Positions 1 to 50,257 of a DNA stretch of 50,257 nt are shown piece by piece; within the stretch, counting starts at the first letter, position 1; every line of letters starts with the position of its first letter. Source of the stretch: Bacteroidota bacterium. Lineage in GTDB: Bacteria; Bacteroidota; Bacteroidia; NS11-12g; UBA9320. Location of the stretch: contig CANIKO010000021.1 of NCBI GenBank assembly GCA_947468275.1, positions 1 to 50,257 on the forward strand. Reading direction: 5' to 3'. The position numbers and the translations under genes were made by a program. The notes under the pieces were generated by a model. It was not told where the DNA came from. It made no database searches and worked only from the letters and a program-made list of their open reading frames with translations.

Positions 1-2181
1 ATCTCGCAATAAATTTTGGCCACTTTTCATGGTAAACCACAACTTTGGATTGCTCACAAAATACCATTGAAACCGATAATTTACCGAGTCACCACCGGTG
101 AAATAATAGGGAACTCGCAACGCTCCATCTCCGCAAACGGTGGTATCGTTAAAGGCCAAAACAGTTTTTAAGGCCGGCCTCACTATTACTTTTTTAAAGG
201 CGGTATCGGGTGCACCGCAGCCGCTGCTGTCGCCTATTATTATTTTGTAGGTAGTGCTTTGCGTTGGCCAAACGATGGGTTGCCGTTTAGTGCTGTCGTC
301 CATTCTGTATTTGGGGCTCCACGTCCATTTGGTTCCACCGTAGGTATTAAGTTTTAAAGTATCTCCTTTACATATCCACGCCGGCGGGCCCGGGTTGGCC
401 TTGTCTCGGGAGTATATTAAGAGGCGTAAAGTATCAGCCTTATAAAAGCTTTGTGCCAGCGGTGAAGTGGAACGGATTCTTATCCGGTACTGCCCGCTGC
501 TGGCCACATTAAACATGGGTAGTACCCCGCGTATTTTGCCATCATTTTTGCTTTTTATCCTGCCAAGCTCCCGTTCTTTACCGGTAAAATTTCCAAATTC
601 ATCGCTTATCTCGGCTATAAAAATATTGGTATCGCCAAATACTCCCCCCTTAGTATAAGGTATGTAAAACGAATCTCCTGCACAATAGGGGCCTTTACTA
701 ATATTACCCCTAAAAATTGCATAATCAAAAGTTTTACCTATGTAGCTATCACCACCATTTGCATATGCTTTGAAATTTCCAAAGCGGATAGAATCATAAC
801 CCCACCAGCCTTGAAAATAAAAATTATTATTATCATCGGTTGCCATTGAGTTAAACGGCATAGGCGTTCTAAATCCCCAAAGGATATTGCCCCGGCCATC
901 AAATTTAAGATTCATACCCTGAGATAGCTTATCACTGGGCATATATTTTTGCCCATCCCATATTATAGGTTTACTGCCACTGCTTCCTGCATTTTCAAAA
1001 TATGAACGATAAAAATATTCATCCTTATAATTAATCATGGAACAGTATCTGTTCCAATAACTAAAAGAAGTTGAAGAGATTGAATCTTCTGTTTTTACCC
1101 ATTTTAATTTTCCGTTTGTATTATAACGGGCAAAAAACTGATAAACTCCATATTTTGAATTGCGTTTCCAAACCGAATCGAATTTAGCTGAATCGCCAAT
1201 GTAAGCACCAGAAATAAAAACAGAATTGCTATCGTAAACTGCTAAATCTTGGATGGTACTCTTTTTACCAGAGGCCTCTATATAAAAATAATTTTTATCT
1301 TTTCCGTTTTTATCCCATATAAAAAGCGTTCCTGCTCCATCTTGTCCATGTGTTATAGTTTTCCCTTTAAATGTGACTTTAGTAACCCCATACCAATACG
1401 CAGCAGCGTAAAGGTTTCCATGAATATCTAACTTTAGGCTGTTTATATATACTCCACCGCCCGAGAATTCAAAGGGTAATTCAGTGGCCCACTCAAATTT
1501 TTGGCCTGATTTCGAAAATTTAAAGATTATATTTCTAAAAGGTGCAGACGATGAACCATAATTGCTTGACCCCGAGGAATCGTATATGTTTATCTGGCCT
1601 TTGTACCATAGGCTAAAATATATATTATCATGTAGGTCGGTAACAAAACGCTTGGGAGCATCATAAATATTATCATTATTTGCATTCATTGGTCCTTCTA
1701 TAATATTTCTGCCGCTTACCATTTTTCCATTTTTATCAAATTCTAATATATACAAGGCAAAGTCTGCTGTGCCCTTTCGTTTGATGGTATCTTTACCTGC
1801 TAAAATAGCAACAGGACTTGCGACAAATGCGATCAGGTTACCCTTGCCATTGAAACTGGAAGCCAATGCCCTTGCCCAACTATTCGGAGTTACGGTTCTG
1901 ATATTACAATACCACAATACTTTCCCATAAGTATTTTGTTTTAAAACCAGAACACTCTTACCGTTTACAGAATCTTTTACAGTAATTCCTCCAAAGGTAA
2001 TTTCTTCAAAATAATTAAAGCTTGAATATTGATTGCCAAAAGAGTCGGCACACATAGAAACAGCTTCCTGACTGCTTTTACCCTGAATAAAATTTACCCA
2101 TTCAAATTTTTGGGCTTCGCATTGCATTGACCAAAGCAAAAGGGCTAAAACTTTTAAGCTATTGGATAATTTTAGCTTCAT
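1..2181 (-). CDS. Large secreted protein with Ig/PKD-like module (partial, left edge)
   Basis: An open frame runs leftward from an ATG at 2181 to base 1 without a stop (727 codons), so the C-terminus lies outside the window. The N-terminus is a signal peptide: basic n-region MKLK, a leucine-rich core, then CEA before Gln. The middle, about residues 30-560, has recurring short units with N-G-K-[GL] turns and aromatic-ending strands such as FDKNGKMVSGR, like the propeller-type tracking proteins of Bacteroidota. Around residue 600 it passes into Ig/PKD-like sequence (CKGDTLKL, then WTWSP). Proteins of this build usually end in a T9SS sorting domain; that is inferred, not seen. It is separated from the upstream gene by a terminator at 2241-2272. 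Substrate and role are unknown. Confidence 0.8.
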   Translation of the reverse strand, partial: MKLKLSNSLKVLALLLWSMQCEAQKFEWVNFIQGKSSQEAVSMCADSFGNQYSSFNYFEEITFGGITVKDSVNGKSVLVLKQNTYGKVLWYCNIRTVTPNSWARALASSFNGKGNLIAFVASPVAILAGKDTIKRKGTADFALYILEFDKNGKMVSGRNIIEGPMNANNDNIYDAPKRFVTDLHDNIYFSLWYKGQINIYDSSGSSNYGSSSAPFRNIIFKFSKSGQKFEWATELPFEFSGGGVYINSLKLDIHGNLYAAAYWYGVTKVTFKGKTITHGQDGAGTLFIWDKNGKDKNYFYIEASGKKSTIQDLAVYDSNSVFISGAYIGDSAKFDSVWKRNSKYGVYQFFARYNTNGKLKWVKTEDSISSTSFSYWNRYCSMINYKDEYFYRSYFENAGSSGSKPIIWDGQKYMPSDKLSQGMNLKFDGRGNILWGFRTPMPFNSMATDDNNNFYFQGWWGYDSIRFGNFKAYANGGDSYIGKTFDYAIFRGNISKGPYCAGDSFYIPYTKGGVFGDTNIFIAEISDEFGNFTGKERELGRIKSKNDGKIRGVLPMFNVASSGQYRIRIRSTSPLAQSFYKADTLRLLIYSRDKANPGPPAWICKGDTLKLNTYGGTKWTWSPKYRMDDSTKRQPIVWPTQSTTYKIIIGDSSGCGAPDTAFKKVIVRPALKTVLAFNDTTVCGDGALRVPYYFTGGDSVNYRFQWYFVSNPKLWFTMKSGQNLLRD

Positions 2182-2188
2182 GGTATAT

Positions 2189-2196
2189 CAAAAGTA
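2189..2196 (-). promoter_or_regulatory. Putative -7 element (TACTTTTG) for the partial secreted protein
   Basis: The minus strand reads TACTTTTG, a full match to the Bacteroidota -7 consensus TAnnTTTG, 8-15 bases before the ATG at 2181. This would give a very short leader. No clear -33 TTG was found. Confidence 0.4.
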
Positions 2197-2240
2197 ATTC
2201 TTTTAGTGAAAATTTACATTTTTTAATATTGAAAAATCAA

Positions 2241-2272
2241 AATGGAGGTGCCTGAATTTGGCCACCTCCATT
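2241..2272 (-). terminator. Rho-independent terminator after the S74/T9SS gene
   Basis: A perfect 10-bp stem (AATGGAGGTG at 2241-2250 with its complement at 2263-2272) and a 12-base loop are followed on the minus strand by a T-rich run. It lies just past the TAA at 2295 and separates two genes on the same strand. Confidence 0.8.
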
Positions 2273-2294
2273 TATTTAAATACATATTCAATAG

Positions 2295-4127
2295 TTAATC
2301 ATGTACTATTTGCATTTTATAAGTGTTTATCACTTTATTTCCACTTACCAATTGGTAAGTATAAATACCCTGGGCCAAACCACCATTTTTTACAATTAAG
2401 CGGCCTTCTCCAAAGTTAGTGATATTAAATACCATCACTTTTTTTCCTGATTGGTCTAATATTTCAATTTTTGAAGTTTCCGAACCCATTGGGATATAGT
2501 AATCAATGTAGGTTTCATTGGTAAAAGGATTAGGTTTATTTTGGTCAAGCCTTGCCGAATTGTTAAGGATGATAGTGGAGATAACTTTATCATTCGCAGA
2601 TGTTTTACCTAACTTATTCATTTCACAGCAAGCATTAAGGTTGGTAATGTTTCTGTCCATTTCATTCAATTTATCTTCTAATAGTTTTGCACGTTCATAT
2701 AATTTGTTTTCTAAAGATATTAGTTTTTGATTTAAGTTGGCATTTTCAAGTTTACTTTGCTCTATTATGGCCTGTTGTTCCTGAATAGCTTTGGTAAGCA
2801 TGGGAATAACCCCAGTATAATTAACAGAATGAATTCCTTTCTCGCTTACCTTTACAAGATTTGGCATTACCGTTTTTAATTCCTGGGCAATAAAACCATA
2901 TTGTAATTCATCAGGAAAATTAAAAAAGGAATCGGGCTTAAAATAATAAGAAACGGGATTTAACTTATTTATAAAATCCAAACCGGTACTAATTGGTTTT
3001 ACATTTGTTTTAAATTTAGCATCAGATGTAGTCCAAGTTGGTGAGCTATTATAACAAGTACCATTGGTATATAAGACACCTCCTGGACCCCAACCACCTG
3101 TGTTTGTCATTCCAATACATACTGCCGTAGGAGCATTAATGTCCCCAATACTAATAACGTTATCTTCAGTAACCAATGCATTGTAACCAATAGCACCAGC
3201 ATTACTATAAGTTGTACCCGTTCCTGCATCTGCATTTGCACCGACAAGCACAAGGCCACCAGAAGATGCAGTAAAAGCATTATTCCCTGCATAAGATCCA
3301 AGAATCACATTGTTTTGTCCGGTTGTGACCCTATCACCTGCCTCAAAGCCCATAAATGTATTATAAGCACCGGTGGTATTAGCTGACCCCGACGAATTTC
3401 CAAGAAAAGTATTTCTACTTCCGGTCGTATTCGCAATTCCAGCATTTCGTCCAGAAAAGACATTTTCATTGCCAGTAGTATTTACATAGCCGCTAAAAGC
3501 CCCTATGAAACTATTATAATAGCCGGTTGTATTATCAATACCACTTGAATTACCAATAAATACATTATTATCGCCTGTGTTGACTTCTCCGGCATAGTAA
3601 CCCATAAATGTATTGTAATCTCCGGATGCCCCCCCCTGCCCGCTGAAGTAGCCATAAAATGAATTGTAGTTGCCTGTGTTGCTATTGCCGCTGTGAGCTC
3701 CGGAAAAAGTATTCTTATTTCCTGTTGCCCCCCCTCCTGAAAGATATCCGGAAAAAGTATTTTCATATCCAGTCGCATTGGTTACACCACTTTGATCGCC
3801 CAAAAAGGTATTTTTATAGCCTGTGGTATTAGCATACCCTGCTTGGCTACCAAGAAAAGAATTATCGTGACCGGTGGATGTTAACGATCCACATAATATA
3901 CCAATATACGTGTTATTGTAACCAGAACTATTAAATAAGCCGTCTGGAATGCCGGGATTGCCTCCGGCTGAAATTCCGAATAAGGCATTGCCTGATGCAG
4001 TGCTAGGAAAAGGAATCCCCACTGAGGTTTGGTCAATGGTATTTTGAGCATTCAATTTTCCAAAGGAAAACAGTAGTAAGAAGCTAATCGTTAAACTTCT
4101 TGCTAAATTTTTGTTGAGTGTTTTCAT
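2295..4127 (-). CDS. T9SS-exported NTFxG-repeat fibre protein with S74 chaperone domain
   Basis: The start is placed at the ATG at 4127 because it opens a clean signal peptide (MKTLNKNLARSL, hydrophobic core, LNAQ), although an in-frame ATG exists at 4199. The 610-residue product has about twelve repeats of roughly 20-22 residues with the pattern N-[TS]-F-x-G-xx-[SA]-G-xxx-NTTG, like collagen- or YadA-head-like fibres of Bacteroidota. A peptidase S74 (endosialidase-type intramolecular chaperone) domain follows, with TTSDAKFK holding the likely Ser-Asp autocleavage site, then a coiled coil and a T9SS type-A sorting domain (NPFTNETYIDYYIP to the end). It probably forms a trimeric surface or secreted fibre. 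Two copies of a palindrome found also before the signalling operon lie 71-134 bases upstream of the start, so the adjacent response regulator probably controls it. Confidence 0.85.
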   Translation of the reverse strand: MKTLNKNLARSLTISFLLLFSFGKLNAQNTIDQTSVGIPFPSTASGNALFGISAGGNPGIPDGLFNSSGYNNTYIGILCGSLTSTGHDNSFLGSQAGYANTTGYKNTFLGDQSGVTNATGYENTFSGYLSGGGATGNKNTFSGAHSGNSNTGNYNSFYGYFSGQGGASGDYNTFMGYYAGEVNTGDNNVFIGNSSGIDNTTGYYNSFIGAFSGYVNTTGNENVFSGRNAGIANTTGSRNTFLGNSSGSANTTGAYNTFMGFEAGDRVTTGQNNVILGSYAGNNAFTASSGGLVLVGANADAGTGTTYSNAGAIGYNALVTEDNVISIGDINAPTAVCIGMTNTGGWGPGGVLYTNGTCYNSSPTWTTSDAKFKTNVKPISTGLDFINKLNPVSYYFKPDSFFNFPDELQYGFIAQELKTVMPNLVKVSEKGIHSVNYTGVIPMLTKAIQEQQAIIEQSKLENANLNQKLISLENKLYERAKLLEDKLNEMDRNITNLNACCEMNKLGKTSANDKVISTIILNNSARLDQNKPNPFTNETYIDYYIPMGSETSKIEILDQSGKKVMVFNITNFGEGRLIVKNGGLAQGIYTYQLVSGNKVINTYKMQIVHD

Positions 4128-4147
4128 AATTTTTTTTTTATGTTTCT

Positions 4148-4155
4148 CAAACTTA
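4148..4155 (-). promoter_or_regulatory. Putative -7 element (TAAGTTTG) of the fibre gene
   Basis: The minus strand reads TAAGTTTG, a full TAnnTTTG match, with a TTG about 21 bases upstream as a possible -33 element. The inferred start near 4141 puts the centre of the nearer palindrome (4198-4209) at about -62, a usual position for a LuxR-type activator. Confidence 0.55.
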
Positions 4156-4188
4156 AACCCTTTGTTATTCAATAACCAAACGTTTACC

Positions 4189-4211
4189 TGCAATTTCATA
4201 GTTTACTATTA
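4189..4211. promoter_or_regulatory. Palindromic operator candidate, site 1
   Basis: This 23-base sequence is repeated exactly at 4241-4263, 52 bases away. Its core, ATAGTTTACTAT (4198-4209), is ATAGT-TT-ACTAT, an inverted repeat with a two-base centre. It lies upstream of the fibre gene. The same half-sites occur at 6664-6675 and 6728-6739. Confidence 0.6.
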
Positions 4212-4240
4212 CGGTTTTCAACTATTTTTATTGGGATTTT

Positions 4241-4263
4241 TGCAATTTCATAGTTTACTATTA
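4241..4263. promoter_or_regulatory. Palindromic operator candidate, site 2
   Basis: Exact second copy of the 23-base repeat at 4189-4211, with core ATAGTTTACTAT at 4250-4261. It overlaps the TAA stop codon (4261-4263) of the response-regulator gene, so the binding site begins where that gene ends. Confidence 0.6.
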
Positions 4264-4917
4264 GTTCTTTTTATGTAGGCCATTTTGGTTAACATAATTC
4301 ACTAATTCCACTACGTTTTTTACGCCCAGTTTTTTCATAATATTATGTCTATGTGTATTTATGGTGTATTCTGAAAGCGATACTTTTTCGGCTATTTTAG
4401 GGGCTGTGTATCCTTCACACAGAAGTTTTATTATTTCTATTTCCCTTAATCCAAGTTTTAGTTTCTTCTTATCTGGTGTTTCTACAGTTCGTTTCTTCTT
4501 ATATTCGTTCCATATTTCCAGTACCTCTTTGGTAAAATAGTTGCCATCCTTTACCAGCATTTTAAGGGCGTTTATTATCTCATTCTTATCCGCACTTTTT
4601 AGGATATAGCCTTCCACCCCCAGACTCATCAATTCTACAATTTGCCCAATTTCCTTATACGACGAACACATAATAATTTTGGTGTTTTGGTGGTCTTTTT
4701 TTATTAGGCGTGCTGTTTCCATGCCATCCATTCCCTCCATAGCTATATCCAATATTACTATGTCAAAATGTTGTTCGGTCAATTTTTTTAAAGCTACGGT
4801 TCCGTTTCGGGCTTCATCAAAAAATTTCACTTCTGATAGTGACGAAATAATTTTAATAATCCCTTCCCTTACTACAGAATGGTCGTCTACTATTAGTATG
4901 CTTATCATATTACCCAT
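4261..4917 (-). CDS. NarL/FixJ-family response regulator (REC + LuxR HTH)
   Basis: A 218-residue DNA-binding response regulator. The receiver domain (residues 5-125) has the acidic pair DD at 11-12, the phospho-acceptor Asp57 in VILDIAMEGMDG, Ser85/86 and Lys107. The LuxR-type helix-turn-helix covers about 155-212 (LGLREIEIIKLLCEGYTAPKIAEKV is the family's typical opening and turn; here it is described in parts: LGLREIEI then GYTAPKIAE). Translation can start at Met1 or Met4. It begins 6 bases after the restored stop of the kinase gene, the usual arrangement for a cognate pair. Palindromes upstream of the fibre gene and of its own operon are its likely targets (inference). Nothing in the sequence suggests it is defective. 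Confidence 0.92.
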   Translation of the reverse strand: MGNMISILIVDDHSVVREGIIKIISSLSEVKFFDEARNGTVALKKLTEQHFDIVILDIAMEGMDGMETARLIKKDHQNTKIIMCSSYKEIGQIVELMSLGVEGYILKSADKNEIINALKMLVKDGNYFTKEVLEIWNEYKKKRTVETPDKKKLKLGLREIEIIKLLCEGYTAPKIAEKVSLSEYTINTHRHNIMKKLGVKNVVELVNYVNQNGLHKKN

Positions 4918-4923
4918 ATTATT

Positions 4924-5662
4924 TTATAGTTTTATAGCCATCGTTAATGTAAATCCATTTTGAGTTTCTATCGTTAATTTGCCTTTAATCAATTCAGCTC
5001 TCGTCCTTATGTTTTTTTAATCCTATTCCCTCAATTTTTTTATAGGGTTCAAAACCCTTTCCATTGTCAAAATAAGTAAGGGAAAGTTCTTTCCCCTGAT
5101 GCTCATATATTATATCCAAATTTATTTCATTGGCATGGCTGTGTTTTAGGGTATTGTTATATAATTCTAAAATAATATAATACAGGTGTATTTCTATATT
5201 TTGATGGAATCGTGTTGAGTAGGTATCATCAAAAAAATTTACGGTAAATCCTTCCGGGGCATTAGCAAATAATTTTTTTATTGTATATATCAATCCATGT
5301 TCTTTAATGGTTTTGGGCATTAAATTATGAGCTATTTGCCGCATTGTTTCCATCGCATTTGTTACTTTAAGTTTGGCATCTTCCTTGGTTTGCGTGGCTT
5401 TTAACTCATTGTTTAATTCAATTTCATCAATGGTTTGTATAATATCAAAAAGTGCTGCCCCCATGCTATCGTGTAAATCCATAGCTATCCGTCCCCGCTC
5501 ATTATCCTGCCCCAAAAAAATAGTATTAATAATTTCTATCCGCTGCCTCTTTAGTTTTTTATTAAATGCCAAAAACATTATCAATACCGATAACCCCACT
5601 ACAGCAAGGGTAATAGAAAAAATAAAAACTAAGTTAATTCCTAAACCTGAACCCTCTTGCAT
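4924..5662 (-). CDS. LytS/NarX-type sensor histidine kinase, frame broken in a 7-A run
   Basis: The uninterrupted frame ends at 4994 after GIGLKKHKDES, inside the ATPase domain. Skipping one base in the A run (plus-strand T run 5012-5018) restores GLKNIRTRAELIKGKLTIE and a tail ending MAIKL, with a TAA at 4924-4926, 6 bases before the regulator ATG. The restored protein is about 246 residues: one membrane helix (about 10-32), a HisKA_3 region with the likely phospho-acceptor in MDLHDSMGAALF, the N box (ELYNNTLKHSHA) and the G1 box (DNGKGF). The periplasmic part is only a few residues, so it has no sensor domain of its own. Its ATG overlaps the end of the seven-helix membrane protein gene by 22 bases. 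The shift may be a sequencing error, a real mutation, or slippage. Confidence 0.85.
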
Positions 5663-6264
5663 AAAAAACTTATTCCAAACATACTATTACATAAAACATT
5701 GGCTACTCCATTAATTATGGCAAAAGCCTCCCCAAAAAGATTGTTGTTGAAATTAAAAAATGAAATACTTGAATAAGCATAGATAACAATCACAAACAAA
5801 TAATAAATTAATCGGGCTGATGCTATCCATAAAATAGGATTTTGGACAGGAGCCCAATCGTCTAATGAACCAATAATAACATAAAAACTAAGGATTATAA
5901 AATACAAGAATAATACTATAAAATATATGCTGGGTGAATAGAAAGAAGTATGCCAAAACCACGAATCCAAACAATCAAATAATATTAGCCCAAAATAAAT
6001 AAAGGTAAGAGTTTTCAGCCAATTTGGAAAAGAACGGAATTTATTAAAAAACCACGTAAAAAATAAGAAATCACAAATAAAAAACGGCTTAAACATCCAA
6101 TGGTTATTGAATTCGTTCAAAGCCAAAATTGTAGAAACAATTTCAAATGTAAAAGAGAAAATAATGTACCAAAGAAAATACGTTTGGAGTTTCCCATTTC
6201 TGCGATAGAAAAATAGTCCGGCTATTAAGGGAAATAGAATGGATAAACTACTAACTAAATCCAA
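5641..6264 (-). CDS. Seven-helix membrane protein, likely sensor partner of the kinase
   Basis: A 207-residue, strongly hydrophobic protein with about seven predicted membrane helices and many aromatic residues. I do not recognise a named family. The start must be the TTG at 6264, because the preceding gene's TAG (6271-6273) is in the same frame and the next Met is near residue 56, beyond the first helix. It starts 6 bases after the small gene upstream and overlaps the histidine kinase gene by 22 bases, so translation is probably coupled. As the kinase lacks a sensor domain, this protein is a reasonable candidate to detect the signal in the membrane; that role is inferred from position alone. 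Confidence 0.8.
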   Translation of the reverse strand: MDLVSSLSILFPLIAGLFFYRRNGKLQTYFLWYIIFSFTFEIVSTILALNEFNNHWMFKPFFICDFLFFTWFFNKFRSFPNWLKTLTFIYFGLILFDCLDSWFWHTSFYSPSIYFIVLFLYFIILSFYVIIGSLDDWAPVQNPILWIASARLIYYLFVIVIYAYSSISFFNFNNNLFGEAFAIINGVANVLCNSMFGISFLCKRVQV

Positions 6265-6270
6265 GTTGGT

Positions 6271-6582
6271 CTAAGAATTTAAAGCATTTGCTGAGCCACA
6301 TCGTGTAGGACATGGCATTCCTAACTCGGCTAATACACCATCATCGATATCATCTTCATTGGCCAATACGCCGCATATTACCAATTGTGGGTTGCCCAAA
6401 GAATCTTCACCAAAATAGATACGGATACCTACGCAATCACCCTGCTCAAGAATATCTGAAATAGCTGTTTTTCCGTAAAAGAATCCTTTGACTGCCGTTG
6501 GGTGACTAGTTCTGTAATTGGCTGTTAAATCACCTGCATCCAGCAGACTAATAGTGTGGTTTTCGTTTCCTGTAAATGACAT
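6271..6582 (-). CDS. Small cytoplasmic protein with Cys-containing tail, first gene of signalling operon
   Basis: A 103-residue protein without signal peptide or membrane helix. It opens MSFTGNENHTISL, has a central QGDCVGIRIYFGED block followed by LVICGV, and ends MPCPTRCGSANALNS. Cysteines are at 50, 70, 91 and 95. It resembles, from memory, a family of uncharacterised Bacteroidota proteins with a conserved GIRxYxG core and CPxxC tail; no function is known to me. It is the first gene of a leftward operon with the membrane protein, kinase and regulator, and two palindromes lie 82-157 bases upstream of its ATG. It might be a ligand, a metal- or redox-responsive partner, or a target of the system; the sequence does not decide. 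Confidence 0.75.
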   Translation of the reverse strand: MSFTGNENHTISLLDAGDLTANYRTSHPTAVKGFFYGKTAISDILEQGDCVGIRIYFGEDSLGNPQLVICGVLANEDDIDDGVLAELGMPCPTRCGSANALNS

Positions 6583-6660
6583 AATTTTTCTGTTTATATT
6601 TTCTACAAGTATAATTTATTTTGATACCGTGTATTTTTTTAAAAGTAAATTTTAAGAAAT

Positions 6661-6678
6661 TTCATAGTAAACTATTAG
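6661..6678. promoter_or_regulatory. Palindromic operator candidate, site 3
   Basis: Core ATAGTAAACTAT at 6664-6675, with the same TTC flank on the left and TAG on the right as sites 1 and 2. It lies 82-93 bases before the ATG of the 103-residue protein. Confidence 0.6.
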
Positions 6679-6724
6679 ATTATTAGCCAAGAATTCATGA
6701 AATTTTAAAAGAAATCTATTGATT

Positions 6725-6742
6725 CTAATAGTAAACTATTAG
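6725..6742. promoter_or_regulatory. Palindromic operator candidate, site 4 (longest match)
   Basis: CTAATAGTAAACTATTAG is a perfect 8-bp inverted repeat around a two-base centre. It lies 64 bases from site 3, matching the paired layout at 4189-4263. Confidence 0.6.
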
Positions 6743-7047
6743 GGTTTTATTTTCATTTTTTCAAAAATTATAAATATAGGAAAAGTTAAAACTATAACAA
6801 GAAATGATAACTTTTTAAAAGTTGTCTGCTCCATATAAAAAAATCATTTTATAACTGCGGTCATAAAAAACCGGAATAGGAATTTCTTTTCCTTTACCGG
6901 AGGGGTGTCTTATAAACTTAAAAATCTAAAGGAAATTTTAACACCTAAATACCACAACAAAAAATATGGCTATTAATTAAAAAACTAAAGAATAAAACTC
7001 CATGATTTTCTCAAAATCCTTTGCAATAGAGTATTTTATTCTTCCAA

Positions 7048-7076
7048 TGTGCAATTTGTGCAATTAATGTGCAATT
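7048..7076. repeat. Three direct copies of TGTGCAATT
   Basis: Copies at 7048-7056, 7057-7065 and 7068-7076 sit just beyond the stop codon of the AlbA-type regulator. This may be a small tandem repeat without function. Confidence 0.5.
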
Positions 7077-7086
7077 GAATTATAAC

Positions 7087-8406
7087 TCATTTCAATGTGT
7101 AAAATGCTCCTGCGCCCTTTTGTCCGCTTGGTTTTAGTAAGTGTTTTACTACCATCTCTGTCAAGTCGTTACTTGCAGTATTTCGTGAACAGTCGTTTAA
7201 TTTTTGATATTCACTATTTGTAATTTTCCCCTTGTCTTTTGCGAACATCAAAGCTTTTACTTGTCTGCCGTTTAGGTTAAGTGATTGCAAATATTTTTCA
7301 TTGTAAATATCCTTTCTAAACTCTACAGAAATATCGCTTGAATCATATCGAAAAACAGGGTCGGGGATTCCCGCTTGTTTACATTCTCTAACTATTTTTA
7401 TCGTTCCCCGTCCCCAGGATTCAATGTAACCACTGCGGAACAAAGCATTAGCAATGTCAGGGTTGTATGGTCTTGAAGCGTGTTTTTCCAATAAGTTTTT
7501 AACCGTCCAGTTTTCGGGCAATTGACCTTCGTTCCAAAAAATAATTTTGTCGTTGTAAACGCTTATTTGAATTGGGACACCACCCGAATAATCTTTATGA
7601 GCAATGGCATTCAGCAGGGCTTCACGAACTGCATCTTTTGGATATTCATACGTTTCTATTCTGTTAATGCCTTCGTAACTAATTGCAGCTTTAATATATT
7701 TAGTAAAAAGCAAATCCATTGTTTTCTCTATTTGCTCAAACAAGTTGCCATGTATTTCATCTTGAAATTTTAAATCATCATCGGTTTCAAAATACCCGAT
7801 TTTGATATAAGCACCTGTTACAAAATTTTCGGGGTTGGTGTAAAATAATAGAATGGCGGCACGTTTTAAAAAATCATTCTCTTTTAATTGCAGATTTTCA
7901 AGTAGGTTTTCGTTGCTATCGGTTAAAATATCTTCTTCTATTCGTTGGCTTTTAAATGCACGTTTACGGAAAAAATCAAATGTTTCTTGCTTTAAATCTT
8001 TTGCCGAAACCTTTGGAACCGGCACACCATCCCAGCGTTTCCCTTTTTTCTGTAAAAGAAATTTATCTAAAGCTGCCCCCTTTAATTCTTGCTTGGTGCT
8101 ACCACTTCTATAATGGTATTGCCCTTTGTAATTAACAGGGTAGGGATAACCTTCAACTATTATTTCAATAAAATCGCCTTGGGTTGTAGTGTGTAAATTT
8201 ACATCTGCCAAGATTCCTAAAACATCTCTCACCTTATTGGGTATTTCTTCCAATAATTTTTTTACATCTGTTATACCAACAACATTTCCGTTATCGTCTT
8301 TGCCTATAAAAATGCTCCCATCATTGGCATTAGCAAAACCGCATATCCATTTCAGATACTCATCTCGCCAACTTTGTTTGTATTCTATGTTTTGGGATTC
8401 TGACAT
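7087..8406 (-). CDS. AlbA_2/Schlafen-type ATP-binding regulator (RecG-like C-terminus)
   Basis: A 439-residue protein of the family often named putative DNA-binding or transcriptional regulator. The N-terminal AlbA_2 domain covers about 1-115: SQNIEYKQSW, then CGFANANDGSIFIGKDDNG, then the HYRSGSTKQEL block. A GHKL-like ATP-binding domain (HATPase_c_4) occupies about 235-345, with REALLNAIAHKDYS and ESWGRGTIKI. A winged-helix region closes the protein (ALMFAKDKGKITNSEYQKL). Family members are scattered among genomes and often sit near mobile or defence genes. Here it stands alone between two gene-poor stretches of about 500 bases, which fits an accessory gene. Its target is unknown. Confidence 0.88.
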   Translation of the reverse strand: MSESQNIEYKQSWRDEYLKWICGFANANDGSIFIGKDDNGNVVGITDVKKLLEEIPNKVRDVLGILADVNLHTTTQGDFIEIIVEGYPYPVNYKGQYHYRSGSTKQELKGAALDKFLLQKKGKRWDGVPVPKVSAKDLKQETFDFFRKRAFKSQRIEEDILTDSNENLLENLQLKENDFLKRAAILLFYTNPENFVTGAYIKIGYFETDDDLKFQDEIHGNLFEQIEKTMDLLFTKYIKAAISYEGINRIETYEYPKDAVREALLNAIAHKDYSGGVPIQISVYNDKIIFWNEGQLPENWTVKNLLEKHASRPYNPDIANALFRSGYIESWGRGTIKIVRECKQAGIPDPVFRYDSSDISVEFRKDIYNEKYLQSLNLNGRQVKALMFAKDKGKITNSEYQKLNDCSRNTASNDLTEMVVKHLLKPSGQKGAGAFYTLK

Positions 8407-8541
8407 TCTTCTGTAGATGTTAATTGCCTACCTGCAAATGTATATTTATTAAGCACTGTCAACAAAAAGTTTTGCAACGCCACTCTTTAGGCTAAGGTGT
8501 TTTCAAACAACTCAAATAGTATAAAAACAAACTAAACGACT

Positions 8542-8572
8542 CCCCTGCCGTTACATTTTTCCCCGGCAGGGG
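8542..8572. repeat. GC-rich hairpin
   Basis: CCCCTGCCG (8542-8550) pairs perfectly with CGGCAGGGG (8564-8572) across a 13-base loop in otherwise AT-rich DNA. It may be a terminator or a dispersed palindromic repeat; only one copy was seen here. Confidence 0.5.
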
Positions 8573-8883
8573 GGTGGTGCCTTTGTATTTTTTTAGTAAT
8601 CAACTACTTTCCTTAATTTAAAATGGTGTAACTTAAATGCTATTCGGAATGTCTCTATCCTTTGAGAATTGACCATTAAACATGCATCTTACAATTCGGC
8701 TATAAATTTTGCTTTTTATTTAAAAAAGCCAGATTGGGAACATCTTAACTGGTTGGATAAAATGAATCAGTTTTTGATAATAAAATAATAGACTATGATT
8801 TATTAATTCAAGTGGTTAAATAAAGTTATTATTTCTTCTAAATCCTTTTCCAAAAAGTTCGAGCTCTGTAACCTTGGCTCCGC

Positions 8884-8924
8884 AAAAAAGCCCAATTTTG
8901 TTGCAAAGCAAGATTGGGTTTTTT
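8884..8924. terminator. Bidirectional terminator-like hairpin before the helicase gene
   Basis: CCCAAT at 8891-8896 pairs with ATTGGG at 8913-8918, extended by TTG/CAA inside and by an A run/T run outside. A T tract follows on either strand. It lies directly after the tRNA-like sequence at 8860-8885. Confidence 0.6.
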
Positions 8925-8993
8925 GCTTTTATAAATCCTAACCTTTTTTAAAACAATTTCCTTTTTTAAAAATACTTTTGTTTCTTTAATCCC

Positions 8994-11462
8994 ATGATAA
9001 ATAATCCAACCGAAACTGCCACACAATCTAATCCGCAACTGGACATGGCTTTTGACTATGTGGTAAATACTAATCGGTCGGTTTTTTTAACCGGAAAAGC
9101 GGGAACAGGAAAAACCACCTTTTTACACCGGCTTAAAAAACATACGCCAAAACGAATTACCATTGTGGCTCCTACGGGTGTGGCGGCTATCAACGCCGGC
9201 GGGGTTACCCTTCACTCGCTGTTTCAGTTGCCGTTTGCACCTTTTGTGCCCAACCATTCAGCGGTGGAAGCAAAGAAGTTTTCACGCGATAAAATAAACC
9301 TTATAAAAAGCATAGACCTGCTGGTAATAGATGAAATAAGCATGGTGCGATGCGATGTGTTGGATGCTATTGATTCTGTTTTGAGGCAGTTTAGAAATCG
9401 CTACAAACCCTTTGGTGGTGTGCAATTGCTAATGATTGGTGATATAAACCAATTAGCTCCGGTAGCCAAAGATGAAGAATGGGAATTACTGAGAGAATAT
9501 TATGAAACCGTTTTCTTTTTTAGCAGCAATGCCTTGAAAGAAAACTTTCCTGTGATTGTGGAACTGAAACATATTTTTAGGCAAAGCGACCGTGTATTTA
9601 TTGACTTACTGAACAAAGTGAGAAATAATATAATGGACGAAGAAACCTTTGAATTATTGAACAACCGCCTCGACCCTGATATTTTTGAAAACAATACCGA
9701 TGAAGGCTATATAACTCTCACCTCTCACAATGCCACAGCCCGACAAATAAACAGCGACCGGTTGGCGAAATTTGGAAGTAAATCCTTTTTTTATAAAGCA
9801 AAAGTTAGTGGTGATTTTTCGGAATACAGTTACCCAACAGATGAAAACCTGGAACTGAAACTTGGAGCCCAAGTGATGTTTATTAAAAATGATACAGCCA
9901 AGGAAAAGCGTTTTTTTAATGGTAAAATTGGGAGAATTGTTCAGATTAATAATGAAAAAATAGTTGTATCCACCGATGAAATAGAGGATATTGTAGTGAG
10001 CCAAGAAGAGTGGAGCAACATTAAATACACCCTGAATAATGAGACCAAAAGCATTGATGAAAAAGAGATTGGTTCATTTACACAATTCCCTTTAAAACTG
10101 GCCTATGCCATCACTATTCATAAAAGTCAAGGATTAACATTTGACAAAGTAATTATTGACGCACAAGCAGCCTTTAGCAGTGGCCAAGTGTATGTGGCAC
10201 TAAGCCGTTGCCGCACATTGGAAGGTATTATTTTAAGCACACCCATAAGCAATAAAAGTATAAGATTGGATTTCAATATCAATCTGTTTAACAAAGCCAT
10301 TTCGAGCGAAAATTTGGATGACGCTGAACTTCACAAGGCTAAATTTGATTATCAGGAATCGCTGCTTATGGATTTGCTGGACTTCGGTCAGTTGAATAAA
10401 CCTCTCGTTTATTTACACAAGCAATTGATGGAAAATTCACCGCCCATTGATTCAAAAAGCGTTCAATTAATTGGAGATATTATTTCTAAATCAGAAAAAG
10501 AAATTGGAACGGTTTTGTTCACGTTTCAAAGGCAGATAAAGGAAATATTGACCCAAGCGGATTTGCCTGAAAATAATTCTTTATTAAAAGAACGTTTGAA
10601 GAAAGGGGCAGCATATTTCGAAGGAAAAATAAAGGAACTATTAATTGAACCACTGAAGGATTTCTTTATTACCACCGAAAATAAGGTAATAAAAGAAACG
10701 ATAACTAAGGCTTTGGAAACTGCTAACAAAGCTATTTATGTAAAACGGGAAAGCTTTAAATTTTGCATGACTGATTTTTCAGCTTTAGGTTATTCTCAAA
10801 GCAAAGTGAATGCTGAAATTGATTTTGAAAAGCTAAAACCGACCCGTTCAGGAAAAGAAAGAACACGGCCTTCGCGAATGAGTAACCACCCTGATTTGTA
10901 TAATGCAATTAATGATTTACGAAAGGGCTACGCCAGAGAAAACGGCGTTGAAGATTATCAAATTTTTACTTTAAAAGCCTTATTGGGAATAGCTAATAAT
11001 TTGCCTACAAATTTTAAAGCTTTGGAAGCTATAAGTGGGATTGGTAAAGTGACTTCTCAGCGGTTTGGGGTAGAAATAATAGATGTTGTGAAACAGTATT
11101 GTGAGAAAAATAATATTGAGCCACCCACCCTTATTGAAGCAGAAAAAAAACCAAAACGCGAAATCGGAGAAACTCACAAAACAAGTTTTACACTGTTTAC
11201 TGATGGCAAATCAATTGCGGAAATAGCTGCTGAAAGAGAATTGACAGAATCTACAATTTTTGGCCATTTATCGCAGTGTGTTATTAATGGTGCATTAAAG
11301 CTGGAGCAATTGATACCACAAGAAAAATTAAAGGTTTTAGAAAAATTTTATTCCGAAAATTCTGGCATTTTATTAACAGATGCCAAATCTAAATTAGGAG
11401 AGAATTACTCGTTTGGAGAATTGATATTGTTTCAGAATTACTGGAACCACAAAGAAAAATAA
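8994..11462 (+). CDS. PIF1-like helicase with HRDC and C-terminal helix-turn-helix
   Basis: An 822-residue superfamily 1B (PIF1/RecD-like) DNA helicase. Walker A is GKAGTGKTT at 34-42, followed by the PIF1-typical APTGVAAINAGG; Walker B is LLVIDEIS. The C-terminal RecA-like half shows AYAITIHKSQGLTFDKVIID and VALSRCRTLEG, the UvrD_C_2-type motifs. An HRDC domain lies at about 628-700 (LYNAINDLRKGYARENGV opens it), and an HTH_40-like domain at about 720-810 (GKSIAEIAAERELTESTIF). This fusion is common in Bacteroidota and suggests a role in unwinding DNA during repair or replication. It is a single gene with a short leader and no clear ribosome binding site. Confidence 0.9.
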   Translation: MINNPTETATQSNPQLDMAFDYVVNTNRSVFLTGKAGTGKTTFLHRLKKHTPKRITIVAPTGVAAINAGGVTLHSLFQLPFAPFVPNHSAVEAKKFSRDKINLIKSIDLLVIDEISMVRCDVLDAIDSVLRQFRNRYKPFGGVQLLMIGDINQLAPVAKDEEWELLREYYETVFFFSSNALKENFPVIVELKHIFRQSDRVFIDLLNKVRNNIMDEETFELLNNRLDPDIFENNTDEGYITLTSHNATARQINSDRLAKFGSKSFFYKAKVSGDFSEYSYPTDENLELKLGAQVMFIKNDTAKEKRFFNGKIGRIVQINNEKIVVSTDEIEDIVVSQEEWSNIKYTLNNETKSIDEKEIGSFTQFPLKLAYAITIHKSQGLTFDKVIIDAQAAFSSGQVYVALSRCRTLEGIILSTPISNKSIRLDFNINLFNKAISSENLDDAELHKAKFDYQESLLMDLLDFGQLNKPLVYLHKQLMENSPPIDSKSVQLIGDIISKSEKEIGTVLFTFQRQIKEILTQADLPENNSLLKERLKKGAAYFEGKIKELLIEPLKDFFITTENKVIKETITKALETANKAIYVKRESFKFCMTDFSALGYSQSKVNAEIDFEKLKPTRSGKERTRPSRMSNHPDLYNAINDLRKGYARENGVEDYQIFTLKALLGIANNLPTNFKALEAISGIGKVTSQRFGVEIIDVVKQYCEKNNIEPPTLIEAEKKPKREIGETHKTSFTLFTDGKSIAEIAAERELTESTIFGHLSQCVINGALKLEQLIPQEKLKVLEKFYSENSGILLTDAKSKLGENYSFGELILFQNYWNHKEK

Positions 11463-11570
11463 TCTCCCAAAATTTGTCATTTCGCGGCACGAGGAATCTC
11501 TCCGCTAATTTGAAAGTTGCTTCCGTCCTTAGCATTACAAAAACCAAGAATTCTTTTACTTTTTTATCCT

Positions 11571-11578
11571 TACATTTG
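11571..11578 (+). promoter_or_regulatory. Putative -7 element (TACATTTG) of accA
   Basis: Perfect TAnnTTTG match 20 bases before the chosen accA start at 11598. This supports placing the start there and not at the upstream in-frame ATG at 11517, which would lie before the promoter. Confidence 0.55.
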
Positions 11579-11597
11579 CCACCCTAATAAAATTTAT

Positions 11598-12551
11598 ATG
11601 ATGCTTTTTGATTTTGAGAAACCAATTGAAGATTTGCAAAAGCAGATTGATAAAGCAAAAGAAACCACTACCAAAGGCAAAGTGGACTTGAGCGATACAA
11701 TTGAACAATTAGAAAAAAAAGTTCAAGAATTAAGCAAATCTATTTATGATGACCTTAATGGATGGCAAAAAGTTCAGATTAGTCGTCACCCCGACAGGCC
11801 TTATACCTTAGATTATATTGAAGGTGTTTTTAAAGACTTTATTGAATTGCATGGCGATAGAAATGTAGCCGACGATAAAGCCATGGTGGGTGGATTTGCT
11901 AAATTAGACAATCAACCGGTGATGGTAATTGGCCATCAAAAAGGCCGAAATACAAAACAACGCCAGATGCGAAACTTTGGAATGCCAAATCCTGAAGGCT
12001 ACCGAAAAGCCTTGCGCCTGATGCGATTGGCTGAAAAATTTAATATTCCTATCATTACTTTAATTGATACTCCGGGGGCTTCGCCGGGATTAGAAGCTGA
12101 GGAACGTGGACAAGGAGAAGCCATTGCCAAAAATCTGATGGAAATGTCGGTGCTTAAAGTGCCTGTAATTTGTGTTGTGATAGGCGAAGGAGCCAGTGGC
12201 GGTGCTTTAGGAATTGGTGTTGGAAATAAAATTGCGATGTTGGAATATACTTGGTATTCGGTTATTTCACCCGAATCGTGTTCATCCATACTTTGGCGCA
12301 GTTGGGAGTTTAAAGAAAAAGCAGCTATTGCTTTAAAATTAACTTCATCCGATATGTTGGAGAACGGATTGATTGATAAAGTAATAAAAGAACCTTTGGG
12401 TGGTGCTCATAATGACCCTGAAAGTATGTATAAAACCCTAAAAGTTGAATTAAAGAAAATGCTTAAAGACCTAATGGAACTTAGCAAAGATGAATTGGTG
12501 ACGCAACGGGTGGAGAAGTTTTCTAATATGGGGGTTTATACGGAACTATAG
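11598..12551 (+). CDS. accA: Acetyl-CoA carboxylase, carboxyltransferase subunit alpha
   Basis: AccA transfers the carboxyl group from carboxybiotin to acetyl-CoA, with AccD, to give malonyl-CoA for fatty acid synthesis. From the ATG at 11598 the protein has 317 residues, the family's usual length, and begins [14 protein letters not shown] as AccA proteins do. Clear family blocks are [14 protein letters not shown], the [13 protein letters not shown] region, [18 protein letters not shown] and [14 protein letters not shown], the last two lining the acyl-CoA oxyanion pocket. The in-frame ATG at 11517 adds 27 unrelated residues and precedes the promoter element at 11571, so it was not used. It is not next to other acc genes. 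Confidence 0.97.
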
Positions 12552-12695
12552 GTTTTCTCAGCTACCATTGTTTGTAACCTCTTTCATAAATATTTATAAA
12601 GATTCTATTTTCTAAAAATTATTACCAATGCCAAATATTTGGTTACTTTCGTTGAGCCTTATTAATGAACGTTTTATTATTTAATCTTAATTACA

Positions 12696-12887
12696 ATGAA
12701 AAAACAAACATTTAAAAGTCTGGGTATTACTCCCCCCCTACAACCACAAAGGTTTTCTGTAGGGGCAACCTCCTACAGAAGTTTTATTCTTAGCTTCTGC
12801 TTTTTATTTTTCTCTTTTTTTGTATCAGTAACGATTGGGTTCTCACAAACATTACATGATTCAAGTAATCTTTTTATTATGGAATGA
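12696..12887 (+). pseudogene. Detached signal peptide of the M4 metalloprotease, ending at an in-frame TGA
   Basis: A 63-codon frame begins MKKQTFKSLGI, carries a long hydrophobic core, and ends FSQTLHDSSNLFIME before a TGA at 12885. The frame continues after the stop into the protease at 12906 (T-I-E-N-N-P-M-G). It therefore looks like the 5' end of the same gene, cut by one nonsense codon (for instance TGG to TGA) or by a sequence error. The n-region is unusually long because a hairpin-forming insert at 12735-12778 is translated within it. Confidence 0.65.
12735..12778. repeat. REP-like palindromic insert inside signal-peptide coding sequence
   Basis: CCCCTACA (12735-12742) pairs with TGTAGGGG (12758-12765), and CTGTAGG (12757-12763) pairs with CCTACAG (12772-12778), giving two competing hairpins. 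The local GC content is far above the flanks. It looks like a short mobile palindromic element that inserted in frame. Confidence 0.5.
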
Positions 12888-12905
12888 ACAATTGAAAATA
12901 ATCCG

Positions 12906-14828
12906 ATGGGTTTGCTTTGGTGGAAATGTGATTCAATGCGCCCTATGAAACTTTTTAGTGATTATAAACCCCATACGGGATTAGGAATTTTCGATAGCAT
13001 GGCAATAATTAGGATATATATAGATGATCAGATTTGTTTAGGTCATGTCGTATATCAACAATTTTTTAAAAATATTTTAGTAGAAGGTGGGGAATTTAGA
13101 GAACATTATGACCCATCGACAGACCAAGTAATTCTTTCTAACGGTAAAATTATAGAAAATTTAGATTTGCCAAATTCCCCTGAAGTAAGTGAATCTGAAG
13201 CCTTGGGAATAGCCTTGGATTCCATTGGTGCTGAAACTTATGCTTGGCAGAATGATAGCTTAGAATACTGGTTGCAGCAGGATTCTGTTCCTGAAATGAG
13301 TACTTATTATCCAAATGGCGAATTGGTGTATGCCTTAATCGGAGACCGTAGCTTAGACCCAATTAATTATAAATTAGCGTGGAAATATAAAATATATGCA
13401 ATTAGCCCAAGATATTATAAGGAGGTTTATGTAGATGCAATAAATGGAGATATTCTTAAAGAAGTTCCATTAGATGATTTTGGAGATTTTAATCATATCT
13501 ATTATGGTAACAAATATTTAGATACAAGATGGTGGGGAGGCTTAAGAAATACTTATTACTTAAAGGCTAATGATGATGGAAGAAATATTAAAACTAGGGA
13601 TGACACGGGGACTGGTGATGAAGACGGGCAATGGAAAGATAAAAAATTGGTGCATGATGATGATGATCATTGGGGTAATAATCATTGGGCAGCCACATCT
13701 TGTCATCATGTTGTACAGGAAGCATGGGCTTTTTTCAGAGACACTTATGGTCAAGATGGTTTTGATGATAACAAAAAAGAAATAAGGGTGGAGGCTAACG
13801 TTCCTAATCCTTGGATTTTTAATAATGTTGGATTTTCCGCAGTAAATAGTTCATTTGATAAGATTACGTATGGGGCAGTTACAATAGGTACCAATATATA
13901 TGCGACTTATGATGTTACTGGTCATGAATTTACCCATGGAAAAGATAATAGTAAAGGTGAAAGGGCAATGGTTAATGAAGGTGAAACAGGTTCTTTAGAA
14001 GAATCTTTTGGAGATATTTTTGGTGCAATGACTGAACGATTTGCTAAAGGTTCATATAATTGGACAATGAAAGAAGATGCAAATGCTACAAGTAGAGATA
14101 TGCAAACTCCTGAAAATTTTGATCAACCGAGTTGGTATCAAACACACAGTAATTGGATAGATGTTGTAGGTTGCATTCCCTCTATAACAAATGACTATTG
14201 TTTTACTCATAAAAACGATGGTGTACAAAATAAATATTTTTATTTATTAAGTATGGGTGGTGCACAAAACTTAAAGACAGTAGGTGGAGTTGGAATTGAT
14301 ATTGCCGCCGAGGTTACTTTTTATAGTTTTTTACATCTAACTGAAAGTCGTGAAAGTTATCCTTTGGCAAGAGAACATGCTATTGCTGCTGCAAGGATAC
14401 TATATGGAACGTGCTCTTATGTGGAAAATCAGGTATGTAGAGCATGGAGTGCTTGTAATATTGGGCCTTATTGTGAGCCATGTGCTCAATCAAATCCTTG
14501 CTGGAATAAAGGTTGCGGAGGTGAAGCTGCAATATTCCTTAATACTAACAACTTAGACAAAAAAATAAAATATGTCAGTATTTATCCGAATCCTGCAAAA
14601 AATATTGTTTCGATTAAATTCAATGAATTAACTTTAAGCGAATTATCGCAAACCAATGCCGAAATAAAAGTTACGGATTTGTTAGGAAGGCTTAAAACAA
14701 ATATTAAGGTCAATAAAAAAGACCATATAACAACAATAGATATTTCAAACTATGAATCTGGTATTTATTTTATTGTCATTTATGATAATAACGGAATTGG
14801 ATACTCCTTTAAAATAATAAAAGAGTGA
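12906..14828 (+). CDS. Thermolysin-type (M4) zinc metalloprotease with FTP propeptide and T9SS domain
   Basis: A 640-residue body of a secreted thermolysin-family protease. The propeptide has an FTP-like part (LGHVVYQQFF and VEGGEFREHYD) and a PepSY-like part (ALGIALDSIGAETYAW). The catalytic domain holds HEFTH (His340, Glu341, His344), the third zinc ligand Glu366 with Asp370 in LEESFGDIFG, and the active-site His segment THKNDGVQNKYFYLL. A Cys-rich stretch (CEPCAQSNPCWNKGC) leads to a T9SS type-A sorting domain starting VSIYPNPAKN. It lacks a signal peptide at this ATG; the in-frame signal sequence lies upstream at 12696-12887 behind a TGA. Unless that stop is an artefact or is read through, the enzyme would stay in the cytoplasm. 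All catalytic residues are intact. Confidence 0.9.
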   Translation: MGLLWWKCDSMRPMKLFSDYKPHTGLGIFDSMAIIRIYIDDQICLGHVVYQQFFKNILVEGGEFREHYDPSTDQVILSNGKIIENLDLPNSPEVSESEALGIALDSIGAETYAWQNDSLEYWLQQDSVPEMSTYYPNGELVYALIGDRSLDPINYKLAWKYKIYAISPRYYKEVYVDAINGDILKEVPLDDFGDFNHIYYGNKYLDTRWWGGLRNTYYLKANDDGRNIKTRDDTGTGDEDGQWKDKKLVHDDDDHWGNNHWAATSCHHVVQEAWAFFRDTYGQDGFDDNKKEIRVEANVPNPWIFNNVGFSAVNSSFDKITYGAVTIGTNIYATYDVTGHEFTHGKDNSKGERAMVNEGETGSLEESFGDIFGAMTERFAKGSYNWTMKEDANATSRDMQTPENFDQPSWYQTHSNWIDVVGCIPSITNDYCFTHKNDGVQNKYFYLLSMGGAQNLKTVGGVGIDIAAEVTFYSFLHLTESRESYPLAREHAIAAARILYGTCSYVENQVCRAWSACNIGPYCEPCAQSNPCWNKGCGGEAAIFLNTNNLDKKIKYVSIYPNPAKNIVSIKFNELTLSELSQTNAEIKVTDLLGRLKTNIKVNKKDHITTIDISNYESGIYFIVIYDNNGIGYSFKIIKE

Positions 14829-15514
14829 GATTTATATTAGGATTAATTATTTATAATTTAGGAAGTGTGCTATCTGTAAAGGCAGATAGCACATTAGTTA
14901 CCAAATTACTAAAAAATAAAATTGAAATTGGGATAATAAATTTAAATTTATTGGATGGATATGGCTTTAAAAAGAATTTTAGTTATAAATATAAAGGTTA
15001 TGACCTAGGATATAGTTATGGTTATACGCATTTTTTTAGCAAAAAATATTTTATCGGAATAAGCAAACTTAAATATGCCAGAACTGACTACGGAAATTTG
15101 AGGGGTCAGAAAGATTTTTCAGAGTTTAAGATCGGCGATATTGTCTATATTAATATTGCAATGTATGATTTGAAATTTGGAAGACAATATGATAAAACCA
15201 TTTCGAAACATATAATAATATCAGTTTCACCCTCAGTTCATTTGGGTTATCGCAATGGAGGTGGGCTTGTGTTTTTAGGAATGTACCCTAGTGGTTTTGA
15301 TTTTGAAAGTCATGGTATTACTTATAAAGGTTTTGGTTTTGGATTTGGGAATGAAATTTCATTAATTTGCTATAACCATATATCTCTATCTATAAACCTT
15401 AATTACTGGTATATTTCTGAACAATTTAAATTTGTAGATGAACAACGTAATTATGTTTATTATCCACCAAGAAACATGATTTCTTTTCAACCTAAATTAG
15501 GAGTATTATTCTAA
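14825..15514 (+). CDS. Small barrel-like outer membrane/periplasmic protein, coupled to the protease
   Basis: A 229-residue protein not assigned to a family. Translation starts at GTG 14825, overlapping the protease stop codon (GTGA), so the two are coupled. The N-terminus is a signal peptide (MRFILGLIIYNLGSVLSVKA). The rest alternates hydrophobic and polar residues in Gly/Tyr-rich strands (YKGYDLGYSYGYTHFF, GFGFGFGNEISL) and ends in Phe, as expected of an outer-membrane beta-barrel. Its stop codon overlaps that of the convergent PurF-like gene by three bases. The coupling hints at a shared envelope role with the protease, but the function is unknown. Confidence 0.7.
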   Translation: MRFILGLIIYNLGSVLSVKADSTLVTKLLKNKIEIGIINLNLLDGYGFKKNFSYKYKGYDLGYSYGYTHFFSKKYFIGISKLKYARTDYGNLRGQKDFSEFKIGDIVYINIAMYDLKFGRQYDKTISKHIIISVSPSVHLGYRNGGGLVFLGMYPSGFDFESHGITYKGFGFGFGNEISLICYNHISLSINLNYWYISEQFKFVDEQRNYVYYPPRNMISFQPKLGVLF

Positions 15515-17403
15515 TAAGCCCTTTCCGTCCGTCCTTCATAGGCATATATAAACGACCTTAAAGCTACTTTTATACCTCCGGGTGTTGGATAATTACCTGT
15601 AAAATACCAGTCGCCTTTATAATCAGGACAGGCTATATGAAGATTATCTACACTTTGAAAAACCATTTCTACGGTAGCATCTAAATCATCAGGAGTAATA
15701 ATATTCTTAATTTCTTCCACCAATTGCTCGTCGGTATATAAATCATAAAGGTCTTTTACAACATTTCTAAGTTCAGCATTAGGCAAAAGAATAACCCGTT
15801 TACATTCCTCATACGCTTCTGCAATTTTATGTTCCAAGCCATTTTTTATTAATAAACTTTTCAGTGCTTTATAAGCCACAAATTCATTAAAACGGCTCAT
15901 ATCTATTCCATAGCAATCTGGATATTTTATAATAGGAGCTGATGAAACAACTACTATATGCTTGGGATGTAATCTATCCAATATCCTTAAAATACTTCGC
16001 TTTAAAGTAGTTCCTCTTACCACTGAATCATCCATTACCACCAAAGTATCATTTTGGTTTTTTACTAAACCATAGGTTACATCATAGGCTTCACCCACCA
16101 AGTCATCACGGTCTTTGGCTTGCGAAATAAAGGTTCGCATTTTAGCATCTTTGATTAATAACTTTTCCAAACGCGGCAATATTGAAATAATTTCAGAAAT
16201 CTGAGTTTGTGAAGCATTATTACCAAGTTTTATTATTTCATTGGTTTTCCAAATATTCAAATGTTCATTGATACCATCCAATAAGCCGTAATAAGCGGTA
16301 GATGCAGAATTAGGAATATAAGAGAAAATGGTATTTTTAAAATCAAATTTCACTCTTTCCAGTACCTCTTGGCTTAACAGTTTTCCTAATTTTTTGCGTT
16401 CCTGATAAATATCCGCATCACTGGCTCTGGAAAAATAAATCCGCTCGAATGAGCAGCTCTTCTTTTCAACAGGCGGAATTATATTTACTTCTTTAACCGT
16501 TCCGTTTCTTCTAATTATTAGAGCATTTCCCGGCTGGAGTTCTTTAATGTCGAGTTGTTTGAAATTAAGAGCCGTTTGGATAGCGGGTCGTTCGCTAGCT
16601 GCAACAAATATTTCATCGTCTTCGCAATAAAATGAAGGCCGGATGCCGGCTGGGTCGCGAATTACAAAAGCATCACCATGCCCAAGCATACCCACCATAT
16701 TATAGCCTCCATCCACATTTTTAAACGAGCGTTTTAATATGTTTTCAATATCCAGTTCTTCTTTTATTTTTTCAGTTATCTCCAAATGGGTTAACCCCAT
16801 ATTGCGATACTTTCTAAATACAAGTTCATTTTCTTCATCTATAAAATGACCAATTTTTTCAAGCATGGTCACATTATCCGATTTTTCTTTCGGATGCTGC
16901 CCCAATTCAATCAAATGCTGAAACATTTCATCCACATTGGTCATGTTATAATTACCTGCCAAAACCAAATTGCGACTCATCCAATTGTTTTGCCTTAAAA
17001 ACGGATGAATGTGTTCTATTGAATTTCCACCATGAGTACCATATCTTAAATGACCAATAAGTAATTCGCCGGCATAGGCAAAATTATCTTTCAGCCATTC
17101 CATGTCGTCCACTTTTTCAGGATCTAATGAATCATACTTTATCTTGATTTCATTGAACATATCGGCCACCGCATTTTTGCTAACACTGCGTTTACGAGCT
17201 ATATAGCGTTGACCATATTTAGGATCTAATTTTATGATACCAATTCCTGCACCGTCCTGTCCTCGGTTCAATTGTTTGGCCATTAGCAACTGTAATCGTT
17301 TTAGTCCGAAAAGTGAAGTGCCATATTTTTCTCGATAAAATTCTAAAGGTTTTTTGAGCCTGATAAAGGCTACTCCGCATTCATGCTTTATGGGGTCACT
17401 CAT
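15511..17403 (-). CDS. purF: PurF-like amidophosphoribosyltransferase (long Bacteroidota form)
   Basis: A 630-residue glutamine amidotransferase-phosphoribosyltransferase. The Ntn-type nucleophile is Cys9 in HECGVAF, preceded by only eight residues, so a short leader must be removed or tolerated. The glutaminase domain continues with NRGQDGAGIGI and GHLRYGTHGG. The PRPP-binding motif in the second half is VVMDDSVVRGTTLKRSI. PurF makes 5-phosphoribosylamine, the first committed step of purine synthesis. At 630 residues it is longer than the usual PurF of about 470-500, and Bacteroidota often carry such a long paralogue beside a normal one; whether this copy supplies the pathway is not settled here. 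Its purine-pathway partners are not adjacent. Confidence 0.88.
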   Translation of the reverse strand: MSDPIKHECGVAFIRLKKPLEFYREKYGTSLFGLKRLQLLMAKQLNRGQDGAGIGIIKLDPKYGQRYIARKRSVSKNAVADMFNEIKIKYDSLDPEKVDDMEWLKDNFAYAGELLIGHLRYGTHGGNSIEHIHPFLRQNNWMSRNLVLAGNYNMTNVDEMFQHLIELGQHPKEKSDNVTMLEKIGHFIDEENELVFRKYRNMGLTHLEITEKIKEELDIENILKRSFKNVDGGYNMVGMLGHGDAFVIRDPAGIRPSFYCEDDEIFVAASERPAIQTALNFKQLDIKELQPGNALIIRRNGTVKEVNIIPPVEKKSCSFERIYFSRASDADIYQERKKLGKLLSQEVLERVKFDFKNTIFSYIPNSASTAYYGLLDGINEHLNIWKTNEIIKLGNNASQTQISEIISILPRLEKLLIKDAKMRTFISQAKDRDDLVGEAYDVTYGLVKNQNDTLVVMDDSVVRGTTLKRSILRILDRLHPKHIVVVSSAPIIKYPDCYGIDMSRFNEFVAYKALKSLLIKNGLEHKIAEAYEECKRVILLPNAELRNVVKDLYDLYTDEQLVEEIKNIITPDDLDATVEMVFQSVDNLHIACPDYKGDWYFTGNYPTPGGIKVALRSFIYAYEGRTERAY

Positions 17404-17416
17404 ACAATAAGATGTG

Positions 17417-17424
17417 CAAATTTA
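17417..17424 (-). promoter_or_regulatory. Putative -7 element (TAAATTTG) of the PurF-like gene
   Basis: Perfect TAnnTTTG match on the minus strand, 14-21 bases before the ATG at 17403. No clear -33 TTG. Confidence 0.45.
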
Positions 17425-17518
17425 AGTTTAAATACCTTCGGAATTTCCATGAAGTGATAATTCATATTCAATAAAACAAATATGTTGGATTAAGGCTACT
17501 ATTTCTCATTTTTGTAAC

Positions 17519-18856
17519 ATGACAGAACTCCATCAAAGGTTGGATGCATTTATTAGTTCCAAGCAATTGATTAAGAGCGATGACACCCTGTTGGTGGCGG
17601 TTAGTGGAGGTATGGATTCCATGTTTTTATTGTATTATTTAGTTGATAAAAAACACAAACTAGCTGTAGCGCATTGCAACTTTGGACTTCGAGGTGATGA
17701 AAGTGATGGTGATGAAGAGCTGGTAAAATCGTATTGCGAAACAAATAATATAAGATTTCATGTTAAACATTTTGAAACAGAATTGTTTTCCAAAACAAAT
17801 GGAATTTCAATTCAAATGGCAGCTAGAGATTTACGTTATCATTGGTTTAATGAACTTTGTGAAACCGAAAAATATACCAAAATTATAACTGCTCATCATA
17901 AAACTGATAATGCTGAAACTATTTTATTAAATCTTATTAGAGGCACAGGTTTAAAGGGATTAGAAGGAATAGCAGAGATTTCTAATAATAAAATAAGACC
18001 GTTGTTATGCTTGAGTAGAGATGAAATTGAAAGGTCCGTTAAAGCGCTAGGCATAAATTATCGCGACGACAGCAGCAATCTTAGCGATAAATATTACAGG
18101 AATCGATTAAGGCACCATGTTTTACCGCAGCTAATGGCCATAAATCCCTCGTTTGAAAACACCCTTAAAGCAAATGCTGATATTGTAAAACAGTCCAACG
18201 GTTTTGTTGCTCATTTTATTGAAACCATAAAAAAAGAGGTTTTAAAACATGAAACTGAAACCTCCATTATTGATATCTCTAAATTGCTAAAATATCCTGA
18301 ACAACGATTTATTCTATATACTCTTATAAGTGAATTTGGTTTTAATTTGGCAACGGTTGCAGATTTATTTAACGGTTTGGATGGACAATCGGGAAAACAA
18401 TTCTTTTCAGAAACCCATCGCTTAATACACAATCGGCATCAATTAATTATAGAACCAATTAGGCACTTACCATTTCAATCGTTTGTAATTACTAAGGATA
18501 CAAAAACTATTGAAACTCATCATCATCATTGGGAATTTGATATTTCAGAAAACAATTTCAAACCTTCTAAATCGAAAAATGAAGTCTTATTAGATTTCGA
18601 AAAAATCACTTATCCATTGACACTTCGCCTTTGGCAAAATGGAGACAAAGTAAAACCTTTAGGGATGAAAGGCCATAAAAAAGTAAGTGATATTTTAATT
18701 GATAAAAAACTCTCTCTTTTTGAGAAAGAAAAAATTTGGGTAGTAATTTCTGAAAATGAAATTATTTGGGTGAGTGGTTTGGTAATGAATGAAGACTATA
18801 AATTAACTTTAAGCACACAAAAATTGTTGGCTATTAAAATCCAAACCCAACACTAA
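17519..18856 (+). CDS. tilS: tRNA(Ile)-lysidine synthase
   Basis: TilS ligates lysine to C34 of the CAU anticodon of tRNA-Ile2, using ATP, so that it reads AUA. The 445-residue protein has the N-type PP-loop SGGMDS at 29-34, followed by VAHCNFGLRGDESDGDE and TAHHKTDNAETILLNLIRG, both diagnostic of TilS. The C-terminal domain (about 370-440) includes LRLWQNGDKVKPLGMKGHKK and WVSGLVMNEDYKL. Length and domain order are normal. The gene is convergent with the barrel-like protein gene, their 3' ends overlapping by 23 bases, and is divergent from the PurF-like gene with about 115 bases between starts. Confidence 0.96.
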   Translation: MTELHQRLDAFISSKQLIKSDDTLLVAVSGGMDSMFLLYYLVDKKHKLAVAHCNFGLRGDESDGDEELVKSYCETNNIRFHVKHFETELFSKTNGISIQMAARDLRYHWFNELCETEKYTKIITAHHKTDNAETILLNLIRGTGLKGLEGIAEISNNKIRPLLCLSRDEIERSVKALGINYRDDSSNLSDKYYRNRLRHHVLPQLMAINPSFENTLKANADIVKQSNGFVAHFIETIKKEVLKHETETSIIDISKLLKYPEQRFILYTLISEFGFNLATVADLFNGLDGQSGKQFFSETHRLIHNRHQLIIEPIRHLPFQSFVITKDTKTIETHHHHWEFDISENNFKPSKSKNEVLLDFEKITYPLTLRLWQNGDKVKPLGMKGHKKVSDILIDKKLSLFEKEKIWVVISENEIIWVSGLVMNEDYKLTLSTQKLLAIKIQTQH

Positions 18857-19502
18857 ACCCTGAAATAAGTCCAATAGATGAGTGATAACTGTCCATAAAT
18901 CGATCGGCACTTGTATAATCACCGTGGCTTTTAACCATGGCATCACCAATATAAACATCAGCAGTAAAGCTATCACCTAGGGGCACTTGATATCCAAAAA
19001 TAAATCCTCCTGCCAATGCAGTAGCTGAACCATCTTCCCATACACTTCCAAAACCATTAAATTTTTCATACTTAAAGTTCGAACTTTTGAAAGATGCATA
19101 AGGAGCAAAATAAATTCCATTAAAAACTGTTGGTTCTTTTCCAATAAAATATTTATACATTAAATCAAAACGAGTTCCAGAAAAATTCTTGATGTTATTA
19201 TTAAAACCTGAGAAAAGATTTTGTTGCTCAAAATTGGCATACCCTACCGCTATTTTTAAAACGTTTTTGGCACCAACCTGTCTTTCATACCCCAGCATCA
19301 TATAGTTTGCTATAGCTTTTGCTGGATAAAAGCTTACAACCTGCCTGAACGGAAATTCCTTCTTTTGCTTTGATTTATTGGCAGGTTTTGTACCTATACT
19401 GTTGGATAAGATTGGATCAAGAGAGTAACCAGTTACCGCCATTAATTGCTGAGGAACAAAGGTTAAAACAAACAGGACTATAAAAGAATTTAAAATTTTC
19501 AT
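18834..19502 (-). CDS. Small outer-membrane beta-barrel-like protein
   Basis: A 222-residue protein with a signal peptide (MKILNSFIVLFVLTFVPQQLMA) and a Lys-rich linker, followed by alternating strands: SFYPAKAIANYMMLGYERQ, LKIAVGYANF, FDLMYKYFIG, and a final SIGLISGFSVGFGF. The aromatic C-terminus and the Gly-rich strands suit an eight- to ten-stranded outer-membrane barrel, as in DUF3575-like proteins. No named family was recognised. It overlaps tilS at the 3' end by 23 bases. A GC-rich, possibly structured leader lies upstream at 19555-19625. Confidence 0.7.
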   Translation of the reverse strand: MKILNSFIVLFVLTFVPQQLMAVTGYSLDPILSNSIGTKPANKSKQKKEFPFRQVVSFYPAKAIANYMMLGYERQVGAKNVLKIAVGYANFEQQNLFSGFNNNIKNFSGTRFDLMYKYFIGKEPTVFNGIYFAPYASFKSSNFKYEKFNGFGSVWEDGSATALAGGFIFGYQVPLGDSFTADVYIGDAMVKSHGDYTSADRFMDSYHSSIGLISGFSVGFGF

Positions 19503-19554
19503 TTTGTTTAAAATTTAATAAAAAAGGGCTGAGGATGAAAAAATCCTTTTAAAG

Positions 19555-19625
19555 CAAGTTTTGGCCTGTCGGGTATCTTTGTCTTCTAACGTCGTCCCAC
19601 CAGAGCAGGAGGATCACCCTAAGGT
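19555..19625 (-). ncRNA. GC-rich island, possible structured leader or small RNA
   Basis: About 70 bases near 50% GC sit inside a 247-base intergenic region that is otherwise near 30% GC. The minus strand could close GGGT with ACCC around several short pairings. It matches no tRNA, SRP RNA or riboswitch core that I know. Strand is uncertain. Confidence 0.25.
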
Positions 19626-19749
19626 TAAAAAAAGCCTGACATTGACATTTGACTTCAGCCGGTATTATTTTAGTATTAAATTTTTCAATTCTGCCAGCCC
19701 TTCATCACAAAGATAGCAGCAAAATATTTGGATAAACAAGAACTTTTTT

Positions 19750-20916
19750 TCATTTTTTTTGCAACCCCTTTTTAATCAAATCAAAGGTTAAATGTAGCCA
19801 AATTATAATGCAAGGAACTGCTTTGATTGCATATGGTTCAAAGAATGATTGGCGAATGGATAATGGAAAAATATCGGTTGGTGCCAAGCTTGTAAAAACA
19901 AAAGCCAACACAGCCAAAAACACAATGTATTTGTTTTTAGGTGAGGTAAAAACCCAAAGAGCTATACCTGTAAATGCTATAATAAACGTAGGAGATTCAG
20001 CCTTATGATTAAATATTACTAACCAAATGAGCATGGCTGAAAACCAATTAAGCCGGTATTGAAAATTTTTAAATTGCCCAATAAAAATAAAAGGAATCAA
20101 CAGGCCAATTAACCCAATTATTACTAATAAATCCTTGCCTGAATTGACACCAAACCACGTGTGTAATACTCCCATAAAACTATAACCATAGGAGCCTGAA
20201 TGGTCGTTGGCCAATAATTCAAGCCAATTTTGATATTGCCAAAATAATAAATTTGGAGTTGTGAAAAGCAGTGGAAAAATTAGAATAATAGCTGACCAAA
20301 CTGCACACCACAAAACGAACTTACCCTTATTGGGATAAAACAGAAAAAGCAAGCAAGCCAAAATTCCAAATACCTTAATGTAAAATGTAGAAATAATGCA
20401 CAAAGCAGCCCAATGTAATTTGTCTTTCTCAAAAAACGAGAAAGCAGCCACCAATAATCCCGCAATCATTAAGTTGCTTTGAGAATTAATAACCGAGGTT
20501 ACTAATTCATTAAAAATAAACCAAAGCATAAAAATGGTATGCGGTGGCCCTTTAATAAAATACCGAACCCCATAAAAAAGGACTAGCACATTAATTAGAT
20601 TCCATAATAGCAGCCCTAACCAATCTGGTATATAAGCCAATGCTAACATAGCTGCGGCAAATGAAGGACTGTATTTATAAAGATCCCATTGTTTTTCGGG
20701 ATAATGGATATATAAATTTTTGCCTTCCTTTAGGTTAAAGTAAGCATATTTAAAAATCACATAGTTGTTGTAATGGGTGTATTTATCGGTAGGTGAAAAC
20801 TGTTTGGTTTGGCCTTTTTTATGGTTTAATACAGAAAAAATAACCGCCAAAAGAATGTATAAGCCTAAAATCAGTTTAGGTTTTGAAAAGAAATTGAGGA
20901 GCGGTTTTGTATTCAT
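19750..20916 (-). CDS. GT87/DUF2029-type membrane glycosyltransferase
   Basis: A 388-residue protein with about ten membrane helices. It resembles the DUF2029/GT87 family of polyprenyl-phosphate-mannose-dependent mannosyltransferases: short N-terminus, first helix ILGLYILLAVIFSVLNH, an extracytoplasmic loop with DKYTHYNNYVIFKYAYFNL and KQWDLYKYSPSFAAAMLAL, then IPDWLGLLLWNLINVLVLFY, and a conserved-looking SVINSQSNLMIAGLLVAAF helix. It probably transfers a sugar from a lipid carrier on the periplasmic side; the acceptor is unknown. It is downstream of glyA, separated by the hairpin at 20924-20990, so it is probably transcribed on its own or by read-through. Confidence 0.75.
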   Translation of the reverse strand: MNTKPLLNFFSKPKLILGLYILLAVIFSVLNHKKGQTKQFSPTDKYTHYNNYVIFKYAYFNLKEGKNLYIHYPEKQWDLYKYSPSFAAAMLALAYIPDWLGLLLWNLINVLVLFYGVRYFIKGPPHTIFMLWFIFNELVTSVINSQSNLMIAGLLVAAFSFFEKDKLHWAALCIISTFYIKVFGILACLLFLFYPNKGKFVLWCAVWSAIILIFPLLFTTPNLLFWQYQNWLELLANDHSGSYGYSFMGVLHTWFGVNSGKDLLVIIGLIGLLIPFIFIGQFKNFQYRLNWFSAMLIWLVIFNHKAESPTFIIAFTGIALWVFTSPKNKYIVFLAVLAFVFTSLAPTDIFPLSIRQSFFEPYAIKAVPCIIIWLHLTFDLIKKGLQKK

Positions 20917-20923
20917 TTTTTTT

Positions 20924-20990
20924 ACACGGAGGCATAGAGAACACTAAGAAACACAGAAAAAATAATTCCATGCCCTCTGTGCCTCCGTGT
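20924..20990. repeat. Long inverted repeat between glyA and the GT87 gene (ACACGGAGG type)
   Basis: ACACGGAGGCATAGAG (20924-20939) pairs with CTCTGTGCCTCCGTGT (20975-20990) with one G-T pair; T tracts lie on both sides, so it can end transcription. The loop holds internal echoes (ACACTAAG, ACACAG). Sequences of this ACACGGAGGCACAGAG kind are scattered repeats in many Bacteroidota, from memory. Confidence 0.65.
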
Positions 20991-21000
20991 TATTTTTTTT

Positions 21001-22275
21001 CTAATAAAGCGGAAATCCCTTCATCAGCAAATGAACTTGTTCGCTAACGGATTTCAATTTGGTGTCATCATCGCGGTTCATCAAGGCATAATCAATAAGT
21101 TCAACGATTTTTGGCATATCATTCACTCCCATGCCACGGCTGGTGATAGCTGATGCTCCAATTCTAATTCCACTGGTAACAAAAGGGCTACGGGTTTCAA
21201 AAGGAACTGTATTTTTATTAATAGTTATATGACAACGCACTAATATATCATCTGCCATCTTACCGGTCAGGTTTTCATCTTTGGCTCTCAGGTCTATAAG
21301 CATCATGTGATTGTCTGTTCCACCACTTATTATTTTGTAACCATGCTCAACAAAGGATTTAGCCATTGTTTGGGAATTGGCAATTACATTTTTTGCATAA
21401 ATTCCAAATTCATCGGTTAGCGCTTCACCAAAAGCTACAGCTTTTGCTGCAATTACATGTTCCAATGGCCCTCCTTGTGTTCCAGGAAAAACGGCTCCAT
21501 CTAATATGGACGACATTTTACGAATATTTCCTTTCATATCCGTCAATCCCCAAGGATTATCAAAGTCTTTGCCCATCATAATAATACCGCCACGTGGCCC
21601 ACGCAATGTTTTATGAGTGGTACTAGTTACAATATGGCAATGAGGCATTGGATCATTCAGCAGTTTTTTTGCAATTAACCCGGCAGGATGAGCAATATCA
21701 GCTAAAAGTAATGCGCCAACACTGTCAGCAATTTTTCGCAACCTTGCAAAATCCCAATCACGGCTATAAGAAGATGCTCCGCAAATAATCAATTTTGGTT
21801 TTACTTGTTGTGCTTTTGCATCTACTTTATCCCAATCTATCAATCCAGTTTCTTGCTCTACACCATAAAAATTAGCTGAATATAATTTACCTGAAAAATT
21901 TACAGGGCTTCCATGAGTTAAATGTCCGCCGTGCGAAAGGTCAAACCCTAAAATGGCATCGCCCGGCTTTAGGCAAGCCAACATAACTGAGGCATTGGCC
22001 TGCGAACCTGAGTGGGGTTGCACATTAGCCCATTCGGCTCCAAAAAGTTTTTTCAGTCTGTCAATAGCAATATTTTCTACCACATCCACCACTTCACATC
22101 CGCCATAATATCTTTTTCCCGGCAATCCTTCTGCATATTTATTGGTAAGCACACTTCCCATGGCTTCCATTACTTGTTTTGATACAAAATTTTCGGAGGC
22201 AATAAGTTCAATACCGTCTTGCTGGCGTTGGAGTTCCTTGTTGATTAAATTAAATATTTCGATGTCGCGTTGCAT
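21001..22275 (-). CDS. glyA: Serine hydroxymethyltransferase
   Basis: GlyA interconverts serine and glycine with tetrahydrofolate, giving 5,10-methylene-tetrahydrofolate. The start at 22275 is preferred since the family begins MQRD-xx-IF; an in-frame ATG at 22287 adds four residues. The 424-residue protein has [35 protein letters not shown], the PHSGSQAN block, and the PLP-binding lysine (Lys222) in [24 protein letters not shown] is the usual PLP ring contact. Length and motifs are typical of the bacterial enzyme. It is followed by the hairpin at 20924-20990. Confidence 0.97.
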
Positions 22276-22343
22276 GCTGCAAACCAACGCGTTTTATGTA
22301 AAATTTCCTAATAGCAAAATGGGGGGTATTATAAAGGTTAAAA

Positions 22344-22402
22344 TAGAAAGATTAAAGGTTAAAGTGCGCTGTTGAGAGGGAAATACTCCTTTAATCTTTC
22401 TA
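22344..22402. terminator. 15-bp stem-loop between DUF3078 gene and glyA
   Basis: TAGAAAGATTAAAGG (22344-22358) pairs perfectly with 22388-22402 across a 29-base loop. It lies after the DUF3078 stop codon (22418, minus strand). The stem is AT-rich and lacks a strong T tract, so termination is probable but not certain. Confidence 0.5.
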
Positions 22403-22417
22403 CTTTATCCTTTCTTA

Positions 22418-23422
22418 CTATTTCTGAAACTTATACGATAATCCTATCCCAAACACTTCCTTAAACTGCAATCTCGGGCCAACTTTGGTCAAGTCATTTT
22501 CATCCAAACTTATTTGAATATCATTATCGTAAATAGCATTGATAAACAAACTGGCTGAGATAAACCTGTTGATTCTGGCATTCACCATACTTTCAAAATT
22601 GACATCAATATTTTTTCGGTTGGGTTTATTTACATCAGTGTAATTATTAAACAATGACAATCGAGACAAAAGGTTCATATTTTTATAAATATTCTTTTGA
22701 AAAAAGATATTCATCAAGGCCCCAAATTCCTTTCTTACCCTTTTCATGGTATCTACCGCAAAGGCCGTTTTTATTGAATTATCATTCACATTTACTATTG
22801 TAAATTTTCCGGTGGCCGGCGAAAGGTATACCGAAAAATAAGGCTTTGGTTTAAAATCAATACCAATGGAAGCCAAAATAAATGCCGGCGCCAAAAAGGT
22901 TGTAATCATTGGACTTCTCACATTTTTAACATCATATGTATACGATGGAGCAAACTGACTTTTAAAATTGGCAAGTATCGCAAAATTAACATTTTTCACA
23001 GGCGATGTATGACCAAATTTTGTTAAAAAATCTATCTTGTCTTCGTTTTTTCTTAACTCCTGTCCTTTATTCTGAATCATTCCATACGCCAAATCGAGGT
23101 TATTATTCCACACAATTTTATCTTTGGCATAGTTGGCATATACGTTGCCAAGTGTGGTTACAGCAAGGGCATTAATACCGCCCGCAGCCCAATTTGTAAA
23201 ACCCATTTGATTAAAGTTGATAGCCCCAAATCCGCCTTTTTTCCAAGCTTCAAAAGGCATAAGTTTTTCGATACTTAAATTTAAAACTTTAATTTTTCCA
23301 TCAGCCTCTGCCTTTATAGCTTCCGCATTTTTGAGTTCTAATTTTAAAGAATCCATTTTGGTGGTTTGAGCAAATATTACGTTAGCCCATACGATTGCTG
23401 CAATTGCGAGATATTTTTTCAT
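22418..23422 (-). CDS. DUF3078 outer-membrane protein
   Basis: A 334-residue protein with signal peptide MKKYLAIAAIVWANVIFAQ, a short coiled-coil-like segment (DSLKLELKNAEAIKAEADGK), then the DUF3078 signature WKKGGFGAINFNQMGFTNWA followed by GGINALAVTTLGN. The remainder has alternating amphipathic strands and ends with LSYKFQK, consistent with an outer-membrane barrel. DUF3078 proteins are widespread in Bacteroidota and their function is unknown. A perfect -7 element lies just upstream. It stands alone, divergent from the PKD/T9SS gene with about 140 bases between starts. Confidence 0.9.
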   Translation of the reverse strand: MKKYLAIAAIVWANVIFAQTTKMDSLKLELKNAEAIKAEADGKIKVLNLSIEKLMPFEAWKKGGFGAINFNQMGFTNWAAGGINALAVTTLGNVYANYAKDKIVWNNNLDLAYGMIQNKGQELRKNEDKIDFLTKFGHTSPVKNVNFAILANFKSQFAPSYTYDVKNVRSPMITTFLAPAFILASIGIDFKPKPYFSVYLSPATGKFTIVNVNDNSIKTAFAVDTMKRVRKEFGALMNIFFQKNIYKNMNLLSRLSLFNNYTDVNKPNRKNIDVNFESMVNARINRFISASLFINAIYDNDIQISLDENDLTKVGPRLQFKEVFGIGLSYKFQK

Positions 23423-23440
23423 GGTAATTTTTTAAAGGCG

Positions 23441-23448
23441 CAAACTTA
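23441..23448 (-). promoter_or_regulatory. Putative -7 element (TAAGTTTG) of the DUF3078 gene
   Basis: Perfect TAnnTTTG match on the minus strand, 19-26 bases before the ATG at 23422. Confidence 0.5.
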
Positions 23449-23530
23449 AAATAAAGGATTTAAAAATTTTATAGTAAGCAATGTTATGTTTTTTAATATC
23501 CTCTGTAATATAAGGCAAGGTTACTTAATG

Positions 23531-23538
23531 TACCTTTG
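23531..23538 (+). promoter_or_regulatory. Putative -7 element (TACCTTTG) of the PKD/T9SS gene
   Basis: Perfect TAnnTTTG match, 27-34 bases before the ATG at 23565. Confidence 0.5.
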
Positions 23539-23564
23539 GTTTTAATCAATAACAATTTATTTAT

Positions 23565-24479
23565 ATGAAATACAAAACAGGTTTTCTTTTTCTCATAGCC
23601 ATAATTGGCAATAGCTATGTTTATTCTCAATTATCATGGAATCCTAAACCTATGGCTGAGTTTAGAATTTATAATCCTGGCACATTATCATGTGAAAATA
23701 AACTTGGTTTTTCAGATTCTTCAAAAATTGCTAACCCTTGCAACATAAATAGAGATTCATGTGATGAGATTATAAAATGGACTTGGGATTTTGGTAACGG
23801 AGAAAAAAGCAATTCACGAAATCCCATTCATACATACCCCCAAAATGGTTATTTCACAATAACTTTAAAAATCATTACCAAATATGGAAGCAATGATAGC
23901 ACCACAATGATTATATTTTTTTCTGGCCCAAAACCTCAATTCAAATTATTATCAGATACACTAATTGAATCAGGTGATACCGCTTTTTTTGAAAACACGA
24001 ATCTTGATCCACTATATAATCCAACATGGAAATGGAATTTTGGAGATGGAAATGTTTTGGGAAGCCAAACTAGAGAGTCTTGTAATCATCAATATTATGT
24101 TCTAGGTAAATATGATGTATACTTAACTGAAATTGACAATATCAACGGAACTAGTCTGCGATGTTCGGCCATATATCCCGATACTGCCGCAGTCATTAAG
24201 AAAAAAATAACAATTACCGTTGTAAAACCAAATAGCTTTAAAAGTCATTCATTATCCAATCTTTCTGTTTCTCCCAATCCTGCCAATGACCATATTTATA
24301 TTAAAGGGTTGACCAAAGGAGATGTAATAATTTTCAATTTAACAGGTAAAGAGGTTTTAAGAAAAGACCTTGACAGCAGCCAATCAGTTGATATCTCAAC
24401 ACTTAAAAAGGGAACCTATTTTATCAGATGTACTGATGGAAGTATGAGCTGGAATGGAAGGTTTGTGAAGGTAATTTAA
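23565..24479 (+). CDS. Secreted PKD-domain protein with T9SS sorting domain
   Basis: A 304-residue exported protein. A signal peptide (MKYKTGFLFLIAIIGNSYVYS) is followed by two PKD domains: WTWDFGNGEKS with IHTYPQNGYFTITLKI at about 65-115, and WKWNFGDGNVLGS with YYVLGKYDVYLTEID at about 160-205. The C-terminus is a type-A T9SS sorting domain (LSVSPNPANDHIYI, then STLKKGTYFIRC to the end). No enzyme domain is present, so it is probably a small surface-bound adhesin or accessory protein. It is transcribed alone; the Bro-N gene begins 79 bases downstream on the same strand. Confidence 0.85.
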   Translation: MKYKTGFLFLIAIIGNSYVYSQLSWNPKPMAEFRIYNPGTLSCENKLGFSDSSKIANPCNINRDSCDEIIKWTWDFGNGEKSNSRNPIHTYPQNGYFTITLKIITKYGSNDSTTMIIFFSGPKPQFKLLSDTLIESGDTAFFENTNLDPLYNPTWKWNFGDGNVLGSQTRESCNHQYYVLGKYDVYLTEIDNINGTSLRCSAIYPDTAAVIKKKITITVVKPNSFKSHSLSNLSVSPNPANDHIYIKGLTKGDVIIFNLTGKEVLRKDLDSSQSVDISTLKKGTYFIRCTDGSMSWNGRFVKVI

Positions 24480-24558
24480 GTTCAAGTTCTTAATTATTTT
24501 ACTTTCATAAAGATTTAAAAAAAAATCGTTAGTTTGCATTTGAAGCCAACTAATACCA

Positions 24559-25404
24559 ATGACCAAAGACACCGCCATCAAATTGTTTGAAGAAAAACAC
24601 GTTCGTTCCTTGTGGAATGAGGAAGAAGAAAAATGGTATATATCCATTATTGATGTAATAGAAGTATTGACCAATACTGATAGACCACGCAAATACTGGA
24701 GCGACTTAAAAGCAAAGCTTAAAAAAGAAGGAAGTGAGTTGTCCGAAAAAATCGGACAACTGAAAATGCAATCTGTCGATGGCAAGTTTTACAAAACCGA
24801 TGTAGCCGATACCGAGCAGCTTTTTCGATTAATACAATCCATTCCATCTCCCAAAGCCGAACCTTTTAAACTGTGGTTGGCCAAAATAGCCTCCGAAAGA
24901 TTGGATGAAATGCAAGATCCTGAATTGAGTATTGACAGGGCTTTGGAAAACTATATGAATCTAGGCTATTCAGAAAACTGGATAAATCAACGCCTCAAAA
25001 GTATTGAAATACGAAAAGAGCTAACGGATGAATGGAAAAAAAGAGGGCTGAAAGAAGGTATTCAGTTCTCTAATCTAACGGATATTATAACAAAAACTTG
25101 GGCTGGCAAAACCACCAAAGAATATAAAATTTTAAAGGGTTTAAAAAAGGAAAACCTGCGCGATAATATGACCAATACCGAACTCATTTTAAATATGCTT
25201 GCCGAAGCTTCAACCAAAGATATTTCGGCAGCTACCAATCCCGAAACCTATGAAGACAGTAAAAAGGTAGCCAAGCAAGGAGGAAATGTAGCCAAAGTAG
25301 CCATGAAGGAATTGGAAGCTAAAACGGGCAAAAAAGTGGTAACCGCAATTAATGCAAAAGATGTATTAAAAAAGTTAGATAGTAATAAGAAAAATAAATC
25401 GTAA
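24559..25404 (+). CDS. Bro-N domain protein (phage antirepressor-like)
   Basis: A 281-residue protein whose first part matches the BRO-N/antirepressor fold: HVRSLWNEEEEKWYISIIDV, then IEVLTNTDRPRKYWSDLKAK, and a conserved TEQLFRLIQSIPSPKAEPFK block leading to KIASERLDEMQDPE. The C-terminal part is charged and helical (KKVAKQGGNVAKVAMKELEA). Such proteins are common as single chromosomal genes in Bacteroidota and are related to phage antirepressors; they probably bind DNA. No other phage genes are near. The coding sequence contains a perfect 10-bp inverted repeat at 24737-24761. It converges with the biotin carrier gene, 7 bases apart. Confidence 0.85.
   Translation: MTKDTAIKLFEEKHVRSLWNEEEEKWYISIIDVIEVLTNTDRPRKYWSDLKAKLKKEGSELSEKIGQLKMQSVDGKFYKTDVADTEQLFRLIQSIPSPKAEPFKLWLAKIASERLDEMQDPELSIDRALENYMNLGYSENWINQRLKSIEIRKELTDEWKKRGLKEGIQFSNLTDIITKTWAGKTTKEYKILKGLKKENLRDNMTNTELILNMLAEASTKDISAATNPETYEDSKKVAKQGGNVAKVAMKELEAKTGKKVVTAINAKDVLKKLDSNKKNKS
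24737..24761. repeat. Perfect 10-bp inverted repeat within the Bro-N gene
   Basis: AGTTGTCCGA (24737-24746) and its complement (24752-24761) flank five bases. It encodes ELSEKIGQLK, a part of the protein that is common in the family, so protein constraint and chance may explain it. Confidence 0.5.
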
Positions 25405-25411
25405 CGAACCC

Positions 25412-25903
25412 CTAAAACTTAATCAATACCTGATTTTTTTCTACCTTATCCCCTGCTTTTATTGGTATTGCTGTAACTACACCATCGCCCAAAGCTTTAA
25501 TATTATTCTCCATTTTCATGGCTTCTAATACCAATAGGCTGTCACCTTTTTTTACTTCGTCACCGGCATTTACCATTATTTTTAAAACCATTCCCGGCAT
25601 AGGGGCTTTCAGTTCGTTCATTGCATTACCCTGAAGTTTGTCCATTCCCATTTTGGATAAGAGGTCTTCCAAATCATTCTTAATTTTGGCTTCGGCTTTG
25701 TGCTTATTAATATCTAAAATAAGGCTATTTGCTTTTTTTTCAAGCACATGAATTGTGTGTGATTTTCCTTGATAAAGAACATGATAAGTTCCATCAGAGT
25801 TGGGCACAATATCAAAATCTACAGCCTTGTTATTCAAATAATAGTTTCCGTCTTTAATTGTAATTTCTATTTCCGGATGTTCGTTTACCGATACTTTATA
25901 CAT
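25412..25903 (-). CDS. Biotin/lipoyl carrier protein (biotin carboxyl carrier type)
   Basis: A 163-residue protein with a C-terminal biotinyl domain: KAPMPGMVLKIMVNAGDEV, then VLEAMKMEN with Lys130 as the biotinylated residue. The N-terminal half (VDFDIVPNSDGTYHVLYQGK) resembles the linker or carboxylase-associated region of acyl-CoA carboxylase and decarboxylase carriers found in Bacteroidota, not classic AccB with its Pro/Ala linker. The likely partner carboxyltransferase is not in the window, so the substrate (propionyl-, methylcrotonyl- or another acyl-CoA) stays open. It lies 7 bases after the DUF4175 gene and is probably co-transcribed with it. The gene converges on the Bro-N gene with no room for a separate terminator. 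Confidence 0.88.
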   Translation of the reverse strand: MYKVSVNEHPEIEITIKDGNYYLNNKAVDFDIVPNSDGTYHVLYQGKSHTIHVLEKKANSLILDINKHKAEAKIKNDLEDLLSKMGMDKLQGNAMNELKAPMPGMVLKIMVNAGDEVKKGDSLLVLEAMKMENNIKALGDGVVTAIPIKAGDKVEKNQVLIKF

Positions 25904-25910
25904 ACTCGTT

Positions 25911-28900
25911 TTATTGTTCTAATGATTTAAAATAGTCTTTTACTTTTTCCTTATAATAGGGGTTGAGGCTTGGCGAAACCGACCGCAATAATTCCTGTCC
26001 TTTTTGCTGTTGTTTCAGGTATTCCTGCAAGGATGGTGGCAATTCGCGTTTCACATCTTTGCCCTCATTGGATTTGCGTTCTTCGTCTTGTTCCTGTTCC
26101 TTTTCGGCTCGCTCATGGTCGAGCAATCGGGTTAATATTTCCCGTTGCCGGCGTAGGGTTTCTTCGGTTATTTTTTTGTTTACAATATCCTTTTCTACTT
26201 CATCCATCATGTCCTGAGTTTTTTGCAAATCTCCCAATTTTTTGCCGTTTCCTTCTTTTTCTAATTGCTTTTGTAAGTCTCGCAGTTTTTTGCGTAACGC
26301 CGATTGCTCAGAAGCCATTTGAGCCAGTTGCTTGGATGATGGGCGTTTTCCATTCTTTTGCATCTCCCCCATTTCCTTATTCATCTTTTCCTGCATCTCT
26401 TTCACCTCTTTCATTCCTGGTTTTTTGCCTTTTCCTGGTTTAGGATTTTTACAGTTAGGATTTGGTTTTGAGTTTTTCATATTATCCTGCATTTGTTTTA
26501 ATGCCTCACTCAACATAAGGGCCAAGTTGTTTAAGCTGGTCATTATATATTGCTGGTTGTTTACCAAATTAGGAATATCTCTAAACCCAAGATTATTCAA
26601 AGCTTTGTCCATATTATTATTTACAAGCCCTATTTCTTTATTAATAAACGATTGAATTTGAATAACCCGTTTGCTCAATGCAAATAAGGAATCTTCAATT
26701 ATTTTAGTGTCATCGCGCAGTTTCTTTTGCTGTTGGGCCAGCTCCACAAATTTTGGATTATAGCTGCCAACGGCTTTAAAATCCTTCATTAGTTTTTCCT
26801 GGTCTTTGGATACTTGTACCAAATTTTCAAGGATTTGGCGCAAGGTGTTATAATCTTCTTCCTGTTTTTCCTTGCTCATTTCTGTCATCTCCTCATCCAT
26901 TTTTTCACTCATTTCCTTCATCTCATCGGCAGCTTTTTTCTGATGTGGGGCAGCTTTTTTATTCTGCTTTTTCTGAATCTGCTCCTTACTTTCCTTTTGC
27001 TCCTTTTCTATAGATTCCTGTTTTTCTTTGGTGTCTTTAAGGTCGTTGGGTTGTTCTAACTTGTCGTTCTTCTCTTTTATTTCTTCAAGATTCTTTTTTA
27101 TATCCTCAAACTTTTTGTTCAATTCTTCCTGTTTCTTTTCCAGTTCTTCCTGACTTAATTTATCATTTTTAGTATCCTCGGCCAGTTTTTCCTGTTCCTT
27201 TGAAAGTTGATCCAATTTGTCGGTGGTTTCTTTCATTTTCTTTTCCAGCTCCAGTTGTTTAAATAATTCCAAAGCCCGTTCCATCTTCTTTTTAAGCTCT
27301 TTGTCGTTAAATTTAAACTTATCCATCTGCTCCTGAAATTCATCTTTTTGGTTGTTTCGCAAAAGCTCTTTCATCTTTTCAAGAAGCTTTTTCATATCCT
27401 CATCCATTAACTCTTCAAACAGTTTTTCCAATTCGGCCTGCTTCTCTAAAATATCTTTATCAATGTCTTTAAATTCTGATTCCTTGGTGTTTTTGTCTTT
27501 GTTTTTTTCCATCAATTCCTTCATTTGATCCTGAAGGTTTTTATGTTTATCAAGTAAATCCTGAATCTGTTTTTTATCTTCCCAGTTCAGCGATTTTTTC
27601 TCGGTAAGTTTTTGTTCCAGTTTTTTTACTTCCTCTTCCAAAGCCTTGGTATCCTTAATAGCTTCGGCCATTTCACTTTTGATGGTTTCACTGCTTTTTT
27701 CCGATTGCTTTTCTATTTGTTCCAAAGTTGGAGCAGCAAATAACCCATTGCTAGTGCGGGTAGCTTTGCTTCCGTTCACAGCATCATTGTCCCAAATTTC
27801 AAAGTAGTATTCAATCTTTTCGCCAGGCTTAATGTCTAATGGAGTTATGTCCCATTGGTAAAAAAAGTTTTGAGAACTTTGAATAGTATTGATTCCGATA
27901 ATAGCATTTTTAAAACCTTGGGCTTTTTTGGCCGGGTCTTCGGTTTCAATAAATTTGTAATGAAACATCAACTTATTAAAGCCATAATCATCCGTAATAT
28001 CACCAACAAAATACATCAAACGTGAATTAATGCTATCTCTGCGTTCCCTAAAAGTAATTTGTGGATAGGCATCAGGAACCACATTTATTTGATAGATAAT
28101 AGAGTCTTTGCTCTCGGCTTCTTTGTTGGTAGTTTTTATTTTTATAACCTCAGTTGATTTGAAATTTTTGGCAAATGAAAATCTATTTTCTCCTTCAGGA
28201 ACAGCTTGGACTATACTTCCTGCAAAAATCAATTTCATAGATTCAACATTTTTGGTATTGAATTTCCAAAGCACTTTAGTTCCTGCCGGAATAGTTATAT
28301 CCCCAATATTTTCAAGCTTTTCATCGGTGCGTCCGGTATATGAAGGATAATCAAGATGGATGCTAAAATCTAACAAAACAGGTTTTTGCTTCACAACTAA
28401 TTGGTATCCATCGGAACTAAAATTGCCCGATTCAAAATGAAAATCAAAGGATTTCTGAACGTTTTTTAAAGTAAACTTGAACCCTGAATTTCCATCCCTT
28501 TTCATCTTAAAGCGATTTCCATCTGTTACCAAATACACCTCATCCGGCATCACTTTTCCTAGTATACCAAGATCTAATTCAAAATCTTCATTTTGGGCAG
28601 TTTCAAGCAGTTTATTATTTAACACAAAATCAAACGGAGCCGGCACAGCAAAATGTTTATCGTGCTGAATAAGTCGGGTGGTTGTTTCTTTAAATCCGGG
28701 AGCAATAATCATTATCAAAATTAAAACCGCCATAGGACCCACCGCATATTTCAAATACCGTTTATTGCCTTTAAAGTCTATGGCTGACGAAAATCGTATG
28801 GGTCTTAGTTCAGAGGTTTTTTGATCGATGGAAGCGGCCAAAAAACGGTTGTCAAATTCGCTTTGATATTGTTGGCTAAGTTGTAACGTGTTTAATAATT

Positions 28901-29252
28901 TGTCTTTAATATTACTAAAATGCTTTCCTATGATATCAGAAGCTGTTTCATAATCCAGTCGATTTCCTATTTTATATAATTTTAAAAGAGGAATTAATAT
29001 AAACCGATAAAGAATACCTGCTGTAAAAAGTAAAAAGCTATAAAATAGAAACGTACGAAAACCAGTATCAAACCTTCCAAAATATTCGAGCAATGAAACC
29101 AATAGAAAAAAAGAAAGTACTGCGCCTATAAAAAATATGGCACCACGCAATAGTCTATTTTTATAATATTTCCTGATAAAATCATCCAACTTTATAAGCA
29201 ATTCGCTGTTGTGCAGATTTATATTATCAGTGGATTGAATTGGGTTGGTCAT
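25911..29252 (-). CDS. DUF4175 membrane protein with very long charged coiled coil
   Basis: A 1113-residue protein. Two helices near residues 35-85 and a third near 168-188 anchor it; a periplasm-facing part of several hundred residues follows (about 190-530, with beta-rich segments such as FSIHLDYPSYTGR). From about 530 the sequence is dominated by Lys/Glu/Gln-rich coiled coil (EELEKKQEELNKKFEDIKK is typical). This matches the DUF4175 family of Bacteroidota; its role is unknown, though it often lies close to envelope and peptidase genes. The low-complexity coding sequence opens long frames on the opposite strand at about 25.96-27.06 kb; these are by-products. It is probably first in an operon with the biotin carrier protein. 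Confidence 0.85.
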   Translation of the reverse strand: MTNPIQSTDNINLHNSELLIKLDDFIRKYYKNRLLRGAIFFIGAVLSFFLLVSLLEYFGRFDTGFRTFLFYSFLLFTAGILYRFILIPLLKLYKIGNRLDYETASDIIGKHFSNIKDKLLNTLQLSQQYQSEFDNRFLAASIDQKTSELRPIRFSSAIDFKGNKRYLKYAVGPMAVLILIMIIAPGFKETTTRLIQHDKHFAVPAPFDFVLNNKLLETAQNEDFELDLGILGKVMPDEVYLVTDGNRFKMKRDGNSGFKFTLKNVQKSFDFHFESGNFSSDGYQLVVKQKPVLLDFSIHLDYPSYTGRTDEKLENIGDITIPAGTKVLWKFNTKNVESMKLIFAGSIVQAVPEGENRFSFAKNFKSTEVIKIKTTNKEAESKDSIIYQINVVPDAYPQITFRERRDSINSRLMYFVGDITDDYGFNKLMFHYKFIETEDPAKKAQGFKNAIIGINTIQSSQNFFYQWDITPLDIKPGEKIEYYFEIWDNDAVNGSKATRTSNGLFAAPTLEQIEKQSEKSSETIKSEMAEAIKDTKALEEEVKKLEQKLTEKKSLNWEDKKQIQDLLDKHKNLQDQMKELMEKNKDKNTKESEFKDIDKDILEKQAELEKLFEELMDEDMKKLLEKMKELLRNNQKDEFQEQMDKFKFNDKELKKKMERALELFKQLELEKKMKETTDKLDQLSKEQEKLAEDTKNDKLSQEELEKKQEELNKKFEDIKKNLEEIKEKNDKLEQPNDLKDTKEKQESIEKEQKESKEQIQKKQNKKAAPHQKKAADEMKEMSEKMDEEMTEMSKEKQEEDYNTLRQILENLVQVSKDQEKLMKDFKAVGSYNPKFVELAQQQKKLRDDTKIIEDSLFALSKRVIQIQSFINKEIGLVNNNMDKALNNLGFRDIPNLVNNQQYIMTSLNNLALMLSEALKQMQDNMKNSKPNPNCKNPKPGKGKKPGMKEVKEMQEKMNKEMGEMQKNGKRPSSKQLAQMASEQSALRKKLRDLQKQLEKEGNGKKLGDLQKTQDMMDEVEKDIVNKKITEETLRRQREILTRLLDHERAEKEQEQDEERKSNEGKDVKRELPPSLQEYLKQQQKGQELLRSVSPSLNPYYKEKVKDYFKSLEQ

Positions 29253-29361
29253 TGTTCTGTTAGTTCCTTTTCGTATTTAAAAGTAAACGGATTTGATATG
29301 TATTTTATTTTCTTAACTATTGGCCATATCGACTGCTTCGCATTTTATAAGCCTAATATTT

Positions 29362-29988
29362 TTAATAACTTTTAGTTGTTTTTTGGCATGCCGCTAGCGC
29401 TTCTTGATAATTCACCAATTTTCCATCAATTCTACCAATCAAAAAAGCTTCAGGAAAACCCATCTTTTCAATGTCTTTTTCAAACAATGTGGCTTTGCTA
29501 AATGATCTAAATCTGCCCAAACAAAGACGTGAGCTGTTGCCTGTTTTTTCCTGTCTTAGTGCTTGTAATTCGCTAAGGTAAGCATCCAAATTAAAATTTT
29601 TGAAATTACCTATTTGTACTTCAAAAAATACTCCTGCAGCACTATCATTGTTTTCGGATAATATTTCATTGTCTTTAATTAATTGCGCTACTTTTCTTTT
29701 CAATGTGTCATTTGCTATTTTATAAGTATAGTTTTGATTAATCAATGTTTCAGCCTTGGCTATTTTAGTGGTCAATGCATAAAATTTAAAAAACAGTATG
29801 GAAGAAACTATGACTAAAGAAAGAGAAAGAATTCTCAAACCTTTCAAATTTATTGCAGTTTTCGTTAATTTTTCAGGTGTTTGTTCTAGGGAATAAACCA
29901 ACTCAGGCTTTCCTTCAATTTCTCCGTCTATTACAAACTTACTGTTACTCAAAGTTCTTGCTAATGCTTTAAAAGTGCAATCATGCAA
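29362..29988 (-). CDS. Membrane-anchored SPOR-like protein
   Basis: A 208-residue protein with one membrane helix at about 50-72 (LRILSLSLVIVSSILFFKFY), a coiled-coil stretch, and a C-terminal domain at about 118-200 that reads like a diverged SPOR domain: FFEVQIGNFKNFNLDAYL, then RLCLGRFRSFSKATLFEKDI and GFPEAFLIGRIDG. SPOR domains bind denuded peptidoglycan at division sites, so a cell-wall role is plausible. The start at 29988 is the only in-frame ATG giving the N-terminal cytoplasmic segment; the first 48 residues carry no recognisable motif. It is 109 bases upstream of the DUF4175 gene on the same strand. Confidence 0.65.
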   Translation of the reverse strand: MHDCTFKALARTLSNSKFVIDGEIEGKPELVYSLEQTPEKLTKTAINLKGLRILSLSLVIVSSILFFKFYALTTKIAKAETLINQNYTYKIANDTLKRKVAQLIKDNEILSENNDSAAGVFFEVQIGNFKNFNLDAYLSELQALRQEKTGNSSRLCLGRFRSFSKATLFEKDIEKMGFPEAFLIGRIDGKLVNYQEALAACQKTTKSY

Positions 29989-30055
29989 ATTTCAAGAATA
30001 AAATTACAATTCAGGTATAATTTTTGTTTTATTTTCGTAGTCACAATTATTAAAC

Positions 30056-30532
30056 ATGCAAAAACTAAGTAAAATTGCTTTTGGATTATTCATACTTTTC
30101 TTTTTGGGAAGTTTTAATTCAATAAATACTGCCACTAATGAAGAACTAAAATGGTATGACTGGAACGAAGGTGTAATAAAAGCACGTAAAGAAGGAAAAA
30201 TAGCCTTGATAGATACCTACACCGACTGGTGTCATTGGTGCAAAGTGATGGACAAAAACACGTATACCAACGAGTTGGTAATAGCGGCTATAAACAAAGA
30301 TTTTGTACCTATAAAATTTAATCCTGAATTGGATAAAAGATATATTAACGGTGGCGATACCCTTTCGGGCCGCGAACTTTTAGGCGCATTAAGTGGAGGC
30401 AATGCAAGTGGCTATCCCACCACTTATTTTTATCTTACAAAAAAAAGTGTGCTTTATCAGGAAGCTGGATATATTGAACCTGCAAAATTTGAAACTATTC
30501 TGAAAGGAATGGTTGCTGAGCATAATAAGTAG
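30056..30532 (+). CDS. Secreted thioredoxin-fold protein (CHWC)
   Basis: A 158-residue exported thioredoxin-like protein. The signal peptide is MQKLSKIAFGLFILFFLG plus a short polar region. The redox motif is Cys59-His-Trp-Cys62 in DWCHWCKVMDKNTY, the pattern of the thioredoxin_7/DUF255-like group, and the cis-proline is Pro121 in GYPTTYF. A thiol-disulfide reductase or chaperone in the periplasm is likely; its partners are not visible. It is divergent from the SPOR-like gene (about 70 bases between starts) and is followed after 68 bases by the aldehyde dehydrogenase gene on the same strand, which may be a separate unit. Confidence 0.85.
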   Translation: MQKLSKIAFGLFILFFLGSFNSINTATNEELKWYDWNEGVIKARKEGKIALIDTYTDWCHWCKVMDKNTYTNELVIAAINKDFVPIKFNPELDKRYINGGDTLSGRELLGALSGGNASGYPTTYFYLTKKSVLYQEAGYIEPAKFETILKGMVAEHNK

Positions 30533-30600
30533 TTTTTATAGCCAACTTCGTTAATTAATCCATTAATTTTTGGGGATGGAATTTTAAATACTATCGATTT

Positions 30601-31968
30601 ATGAGCTATAAAGCAACTATTACTAGCCAAATAGATTTTTTTAATAGTAATAAAACTAAAGATATTGCCTTTAGAATTGAACAATTAAAAAAACTGAAAT
30701 CCATTATAAAAAATAATGAATCTGAATTGTGTGAGGCCATTTATAGGGATTTTAAAAAATCAGAATTTGAAACCTATACCTCTGAATTAGGCCTAATTTA
30801 CTTTTCAATTGACTCTGCTGTAAAACATTTACCGAAATGGTCAAATCGAAAACGTGTAAATACAAATTTAATCAATTGGCCTGCTCGCAGCTATATTGTA
30901 CCTGAGCCATTAGGCGTTTGCCTAATAATTGGTGCGTGGAATTACCCTTTTTTATTGTCACTAGCTCCAGCAGTGGCGGCTATTGCCGCCGGTAATACAG
31001 TAATCCTAAAACCAAGCGAGACTGCATCTGCTTCAAGTGCCGCAATTGCCAAACTTATTAACGAAAATTTCCCATCTAACTATTTTAATGTTGTTGAAGG
31101 AGGAATTAGTGAAACCACTGAACTTCTTAGCATTAAATTTGATAAAATCTTCTTTACTGGCAGCAGTGCCGTTGGTAAAATTGTTTATCAAGCCGCCGCA
31201 AAATATCTCGCTCCAGTTACTCTTGAGTTGGGGGGCAAAAGCCCTGCAATTATTACCAACAACTGCGACCTTAAAAAAACTGCAAAACGATTAGTCTGGG
31301 CAAAATTTTTAAATGCAGGACAAACGTGCATTGCTCCGGATTACGTTTTGGTGGATGAAACTGTAAAAGAGGAATTTATTGGATATCTTAAAGATTACAT
31401 CATAAAATTTGACTACTCATTTGAAAATAACAATTATGTTCAAATAATAAACAATAAGAATTTTCAGCGTTTAACAGCTTTGATAGATAAAAATAAAATT
31501 TATTACGGCGGAGAAACAAACCTTGAAAAACGCTTTATTTCTCCTACGTTATTAAAGGATGTAACCTTGGATGACAAAATCATGAAGGACGAAATATTTG
31601 GTCCTATTTTGCCATTAATTTCATATTCTAATCTTGAGGAAGCTATTGTAAAAATAAAATTGTTACCCAAACCCTTGGCCTGCTATATTTTTACCAATAA
31701 TAAGAATATCCGTGATAAACTTTTAAATCAATTTTCATTTGGAGGAGGTGCCATTAACGAGGCCCTCATGCATATTTCTAACACAAATCTTCCGTTTGGT
31801 GGCGTTGGAGATAGTGGAACCGGGAGTTATAACGGCAAAGCAGGATTCGCAACATTCTCACATTTTAAAAGTATTCTCCACAAACCATTTTGGCTGGAAC
31901 CTAATCTTAAATATTCTCCAATTACTAATACTAAATTATCCTTGATAAAACGCCTTATGGGATCCTAA
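30601..31968 (+). CDS. Aldehyde dehydrogenase (ALDH3-like)
   Basis: A 455-residue NAD(P)-dependent aldehyde dehydrogenase of the shorter class-3 type (about 450 residues, no N-terminal extension). Catalytic residues are visible: Asn114 in LIIGAWNYPF, the general base Glu209 in VTLELGGKSP, and the nucleophile Cys243 in NAGQTCIAPDYVLV. The EIFGPILP motif near the C-terminal third and the PFGGVGDSGTGSYNGK tail are typical of ALDH3 enzymes that oxidise medium- and long-chain or aromatic aldehydes. It lacks the hydrophobic tail of membrane-bound fatty aldehyde dehydrogenases. No substrate is indicated by the neighbours; the heme operon starts 91 bases later. Confidence 0.93.
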   Translation: MSYKATITSQIDFFNSNKTKDIAFRIEQLKKLKSIIKNNESELCEAIYRDFKKSEFETYTSELGLIYFSIDSAVKHLPKWSNRKRVNTNLINWPARSYIVPEPLGVCLIIGAWNYPFLLSLAPAVAAIAAGNTVILKPSETASASSAAIAKLINENFPSNYFNVVEGGISETTELLSIKFDKIFFTGSSAVGKIVYQAAAKYLAPVTLELGGKSPAIITNNCDLKKTAKRLVWAKFLNAGQTCIAPDYVLVDETVKEEFIGYLKDYIIKFDYSFENNNYVQIINNKNFQRLTALIDKNKIYYGGETNLEKRFISPTLLKDVTLDDKIMKDEIFGPILPLISYSNLEEAIVKIKLLPKPLACYIFTNNKNIRDKLLNQFSFGGGAINEALMHISNTNLPFGGVGDSGTGSYNGKAGFATFSHFKSILHKPFWLEPNLKYSPITNTKLSLIKRLMGS

Positions 31969-32037
31969 TAGCACTGATATTGATGATCTCATTTGATTTT
32001 TATGATTTTTGTCATAGTTAAATTGTCGTTCATAGTT

Positions 32038-32045
32038 TAGATTTG
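32038..32045 (+). promoter_or_regulatory. Putative -7 element (TAGATTTG) of the cytochrome operon
   Basis: Perfect TAnnTTTG match 15 bases before the ATG at 32060. It would drive all four genes to 35289. Confidence 0.45.
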
Positions 32046-32059
32046 AAAAAAATCATACT

Positions 32060-32542
32060 ATGAATCTTACACATCTGCATTTATTACTTAATCATCTTCC
32101 AATTTTTGGTTCTATTTTAGGAGGATTTGTGCTGTTTTACGGGCTTTATACTAAAACTAATTCAACAAAAATTGCGGCTTATTTTGTCCTTGTAATTTCA
32201 TCCTTAGGTGCTGTTATAACTTATCTAACTGGCGAACCAGCTGAAGAATCTATAGAAAATATTAAAGGAATTTCAAAATCGATGATTGAGGAACATGAAG
32301 AGTTTGCAGGTATAGCCTTAGTAGCTTTAATTATTTTGGGGGTGGCTGCATTAATTGGGATTTATCTAACATTTAAAAAATCTCCACTGGTTAGAACTAT
32401 TGCCTCAATAACACTTGCAATTTCATTAATAAGTTTTGGATTAATAGCCAGAACCGGATATATAGGAGGACAAATCAGACATTCTGAAATTAACCCTAAT
32501 GCAAACCCCAACCAAGGAGCAGTGCATGAAGACAATGATTAA
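32060..32542 (+). CDS. Four-helix membrane protein of DUF2231-like type
   Basis: A 160-residue protein with four membrane helices. It begins MNLTHLHLLLNHLPIFGSIL, with His residues in the first helix, as in DUF2231-like and other small membrane proteins thought to bind heme. Between helices two and three lies a loop with IEEHEEFAG, whose His could also ligate heme. It is the first gene of an operon: a second membrane protein follows after 11 bases, then a decaheme cytochrome. The likely task is passing electrons between the membrane quinone pool and the cytochrome, inferred from context. Confidence 0.65.
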   Translation: MNLTHLHLLLNHLPIFGSILGGFVLFYGLYTKTNSTKIAAYFVLVISSLGAVITYLTGEPAEESIENIKGISKSMIEEHEEFAGIALVALIILGVAALIGIYLTFKKSPLVRTIASITLAISLISFGLIARTGYIGGQIRHSEINPNANPNQGAVHEDND

Positions 32543-32553
32543 TTTTATTAATC

Positions 32554-33126
32554 ATGAAAACACCTGTCCTATTGAAATATGTATTACCGTTTTTTCAATG
32601 GTATGCATTAATGATTTTTCTAACACTTGTCATTGACTATTTCCTTCATCGTTTTAATCTAATTTTCGTAGGCCGTTACTTTGGGTTAATTGGCACTTTA
32701 GTTATTATCATTTCCTTTGTTTATTCTTTACGAAAACGAAAAATAATTGAAACTGGTTCGCCCAAAAAACTTTTAGAACTTCACGAATATCTGTCTTGGG
32801 CCGGTTCAATTTTGCTACTGGTTCACGCCGGCATTCATTTTAATGCGGTTTTTCCTTGGCTAGCTATTGCAATGCTTCTTATTGCCGTGGCTAGCGGATT
32901 GATAGGAAAATTTTTATTAAAAAAATCAAATGAATTATTAAAGGAACGAAGACAGGAATTAATGGGTTTAGGACTTACCAATAATGATGCCGATAAAAAA
33001 TTATTTTTTGATTCGATAACCGTTGATTTAATGAAAAACTGGCGGGTAGTTCATTTGCCAATTACGTTACTATTAGGCATTTTATCGTTGATGCATATTA
33101 TCACTATTGTAATGTTTGCTAAATGA
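32554..33126 (+). CDS. Membrane protein, cytochrome b-like candidate
   Basis: A 190-residue protein with about five membrane helices. Histidines appear in or near helices: LHEYLSWAGSILL, VHAGIHFNAVFPW, VVHLPITLL and LMHIITIVMF, a spacing that recalls ferric-reductase-like and other di-heme b-type membrane proteins. The third and fourth helices are joined by a charged coiled stretch (LLKERRQELMGLGL). Its stop codon overlaps the ATG of the decaheme gene (ATGA), so translation is coupled. Together with the gene before it, it probably forms the membrane part of an electron-transfer complex. The heme binding is inferred from the His pattern, not certain. Confidence 0.6.
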   Translation: MKTPVLLKYVLPFFQWYALMIFLTLVIDYFLHRFNLIFVGRYFGLIGTLVIIISFVYSLRKRKIIETGSPKKLLELHEYLSWAGSILLLVHAGIHFNAVFPWLAIAMLLIAVASGLIGKFLLKKSNELLKERRQELMGLGLTNNDADKKLFFDSITVDLMKNWRVVHLPITLLLGILSLMHIITIVMFAK

Positions 33127-34040
33127 AAAGAGCACTTATTTTTGGGATAATAGTTGGTTGTATATGGCTTATGTATCAGTTTCCCCATGTGATGATAAAT
33201 CCGGGGGAATTAGTAAAGGGACATCAGAAATTAAATAATAAATGTCTCTCTTGTCACGAACCTTTTTGGGGCATTTCGTCAGAAAAATGCATCAGTTGTC
33301 ACACACTTTCCGATATTGGTAAAAATTCAAAGCACCCTAATAACGCTATTCTTTTTCACCAAAATTTAAAAAATCAGGCATGCGTTTCATGCCATAACGA
33401 TCATAAAGGAATTAAACCCGCCTCATCTTTAGGGAAATTTAATCATACCCTTTTATCGGAAACGGATAAAACGAGATGCAATGATTGCCACAACAAGCCA
33501 ACGGATAATTTGCATAAGCAACTATCAACTAATTGCAACAGTTGCCATAATGAAAATGGCTGGAAAACTTCAGTAGTATTCAATCATGATATGGTGCAGG
33601 GAATTGACAAAAATAACTGCACCACTTGTCATCAAAAACCAAAAGATACATACCATCAATTTTTAAACGATAATTGCTCAAAATGCCATAGCATAACTAA
33701 ATGGGTTCCTTCCACTTTTAATCATTCCGCCTATTTTCAGCTCGACCAAAACCATAACGTTAAGTGTGCTACCTGTCACACAACCAACAATTATAGCACC
33801 TACACATGTTACAGCTGCCATGAGCATTCTCAAACTAATTTATTAGAGGAACATAACGAAAAAGGTATTTCCAATTTCAACAATTGTATTTCTTGTCACA
33901 AAAGTGCGAATGAACACGATATTAGAATGAACGGAAATTCGGGAGGTGAATTAAATCAAAAGGAAAGTGATAAAGTAAAAGAATTCATAAAGTCAGGAGA
34001 AAAAAATCATAAAAAAGACAAGGAAGAAGAAAATGACTAA
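33123..34040 (+). CDS. Decaheme c-type cytochrome
   Basis: A 305-residue protein with one N-terminal hydrophobic segment (about 4-20) acting as a signal or anchor, then ten CxxCH heme c motifs: CLSCH, CISCH, CVSCH, CNDCH, CNSCH, CTTCH, CSKCH, CATCH, CYSCH and CISCH. Repeats of the CxxCH spacing with extra His residues resemble class III-like and NapC/NrfH-neighbour cytochromes that relay electrons across the periplasm. It ends in a charged, lysine-rich tail (KEFIKSGEKNHKKDKEEEND), which overlaps the start of the next gene by 8 bases. The terminal partner is unknown; the two membrane proteins upstream are the likely electron donors or acceptors. Confidence 0.92.
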   Translation: MKRALIFGIIVGCIWLMYQFPHVMINPGELVKGHQKLNNKCLSCHEPFWGISSEKCISCHTLSDIGKNSKHPNNAILFHQNLKNQACVSCHNDHKGIKPASSLGKFNHTLLSETDKTRCNDCHNKPTDNLHKQLSTNCNSCHNENGWKTSVVFNHDMVQGIDKNNCTTCHQKPKDTYHQFLNDNCSKCHSITKWVPSTFNHSAYFQLDQNHNVKCATCHTTNNYSTYTCYSCHEHSQTNLLEEHNEKGISNFNNCISCHKSANEHDIRMNGNSGGELNQKESDKVKEFIKSGEKNHKKDKEEEND

Positions 34041-35289
34041 AAAATTGAAACCGGAAAGTTTAATGATGTCATACGGCTACAAGCCTGCATTGTCAGAAGG
34101 GGCTATTAAATGTCCCATTTTTCAAACCTCTACTTTTGTATTTCAAAGTGCTGAAGAAGGAAAAGCTTTTTTTGAAGTAGCTTATGGTCTGAGGCAACCA
34201 CATAAAGGGGAAGAACTCGGACTTATTTATAGCCGCATTAATAATCCAGACTTAGAAATTTTGGAAAATAGGCTCACACTTTGGGAAGAAGCAGATGAAT
34301 GTGCCGTTTTTGAAAGTGGCATGTCCGCTATTACCACCGTGTTGCTCGAATTTTTAAAACCCGATGATTTGCTTTTAATTAGCGGCCCATTATATGGCGG
34401 TAGCGACCATTTCATTAATAAAATACTTACCAAATTCAATATTCATGTTCTTGCTTTTAAAGTGGGGCAATCAAAGGAAGACATTATTAAAATGGTGAAT
34501 GATTCAGGCTTGGCACATAAGCTGGCTTTGATTTATATTGAAACCCCTGCCAATCCTACCAACGATTTAATTGATATAGGAGGCAGCAAAGAAATAGCAA
34601 AACTATTTTCTACTAGCGAAAAGGAAGTATACTTAGCTGTCGACAATACGTATTTAGGCCCAATCTGGCAGCATCCTTTAAGGCATGGGGCTGATTTGGT
34701 ATTGTATTCGGCCACCAAATATATTGGCGGTCATAGCGATGTAATTGCAGGAGCTTGTTTGGGTAATAAAGGGCTTATGAGGCGCGTGAAAGGCTTAAGA
34801 ACCTTTTTAGGCAACATGGCTAGTCCCAACACAGGATGGTTGCTTATGCGCAGCTTAGAAACCTTAAAGGTAAGAATGGATACCCATGCCTATAATGCCA
34901 ATAAGGTTGCACAATTTTTAAACCATCACCCAAGGGTAGAAAAGGTATATTTTTTGGGTAATCTTACAGAAAAAGACGGAGAACAATTTGCCATTAAAAA
35001 CAAACAATGCCTTACCAATGGAGGTATGATTTCGTTTGATGTTAAAGGTTTAGAAAAGGAGGCCTTTAAATTTTTAAATGCATTAAAACTTATAAAATTG
35101 GCCGTAAGTTTAGGAAGCACCGAAAGCCTTGCAGAACACCCCGCCACAATGACCCACATTGACGTTGATGACACTCTTAAAAAAGAACTTTCGATAACAG
35201 AAAAAATGATACGACTATCCGTTGGTATTGAAAATTATGAGGATATTATTGATGATATCACTCAAGCATTGGATTCTATTGGTAATTAG
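34033..35289 (+). CDS. PLP-dependent Cys/Met-metabolism enzyme (gamma-lyase or synthase)
   Basis: A 418-residue enzyme of the cystathionine gamma-synthase/methionine gamma-lyase family. The PLP lysine is Lys229 in SATKYIGGHSD. Other hallmarks are YSRINNPDLEILENRL, FESGMSAITTVLLEFL, GPLYGGSDHF and the IETPANPTNDL block with AVDNTYLGP. It is longer than standard enzymes (about 390) at the N-terminus and carries LRQPHKGEELGLIYSR, the mark of a Bacteroidota subgroup often annotated as cystathionine gamma-synthase family protein; whether it lyses or synthesises is not decided here. Its ATG lies inside the end of the decaheme gene (8-base overlap), tying it to the electron-transfer operon. Confidence 0.9.
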   Translation: MTKKLKPESLMMSYGYKPALSEGAIKCPIFQTSTFVFQSAEEGKAFFEVAYGLRQPHKGEELGLIYSRINNPDLEILENRLTLWEEADECAVFESGMSAITTVLLEFLKPDDLLLISGPLYGGSDHFINKILTKFNIHVLAFKVGQSKEDIIKMVNDSGLAHKLALIYIETPANPTNDLIDIGGSKEIAKLFSTSEKEVYLAVDNTYLGPIWQHPLRHGADLVLYSATKYIGGHSDVIAGACLGNKGLMRRVKGLRTFLGNMASPNTGWLLMRSLETLKVRMDTHAYNANKVAQFLNHHPRVEKVYFLGNLTEKDGEQFAIKNKQCLTNGGMISFDVKGLEKEAFKFLNALKLIKLAVSLGSTESLAEHPATMTHIDVDDTLKKELSITEKMIRLSVGIENYEDIIDDITQALDSIGN

Positions 35290-35348
35290 ATTTAATGTAA
35301 AATTGACTTTCAATATTTTTAAACACCCTCCAAATAATATTTATTCAT

Positions 35349-35371
35349 AAAAAAACCATCATTTTTGATGG
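35349..35371 (-). terminator. Terminator of the sigma-factor cassette
   Basis: CCATCA (35356-35361) pairs with TGATGG (35366-35371); on the minus strand it is followed by a long T run. It ends the leftward unit 37084-35504 and may also slow the rightward heme operon. Confidence 0.6.
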
Positions 35372-35503
35372 CTTCTGAGCTACCCAAAATGGTCTATTCT
35401 CGAAACAATTCTGGAATGAACTGAAGGTTTATAGTGCACTAAGGTATTTGTTAGATAGGCTTTGGGGTAGGTGCTTTAACTATTAGTGCTTTTCTGTCCG
35501 CTG

Positions 35504-35911
35504 TTACTTCGCTTTCATTTTATTCCCCTTTGCATCATGTGTTACTTCAGCAAGTCCAAGTTTTTCCATTAACGGTGGAATATACATTCCGAAGCGTCCA
35601 CGAAGTCCTTTTTTTAGCCCATACCAACCTTTAATCGGATTTTTCTCTGAACGTCCCCAAGCTTCTACCGTTCCGTCCTTTACAGGTTTCTGCTCGTCAG
35701 CACTTCCAAGTTCCATCCAGTCACCGTGCTTTTTTAGCATTGAGTGTAAGTCGGAAAGGCAACGGATGTCATAAAGCAAAACTGTTTTGCCAACTGTGCA
35801 AACTAAAACGTCCACACCATTCTTTTCGTCCACGTGCATAGTATATTCCGATGTCAATGGGGGCGTTTTTAAAGCTAAAGGTTTTTCTTTAGTTCCGATT
35901 TCATTTTTCAT
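35504..35911 (-). CDS. Small conserved protein of unknown function (DUF6855-like)
   Basis: A 135-residue soluble protein. Its sequence shows conserved-looking blocks IGTKEKPLALKTPPLTSEYT, KHGDWMELGSADEQKPVKDG, TVEAWGRSEKNPIKGWYGLK and KGLRGRFGMYIPPLMEKLG. It resembles, from memory, a family listed as DUF6855; its function is unknown. There is no signal peptide or membrane segment. It is the last gene in a leftward unit after an ECF-type sigma factor and a small protein, 11 bases after the latter. The gene is followed by the terminator at 35349-35371. Confidence 0.75.
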   Translation of the reverse strand: MKNEIGTKEKPLALKTPPLTSEYTMHVDEKNGVDVLVCTVGKTVLLYDIRCLSDLHSMLKKHGDWMELGSADEQKPVKDGTVEAWGRSEKNPIKGWYGLKKGLRGRFGMYIPPLMEKLGLAEVTHDAKGNKMKAK

Positions 35912-35922
35912 TTTGATTTGTT

Positions 35923-36237
35923 TTAAGAATTAAAAATGTTGTTTGATGAACCAATAATAGTTAGCAATTCTTGATTGGGCGGAACTTCAAGTCCGCTAGA
36001 TTTTAATTGCTCTTGAAAACTTTTGAAAGAAGGTAAATCATTCAAAAATTTCTGGTCTTCATTGGATTTAAAAAATGCGGTATGAATAAATGTTTTATTG
36101 TCAGCGGATAAACAAGCATTGTAATTGATGCCCTGATGATTTGCATTTTGCAAATCTGTCATTACATTCATTATATTGATTTGATTTTGTTCTGCAAACT
36201 CTGCTTTTGTTGTATATTCTACTTTAATTACTTTCAT
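35923..36237 (-). CDS. Small cytoplasmic protein downstream of a sigma factor
   Basis: A 104-residue protein, starting at the ATG at 36237 (MKVIKVEYTTKAEFAEQNQ); an in-frame ATG at 36288 would add 17 unrelated residues inside the sigma gene. The predicted chain alternates strands and helices like a dimeric alpha/beta-barrel (ABM or EthD type): VIKVEYTT, QINIMNVMTDLQ, HTAFFKSNEDQKFLNDL. No catalytic residue is recognisable. Its first bases overlap the sigma-factor stop codon by 14 bases, so the two are translated together. I know of no proven function. Confidence 0.65.
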   Translation of the reverse strand: MKVIKVEYTTKAEFAEQNQINIMNVMTDLQNANHQGINYNACLSADNKTFIHTAFFKSNEDQKFLNDLPSFKSFQEQLKSSGLEVPPNQELLTIIGSSNNIFNS

Positions 36238-37084
36238 TTTGTTTTCTATTTTGACGATTGGGCAAAGCAAAACGATAGGATGAATCAACAGTTTTTTCCA
36301 AATACTTTTCCATAACTTGCCTATTGTGCTCTAAATGATGAAGTTGCAATTCTGATGCTTTTGATTTAAATGGGTCAATCTCCTTTAAAATCTGCATCCT
36401 TAAATCAAATAAATGTTCTTTATCCCCTTTTTCAGCTTTCTTAACTAAATCAATTTTCATTAATTCTACTTGTGTATTTTGTTTTGGATTGAAAATTCCG
36501 TTGAGTTCGGAACATTGATGGCAAACTCCTTCTTTATTAATCAAAGCACATCGTCCTTCAAAAATGTTAATCATTTTTGACCGACCTGTATGCAGATAAT
36601 ATTTTACCATTGCTTCAGTAGTTCCGAGTATGGTCATTATTTCAGAAACTTTAAACTCATAAACCTCTTTCAGGAAAACACAAAGTTGTTGCTCTAACGG
36701 TAATGATTTTGAGATACAAGTAAAACAAAAAGCAATATGCTCTTTTGCTTCGTATTGTCCATGAGGTGAAGTCATTCGGATATTCATTGCTTCTTCAAAA
36801 AACTGTCTGTTATTTAGTGCCGCCTCCTTAGTGATGTCAGTTACATTTTCTGTCCAGCGCTTTTGTGCTCTTAAATTGTCTTTTGCCAAGTTGGAAGCGA
36901 TAGTAAATAGCCAAGTTTTTAGGGAAGAGTTACCGCGGAATGTGTGCAATTTGTCAAGCGCCTTTAAATAGGTATCGTGAACAATATCTTCTGCGTCTGC
37001 TATGCTTGCTGTAATTCTTAGAATATAAGATTTTAATTGTCCTACGATACCTTCAAATTCTTTATTGAATAGTTCTACTGTCAT
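36224..37084 (-). CDS. ECF-type RNA polymerase sigma factor with C-terminal extension
   Basis: A 286-residue sigma-70 family protein. Region 2 (about 10-75) includes YILRITASIADAEDIVHDTY and TWLFTIASNLAKDNLR; region 4 (about 125-175) includes SLPLEQQLCVFLKEVYEF and EAMVKYYLHTGRSK. After this a Cys-containing segment (CALINKEGVCHQCSEL) and a basic, helical tail of about 90 residues follow, longer than classic ECF factors of 180-200. The extension may hold a metal-binding or regulatory element, as in ECFs with fused C-terminal domains. The gene starts a leftward cassette with two small proteins. An imperfect palindrome lies 83-104 bases upstream. Confidence 0.85.
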   Translation of the reverse strand: MTVELFNKEFEGIVGQLKSYILRITASIADAEDIVHDTYLKALDKLHTFRGNSSLKTWLFTIASNLAKDNLRAQKRWTENVTDITKEAALNNRQFFEEAMNIRMTSPHGQYEAKEHIAFCFTCISKSLPLEQQLCVFLKEVYEFKVSEIMTILGTTEAMVKYYLHTGRSKMINIFEGRCALINKEGVCHQCSELNGIFNPKQNTQVELMKIDLVKKAEKGDKEHLFDLRMQILKEIDPFKSKASELQLHHLEHNRQVMEKYLEKTVDSSYRFALPNRQNRKQNESN

Positions 37085-37166
37085 ATTTTATTTTCTGGCG
37101 GTTGATATTTGCTTGGTCGTCATAACATTACTGTTAACTTGTAAATATGCGAATATTATGCATATG

Positions 37167-37188
37167 TATATCCACCTTGGTAGATATA
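37167..37188. promoter_or_regulatory. 22-bp near-perfect palindrome before the sigma factor
   Basis: TATATCCACC (37167-37176) is mirrored, with one mismatch, by GGTAGATATA (37179-37188) around TT. It lies 83-104 bases upstream of the sigma-factor ATG, a fitting place for an operator. Further AT-rich symmetry (ATATGC on the right, GCATAT on the left) extends it. Confidence 0.45.
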
Positions 37189-37459
37189 TGCGCCACTCAG
37201 TTGAGTATTTTTTTAAATCAAATGTATTGTTTTTAATTGATTTTCTAAAAATATTTTATTTTCTTGGTAAAGATTAATTCCCCTAGCCCTAGGGATAATT
37301 ATGAATTTATAAAAAGCTACAACACATTTATTACAATAATAGAACGAGTAATTAAACCTGATTATTTTTCACGCAAAGTTTAATTTAGGTTAACCAACCC
37401 TCTTTTTTGTGAGTAATTGTTAGAAGATGCAACCACCTCTAGGGCTTGCTTTAAAAAGA

Positions 37460-37485
37460 AAAAGCCATCATTTCTGATGGCTTTT
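37460..37485 (-). terminator. Terminator of tRNA-Asn
   Basis: An 11-bp perfect stem (AAAAGCCATCA, 37460-37470, with 37475-37485) and a four-base loop begin 7 bases after the tRNA 3' end, followed by T-rich sequence on the minus strand. Confidence 0.75.
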
Positions 37486-37491
37486 CTAGTT

Positions 37492-37568
37492 TGGCTCCCC
37501 CTGCTGGACTTGAACCAGCGACCCTCTGATTAACAGTCAGATGCTCTAACCAGCTGAGCTAAGGAGGA
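37492..37568 (-). tRNA. tRNA-Asn (GTT)
   Basis: Read on the minus strand from 37568, the sequence folds as a full cloverleaf. The acceptor strand TCCTCCT pairs with AGGGGGA. The D arm is GCTCAGCTGGTTAGAGC, the anticodon stem-loop CTGACTGTTAATCAG carries anticodon GTT, and the T arm contains GGTTCAAGTCC. The discriminator base is G at 37495 and CCA is encoded at 37492-37494. A terminator follows at once. Confidence 0.97.
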
Positions 37569-37629
37569 ATTTTAAAGGACTGCAAAAATAATAATTATTA
37601 CTTTTTAGTCAAGGGTTTTCTAAAATATT

Positions 37630-39444
37630 TTATATAGTTTCTGTAACTGCCTTCCCATATCGTTTTCTATCGGATTCTTTTAGGTATATTTTCCTTAGTC
37701 TTATTGACTTTGGAGTAACTTCTACATATTCGTCGGCTTGAATATATTCTAAAGCTTCTTCCAATGAAAACTTAACCGCCGGGAAAATTCTCGCCTTTTC
37801 ATCCGTTCCTGATGCGCGAACGTTACTTTGTTTTTTCGTTTTTGTTAAATTTACAACCAAATCTCCAGGTCGTGTGTGTTCACCCATAATTTGTCCTTCA
37901 TAAACAGGTTCTCCTGGATCTACAAAGAAAGTTCCTCTATCTTGTAAATTGTTTATACTGTAAGGAATTGCAGTGCCATTATCCATGCTAATCATAGAAC
38001 CACTGATACGACTTGGTATTTCGCCTTTATAGGGCTCAAAACCGATAAAACGATGGCTCATGATTGCCTCGCCCGCTGTGGCAGTTAATAATTGATTTCT
38101 TAACCCTATCAAGCCTCGAGAAGGTATATGATAGCTCAATATCATTCTATCGCCTTTTGGATTCATTCCTTTCATCTCACCCTTGCGTTGATTAGCCATT
38201 TCTATAGCTCTTCCTGCAACTTCTTCCGGCAAGTCAATAGTTAGTTCTTCAATTGGCTCACATTTTTTACCATCAATTACTTTTATAATAACTTGTGGCT
38301 GTCCTATCTGAAGTTCATACCCTTCACGACGCATAGTTTCGATTAACACCGATAAATGCAAAATACCTCTACCAAAAACGATAAAAGTATCAGCGGTTCC
38401 TGTATCTTCTAGGCGCATGGCCAAGTTTTTTTCTAATTCCTTTTCTAAACGGTCTTTTAGATGTCGGCTGGTTACATACTTTCCTTCTTTACCATAAAAT
38501 GGACTATCGTTAATTGTAAAAACCATACTCATGGTGGGTTCGTCAATAGAAATCCCAATCATAGCCTCAGGATTTTCAACATCGCAAACAGTATCACCAA
38601 TCTCAAAATTTTCTAATCCGAAAATGGCACAAATATCACCAGCGTGTACTTCCGCAATTTTCATCTTAGCAAAACCTTCAAAAACAAATAAATCCTTAAT
38701 CTTATTTTTAATTATACTTCCGTCCTTTTTAATTAATGAAACCGTTTGGCCTTGTTTAATAGTGCCTCGATTGACCCTTCCAATAGCAATACGACCTGTA
38801 TAACTGCTATAATCTAAAGATGTTATTTGCATTTGCAAAGTTCCAACCTCAGGTTTTGGCGCAGGGATATATTTTATAATGGTTTCAAATAATGCTTCGA
38901 TATTATCCGTTTCATTTTTCCAGTCATAACTCATCCAGCCATTTTTAGCACTTCCAAATACTGTTGGAAAATCTAACTGATCTTCGGTAGCATCCAAGTT
39001 AAACATCAAATCAAAAACCGAATCATGCACGCTATCCGGGGTGCAATTTTTCTTGTCAACTTTATTTATAACAACAACTGGTTTTTTTCCTAATTGAATC
39101 GCTTTTTGCAATACAAAACGCGTTTGTGGCATTGGGCCTTCAAAAGCATCCACCAATAACAAAACCCCGTCAGCCATGTTTAATACACGCTCTACCTCTC
39201 CACCAAAGTCACTGTGACCAGGAGTATCGATAATATTAATTTTGGTACCTTTATAATTTACCGAAACGTTTTTCGCCAAAATGGTAATCCCACGTTCACG
39301 TTCCAAATCGTTGCTATCCATAATCAATTCACCCGGTGTTTCGTGGTCCTTGAAAACTTTAGCAGCTAAAAGCATTTTGTCTACAAGAGTTGTTTTCCCG
39401 TGGTCAACGTGGGCAATGATGGCAATATTTCTTATATTTTGCAT
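37630..39444 (-). CDS. typA: GTP-binding protein TypA/BipA
   Basis: TypA (BipA) is a ribosome-associated translational GTPase of the EF-G/LepA group, needed for growth in cold or under stress. The 604-residue protein has the G1 motif [14 protein letters not shown], the switch region [13 protein letters not shown]3 [12 protein letters not shown] and G4 NKVDKK. Domains II, III, V and the BipA-specific C-terminal domain are complete, ending with [11 protein letters not shown]. Length and order are standard. A perfect -7 element precedes the start. It stands between tRNA-Asn, 62 bases downstream on the same strand, and the MuiA-like gene upstream. Confidence 0.97.
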
Positions 39445-39461
39445 GAATTTTTAAAAGTCCG

Positions 39462-39469
39462 CAAAACTA
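39462..39469 (-). promoter_or_regulatory. Putative -7 element (TAGTTTTG) of typA
   Basis: Perfect TAnnTTTG match on the minus strand, 18-25 bases before the typA ATG. Confidence 0.5.
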
Positions 39470-39570
39470 CAAAAATTAAGTCGTATTATGTCTATTCGCT
39501 TCATTTATAGTCATAATAATAATGTAATGGTAATAGTTGACAGACTTTAAATTATCGTTTTTATTAAAAA

Positions 39571-39598
39571 ATTGCCGTCGATTTAAACCGACGGCAAT
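39571..39598 (-). terminator. Rho-independent terminator of the MuiA-like gene
   Basis: Perfect 10-bp GC-rich stem (ATTGCCGTCG, 39571-39580, with 39589-39598), 8-base loop, then a T run on the minus strand. It lies 24 bases after the stop codon. Confidence 0.85.
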
Positions 39599-39622
39599 AA
39601 ATTATGCAACTAAAAATTCAAC

Positions 39623-41320
39623 TTACAACCCAGCTATTGTTTTTCCTTTTGGATACCTAATTTGATAGGTAAAGATTATTTTCTTTGTGTCTTTTACTTT
39701 CAGTTTCACCTTCCATGTTAATTTGCCTGTGGCTTCATCCAAAGCAGCCCCATCACTTTCAAGCAAGTCTACTCTTATTTCGTTGGTTCCTGTAGCTATC
39801 GGTATTTGATCTTCTAATACTATTTCCACAGGAACATTTTTGGTATTGCGAACCACTATTTCAATCGTTCTAGTTTCTACTTTATCATCGGCAAGTACTT
39901 TTACCTTAAAATTTTCTTTAATCTTTTTGCGTGTAATAGCTATGGTTTTATCGCGGCCCAGATTTACGTTTAAGGTATCTAATGTTGTAGAAGCATCCAA
40001 ATACATTTCACCAACATAGCCGCCATCAAAATAAAGTCGGGCATTGCCGGGTATAATGTTCATATCCTCCCAACCAGTAACTTTAGCCAACAAAAAGGCA
40101 TCAGCACATACTTTTGGAACCGCGGCAAACTCCATAATCATTGGCACTTCCTTTTGATTTATTAAAACCTTGTGCATTTTGCCATCGGCTGCAATAGTAT
40201 AGTTCAATTTTATTTCATACTCTGTTCGAATTATACTTTCAGTTATCTGAACATAATTTTGAACATATTTTTGATCTTCCTCCACATCATCATAGCCATC
40301 TCTAGTACTTTTTTTCTTAATAGATACGCTTTCCATTTGCATCGGAACCCTTGCATTCGAAAGGGTTTTTGACAATTTATCATTTCTTAAATATTCCATA
40401 AAACTTAAATACCAAGGACTCAATTCAGGTTTCACATTGGTTTCATTTGGGTTGCTGGTACTTAGGGTTAAAGGCACATTGGTCCATTCCACTCCAGTGG
40501 TTTGGGTGACATTGGCAAAATATTTTAAGTTAAAATTATTGGTAGCCGACGTAGCTTGTAAGTCATATACCGGCACCCAATTGGCATTTTGCACAAAATA
40601 ATTAAAGTTAACCTGAGTTATAGTGGCTGCATCACTAAAGAGTGTAACAACTACCTGATTCACTTGCTGGGCAGCCGTTCTGTTGTAATCATCCTGTCCG
40701 GATTGCAGTAATATTAAAGAATTATAACGAACATCAAGTTTTGTTTTTTGCTTTTGCAATTTAACTTTCATGCGTTCCAGTTTAAGACTTTGCTCATATA
40801 TGGAATTAAGTTTTTCTTTTAAAAATGCCATACCATCGCGCAATGTTGGTAATGAATCACGCAATTGCTGGCCCCTAATAATTCGGTTATTCATCAACAT
40901 ACTTTTTTCTGTTTCAAGCACATACACTTTGTTATCAATGTCTTTCATAGCATAGGCAATATCCTCCAATGAGTCCAAAACATTTTCGATTTCCTTGTCG
41001 TATTTTCGAGTGACTATTGCTTTTTCCTTATACTTTATTTGATGTTTCACTTCCATTACCACGGCGCCTTTGCTGGCCGCCTGTAATGATGCCACATTGA
41101 TGTAAGGAGAAATATTCTCAAAAATAAGTTCGTTGTTTCCGGCTTGAAGGGTCACATTTTCATTGTAATATAAATGGGCTCCTTGAAGATAAACAGTTAC
41201 CTTTTGCAGTTTTGGGGTATACGTCTTTGAAGATTGAGCTAACGTTGAGAAACCTAAGCTTAATAAAATTAATAAAACATACATTTTAGTATGACGGTTA
41301 CGTTTTGATGATTGATTCAT
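39623..41320 (-). CDS. MuiA-family protein (DUF4140 + DUF4139)
   Basis: A 565-residue exported protein. The signal peptide is MYVLLILLSLGFSTLAQ, reached through a 12-residue basic lead from the ATG at 41320; the ATG at 41284 is an equally possible start. The N-terminal DUF4140 part begins KVTVYLQGAHLYYNENVTL, a coiled-coil segment runs at about 105-195, and DUF4139 starts near 215 (QVNQVVVTLFSDAATITQVN), with PVYDLQATSATNNFNLKY and the final TWKVKLKVKDTKKIIFTYQI. MuiA-type proteins were named for repression of mucoidy; their biochemical role is unknown. It is a single gene with its own terminator. Confidence 0.88.
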   Translation of the reverse strand: MNQSSKRNRHTKMYVLLILLSLGFSTLAQSSKTYTPKLQKVTVYLQGAHLYYNENVTLQAGNNELIFENISPYINVASLQAASKGAVVMEVKHQIKYKEKAIVTRKYDKEIENVLDSLEDIAYAMKDIDNKVYVLETEKSMLMNNRIIRGQQLRDSLPTLRDGMAFLKEKLNSIYEQSLKLERMKVKLQKQKTKLDVRYNSLILLQSGQDDYNRTAAQQVNQVVVTLFSDAATITQVNFNYFVQNANWVPVYDLQATSATNNFNLKYFANVTQTTGVEWTNVPLTLSTSNPNETNVKPELSPWYLSFMEYLRNDKLSKTLSNARVPMQMESVSIKKKSTRDGYDDVEEDQKYVQNYVQITESIIRTEYEIKLNYTIAADGKMHKVLINQKEVPMIMEFAAVPKVCADAFLLAKVTGWEDMNIIPGNARLYFDGGYVGEMYLDASTTLDTLNVNLGRDKTIAITRKKIKENFKVKVLADDKVETRTIEIVVRNTKNVPVEIVLEDQIPIATGTNEIRVDLLESDGAALDEATGKLTWKVKLKVKDTKKIIFTYQIRYPKGKTIAGL

Positions 41321-41409
41321 GGTGTTTTTATTTTAAATGTTTAGAAGGTGGATGTCATTTATTTTAAAATTCCATAAACGCTTGGATTTTTTTTTAATCT
41401 TTGCCAAAA

Positions 41410-42030
41410 ATGTCGCTCAAAATAAACCATCAAACCGACGATGAACTGGTAACACATTACCGGAATAGCGGCGATAAGATGGCAGTTGGCGAGCTTTTTA
41501 AACGGCATTCCCTAATGTGTTTTGCCGTTTGCAATAAATATTTAAAAAATGAAGAAGCGGCTCAAGATGCAGCCATGAGCATATTTGAAAAATTATTTGA
41601 AGACTTAAAAAAACACGAAATTCAAAATTTTAAAAGCTGGCTTCATAGCGTGTGCCGTAATTACAGCCTTATGCAATTGCGCAAGCAGAAAATGAAAATG
41701 AGTAAAAACACGGTCTATATAAACGATGAAAATACATTTATGGAATTGGAAAGTTTTTTACATCAAGACATTACAGAATTAGATAAAGAACAACAATTAC
41801 AAACCCTAGAAAAAGCTATTAAAGAATTAAAAGACAAACAACGGGAATGCATTGAGCTATTTTATTTGCAACAAAAAAGTTATGATGAAATATGCCAACT
41901 TACCGGATATAGTAATAACGACGTAAAAAGCAGCATTCAAAATGGGAAACGAAATTTAAAAATACTATTGGGTAACAAAGATTTTATACTTTGGCTAACA
42001 TTAATAACATGGATCAGCAATTTTGCATAA
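41410..42030 (+). CDS. ECF RNA polymerase sigma factor
   Basis: A 206-residue sigma-70 family protein, starting at the ATG at 41410 (MSLKINHQTDDELVTHYRNS); a TTG nine bases earlier is in frame but less likely. Region 2 is visible as AVCNKYLKNEEAAQDAAMSI and NFKSWLHSVCRNYSLMQLR, region 4 as QRECIELFYLQQKSYDEIC followed by SNNDVKSSIQNGKRNL. It ends in a hydrophobic segment (FILWLTLITWISNFA), which is unusual for a sigma factor and may be a membrane contact or chance. The anti-sigma-like gene starts inside its last 22 bases, so the pair is co-translated and probably forms a regulatory couple. Confidence 0.88.
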   Translation: MSLKINHQTDDELVTHYRNSGDKMAVGELFKRHSLMCFAVCNKYLKNEEAAQDAAMSIFEKLFEDLKKHEIQNFKSWLHSVCRNYSLMQLRKQKMKMSKNTVYINDENTFMELESFLHQDITELDKEQQLQTLEKAIKELKDKQRECIELFYLQQKSYDEICQLTGYSNNDVKSSIQNGKRNLKILLGNKDFILWLTLITWISNFA

Positions 42031-43151
42031 CCGATAAGCTTTGGCTTGGCTATAGTAATAAAACACTAAGCCAAACTGAAATCGACATAATACAGCATCA
42101 TGTCGAAACCTGCGAGATATGCTCTGATATTAAGGATGGTATTGATGCTATGGCAAAACCAAAAAACCTAGGGCAAACTGTAACAGCAATCAATAACAAG
42201 GTAGATGAGTTGGTAGAACCAAAGCGAAAACTCGGGGTATTTTGGTATTGGAGTGCTGCAGCGGTATTAATTTTTGGAATCGGGCTAAGTTGGTTTTGGG
42301 TAAATACAACTCAACCCATTGTTACAATTAATACAGATTCAATATCTATAGCCAAGCAAACCGAGGTAAAATCAGAATTTAAAAATGAGTCAAACACCAC
42401 AGCAAATGACTCTGAAAAAAAAGAGATTCCATTGGCAATAAATACCGCCCCAACTATTGAACAGGTTCCTGTTTTTGAAAGTAAAGATAGAGAAGATGCA
42501 AAAATGCCTGTGGAAGATATGGGAGCCGGTAGCATGAGTATGGATGATTTGAAAAAGATTACGAAAAACGAAAAATCACCCGACACTTCGCATTATGTTA
42601 TCTTGCCTCCTACAGACACAGTTCCTCGCGGGATAGCTCTAGCTTTTGAAAACAAAGTAAGTTATAGTTATAGTGCTACCGCCCCTCCATCAATGGAATC
42701 ATACTCTTTGGATAATGTTGAGATTAATAAAACAGGAACTTATTCTGTGACTAAGACAGAAGAGTCAAAATATTCAAAAAAGGATAAAACCACTTCGGCC
42801 TCACGCAAGGCCACTTCAATACCCGCTCCAATGAGCAATTCAAACATAAATAATGATGCAGTTTCAAATACTTATTCCGTATCCAAATATTTAAACTTTA
42901 ATGACTCCACCAATTTTGCATTAGCTAAAAGCCATTTTACACAAAACAATTTCGCTAAATGTATTGAATCGTTAAAGCTTATTATCAAAAATCCTTTCTC
43001 CCCATATTATGAAGAAGGATTGTTTTTAAATGCACAATCTCTTATAAAACTAAAGAAAACCAAAGAAGCCAAAGCGGCTTTAAAAATCATTATTTCTTTG
43101 AATGGAGAATTTAAAAGTGCAGCAGAAAATATACTAAAAGGGTTGAAGTAG
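42009..43151 (+). CDS. Anti-sigma-like membrane protein with zinc-finger-type start and C-terminal repeats
   Basis: A 380-residue protein, starting at the ATG at 42009 inside the sigma gene. The first 40 residues resemble a zinc-finger anti-sigma domain: HHVETCEICSDI gives the H-x3-C-x2-C core. One membrane helix follows at about 75-95 (GVFWYWSAAAVLIFGIGLSW). The exposed part is low-complexity (Ser/Thr/Lys-rich, with SVTKTEESKYSKKDKTT), then helical repeats near 300-380 that read like TPRs (LAKSHFTQNNFAKCIESLKL, EEGLFLNAQSLIKLKKTKEA). Together it probably holds the sigma factor at the membrane and is tuned by its outer part. The regulon is not known. Confidence 0.7.
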   Translation: MDQQFCITDKLWLGYSNKTLSQTEIDIIQHHVETCEICSDIKDGIDAMAKPKNLGQTVTAINNKVDELVEPKRKLGVFWYWSAAAVLIFGIGLSWFWVNTTQPIVTINTDSISIAKQTEVKSEFKNESNTTANDSEKKEIPLAINTAPTIEQVPVFESKDREDAKMPVEDMGAGSMSMDDLKKITKNEKSPDTSHYVILPPTDTVPRGIALAFENKVSYSYSATAPPSMESYSLDNVEINKTGTYSVTKTEESKYSKKDKTTSASRKATSIPAPMSNSNINNDAVSNTYSVSKYLNFNDSTNFALAKSHFTQNNFAKCIESLKLIIKNPFSPYYEEGLFLNAQSLIKLKKTKEAKAALKIIISLNGEFKSAAENILKGLK

Positions 43152-43317
43152 ACTTTGCTTCAATGAGTCCTCAGTGCCATAAATTTGGTTCTTAATAATA
43201 ATGCAGAATCAAAGAATTATGAAATATTTTAATGAAATTATATAATCCCTTCTTTAGTAAATTATTTACCTTTACATCATATTTCAAATCCGTTTCAAAT
43301 TGTAAAGAATAGAGCTT

Positions 43318-44112
43318 GTGAGCCATTCAAAATCCAGACATCACATCTTCTCTCAGGGAATTGATCAATATTTCACTGACGTTTATAATGCATGGCAATT
43401 CGTACTGCGTTTTTTTAGAGAAGCATTTAAACCCCCCTTTCATTTTGGCGAAATTATTCATCAATGTTATGAAATAGGTTGCCGTTCGTTAGCTTTAATC
43501 ACATTAACTGGTTTTGTAACTGGCATTGTTTTTACGAAACAGTCGCGGCCTTCTTTGGCTGAATTTGGAGCCACTTCATGGTTGCCTTCTCTTATTTCTA
43601 TTGCCATAGTAAGGGCTTTGGCCTCCTTGGTTACTTCGCTTATTTGTTCGGGCAAAGTTGGTTCTAGTATTGGGGCCGAATTAGGCTCAATGAAAGTGAC
43701 CGAACAAATAGAAGCCATGGAAGTTTCGGCCATCAATCCGTTTAAATATTTGGCGGTTACCCGAATACTTGCCACCACCATTACAGTGCCAATACTTGGC
43801 TTGTATTGCGGGTTTGTGGCTCTTCTAGGTTCCTATTTTAATGTTCATGCCCATGAAGATACTAGCATTATAAGTTTTTTTGAAAATGGGTTTTCCTCCA
43901 TCAGCTTTTTGGATATTTATACTTCGATTTTTAAATCTATAATCTTTGGTTTTACCATTGGAGTAATTGGTTGCTATAAAGGATTTAATGCGAGTGGAGG
44001 CACACAAGGTGTTGGCCGGGCAGCAAATCAAGCGGTGGTATTATCCATGTTTTTGGTATTTATTGAAGAAATTGTGATTGTTCAAGTATCTAATTGGATA
44101 CGGTATTATTGA
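43318..44112 (+). CDS. Mla-type ABC transporter permease (MlaE family)
   Basis: A 264-residue permease of the MlaE/YrbE family for phospholipid or other lipid transport. The start is a GTG at 43318. Membrane segments include LALITLTGFVTGIVFTKQS, the conserved SSIGAELGSMKVTEQIEAM loop with EQIEAMEVSAINPFKYLAVT, and FGFTIGVIGCYKGFNA near the C-terminus. The MKVTEQIEAME helix is the coupling element for the ATPase. It is followed by the ATPase gene after 8 bases and by the MCE gene, the set found in Mla systems, which move lipids between the outer and inner membrane. The direction of transport is not decided by sequence. Confidence 0.92.
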   Translation: MSHSKSRHHIFSQGIDQYFTDVYNAWQFVLRFFREAFKPPFHFGEIIHQCYEIGCRSLALITLTGFVTGIVFTKQSRPSLAEFGATSWLPSLISIAIVRALASLVTSLICSGKVGSSIGAELGSMKVTEQIEAMEVSAINPFKYLAVTRILATTITVPILGLYCGFVALLGSYFNVHAHEDTSIISFFENGFSSISFLDIYTSIFKSIIFGFTIGVIGCYKGFNASGGTQGVGRAANQAVVLSMFLVFIEEIVIVQVSNWIRYY

Positions 44113-44120
44113 TTATAAAA

Positions 44121-44900
44121 ATGAAATTGCACCCGTCAGATACAAACCTTAATAATCCTACTCCTGTAATTTCTATCCGAGGACTTTATAAATCATTTGG
44201 CGACTTACAGGTGTTGAAAGGAGTGGATTTGGATGTGTTTAAAGGCGAAAATGTGGTGGTGCTCGGCAGGTCGGGTACGGGCAAATCTGTATTAATAAAA
44301 ATTATTGTAGGGTTATTAAAACCTGATAAAGGAAGAGTAAATGTACTTGGACAAGAGGTTGAAAATCTTAGCGGAAAAGAGTTGGACGCATTAAGGTTAA
44401 GAGTTGGGTTTTCATTTCAAAACAGTGCATTATACGACAGTATGAATGTTAGAGAAAACCTTGAATTTCCGTTAAAAATGAATGTTAAAAATTTGACCAA
44501 AAAACAAATAAACCGTGCTGTAGAAGAGGTTTTGAATGCGGTGGGGTTAAAAGAAAAAATGAAACAAATGCCAGCCGACCTTTCTGGTGGCCAACGAAAA
44601 CGAATTGGGATAGCAAGAACATTAATACTAAAACCTGAAATAATGCTTTATGACGAACCCACTTCAGGGCTTGACCCAATAACAAGTACTGAAATAAATA
44701 ATTTGATAAACGAGGTAAGGGAAAATTACAATACCAGCTCGATAATTATTACTCATGACCTAACTTGTGCCAAAGTAACAGGCGACAGGGTGGCTATGTT
44801 GCTAGAGGGGAGATTTTTGAAAATGGGAAATTTTGAGGAAGTATTTAGTACCGATGACGAACAAATTAAGAGTTTTTTTAATTATAATTTTATTACGTAA
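44121..44900 (+). CDS. Mla-type ABC transporter ATP-binding protein (MlaF-like)
   Basis: A 259-residue ATPase, starting at the ATG at 44121 after the permease stop (a TTG at 44094 is in frame but lies inside the permease gene). Walker A is LGRSGTGKSVL, the signature is LSGGQRKRIGIA, Walker B is IMLYDEPTSGLD and the switch His is in IIITHDL. FSFQNSALYDSMNVRENLEF forms the Q-loop region, with the SALYDSMNV variant usual in MlaF-type proteins. It energises the permease upstream. Gene order permease, ATPase, MCE protein is standard, and the three genes are spaced 8 and 3 bases. Confidence 0.93.
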   Translation: MKLHPSDTNLNNPTPVISIRGLYKSFGDLQVLKGVDLDVFKGENVVVLGRSGTGKSVLIKIIVGLLKPDKGRVNVLGQEVENLSGKELDALRLRVGFSFQNSALYDSMNVRENLEFPLKMNVKNLTKKQINRAVEEVLNAVGLKEKMKQMPADLSGGQRKRIGIARTLILKPEIMLYDEPTSGLDPITSTEINNLINEVRENYNTSSIIITHDLTCAKVTGDRVAMLLEGRFLKMGNFEEVFSTDDEQIKSFFNYNFIT

Positions 44901-44903
44901 CCA

Positions 44904-45854
44904 ATGACTACTTCACCCAAAAAACGAGGAATACTTGTAGGCCTTTTTATTATTGTAGGTTTACTTTTTTTAATGGCCGGAATACTTACTGTAGGAAACC
45001 TGCACGAAACATTTGTAAGAAAAATTAAAGTTACCGTGCTGTTTGACGATGTAGGTGGATTGCAGCCGGGCAACAATATTTGGTTTTCGGGGGTAAAAAT
45101 AGGGACCGTAAGCAAACTTAATTTTATAGGAAAATCGCGGGTTAAGGTAGTCATGAAAATTGATGAAAAATCAGTGCCCTACATTCGCAAGGATGCCAAA
45201 GTAAAGCTAAGTACCGATGGATTAATCGGCAATAAGATTCTTGTAATATATGGAGGTACCGAAAAAGCACCGCCAATTGAAGAAGGAGATACCTTGGGTA
45301 TTGAAAAAACATTTACTACCGAGGATATGATGAACACCTTTCAAGAAAACAACCGTAACTTTTTGGTGATTAGCAATAACCTTAAAAATATGAGTATAAA
45401 GCTTGCCAATGGCGAAGGAAGTATTGGTAAATTATTAAAAGACGAAACCCTTTATAATACCATAGCAGCCACCACCGAATCATTGCAGCAAGCTAGTATT
45501 AATGCCAAAAAAATGATTGCAAAACTTTCAGATTTTAGCTCAAAACTGAATGATAAAGGCACTTTGGCCAATCAATTAGTGACGGATACAACAGTATTCA
45601 ATTCATTAAAAAAATCAATGGTTCAATTTCAGAATATTTCGGATACAGCGAAACAATTGGTTAGTAATTTAAAAAGTGCCAGCACCAATTCTAAAAGTCC
45701 TTTAGGGGTGATACTTCATGATGAAAAAACAGGGAATGAATTGAAAGCAGCTATTACCAATCTAGAAACTAGCTCCAAAAAACTAGATGAGGATTTAGAA
45801 GCCCTTCAACACAATTTTTTATTGAGAAGGTATTTTAAGAAGAAGGGGAAATAG
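44904..45854 (+). CDS. MCE-domain lipid-binding protein (MlaD-like)
   Basis: A 316-residue periplasmic protein held by one N-terminal helix (about 9-30, GILVGLFIIVGLLFLMAGIL). The MCE domain follows at about 38-118: VTVLFDDVGGLQPGNNIWFS, GVKIGTVSKLNFIGKSR, then KVKLSTDGLIGNKILVIY and GGTEKAPPI. The remainder is helical, with coiled-coil heptads (about 180-310), probably forming a tunnel or stalk. MCE proteins form hexameric rings that hand lipids to the MlaFE complex. It is the last gene of the operon and converges with the MbnH-like gene, 23 bases apart. Confidence 0.92.
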   Translation: MTTSPKKRGILVGLFIIVGLLFLMAGILTVGNLHETFVRKIKVTVLFDDVGGLQPGNNIWFSGVKIGTVSKLNFIGKSRVKVVMKIDEKSVPYIRKDAKVKLSTDGLIGNKILVIYGGTEKAPPIEEGDTLGIEKTFTTEDMMNTFQENNRNFLVISNNLKNMSIKLANGEGSIGKLLKDETLYNTIAATTESLQQASINAKKMIAKLSDFSSKLNDKGTLANQLVTDTTVFNSLKKSMVQFQNISDTAKQLVSNLKSASTNSKSPLGVILHDEKTGNELKAAITNLETSSKKLDEDLEALQHNFLLRRYFKKKGK

Positions 45855-45877
45855 GGGAATTAATTTCTTACTGAATT

Positions 45878-46873
45878 TTAAGGTTTTGAAAACGCCTTGT
45901 TATTAATAAATGTCGTATCAGTTAGGGTTTTCAAAAAGCTAATTAAATCCTTTTTTTCCTGAACACTCAACTTCAAACCATATTGTTTACCCGGCTTGGT
46001 CATGATGGGGTCAATGGTAGAGGAAATTTTAACTCCTGAATTGTAATGTTCTATGACTTCGGCCAAGGTTGCAAACCGTCCGTCATGCATATAGGGTGCT
46101 GATAATTCAATATTGCGAAGCGTAGGAACTTTAAATTTACCTTTATCCAGCGGGTTGTGGGTTACTTCATAGCGTCCCCAATTGGTTGAATTATAAACGG
46201 AATCTAAACCGGTATTTCTAAAAGAATTATCTGTAGTTAAAGGAATAGAATGACAATGGAAACAATCACCCTTTTCGGTGGTAAATAATATATAACCGTT
46301 CAATTCGGATGGCGACAAATCTGTTTCTCCCCTTGAAAATTGGTCGAATTTAGAATTATAAGAAACCAATCCCCTAAAAAACTGAGCCAAACCATAGGCC
46401 ACATCTTTTTCGGTAATGGTAGTAATATTAAAGGCTTTTTTAAACAAACCCCTATACTCTTCATTGGCATTTAATTTTGAAACATCGGTACTAAAAAATT
46501 TGGTTACCTCAAATACCATTTGGTCTTCCAAAGTTCCCGACACCTCGCCTTTCCACAAAAAATTGGTACTCCAAGCTAGGTTGGCGTGAACCAATGAATT
46601 GGAGGCAAAAGTTGTAAAACCATTAGCTTGAAAATGGCATTGTGAGCAGGACCGACCATCATTTGAAAGAATAGGGTCGTAATATAATTTTCGCCCCAAG
46701 GCTACCCCTTCTTGGGTCATTGGATTTAATGGATTGTAAGTTATAACAGGAAATCCTTTAGGAACTTTAATATCATAAGGTGTGGTTTTAAAACTTGATT
46801 CCGGCGGATTTTTGACACACGAAACAAGAGTGGACATAATTATTAAACCTAAAACTAGTCCAACGCTTTTCAT
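45878..46873 (-). CDS. MbnH-like di-heme cytochrome c peroxidase, lipoprotein
   Basis: A 331-residue di-heme protein of the CcpA/MauG superfamily. The start at 46873 gives a lipoprotein signal (MKSVGLVLGLIIMSTLVSC, lipobox LVSC); the ATG at 46903 lies in the preceding gene. Heme motifs are CSQCH and CFHCH, about 130 residues apart, with further family marks TQEGVALGRKLYYDPILSND, KFKVPTLRNIELSAPYMHDG and EVIEHYNSGVKI. Just upstream lies an MbnP-like gene, 1 base away. MbnH enzymes of methanotrophs oxidise a Trp in MbnP to kynurenine; the same may hold here (inference from pairing). Confidence 0.9.
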   Translation of the reverse strand: MKSVGLVLGLIIMSTLVSCVKNPPESSFKTTPYDIKVPKGFPVITYNPLNPMTQEGVALGRKLYYDPILSNDGRSCSQCHFQANGFTTFASNSLVHANLAWSTNFLWKGEVSGTLEDQMVFEVTKFFSTDVSKLNANEEYRGLFKKAFNITTITEKDVAYGLAQFFRGLVSYNSKFDQFSRGETDLSPSELNGYILFTTEKGDCFHCHSIPLTTDNSFRNTGLDSVYNSTNWGRYEVTHNPLDKGKFKVPTLRNIELSAPYMHDGRFATLAEVIEHYNSGVKISSTIDPIMTKPGKQYGLKLSVQEKKDLISFLKTLTDTTFINNKAFSKP

Positions 46874-46874
46874 T

Positions 46875-47597
46875 TTATTTAATAGTAAATACATCTTTTC
46901 CATTTTGAGCTAATTTAGACATCGCATTAGGCAAACCCATTGAATAATTTCCGTCCGTTTCAAAGTCATAATTTGAAGGATTTTTATACCACTCATTAAT
47001 ATTCATGGTGAGTGTTTTGGTTTGTAAATCTGTGGTAATTATTATTGGGTAACTCAAATTTATCTTAACCAAATTATTGTTTCTACCCAAATGCATAGCA
47101 TAACCATCTTGCTTTACACCGGCTTTATCTTTAAAATACCCTTCCATTTTCATAAAATGATAGCCACCGCCCATGGCATCGGGCCAAGCCATATTTATAT
47201 TATCAAGTATATTGGGTAAAAAATTTGTTTTGTTGGTATTCGAATCAAGTCCTATTAATAACGATATGGAAGAGTAGGTTCCTTGTGGAATATTGCTCAC
47301 AAACAATGAATTGCTTATAGGTTTCTGGGCATTGATATAAAAAACGGAATTGGATATAAACGATGATCCGTCTGATTTGTAAAATGTAACTCCTGAAATA
47401 AAGTATTCGAGATGACTTAAGCTGTATTTATTGCCTGCAGCATTCAAATATTTAATGGTATCAAACTGTAAAGAATCGTTGTCAATACTATATTTTACCG
47501 TTAATTTTAACGCTCCAGGTTCAAGTACTACGGTATCTTTTTTACACGAAATAATTCCAACAACGATGCAACATAGAACCAATAATTTAAATTTCAT
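46875..47597 (-). CDS. MbnP-like copper-binding lipoprotein
   Basis: A 240-residue lipoprotein (MKFKLLVLCCIVVGIISC; Cys18). It shows the MbnP pattern: a beta-sandwich with SLSHLEYFISGVTFY, GTYSSISLLIGLDS and INMAWPDAMGGGYHFMKMEG, where Trp138 is the candidate for conversion to kynurenine by its partner. The closing LTMNINEWYKNPSNYDFE region is also typical. MbnP proteins bind copper and sit next to MbnH in many phyla outside methanobactin clusters. No methanobactin genes are near, so copper handling or redox sensing, not methanobactin import, is the likely role. A -7 element precedes it. Confidence 0.88.
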   Translation of the reverse strand: MKFKLLVLCCIVVGIISCKKDTVVLEPGALKLTVKYSIDNDSLQFDTIKYLNAAGNKYSLSHLEYFISGVTFYKSDGSSFISNSVFYINAQKPISNSLFVSNIPQGTYSSISLLIGLDSNTNKTNFLPNILDNINMAWPDAMGGGYHFMKMEGYFKDKAGVKQDGYAMHLGRNNNLVKINLSYPIIITTDLQTKTLTMNINEWYKNPSNYDFETDGNYSMGLPNAMSKLAQNGKDVFTIK

Positions 47598-47616
47598 TCC
47601 CCTTTAATTAAGAAAT

Positions 47617-47624
47617 CAAATTTA
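47617..47624 (-). promoter_or_regulatory. Putative -7 element (TAAATTTG) of the MbnP/MbnH operon
   Basis: Perfect TAnnTTTG match on the minus strand, 20-27 bases before the MbnP-like ATG at 47597. Confidence 0.5.
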
Positions 47625-47706
47625 CTGCAGAAGTTATTCGGAATTTATGATTAATATCATGTATACCGTATTGAAAAACAAAAAGTAAGTCGGGATCTTA
47701 TTAAAA

Positions 47707-49983
47707 TCAGTTGCCTTTAAAAACCGTAACTCGTGTAAAATAATTGGTATTAGTGGCCCCCGAAGATTGAAGAATGTAGATACCATCTGTTATGGCAGAA
47801 AGTTTCATTTGGTGCGTTTCGGTTCCGGCTGCTGATGTTTCTTGTTGCACTAATCTTCCCGACAAATCATACAATGAAAAAGTAAAACGTTCATTTGATT
47901 TTTTATTTATGTTTAATACTTGTCCATTGTTAGGGTTGGGATATACAAGAGGTTCAGCTTGTTTTCTTAAAGTAATTATACTGTTAATTATTACAGAACC
48001 TTTCAAAAAATTAATTCCACCGCGGTTGTTTCCAATTATTAAATCTTTAACACCGTCGCCATCCAAATCGCCTACAGCAGGCCTTGTTTGTGCCCCAAAA
48101 TCGCGAGTGGTATACCTCAGGTAGGCCGAATCGAAAAGGATTGAGGTGTCTTCTTTATATTTTAACTGACTGTAGGTATCAAACATAAAACAGCGCACCT
48201 TTCCTTCGTCACCGCCACTAATAAGGTCATATTTTCCATCATTATCCAAATCTGATATTTTTCCGGAAGCATCCCCTAACCAATAGTAAATAGGCGCCCC
48301 GTCAATTTCATGCCCGGTAACTTCATTAATCATTACGGTGCCCAAGGTATCATCCGCTAATGCAAATACAGGGTTAGTCGTATTTCCGGTGTTTCTGAAA
48401 TAATTAAAATTTCCTGCTTTTTCGCCTATCACCAAATCTAGCAATCCGTCCTTATCCAAATCTATAATTTGCGGCGTGCTCCTTTCTCCTTCAACTCTTA
48501 CCCCTCCATAGTTTTTGATAGGATTAGTAAAAGCCCAAGTGGTACTTGTTCCAATATTTTTATAAAAATACAGACTTCCAAAATAATTGCCGGCCACCAT
48601 ATCGGGTTTGCCGTCGCCATTTAAGTCACCAAAAGAAACGGAAAGAAATTGTATAGAATCATTACTTAATCCCCAAATATCTTCGTTCTCCAACTTAAAA
48701 ACAGGTTTGGTTTTTGTTCCAATATTTCTATAAAGAATAAGTCGATAGTTCTGGTCGCCTGTTTTAGCATAATCACCATTTGAAGCCATGATTAAATCTA
48801 AATCCTGATCATTGTCAATATCATACAATACAGGATCGGTATAAGCTCCGTGGTCTAATAATTCATCGGTGAAGTAATTTTTTTTGTCAAATTTAAAGAT
48901 TGGTTTTTTGTTGGTTCCTGTGTTTTTATAAAACCAAACTTGTTCGGTTTCTTCAAAATAATAGGATTTGTCGGTTTGGTTGGGAGCCACTAAAATATCT
49001 TTTACACCATCACCATCAGCATCCAACATAAAAGCTCCTGCAAAGGATTTTATATTTACCGGTGTGGTGCTTGCGGGCCAATGACCATTGTAATGAATTA
49101 TGCTGTCGTAAGTCAAGTTGAGGTCTTTTTTGCCATTTTCTAAATAAATTAAATTTGGACCTCCGGCATTTCCCATAAGCAAGTCCAAATCACCATCATC
49201 ATCATTATCAAACCATAAAAGTGTAGAGCCTCCACCATGTTTGCGGTAAATTTTATAAGTACATGGAAACACTCTAATCCCATCAAAAGTGGTATCTATA
49301 AAACTTCCCCAACAAAAATCAGCCAAATCAAAAACGGGAGGACTAATGGGTAATTTAAAATCTGCAGTCATATTTCTATATAAAAGCAAATTACCTTCAT
49401 TGGCCTGATAGGAAAAAATATCTACATCACCATCTCCATCCACATCGGCTATTGTTGGGATATTGAAATTATCACAAGAAATACTGTTGCTATCCAATGG
49501 TGGTGAACCAAAATTATAGGCCACAAGCCAAGAGGATATTTGAGCAAATTTTACTTTTTTGTCACCTGCTTTAGTTACGTTTCTAAACAATACAGTTCTG
49601 AAATTTATCTTAGTCCATAAATCTTCCTTGCCATCATTGTCATAATCTACTAATAGAAACCAGGCATTGTCAATCTTAGGAAAAGCACTCACATAATTAG
49701 GGCTATATTCATAGGTAGTAATATCATTATTGCCTTTATTTATATAAGGTAAAATAATCCCCCCCGAACGGTCATGAATAACTAGGTCTTTTTTGCCATC
49801 ATTATTAATATCTAGTGCTTGAAATTGCGGCTGATTTAACCCTCCAATTAATGCTTTACTGAGGGTATCTCCTGATTTATTAATAAAAATCGGAAGATTT
49901 GAATTCGTGTAGGAAAGTTTGCGTTGTTGCGCAAATCCAGCCAATGAAAGTATCAGGCCAATCAAAAGTACTGTTTTCTTCAT
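47707..49983 (-). CDS. FG-GAP/VCBS repeat protein with T9SS sorting domain
   Basis: A 758-residue exported protein with signal peptide MKKTVLLIGLILSLAGFAQ. It holds about ten VCBS/FG-GAP-type repeats with calcium-binding-like D-x-[DN]-x-[DN]-G-xx-D-L loops: DINNDGKKDLVI, DYDNDGKEDLW, DVDGDGDVDIF, DNDDDGDLDLLMG, DADGDGVKDILV, DIDNDQDLDLIM, DLNGDGKPDMVAG, DLDKDGLLDLVIG, DLDNDGKYDLISG and DLDGDGVKDLIIG. These probably fold as a beta-propeller. The C-terminus is a T9SS type-A sorting domain (PLVYPNPNNGQVLNI to FTRVTVFKGN). It may be a surface adhesin; no enzymatic domain is seen. It stands alone on its strand, next to the tRNA-like remnant at the right edge. Confidence 0.9.
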   Translation of the reverse strand: MKKTVLLIGLILSLAGFAQQRKLSYTNSNLPIFINKSGDTLSKALIGGLNQPQFQALDINNDGKKDLVIHDRSGGIILPYINKGNNDITTYEYSPNYVSAFPKIDNAWFLLVDYDNDGKEDLWTKINFRTVLFRNVTKAGDKKVKFAQISSWLVAYNFGSPPLDSNSISCDNFNIPTIADVDGDGDVDIFSYQANEGNLLLYRNMTADFKLPISPPVFDLADFCWGSFIDTTFDGIRVFPCTYKIYRKHGGGSTLLWFDNDDDGDLDLLMGNAGGPNLIYLENGKKDLNLTYDSIIHYNGHWPASTTPVNIKSFAGAFMLDADGDGVKDILVAPNQTDKSYYFEETEQVWFYKNTGTNKKPIFKFDKKNYFTDELLDHGAYTDPVLYDIDNDQDLDLIMASNGDYAKTGDQNYRLILYRNIGTKTKPVFKLENEDIWGLSNDSIQFLSVSFGDLNGDGKPDMVAGNYFGSLYFYKNIGTSTTWAFTNPIKNYGGVRVEGERSTPQIIDLDKDGLLDLVIGEKAGNFNYFRNTGNTTNPVFALADDTLGTVMINEVTGHEIDGAPIYYWLGDASGKISDLDNDGKYDLISGGDEGKVRCFMFDTYSQLKYKEDTSILFDSAYLRYTTRDFGAQTRPAVGDLDGDGVKDLIIGNNRGGINFLKGSVIINSIITLRKQAEPLVYPNPNNGQVLNINKKSNERFTFSLYDLSGRLVQQETSAAGTETHQMKLSAITDGIYILQSSGATNTNYFTRVTVFKGN

Positions 49984-50070
49984 ATTAATTTAAATATTCA
50001 TTGTATAACAAGACCACTAAAATAGTACAAAAGTTGCGTTTGAATAATATTAATTTATGATGGATAAAAA

Positions 50071-50100
50071 AACCTCCAAAGTTTAAGGTCCTTGGAGGTT
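50071..50100 (-). terminator. Terminator after the tRNA/tmRNA-like 3' end
   Basis: AACCTCCAA (50071-50079) pairs with TTGGAGGTT (50092-50100), followed on the minus strand by seven Ts. Its place, just after a tRNA-like 3' end, is that of a stable-RNA terminator. Confidence 0.75.
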
Positions 50101-50103
50101 TAA

Positions 50104-50132
50104 GTGGAGTGGAGTTGCGGGGAGTCGAACCT
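50104..50132 (-). other. tRNA- or tmRNA-like 3' end, possible integration (att) scar
   Basis: The minus strand reads AGGTTCGACTCCCCGC followed by AACTCCACTCCAC, like the T-loop and acceptor end of tRNA or tmRNA, and a terminator follows. The matching T-stem 5' half is absent (TTAGG does not pair with CCCCG), and no complete tRNA can be built before the window edge. This fits a 3' fragment left by integration of an element into a tRNA-type gene, to the right of the window. Confidence 0.4.
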
Positions 50133-50257
50133 AAATCTTACACCAATCGTTGAAGACACCTTATTTAAAAGGTGTTCTAAGGCGTTTTGATATATTATTT
50201 TTATACCCATTTTTTGGTCAGGTTGCAGTATTTTCACATTATTTGGGGTTTTCGCTG

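Follow-up and report, generated by a model that had tools for sequence, protein, structure and literature searches.

A probable four-component signalling module of Bacteroidota comprising a small protein, a seven-helix membrane protein, a HisKA_3 kinase and a LuxR-type regulator

The window analysed here is a 50,257-nt stretch of contig CANIKO010000021.1 (assembly GCA_947468275.1) from a Bacteroidota bacterium. On its minus strand it carries four genes head to tail, encoding a 103-amino-acid small partner protein (6271..6582), a 207-amino-acid seven-helix membrane protein with a TTG start, the presumed receptor (5641..6264, its helices predicted by AlphaFold2), a HisKA_3 histidine kinase with a single helix near its N-terminus (4924..5662 when frame-corrected, 4994..5662 as sequenced) and a LuxR/NarL-type response regulator (4261..4917), the last two assigned with Pfam. 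The spacing of the genes is 6, −22 and 6 bases, so that the seven-helix gene overlaps the kinase gene by 22 bases; the last figure applies after correction of the kinase frame, the stop of which then lies at 4924-4926, 6 bases ahead of the regulator ATG. An earlier sequence-only reading had proposed this arrangement as a sensory module, and the layout was recovered as described. The small protein consists of an alpha/beta core and a C-terminal tail and has no leader; the four Cys residues and CPxxC tail attributed to it were found at Cys 50, 70, 91 and 95 and as CPTRC.

The kinase had been labelled LytS-type, a label replaced here by HisKA_3 according to Pfam (PF07730, E 1.8e-6, above cut-off). 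As had been claimed, few of its residues lie outside the membrane: about ten precede the sole hydrophobic stretch, and the protein has no sensor of its own. The regulator contains Response_reg (E 4.7e-27) and GerE (E 4e-15) domains, and kinase and regulator together have the domain composition of a two-component system. The model of UhpB gave the window kinase 53 bits, far below its cut-off of 408. LiaS equivalence was rejected, since the truncated kinase reached only 54 bits with the LiaS model, the cut-off of which is 450; its score with the MctS model was higher (68 bits).

HATPase_c was matched at E 5.6e-5 with 24 bits, short of the cut-off of 26.4, and the break in the kinase frame is the probable reason. 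The break lies at an A7 run (5012-5018), and the kinase as sequenced ends at 4994, just past GIGL, with loss of the end of the ATPase domain; a frame that continues the reading of the paralogues needs one A fewer. The window kinase may thus be broken or mis-sequenced. Decay of this copy, by which the local system would be off while its relatives work, is a possible but not favoured explanation. The extra A does truncate the kinase, and the three paralogous kinases of the same genome are full length (246-257 amino acids); however, neither the remaining three window genes nor the sites are damaged, and assemblies commonly contain single-base errors within A runs.

Neither Pfam nor NCBIfam matched the window small protein or its 45-row alignment. 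A sequence search of solved structures (E≤1) gave a single match at E 0.6, and comparison with solved folds yielded no convincing match (Foldseek E 0.36 and Z 3.4 at best). In many relatives the core reads CVGIRIYYG, and the tail is kept behind a linker of variable length. CPxxC or PP occurs within the last 45 residues of 128/135 small-family ORFs; PP by itself occurs there in 92, against a mean of 14.7 after shuffling. The Cys residues were dropped as the key feature of the protein and are not constant in the family, because many distant relatives lack the Cys pair and retain the PP or CP of the tail. By rough rules, the N-terminus is a predicted lipoprotein signal or otherwise hydrophobic in 31 of the 135 ORFs, and no leader is recognised in the other 104. 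Since most members lack a recognised leader, the small protein may be cytoplasmic, with the lipoprotein relatives facing the periplasm; such N-termini in part of the family would suit a co-receptor no less than a diffusible signal.

Quorum or peptide signalling through the module is possible. It is unlikely, though, that the small protein gives rise to a secreted peptide signal of the agr or ComX kind, with the seven-helix protein as its processor, exporter or receptor in quorum sensing via the kinase. Gene content and probable self-control do resemble such systems, and a tail kept after a variable linker would suit a precursor. Peptide signals are typically fast-changing, whereas none of the four proteins is better conserved than the small one, which has a mean identity of 0.44 across 24 modules compared with 0.21 for the seven-helix protein; the lipoprotein-like N-termini also speak against a precursor. 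No processing enzyme or exporter, and no ComQ- or AgrB-like gene, was recognised by Pfam among the four genes and the two flanking genes. ComP and AgrC bear sensor helices of their own and AgrA is of the LytTR type, whereas the kinase here has one helix and the regulator is of the LuxR/NarL type; membership of agr was rejected on this GerE/LuxR-type regulator. In the parts of the published accounts consulted, ComQXPA and agr loci are made up of four adjacent genes that include a kinase and a regulator (PMC8895600, PMC4008528).

Seven helical spans were predicted in the 207-amino-acid protein by AlphaFold2 (pLDDT 91.6, pTM 0.88). The arrangement may be rhodopsin/GPCR-like, with a best Z of 11.2 (1mgy; rmsd 4.4 over 193 residues), although Z below about 13 in helical bundles may mean a common arrangement only. 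Foldseek returned nothing at E≤0.001, and a sequence search of solved structures (E≤1) returned no match. The weak fold matches of the small and seven-helix proteins do not show that the folds are new. Membership of a known, unrelated transporter family had been named in the sequence-only reading as evidence against the module; the window protein had no match in Pfam at E≤10 or in NCBIfam. Conservation is strongest in columns that mostly hold hydrophobic or small residues, in N54, which lies in a loop, and in F/W/G where helix 6 begins. A mainly enzymatic or transport function, in which the small protein would serve as substrate or helper and the kinase would read the activity of the seven-helix protein as UhpB reads UhpC, is unlikely: kinases do read transport proteins in some bacteria, and weak single Pfam matches occurred in 2/45 relatives (HlyIII, E 6.8e-4; DUF3981, E 0.0016) and in L109, one of three further distant relatives (MnhB, E 8e-4, below the MnhB cut-off), but none of the 45 relatives matched NCBIfam, no Pfam or NCBIfam family common to the group was found, and the conserved columns hold no obvious catalytic set.

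Two known types of membrane sensor were compared with this protein. 7TMR-DISM (PF07695) is a seven-helix receptor unit that feeds signalling domains, with sensor, helices and output in one chain, whereas here these parts are encoded by separate genes. Kinship was not supported: PF07695 matched neither the window protein nor its 45 relatives, and hhalign of the family against the one PF07695 protein encoded in the source genome (a single sequence) gave a probability of 1.4, that is, no relation. In UhpABC, a separate membrane protein, UhpC, is the sensor for the kinase UhpB and a LuxR-type regulator, which is also the plan proposed here. UhpC, however, is related to transporters and has 12 helices, UhpB carries a multi-helix domain of its own and the system lacks a small partner, in contrast to the seven helices, one-helix kinase and small partner of the present module.

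The module is real and widespread, beyond chance: it is present four times in the source genome and recurs across Bacteroidota. The small protein was found in 34/296 and the seven-helix protein in 60/296 sampled Bacteroidota genomes, both lower bounds, as only the best candidates per genome were scored. Relatives also occur in genomes labelled Neomarinimicrobiota and Zixiibacteriota. Separation of the genes in other genomes had been named beforehand as evidence against a module; in the 296 genomes, 48 of 49 small-protein matches had a seven-helix match on the same strand no more than 530 bases away, and the 49th lay at a contig end. Among named genome records, a HisKA_3-type kinase came next in 31/36 loci that had a small ORF and enough DNA. 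The co-occurrence of the genes and a kinase that has no sensor of its own both bear out the appearance of a sensory module.

In other genomes, 128 seven-helix ORFs were followed by a HisKA_3-type kinase in 111 cases, with the kinase ORF overlapping in 75 of these, had a regulator in reach in 96, and were preceded by a small-family ORF in 81. A single helix was predicted in 95/105 distinct kinases, at a median of 5 residues from the start. No small homologue was detected beside 47 of the 128, 37 of which have the kinase, nor beside a seven-helix gene on contig C2 of the source genome. The kinase was absent by the adjacency rule in 17/128, in part as an artefact of the rule, because the kinase ORF at L157 (= L107) overlaps beyond the allowed limit. 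Small and seven-helix genes stand without an adjoining kinase at three Fibrella loci and at L032, and six loci of Larkinella and Hymenobacter have two small/seven-helix pairs ahead of one kinase. Elsewhere the place of the kinase is taken by PAS-type kinases (L158, L217) or by a one-helix membrane PAS-LuxR protein (L034). As the outputs vary, the small and seven-helix proteins look like the input pair. Alignment A3 leaves out the three paralogues of the source genome, L035 (no small ORF called) and L041 (cut off); alignment A4 leaves out the paralogues of the source genome, L013, L018 (a fragment) and L044 (runs of N).

Divergence was compared across 24 modules in which each gene is present once; loci were excluded if they had two pairs, lacked a gene, ran into a contig end or contained N runs, and the set includes the L015 regulator ORF of only 159 amino acids and the truncated window kinase. 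Rank partial correlations were 0.43 for the small and seven-helix proteins, 0.21 for the seven-helix protein and kinase, 0.31 for the seven-helix protein and regulator and 0.29 for kinase and regulator, against −0.09 and 0.04 for the small protein with kinase and regulator, respectively. The comparison was also run with bootstrap and on a 19-module subset. Judged from these sequence divergences, the proteins appear to co-diverge as a chain: small protein, seven-helix protein, kinase, regulator.

Upstream of the small gene, the site search found operator-like near-palindromes at 6662..6677 and 6726..6741. A 23-base repeat with an operator-like near-palindrome (4241..4263) overlaps the regulator stop codon and lies ahead of the downstream gene; its second copy, also with an operator-like site, is at 4189..4211. 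The downstream gene, the presumed target (2295..4127, minus strand), encodes a predicted secreted repeat protein with a Peptidase_S74 domain and a T9SS sorting tail below cut-off. Its ORF opens at 4199 and the likelier start is the ATG at 4127. The leader was missed by the leader pattern search and resembles, by alignment, the leaders of the targets in modules C8 and C17. The Bacteroidota −7 box has the consensus TAnnTTTG, and TAAGTTTG ahead of the target gene (4148..4155, minus strand) fits it; TAAGTTTG or TAGGTTTG also occurs ahead of the C17 and C8 targets. A possible −7 box ahead of the small gene, TATACTTG (6606..6613, minus strand), is also present in C8 and C9, with TATAATTG in C17.

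Module-specific repeats were found both upstream of the small gene and downstream of the regulator gene in five modules (window, C9, C17, C8 and L015), the site patterns being derived from the very sequences used for counting them. Within the 12 to 50 kb searched, with stated mismatches, the repeats of each module are confined to those two spots, and their presence at both in five modules suggests self-control and control of the neighbour. Palindromes alone were rejected as site evidence, since they are not unusual in these AT-rich stretches. In a general upstream/downstream site test of 29 modules with 60 shuffles each, C9 alone exceeded every shuffle; the shuffles that equalled the module numbered 2 for L044, 2 for L024, 3 for L015, 4 for the window, 8 for L043, 9 for L014, 14 for C8 and 58 for C17, and most other modules were negative. 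The blind test therefore clearly backs self- and neighbour-control sites for one module only, C9, and the sites are argued module by module, after the fact. A loose form of the window motif had four further single matches in the window against a chance mean of 3.3. A relaxed form had 24 matches elsewhere in the genome against 42 for the reversed control, so that no genome-wide regulon can be read from the motif.

The neighbour is a predicted secreted protein in three of the four modules of this genome. Control of surface genes is not general, because the C9 neighbour (662 amino acids) has no visible leader and no Pfam family and a 2-oxoglutarate dehydrogenase adjoins one Larkinella module. Pfam scans of the large neighbours of other modules showed no target family common to the modules.

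With a probability of roughly 0.7, we read the four genes as a four-component signalling system of small protein and seven-helix receptor, kinase and regulator that controls itself and its neighbour. The computational evidence comprises the order and conservation of the genes, the domain types, the predicted seven-helix topology, outputs that can replace one another and the repeats at both spots in five modules. The small alpha/beta protein and the seven-helix protein would be in contact and jointly form the receptor. This receptor would control the HisKA_3 kinase, which has no more than a membrane helix of its own, and the kinase would in turn phosphorylate the LuxR/NarL-type regulator. By binding the module-specific repeats before the small gene, the regulator would control its own module, and by binding those before the next gene it would presumably activate, rather than repress, that gene as well.

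According to the excerpts consulted of one report, the LiaX-LiaF-LiaS-LiaR system of Enterococcus consists of a surface protein, a membrane accessory protein, a kinase and a response regulator, controls its own locus and envelope genes, and has PF09922 in LiaF and PF13349 in LiaX (PMC10269926). As far as those excerpts describe it, it shares with the present module the four parts (partner, membrane protein, kinase and regulator) and the proposed control of its own locus. It differs in that the present module has a seven-helix accessory protein and, as partner, a conserved domain of 103 amino acids, LiaF and LiaX being of other families. The LiaF domain was absent from the window protein (Pfam E≤10) and from the 45 aligned members (E≤0.01). 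By title and abstract start, no description of such a module was seen among the open-access papers listed by a phrase search. By analogy, the module is best read as an undescribed four-component family that would work like the Lia system with other proteins. More speculatively, and with considerable doubt, it might be a split seven-helix receptor in which the conserved C-terminal CP/PP tail of the small protein is a built-in agonist, tethered or diffusible, and inserts into the seven-helix protein, somewhat as in peptide-activated GPCRs, with paralogues in one cell as insulated channels that each have their own receptor pair, operator and target.

The four-component reading joins two families that have no Pfam or NCBIfam match in one probable signalling system. 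If it is right, many sensor-less HisKA_3 kinases of Bacteroidota would gain a defined receptor. Four paralogues with differing operator-like sites in one genome would form a natural test bed for channel separation and, given the secreted-protein neighbours of three of them, the system may shape the cell surface.

The four genes proposed in the sequence-only reading are present on the minus strand where it placed them. They encode a small protein of 103 aa (6271-6582), a seven-helix membrane protein of 207 aa (5641-6264), a kinase that spans 4994-5662 as sequenced, and a regulator with receiver and GerE domains (4261-4917). The reported spacing (gap of 6, overlap of 22 and gap of 6 bases) is correct when the kinase is continued in the other frame past the A7 run at 5012-5018, where its frame is broken. 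Sequencing error, decay and slippage are possible causes of this break; because the kinases of the other three modules of the genome are full length, it is taken as local or as a sequencing error. The kinase is of the HisKA_3 type and had been wrongly labelled "LytS-type". AlphaFold2 models showed a compact alpha/beta domain for the small protein (pLDDT 89, pTM 0.73) and seven helical spans for the 207-aa protein (pLDDT 91.6, pTM 0.88). The arrangement of the latter model is like that of rhodopsins and GPCRs (Z 11.2, rmsd 4.4, 193 residues), a likeness that may reflect no more than a shared layout of helices. Upstream of the module, a gene at 7087-8406 encodes Schlafen AlbA_2 and RecG-like C-terminal domains.

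The source genome spans 3.31 Mb in 32 contigs and contains four small-protein genes and five seven-helix genes. The complete order of small, seven-helix, kinase and regulator genes was found at four loci, in the window and on contigs C8, C9 and C17. At the fifth seven-helix locus, on contig C2, a different regulator is followed by a seven-helix gene and a kinase, without a small gene. Among the four paralogues, the small proteins are 65-78% identical to one another, the seven-helix proteins 36-55%, the kinases 37-46% and the regulators 40-52%. Similar long non-coding stretches were seen by eye upstream of two of them (window ~6850-7035; C17 locus L005 ~5770-5955) and are possibly a terminator, an RNA or a remnant.

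When 84,980 species genomes were searched with an alignment of the small protein, 56 stretches matched, and 40 of them encode a relative. Their taxon labels are mainly Bacteroidota or its groups, with three Neomarinimicrobiota and one Zixiibacteriota (a chromosome record). A small ORF was called at 39 of these 40 loci, giving 45 small ORFs in total. A seven-helix ORF follows 44 of them (at L018 a fragment only), and the 45th (L041) is truncated by the contig end. A HisKA_3-type kinase comes next at 31 of the 36 loci having sufficient DNA beyond, the five others being L032, L034 and three Fibrella loci. As a separate sample, 296 Bacteroidota genomes including the source genome were searched with profiles widened on the scan ORFs from sequence only, gene adjacency playing no part, and scoring was limited to the best 10 to 15 candidates of each genome. 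The small profile matched at least 49 places in at least 34 genomes, and the seven-helix profile at least 133 places in at least 60. Within 530 bases downstream of 48 of the 49 small-profile matches lies a seven-helix match; the remaining one is at a contig end. With the profiles before their second widening, a small match was found upstream of 47 of the 133 seven-helix matches.

The surroundings of the seven-helix matches from the other genomes were collected and the profiles widened again. A HisKA_3-type kinase lies downstream of at least 111 of 128 seven-helix ORFs, a lower bound since the L157 kinase was missed through the overlap limit applied. A regulator is within reach of 96 and a small-family ORF is upstream of 81. 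A kinase is present with 37 of the 47 seven-helix ORFs that have no upstream small match. Most of these 47 are preceded by another ORF (none is listed for 5), and at L146, L189, L220 and L234, at least, that ORF ends in a CP.PP(G)C tail. The kinases are minimal, with a single predicted helix in 95/105 (median distance from the start, 5 residues), and in 75/111 the kinase ORF overlaps the seven-helix ORF. If the small and seven-helix proteins form a receptor pair, swapped outputs and paired genes before one kinase would be expected. PAS kinases are the output at L158 and L217. At L034:9236-10108, the protein encoded directly behind the small and seven-helix genes has one helix, a PAS domain and a LuxR DNA-binding domain, and is possibly a membrane-bound regulator in the kinase's place. 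Two small/seven-helix pairs precede one kinase at six loci (Larkinella, Hymenobacter). Small and seven-helix genes without an adjoining kinase were observed at L050, L051 and L052 (Fibrella) and at L032.

Rank partial correlations of pairwise divergence among 24 modules were 0.43 for small-7TM (seven-helix), 0.21 for 7TM-kinase, 0.31 for 7TM-regulator, 0.29 for kinase-regulator, -0.09 for small-kinase and 0.04 for small-regulator. The bootstrap 5-95% range for small-7TM was 0.16 to 0.60; ranges for 7TM-kinase, 7TM-regulator and kinase-regulator were above zero, and those for small-kinase and small-regulator included zero. On a 19-module subset the small-7TM value was 0.34. Co-divergence is support rather than proof, because module pairs are non-independent and some distances are near saturation.

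No leader is present in the window-type small protein. When the 135 ORFs of the widened family were sorted by approximate rules, 10 came out as lipoproteins, 21 with some other hydrophobic N-terminus and 104 without either. The result hints that the small domain can function outside the cytoplasm. Besides the core, the tail is conserved family-wide. Within the last 45 residues, CPxxC occurs in 85/135, PP in 92/135 (mean 14.7 in shuffled proteins) and either in 128/135. The domain is duplicated within one ORF at L137:2160-2909 and L170:3659-4591, and within one frame in the L174 region (G097). That the module works through a peptide signal seems unlikely to us.

Operator-like repeats were found before the small gene and after the regulator gene. 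In the 50-kb window the ATAGTWWACTATKA motif occurs at only four places, one pair before the small gene and another between the regulator and the next gene, and the sites include an exact 23-base repeat. The C9 motif differs from that of the window, with an identical perfect 18-base palindrome at both spots. C17 and C8 have their own distinct motifs, one site per spot, and in the related module L015 the site is present five times (three before the small gene, two before the next gene). The C17-type site recurs in L014, a relative of C17, but the DNA around it is conserved as well, so L014 gives no clean footprint. Shuffle counts for the site patterns describe the patterns and not a blind search, because the patterns were derived from these same sequences. 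The blind test was clear only for C9 (0/60 shuffles as good), weak for the window (4/60) and L015 (3/60), and failed for C8 (14/60) and C17 (58/60). The claim of significant sites in every module is weakened. The telling point is that every site set occupies the same two spots yet differs from module to module.

The presumed target in the window, 2295-4127 on the minus strand, is a predicted secreted repeat protein that has a Peptidase_S74 domain as well as a T9SS sorting signal scoring below the cut-off. The C17 target is likewise an S74-domain repeat protein; a counterpart of the window target lies behind the C17 module at L005:8679-10607. With up to one mismatch allowed, a promoter leader occurs five times in the genome: at the C8 target, at the C17 target, at a second C17 gene set whose site is of the C17 type, and at gene sets on C23 (L251, C23:30352) and C28 (L252, C28:4938) bearing the L015-type site. 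The genome itself yielded no L015-type module, although the C23 and C28 sets carry its site; the C23 set lies within ~400 bases of the contig end. The leader of the window target is similar by alignment, yet outside the reach of the five-place pattern, and the promoter leader is absent before the C9 target. Four of the five places, and likewise the targets of L014 and L015, are followed by a protein of 149-167 aa for which a leader is predicted. For the C9 neighbour neither a leader nor a family is visible. The view of the targets as surface proteins is weakened. The odds of the receptor reading are unchanged, because it is independent of the surface-target and site-significance claims.

That the seven-helix protein is primarily an enzyme or a transporter is improbable. 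LiaX-LiaF-LiaS-LiaR is most similar in its way of working, but the module's accessory parts belong to other families; "four-component" is also proposed by the authors for that system, in an excerpt of PMC10269926. No description of a system like the module was found in the open-access literature among the matches listed, and its absence from print is unproven. Gene order, swapped outputs and co-divergence suggest that the small and seven-helix proteins act jointly as a receptor; the steps after the kinase draw on established two-component chemistry. The best reading, at a probability of about 0.7, is a whole pathway in which some input signal would be received by this pair, which would pass it to the one-helix kinase and on to the regulator, and the regulator would control its own module and, where sites suggest, the neighbouring gene.
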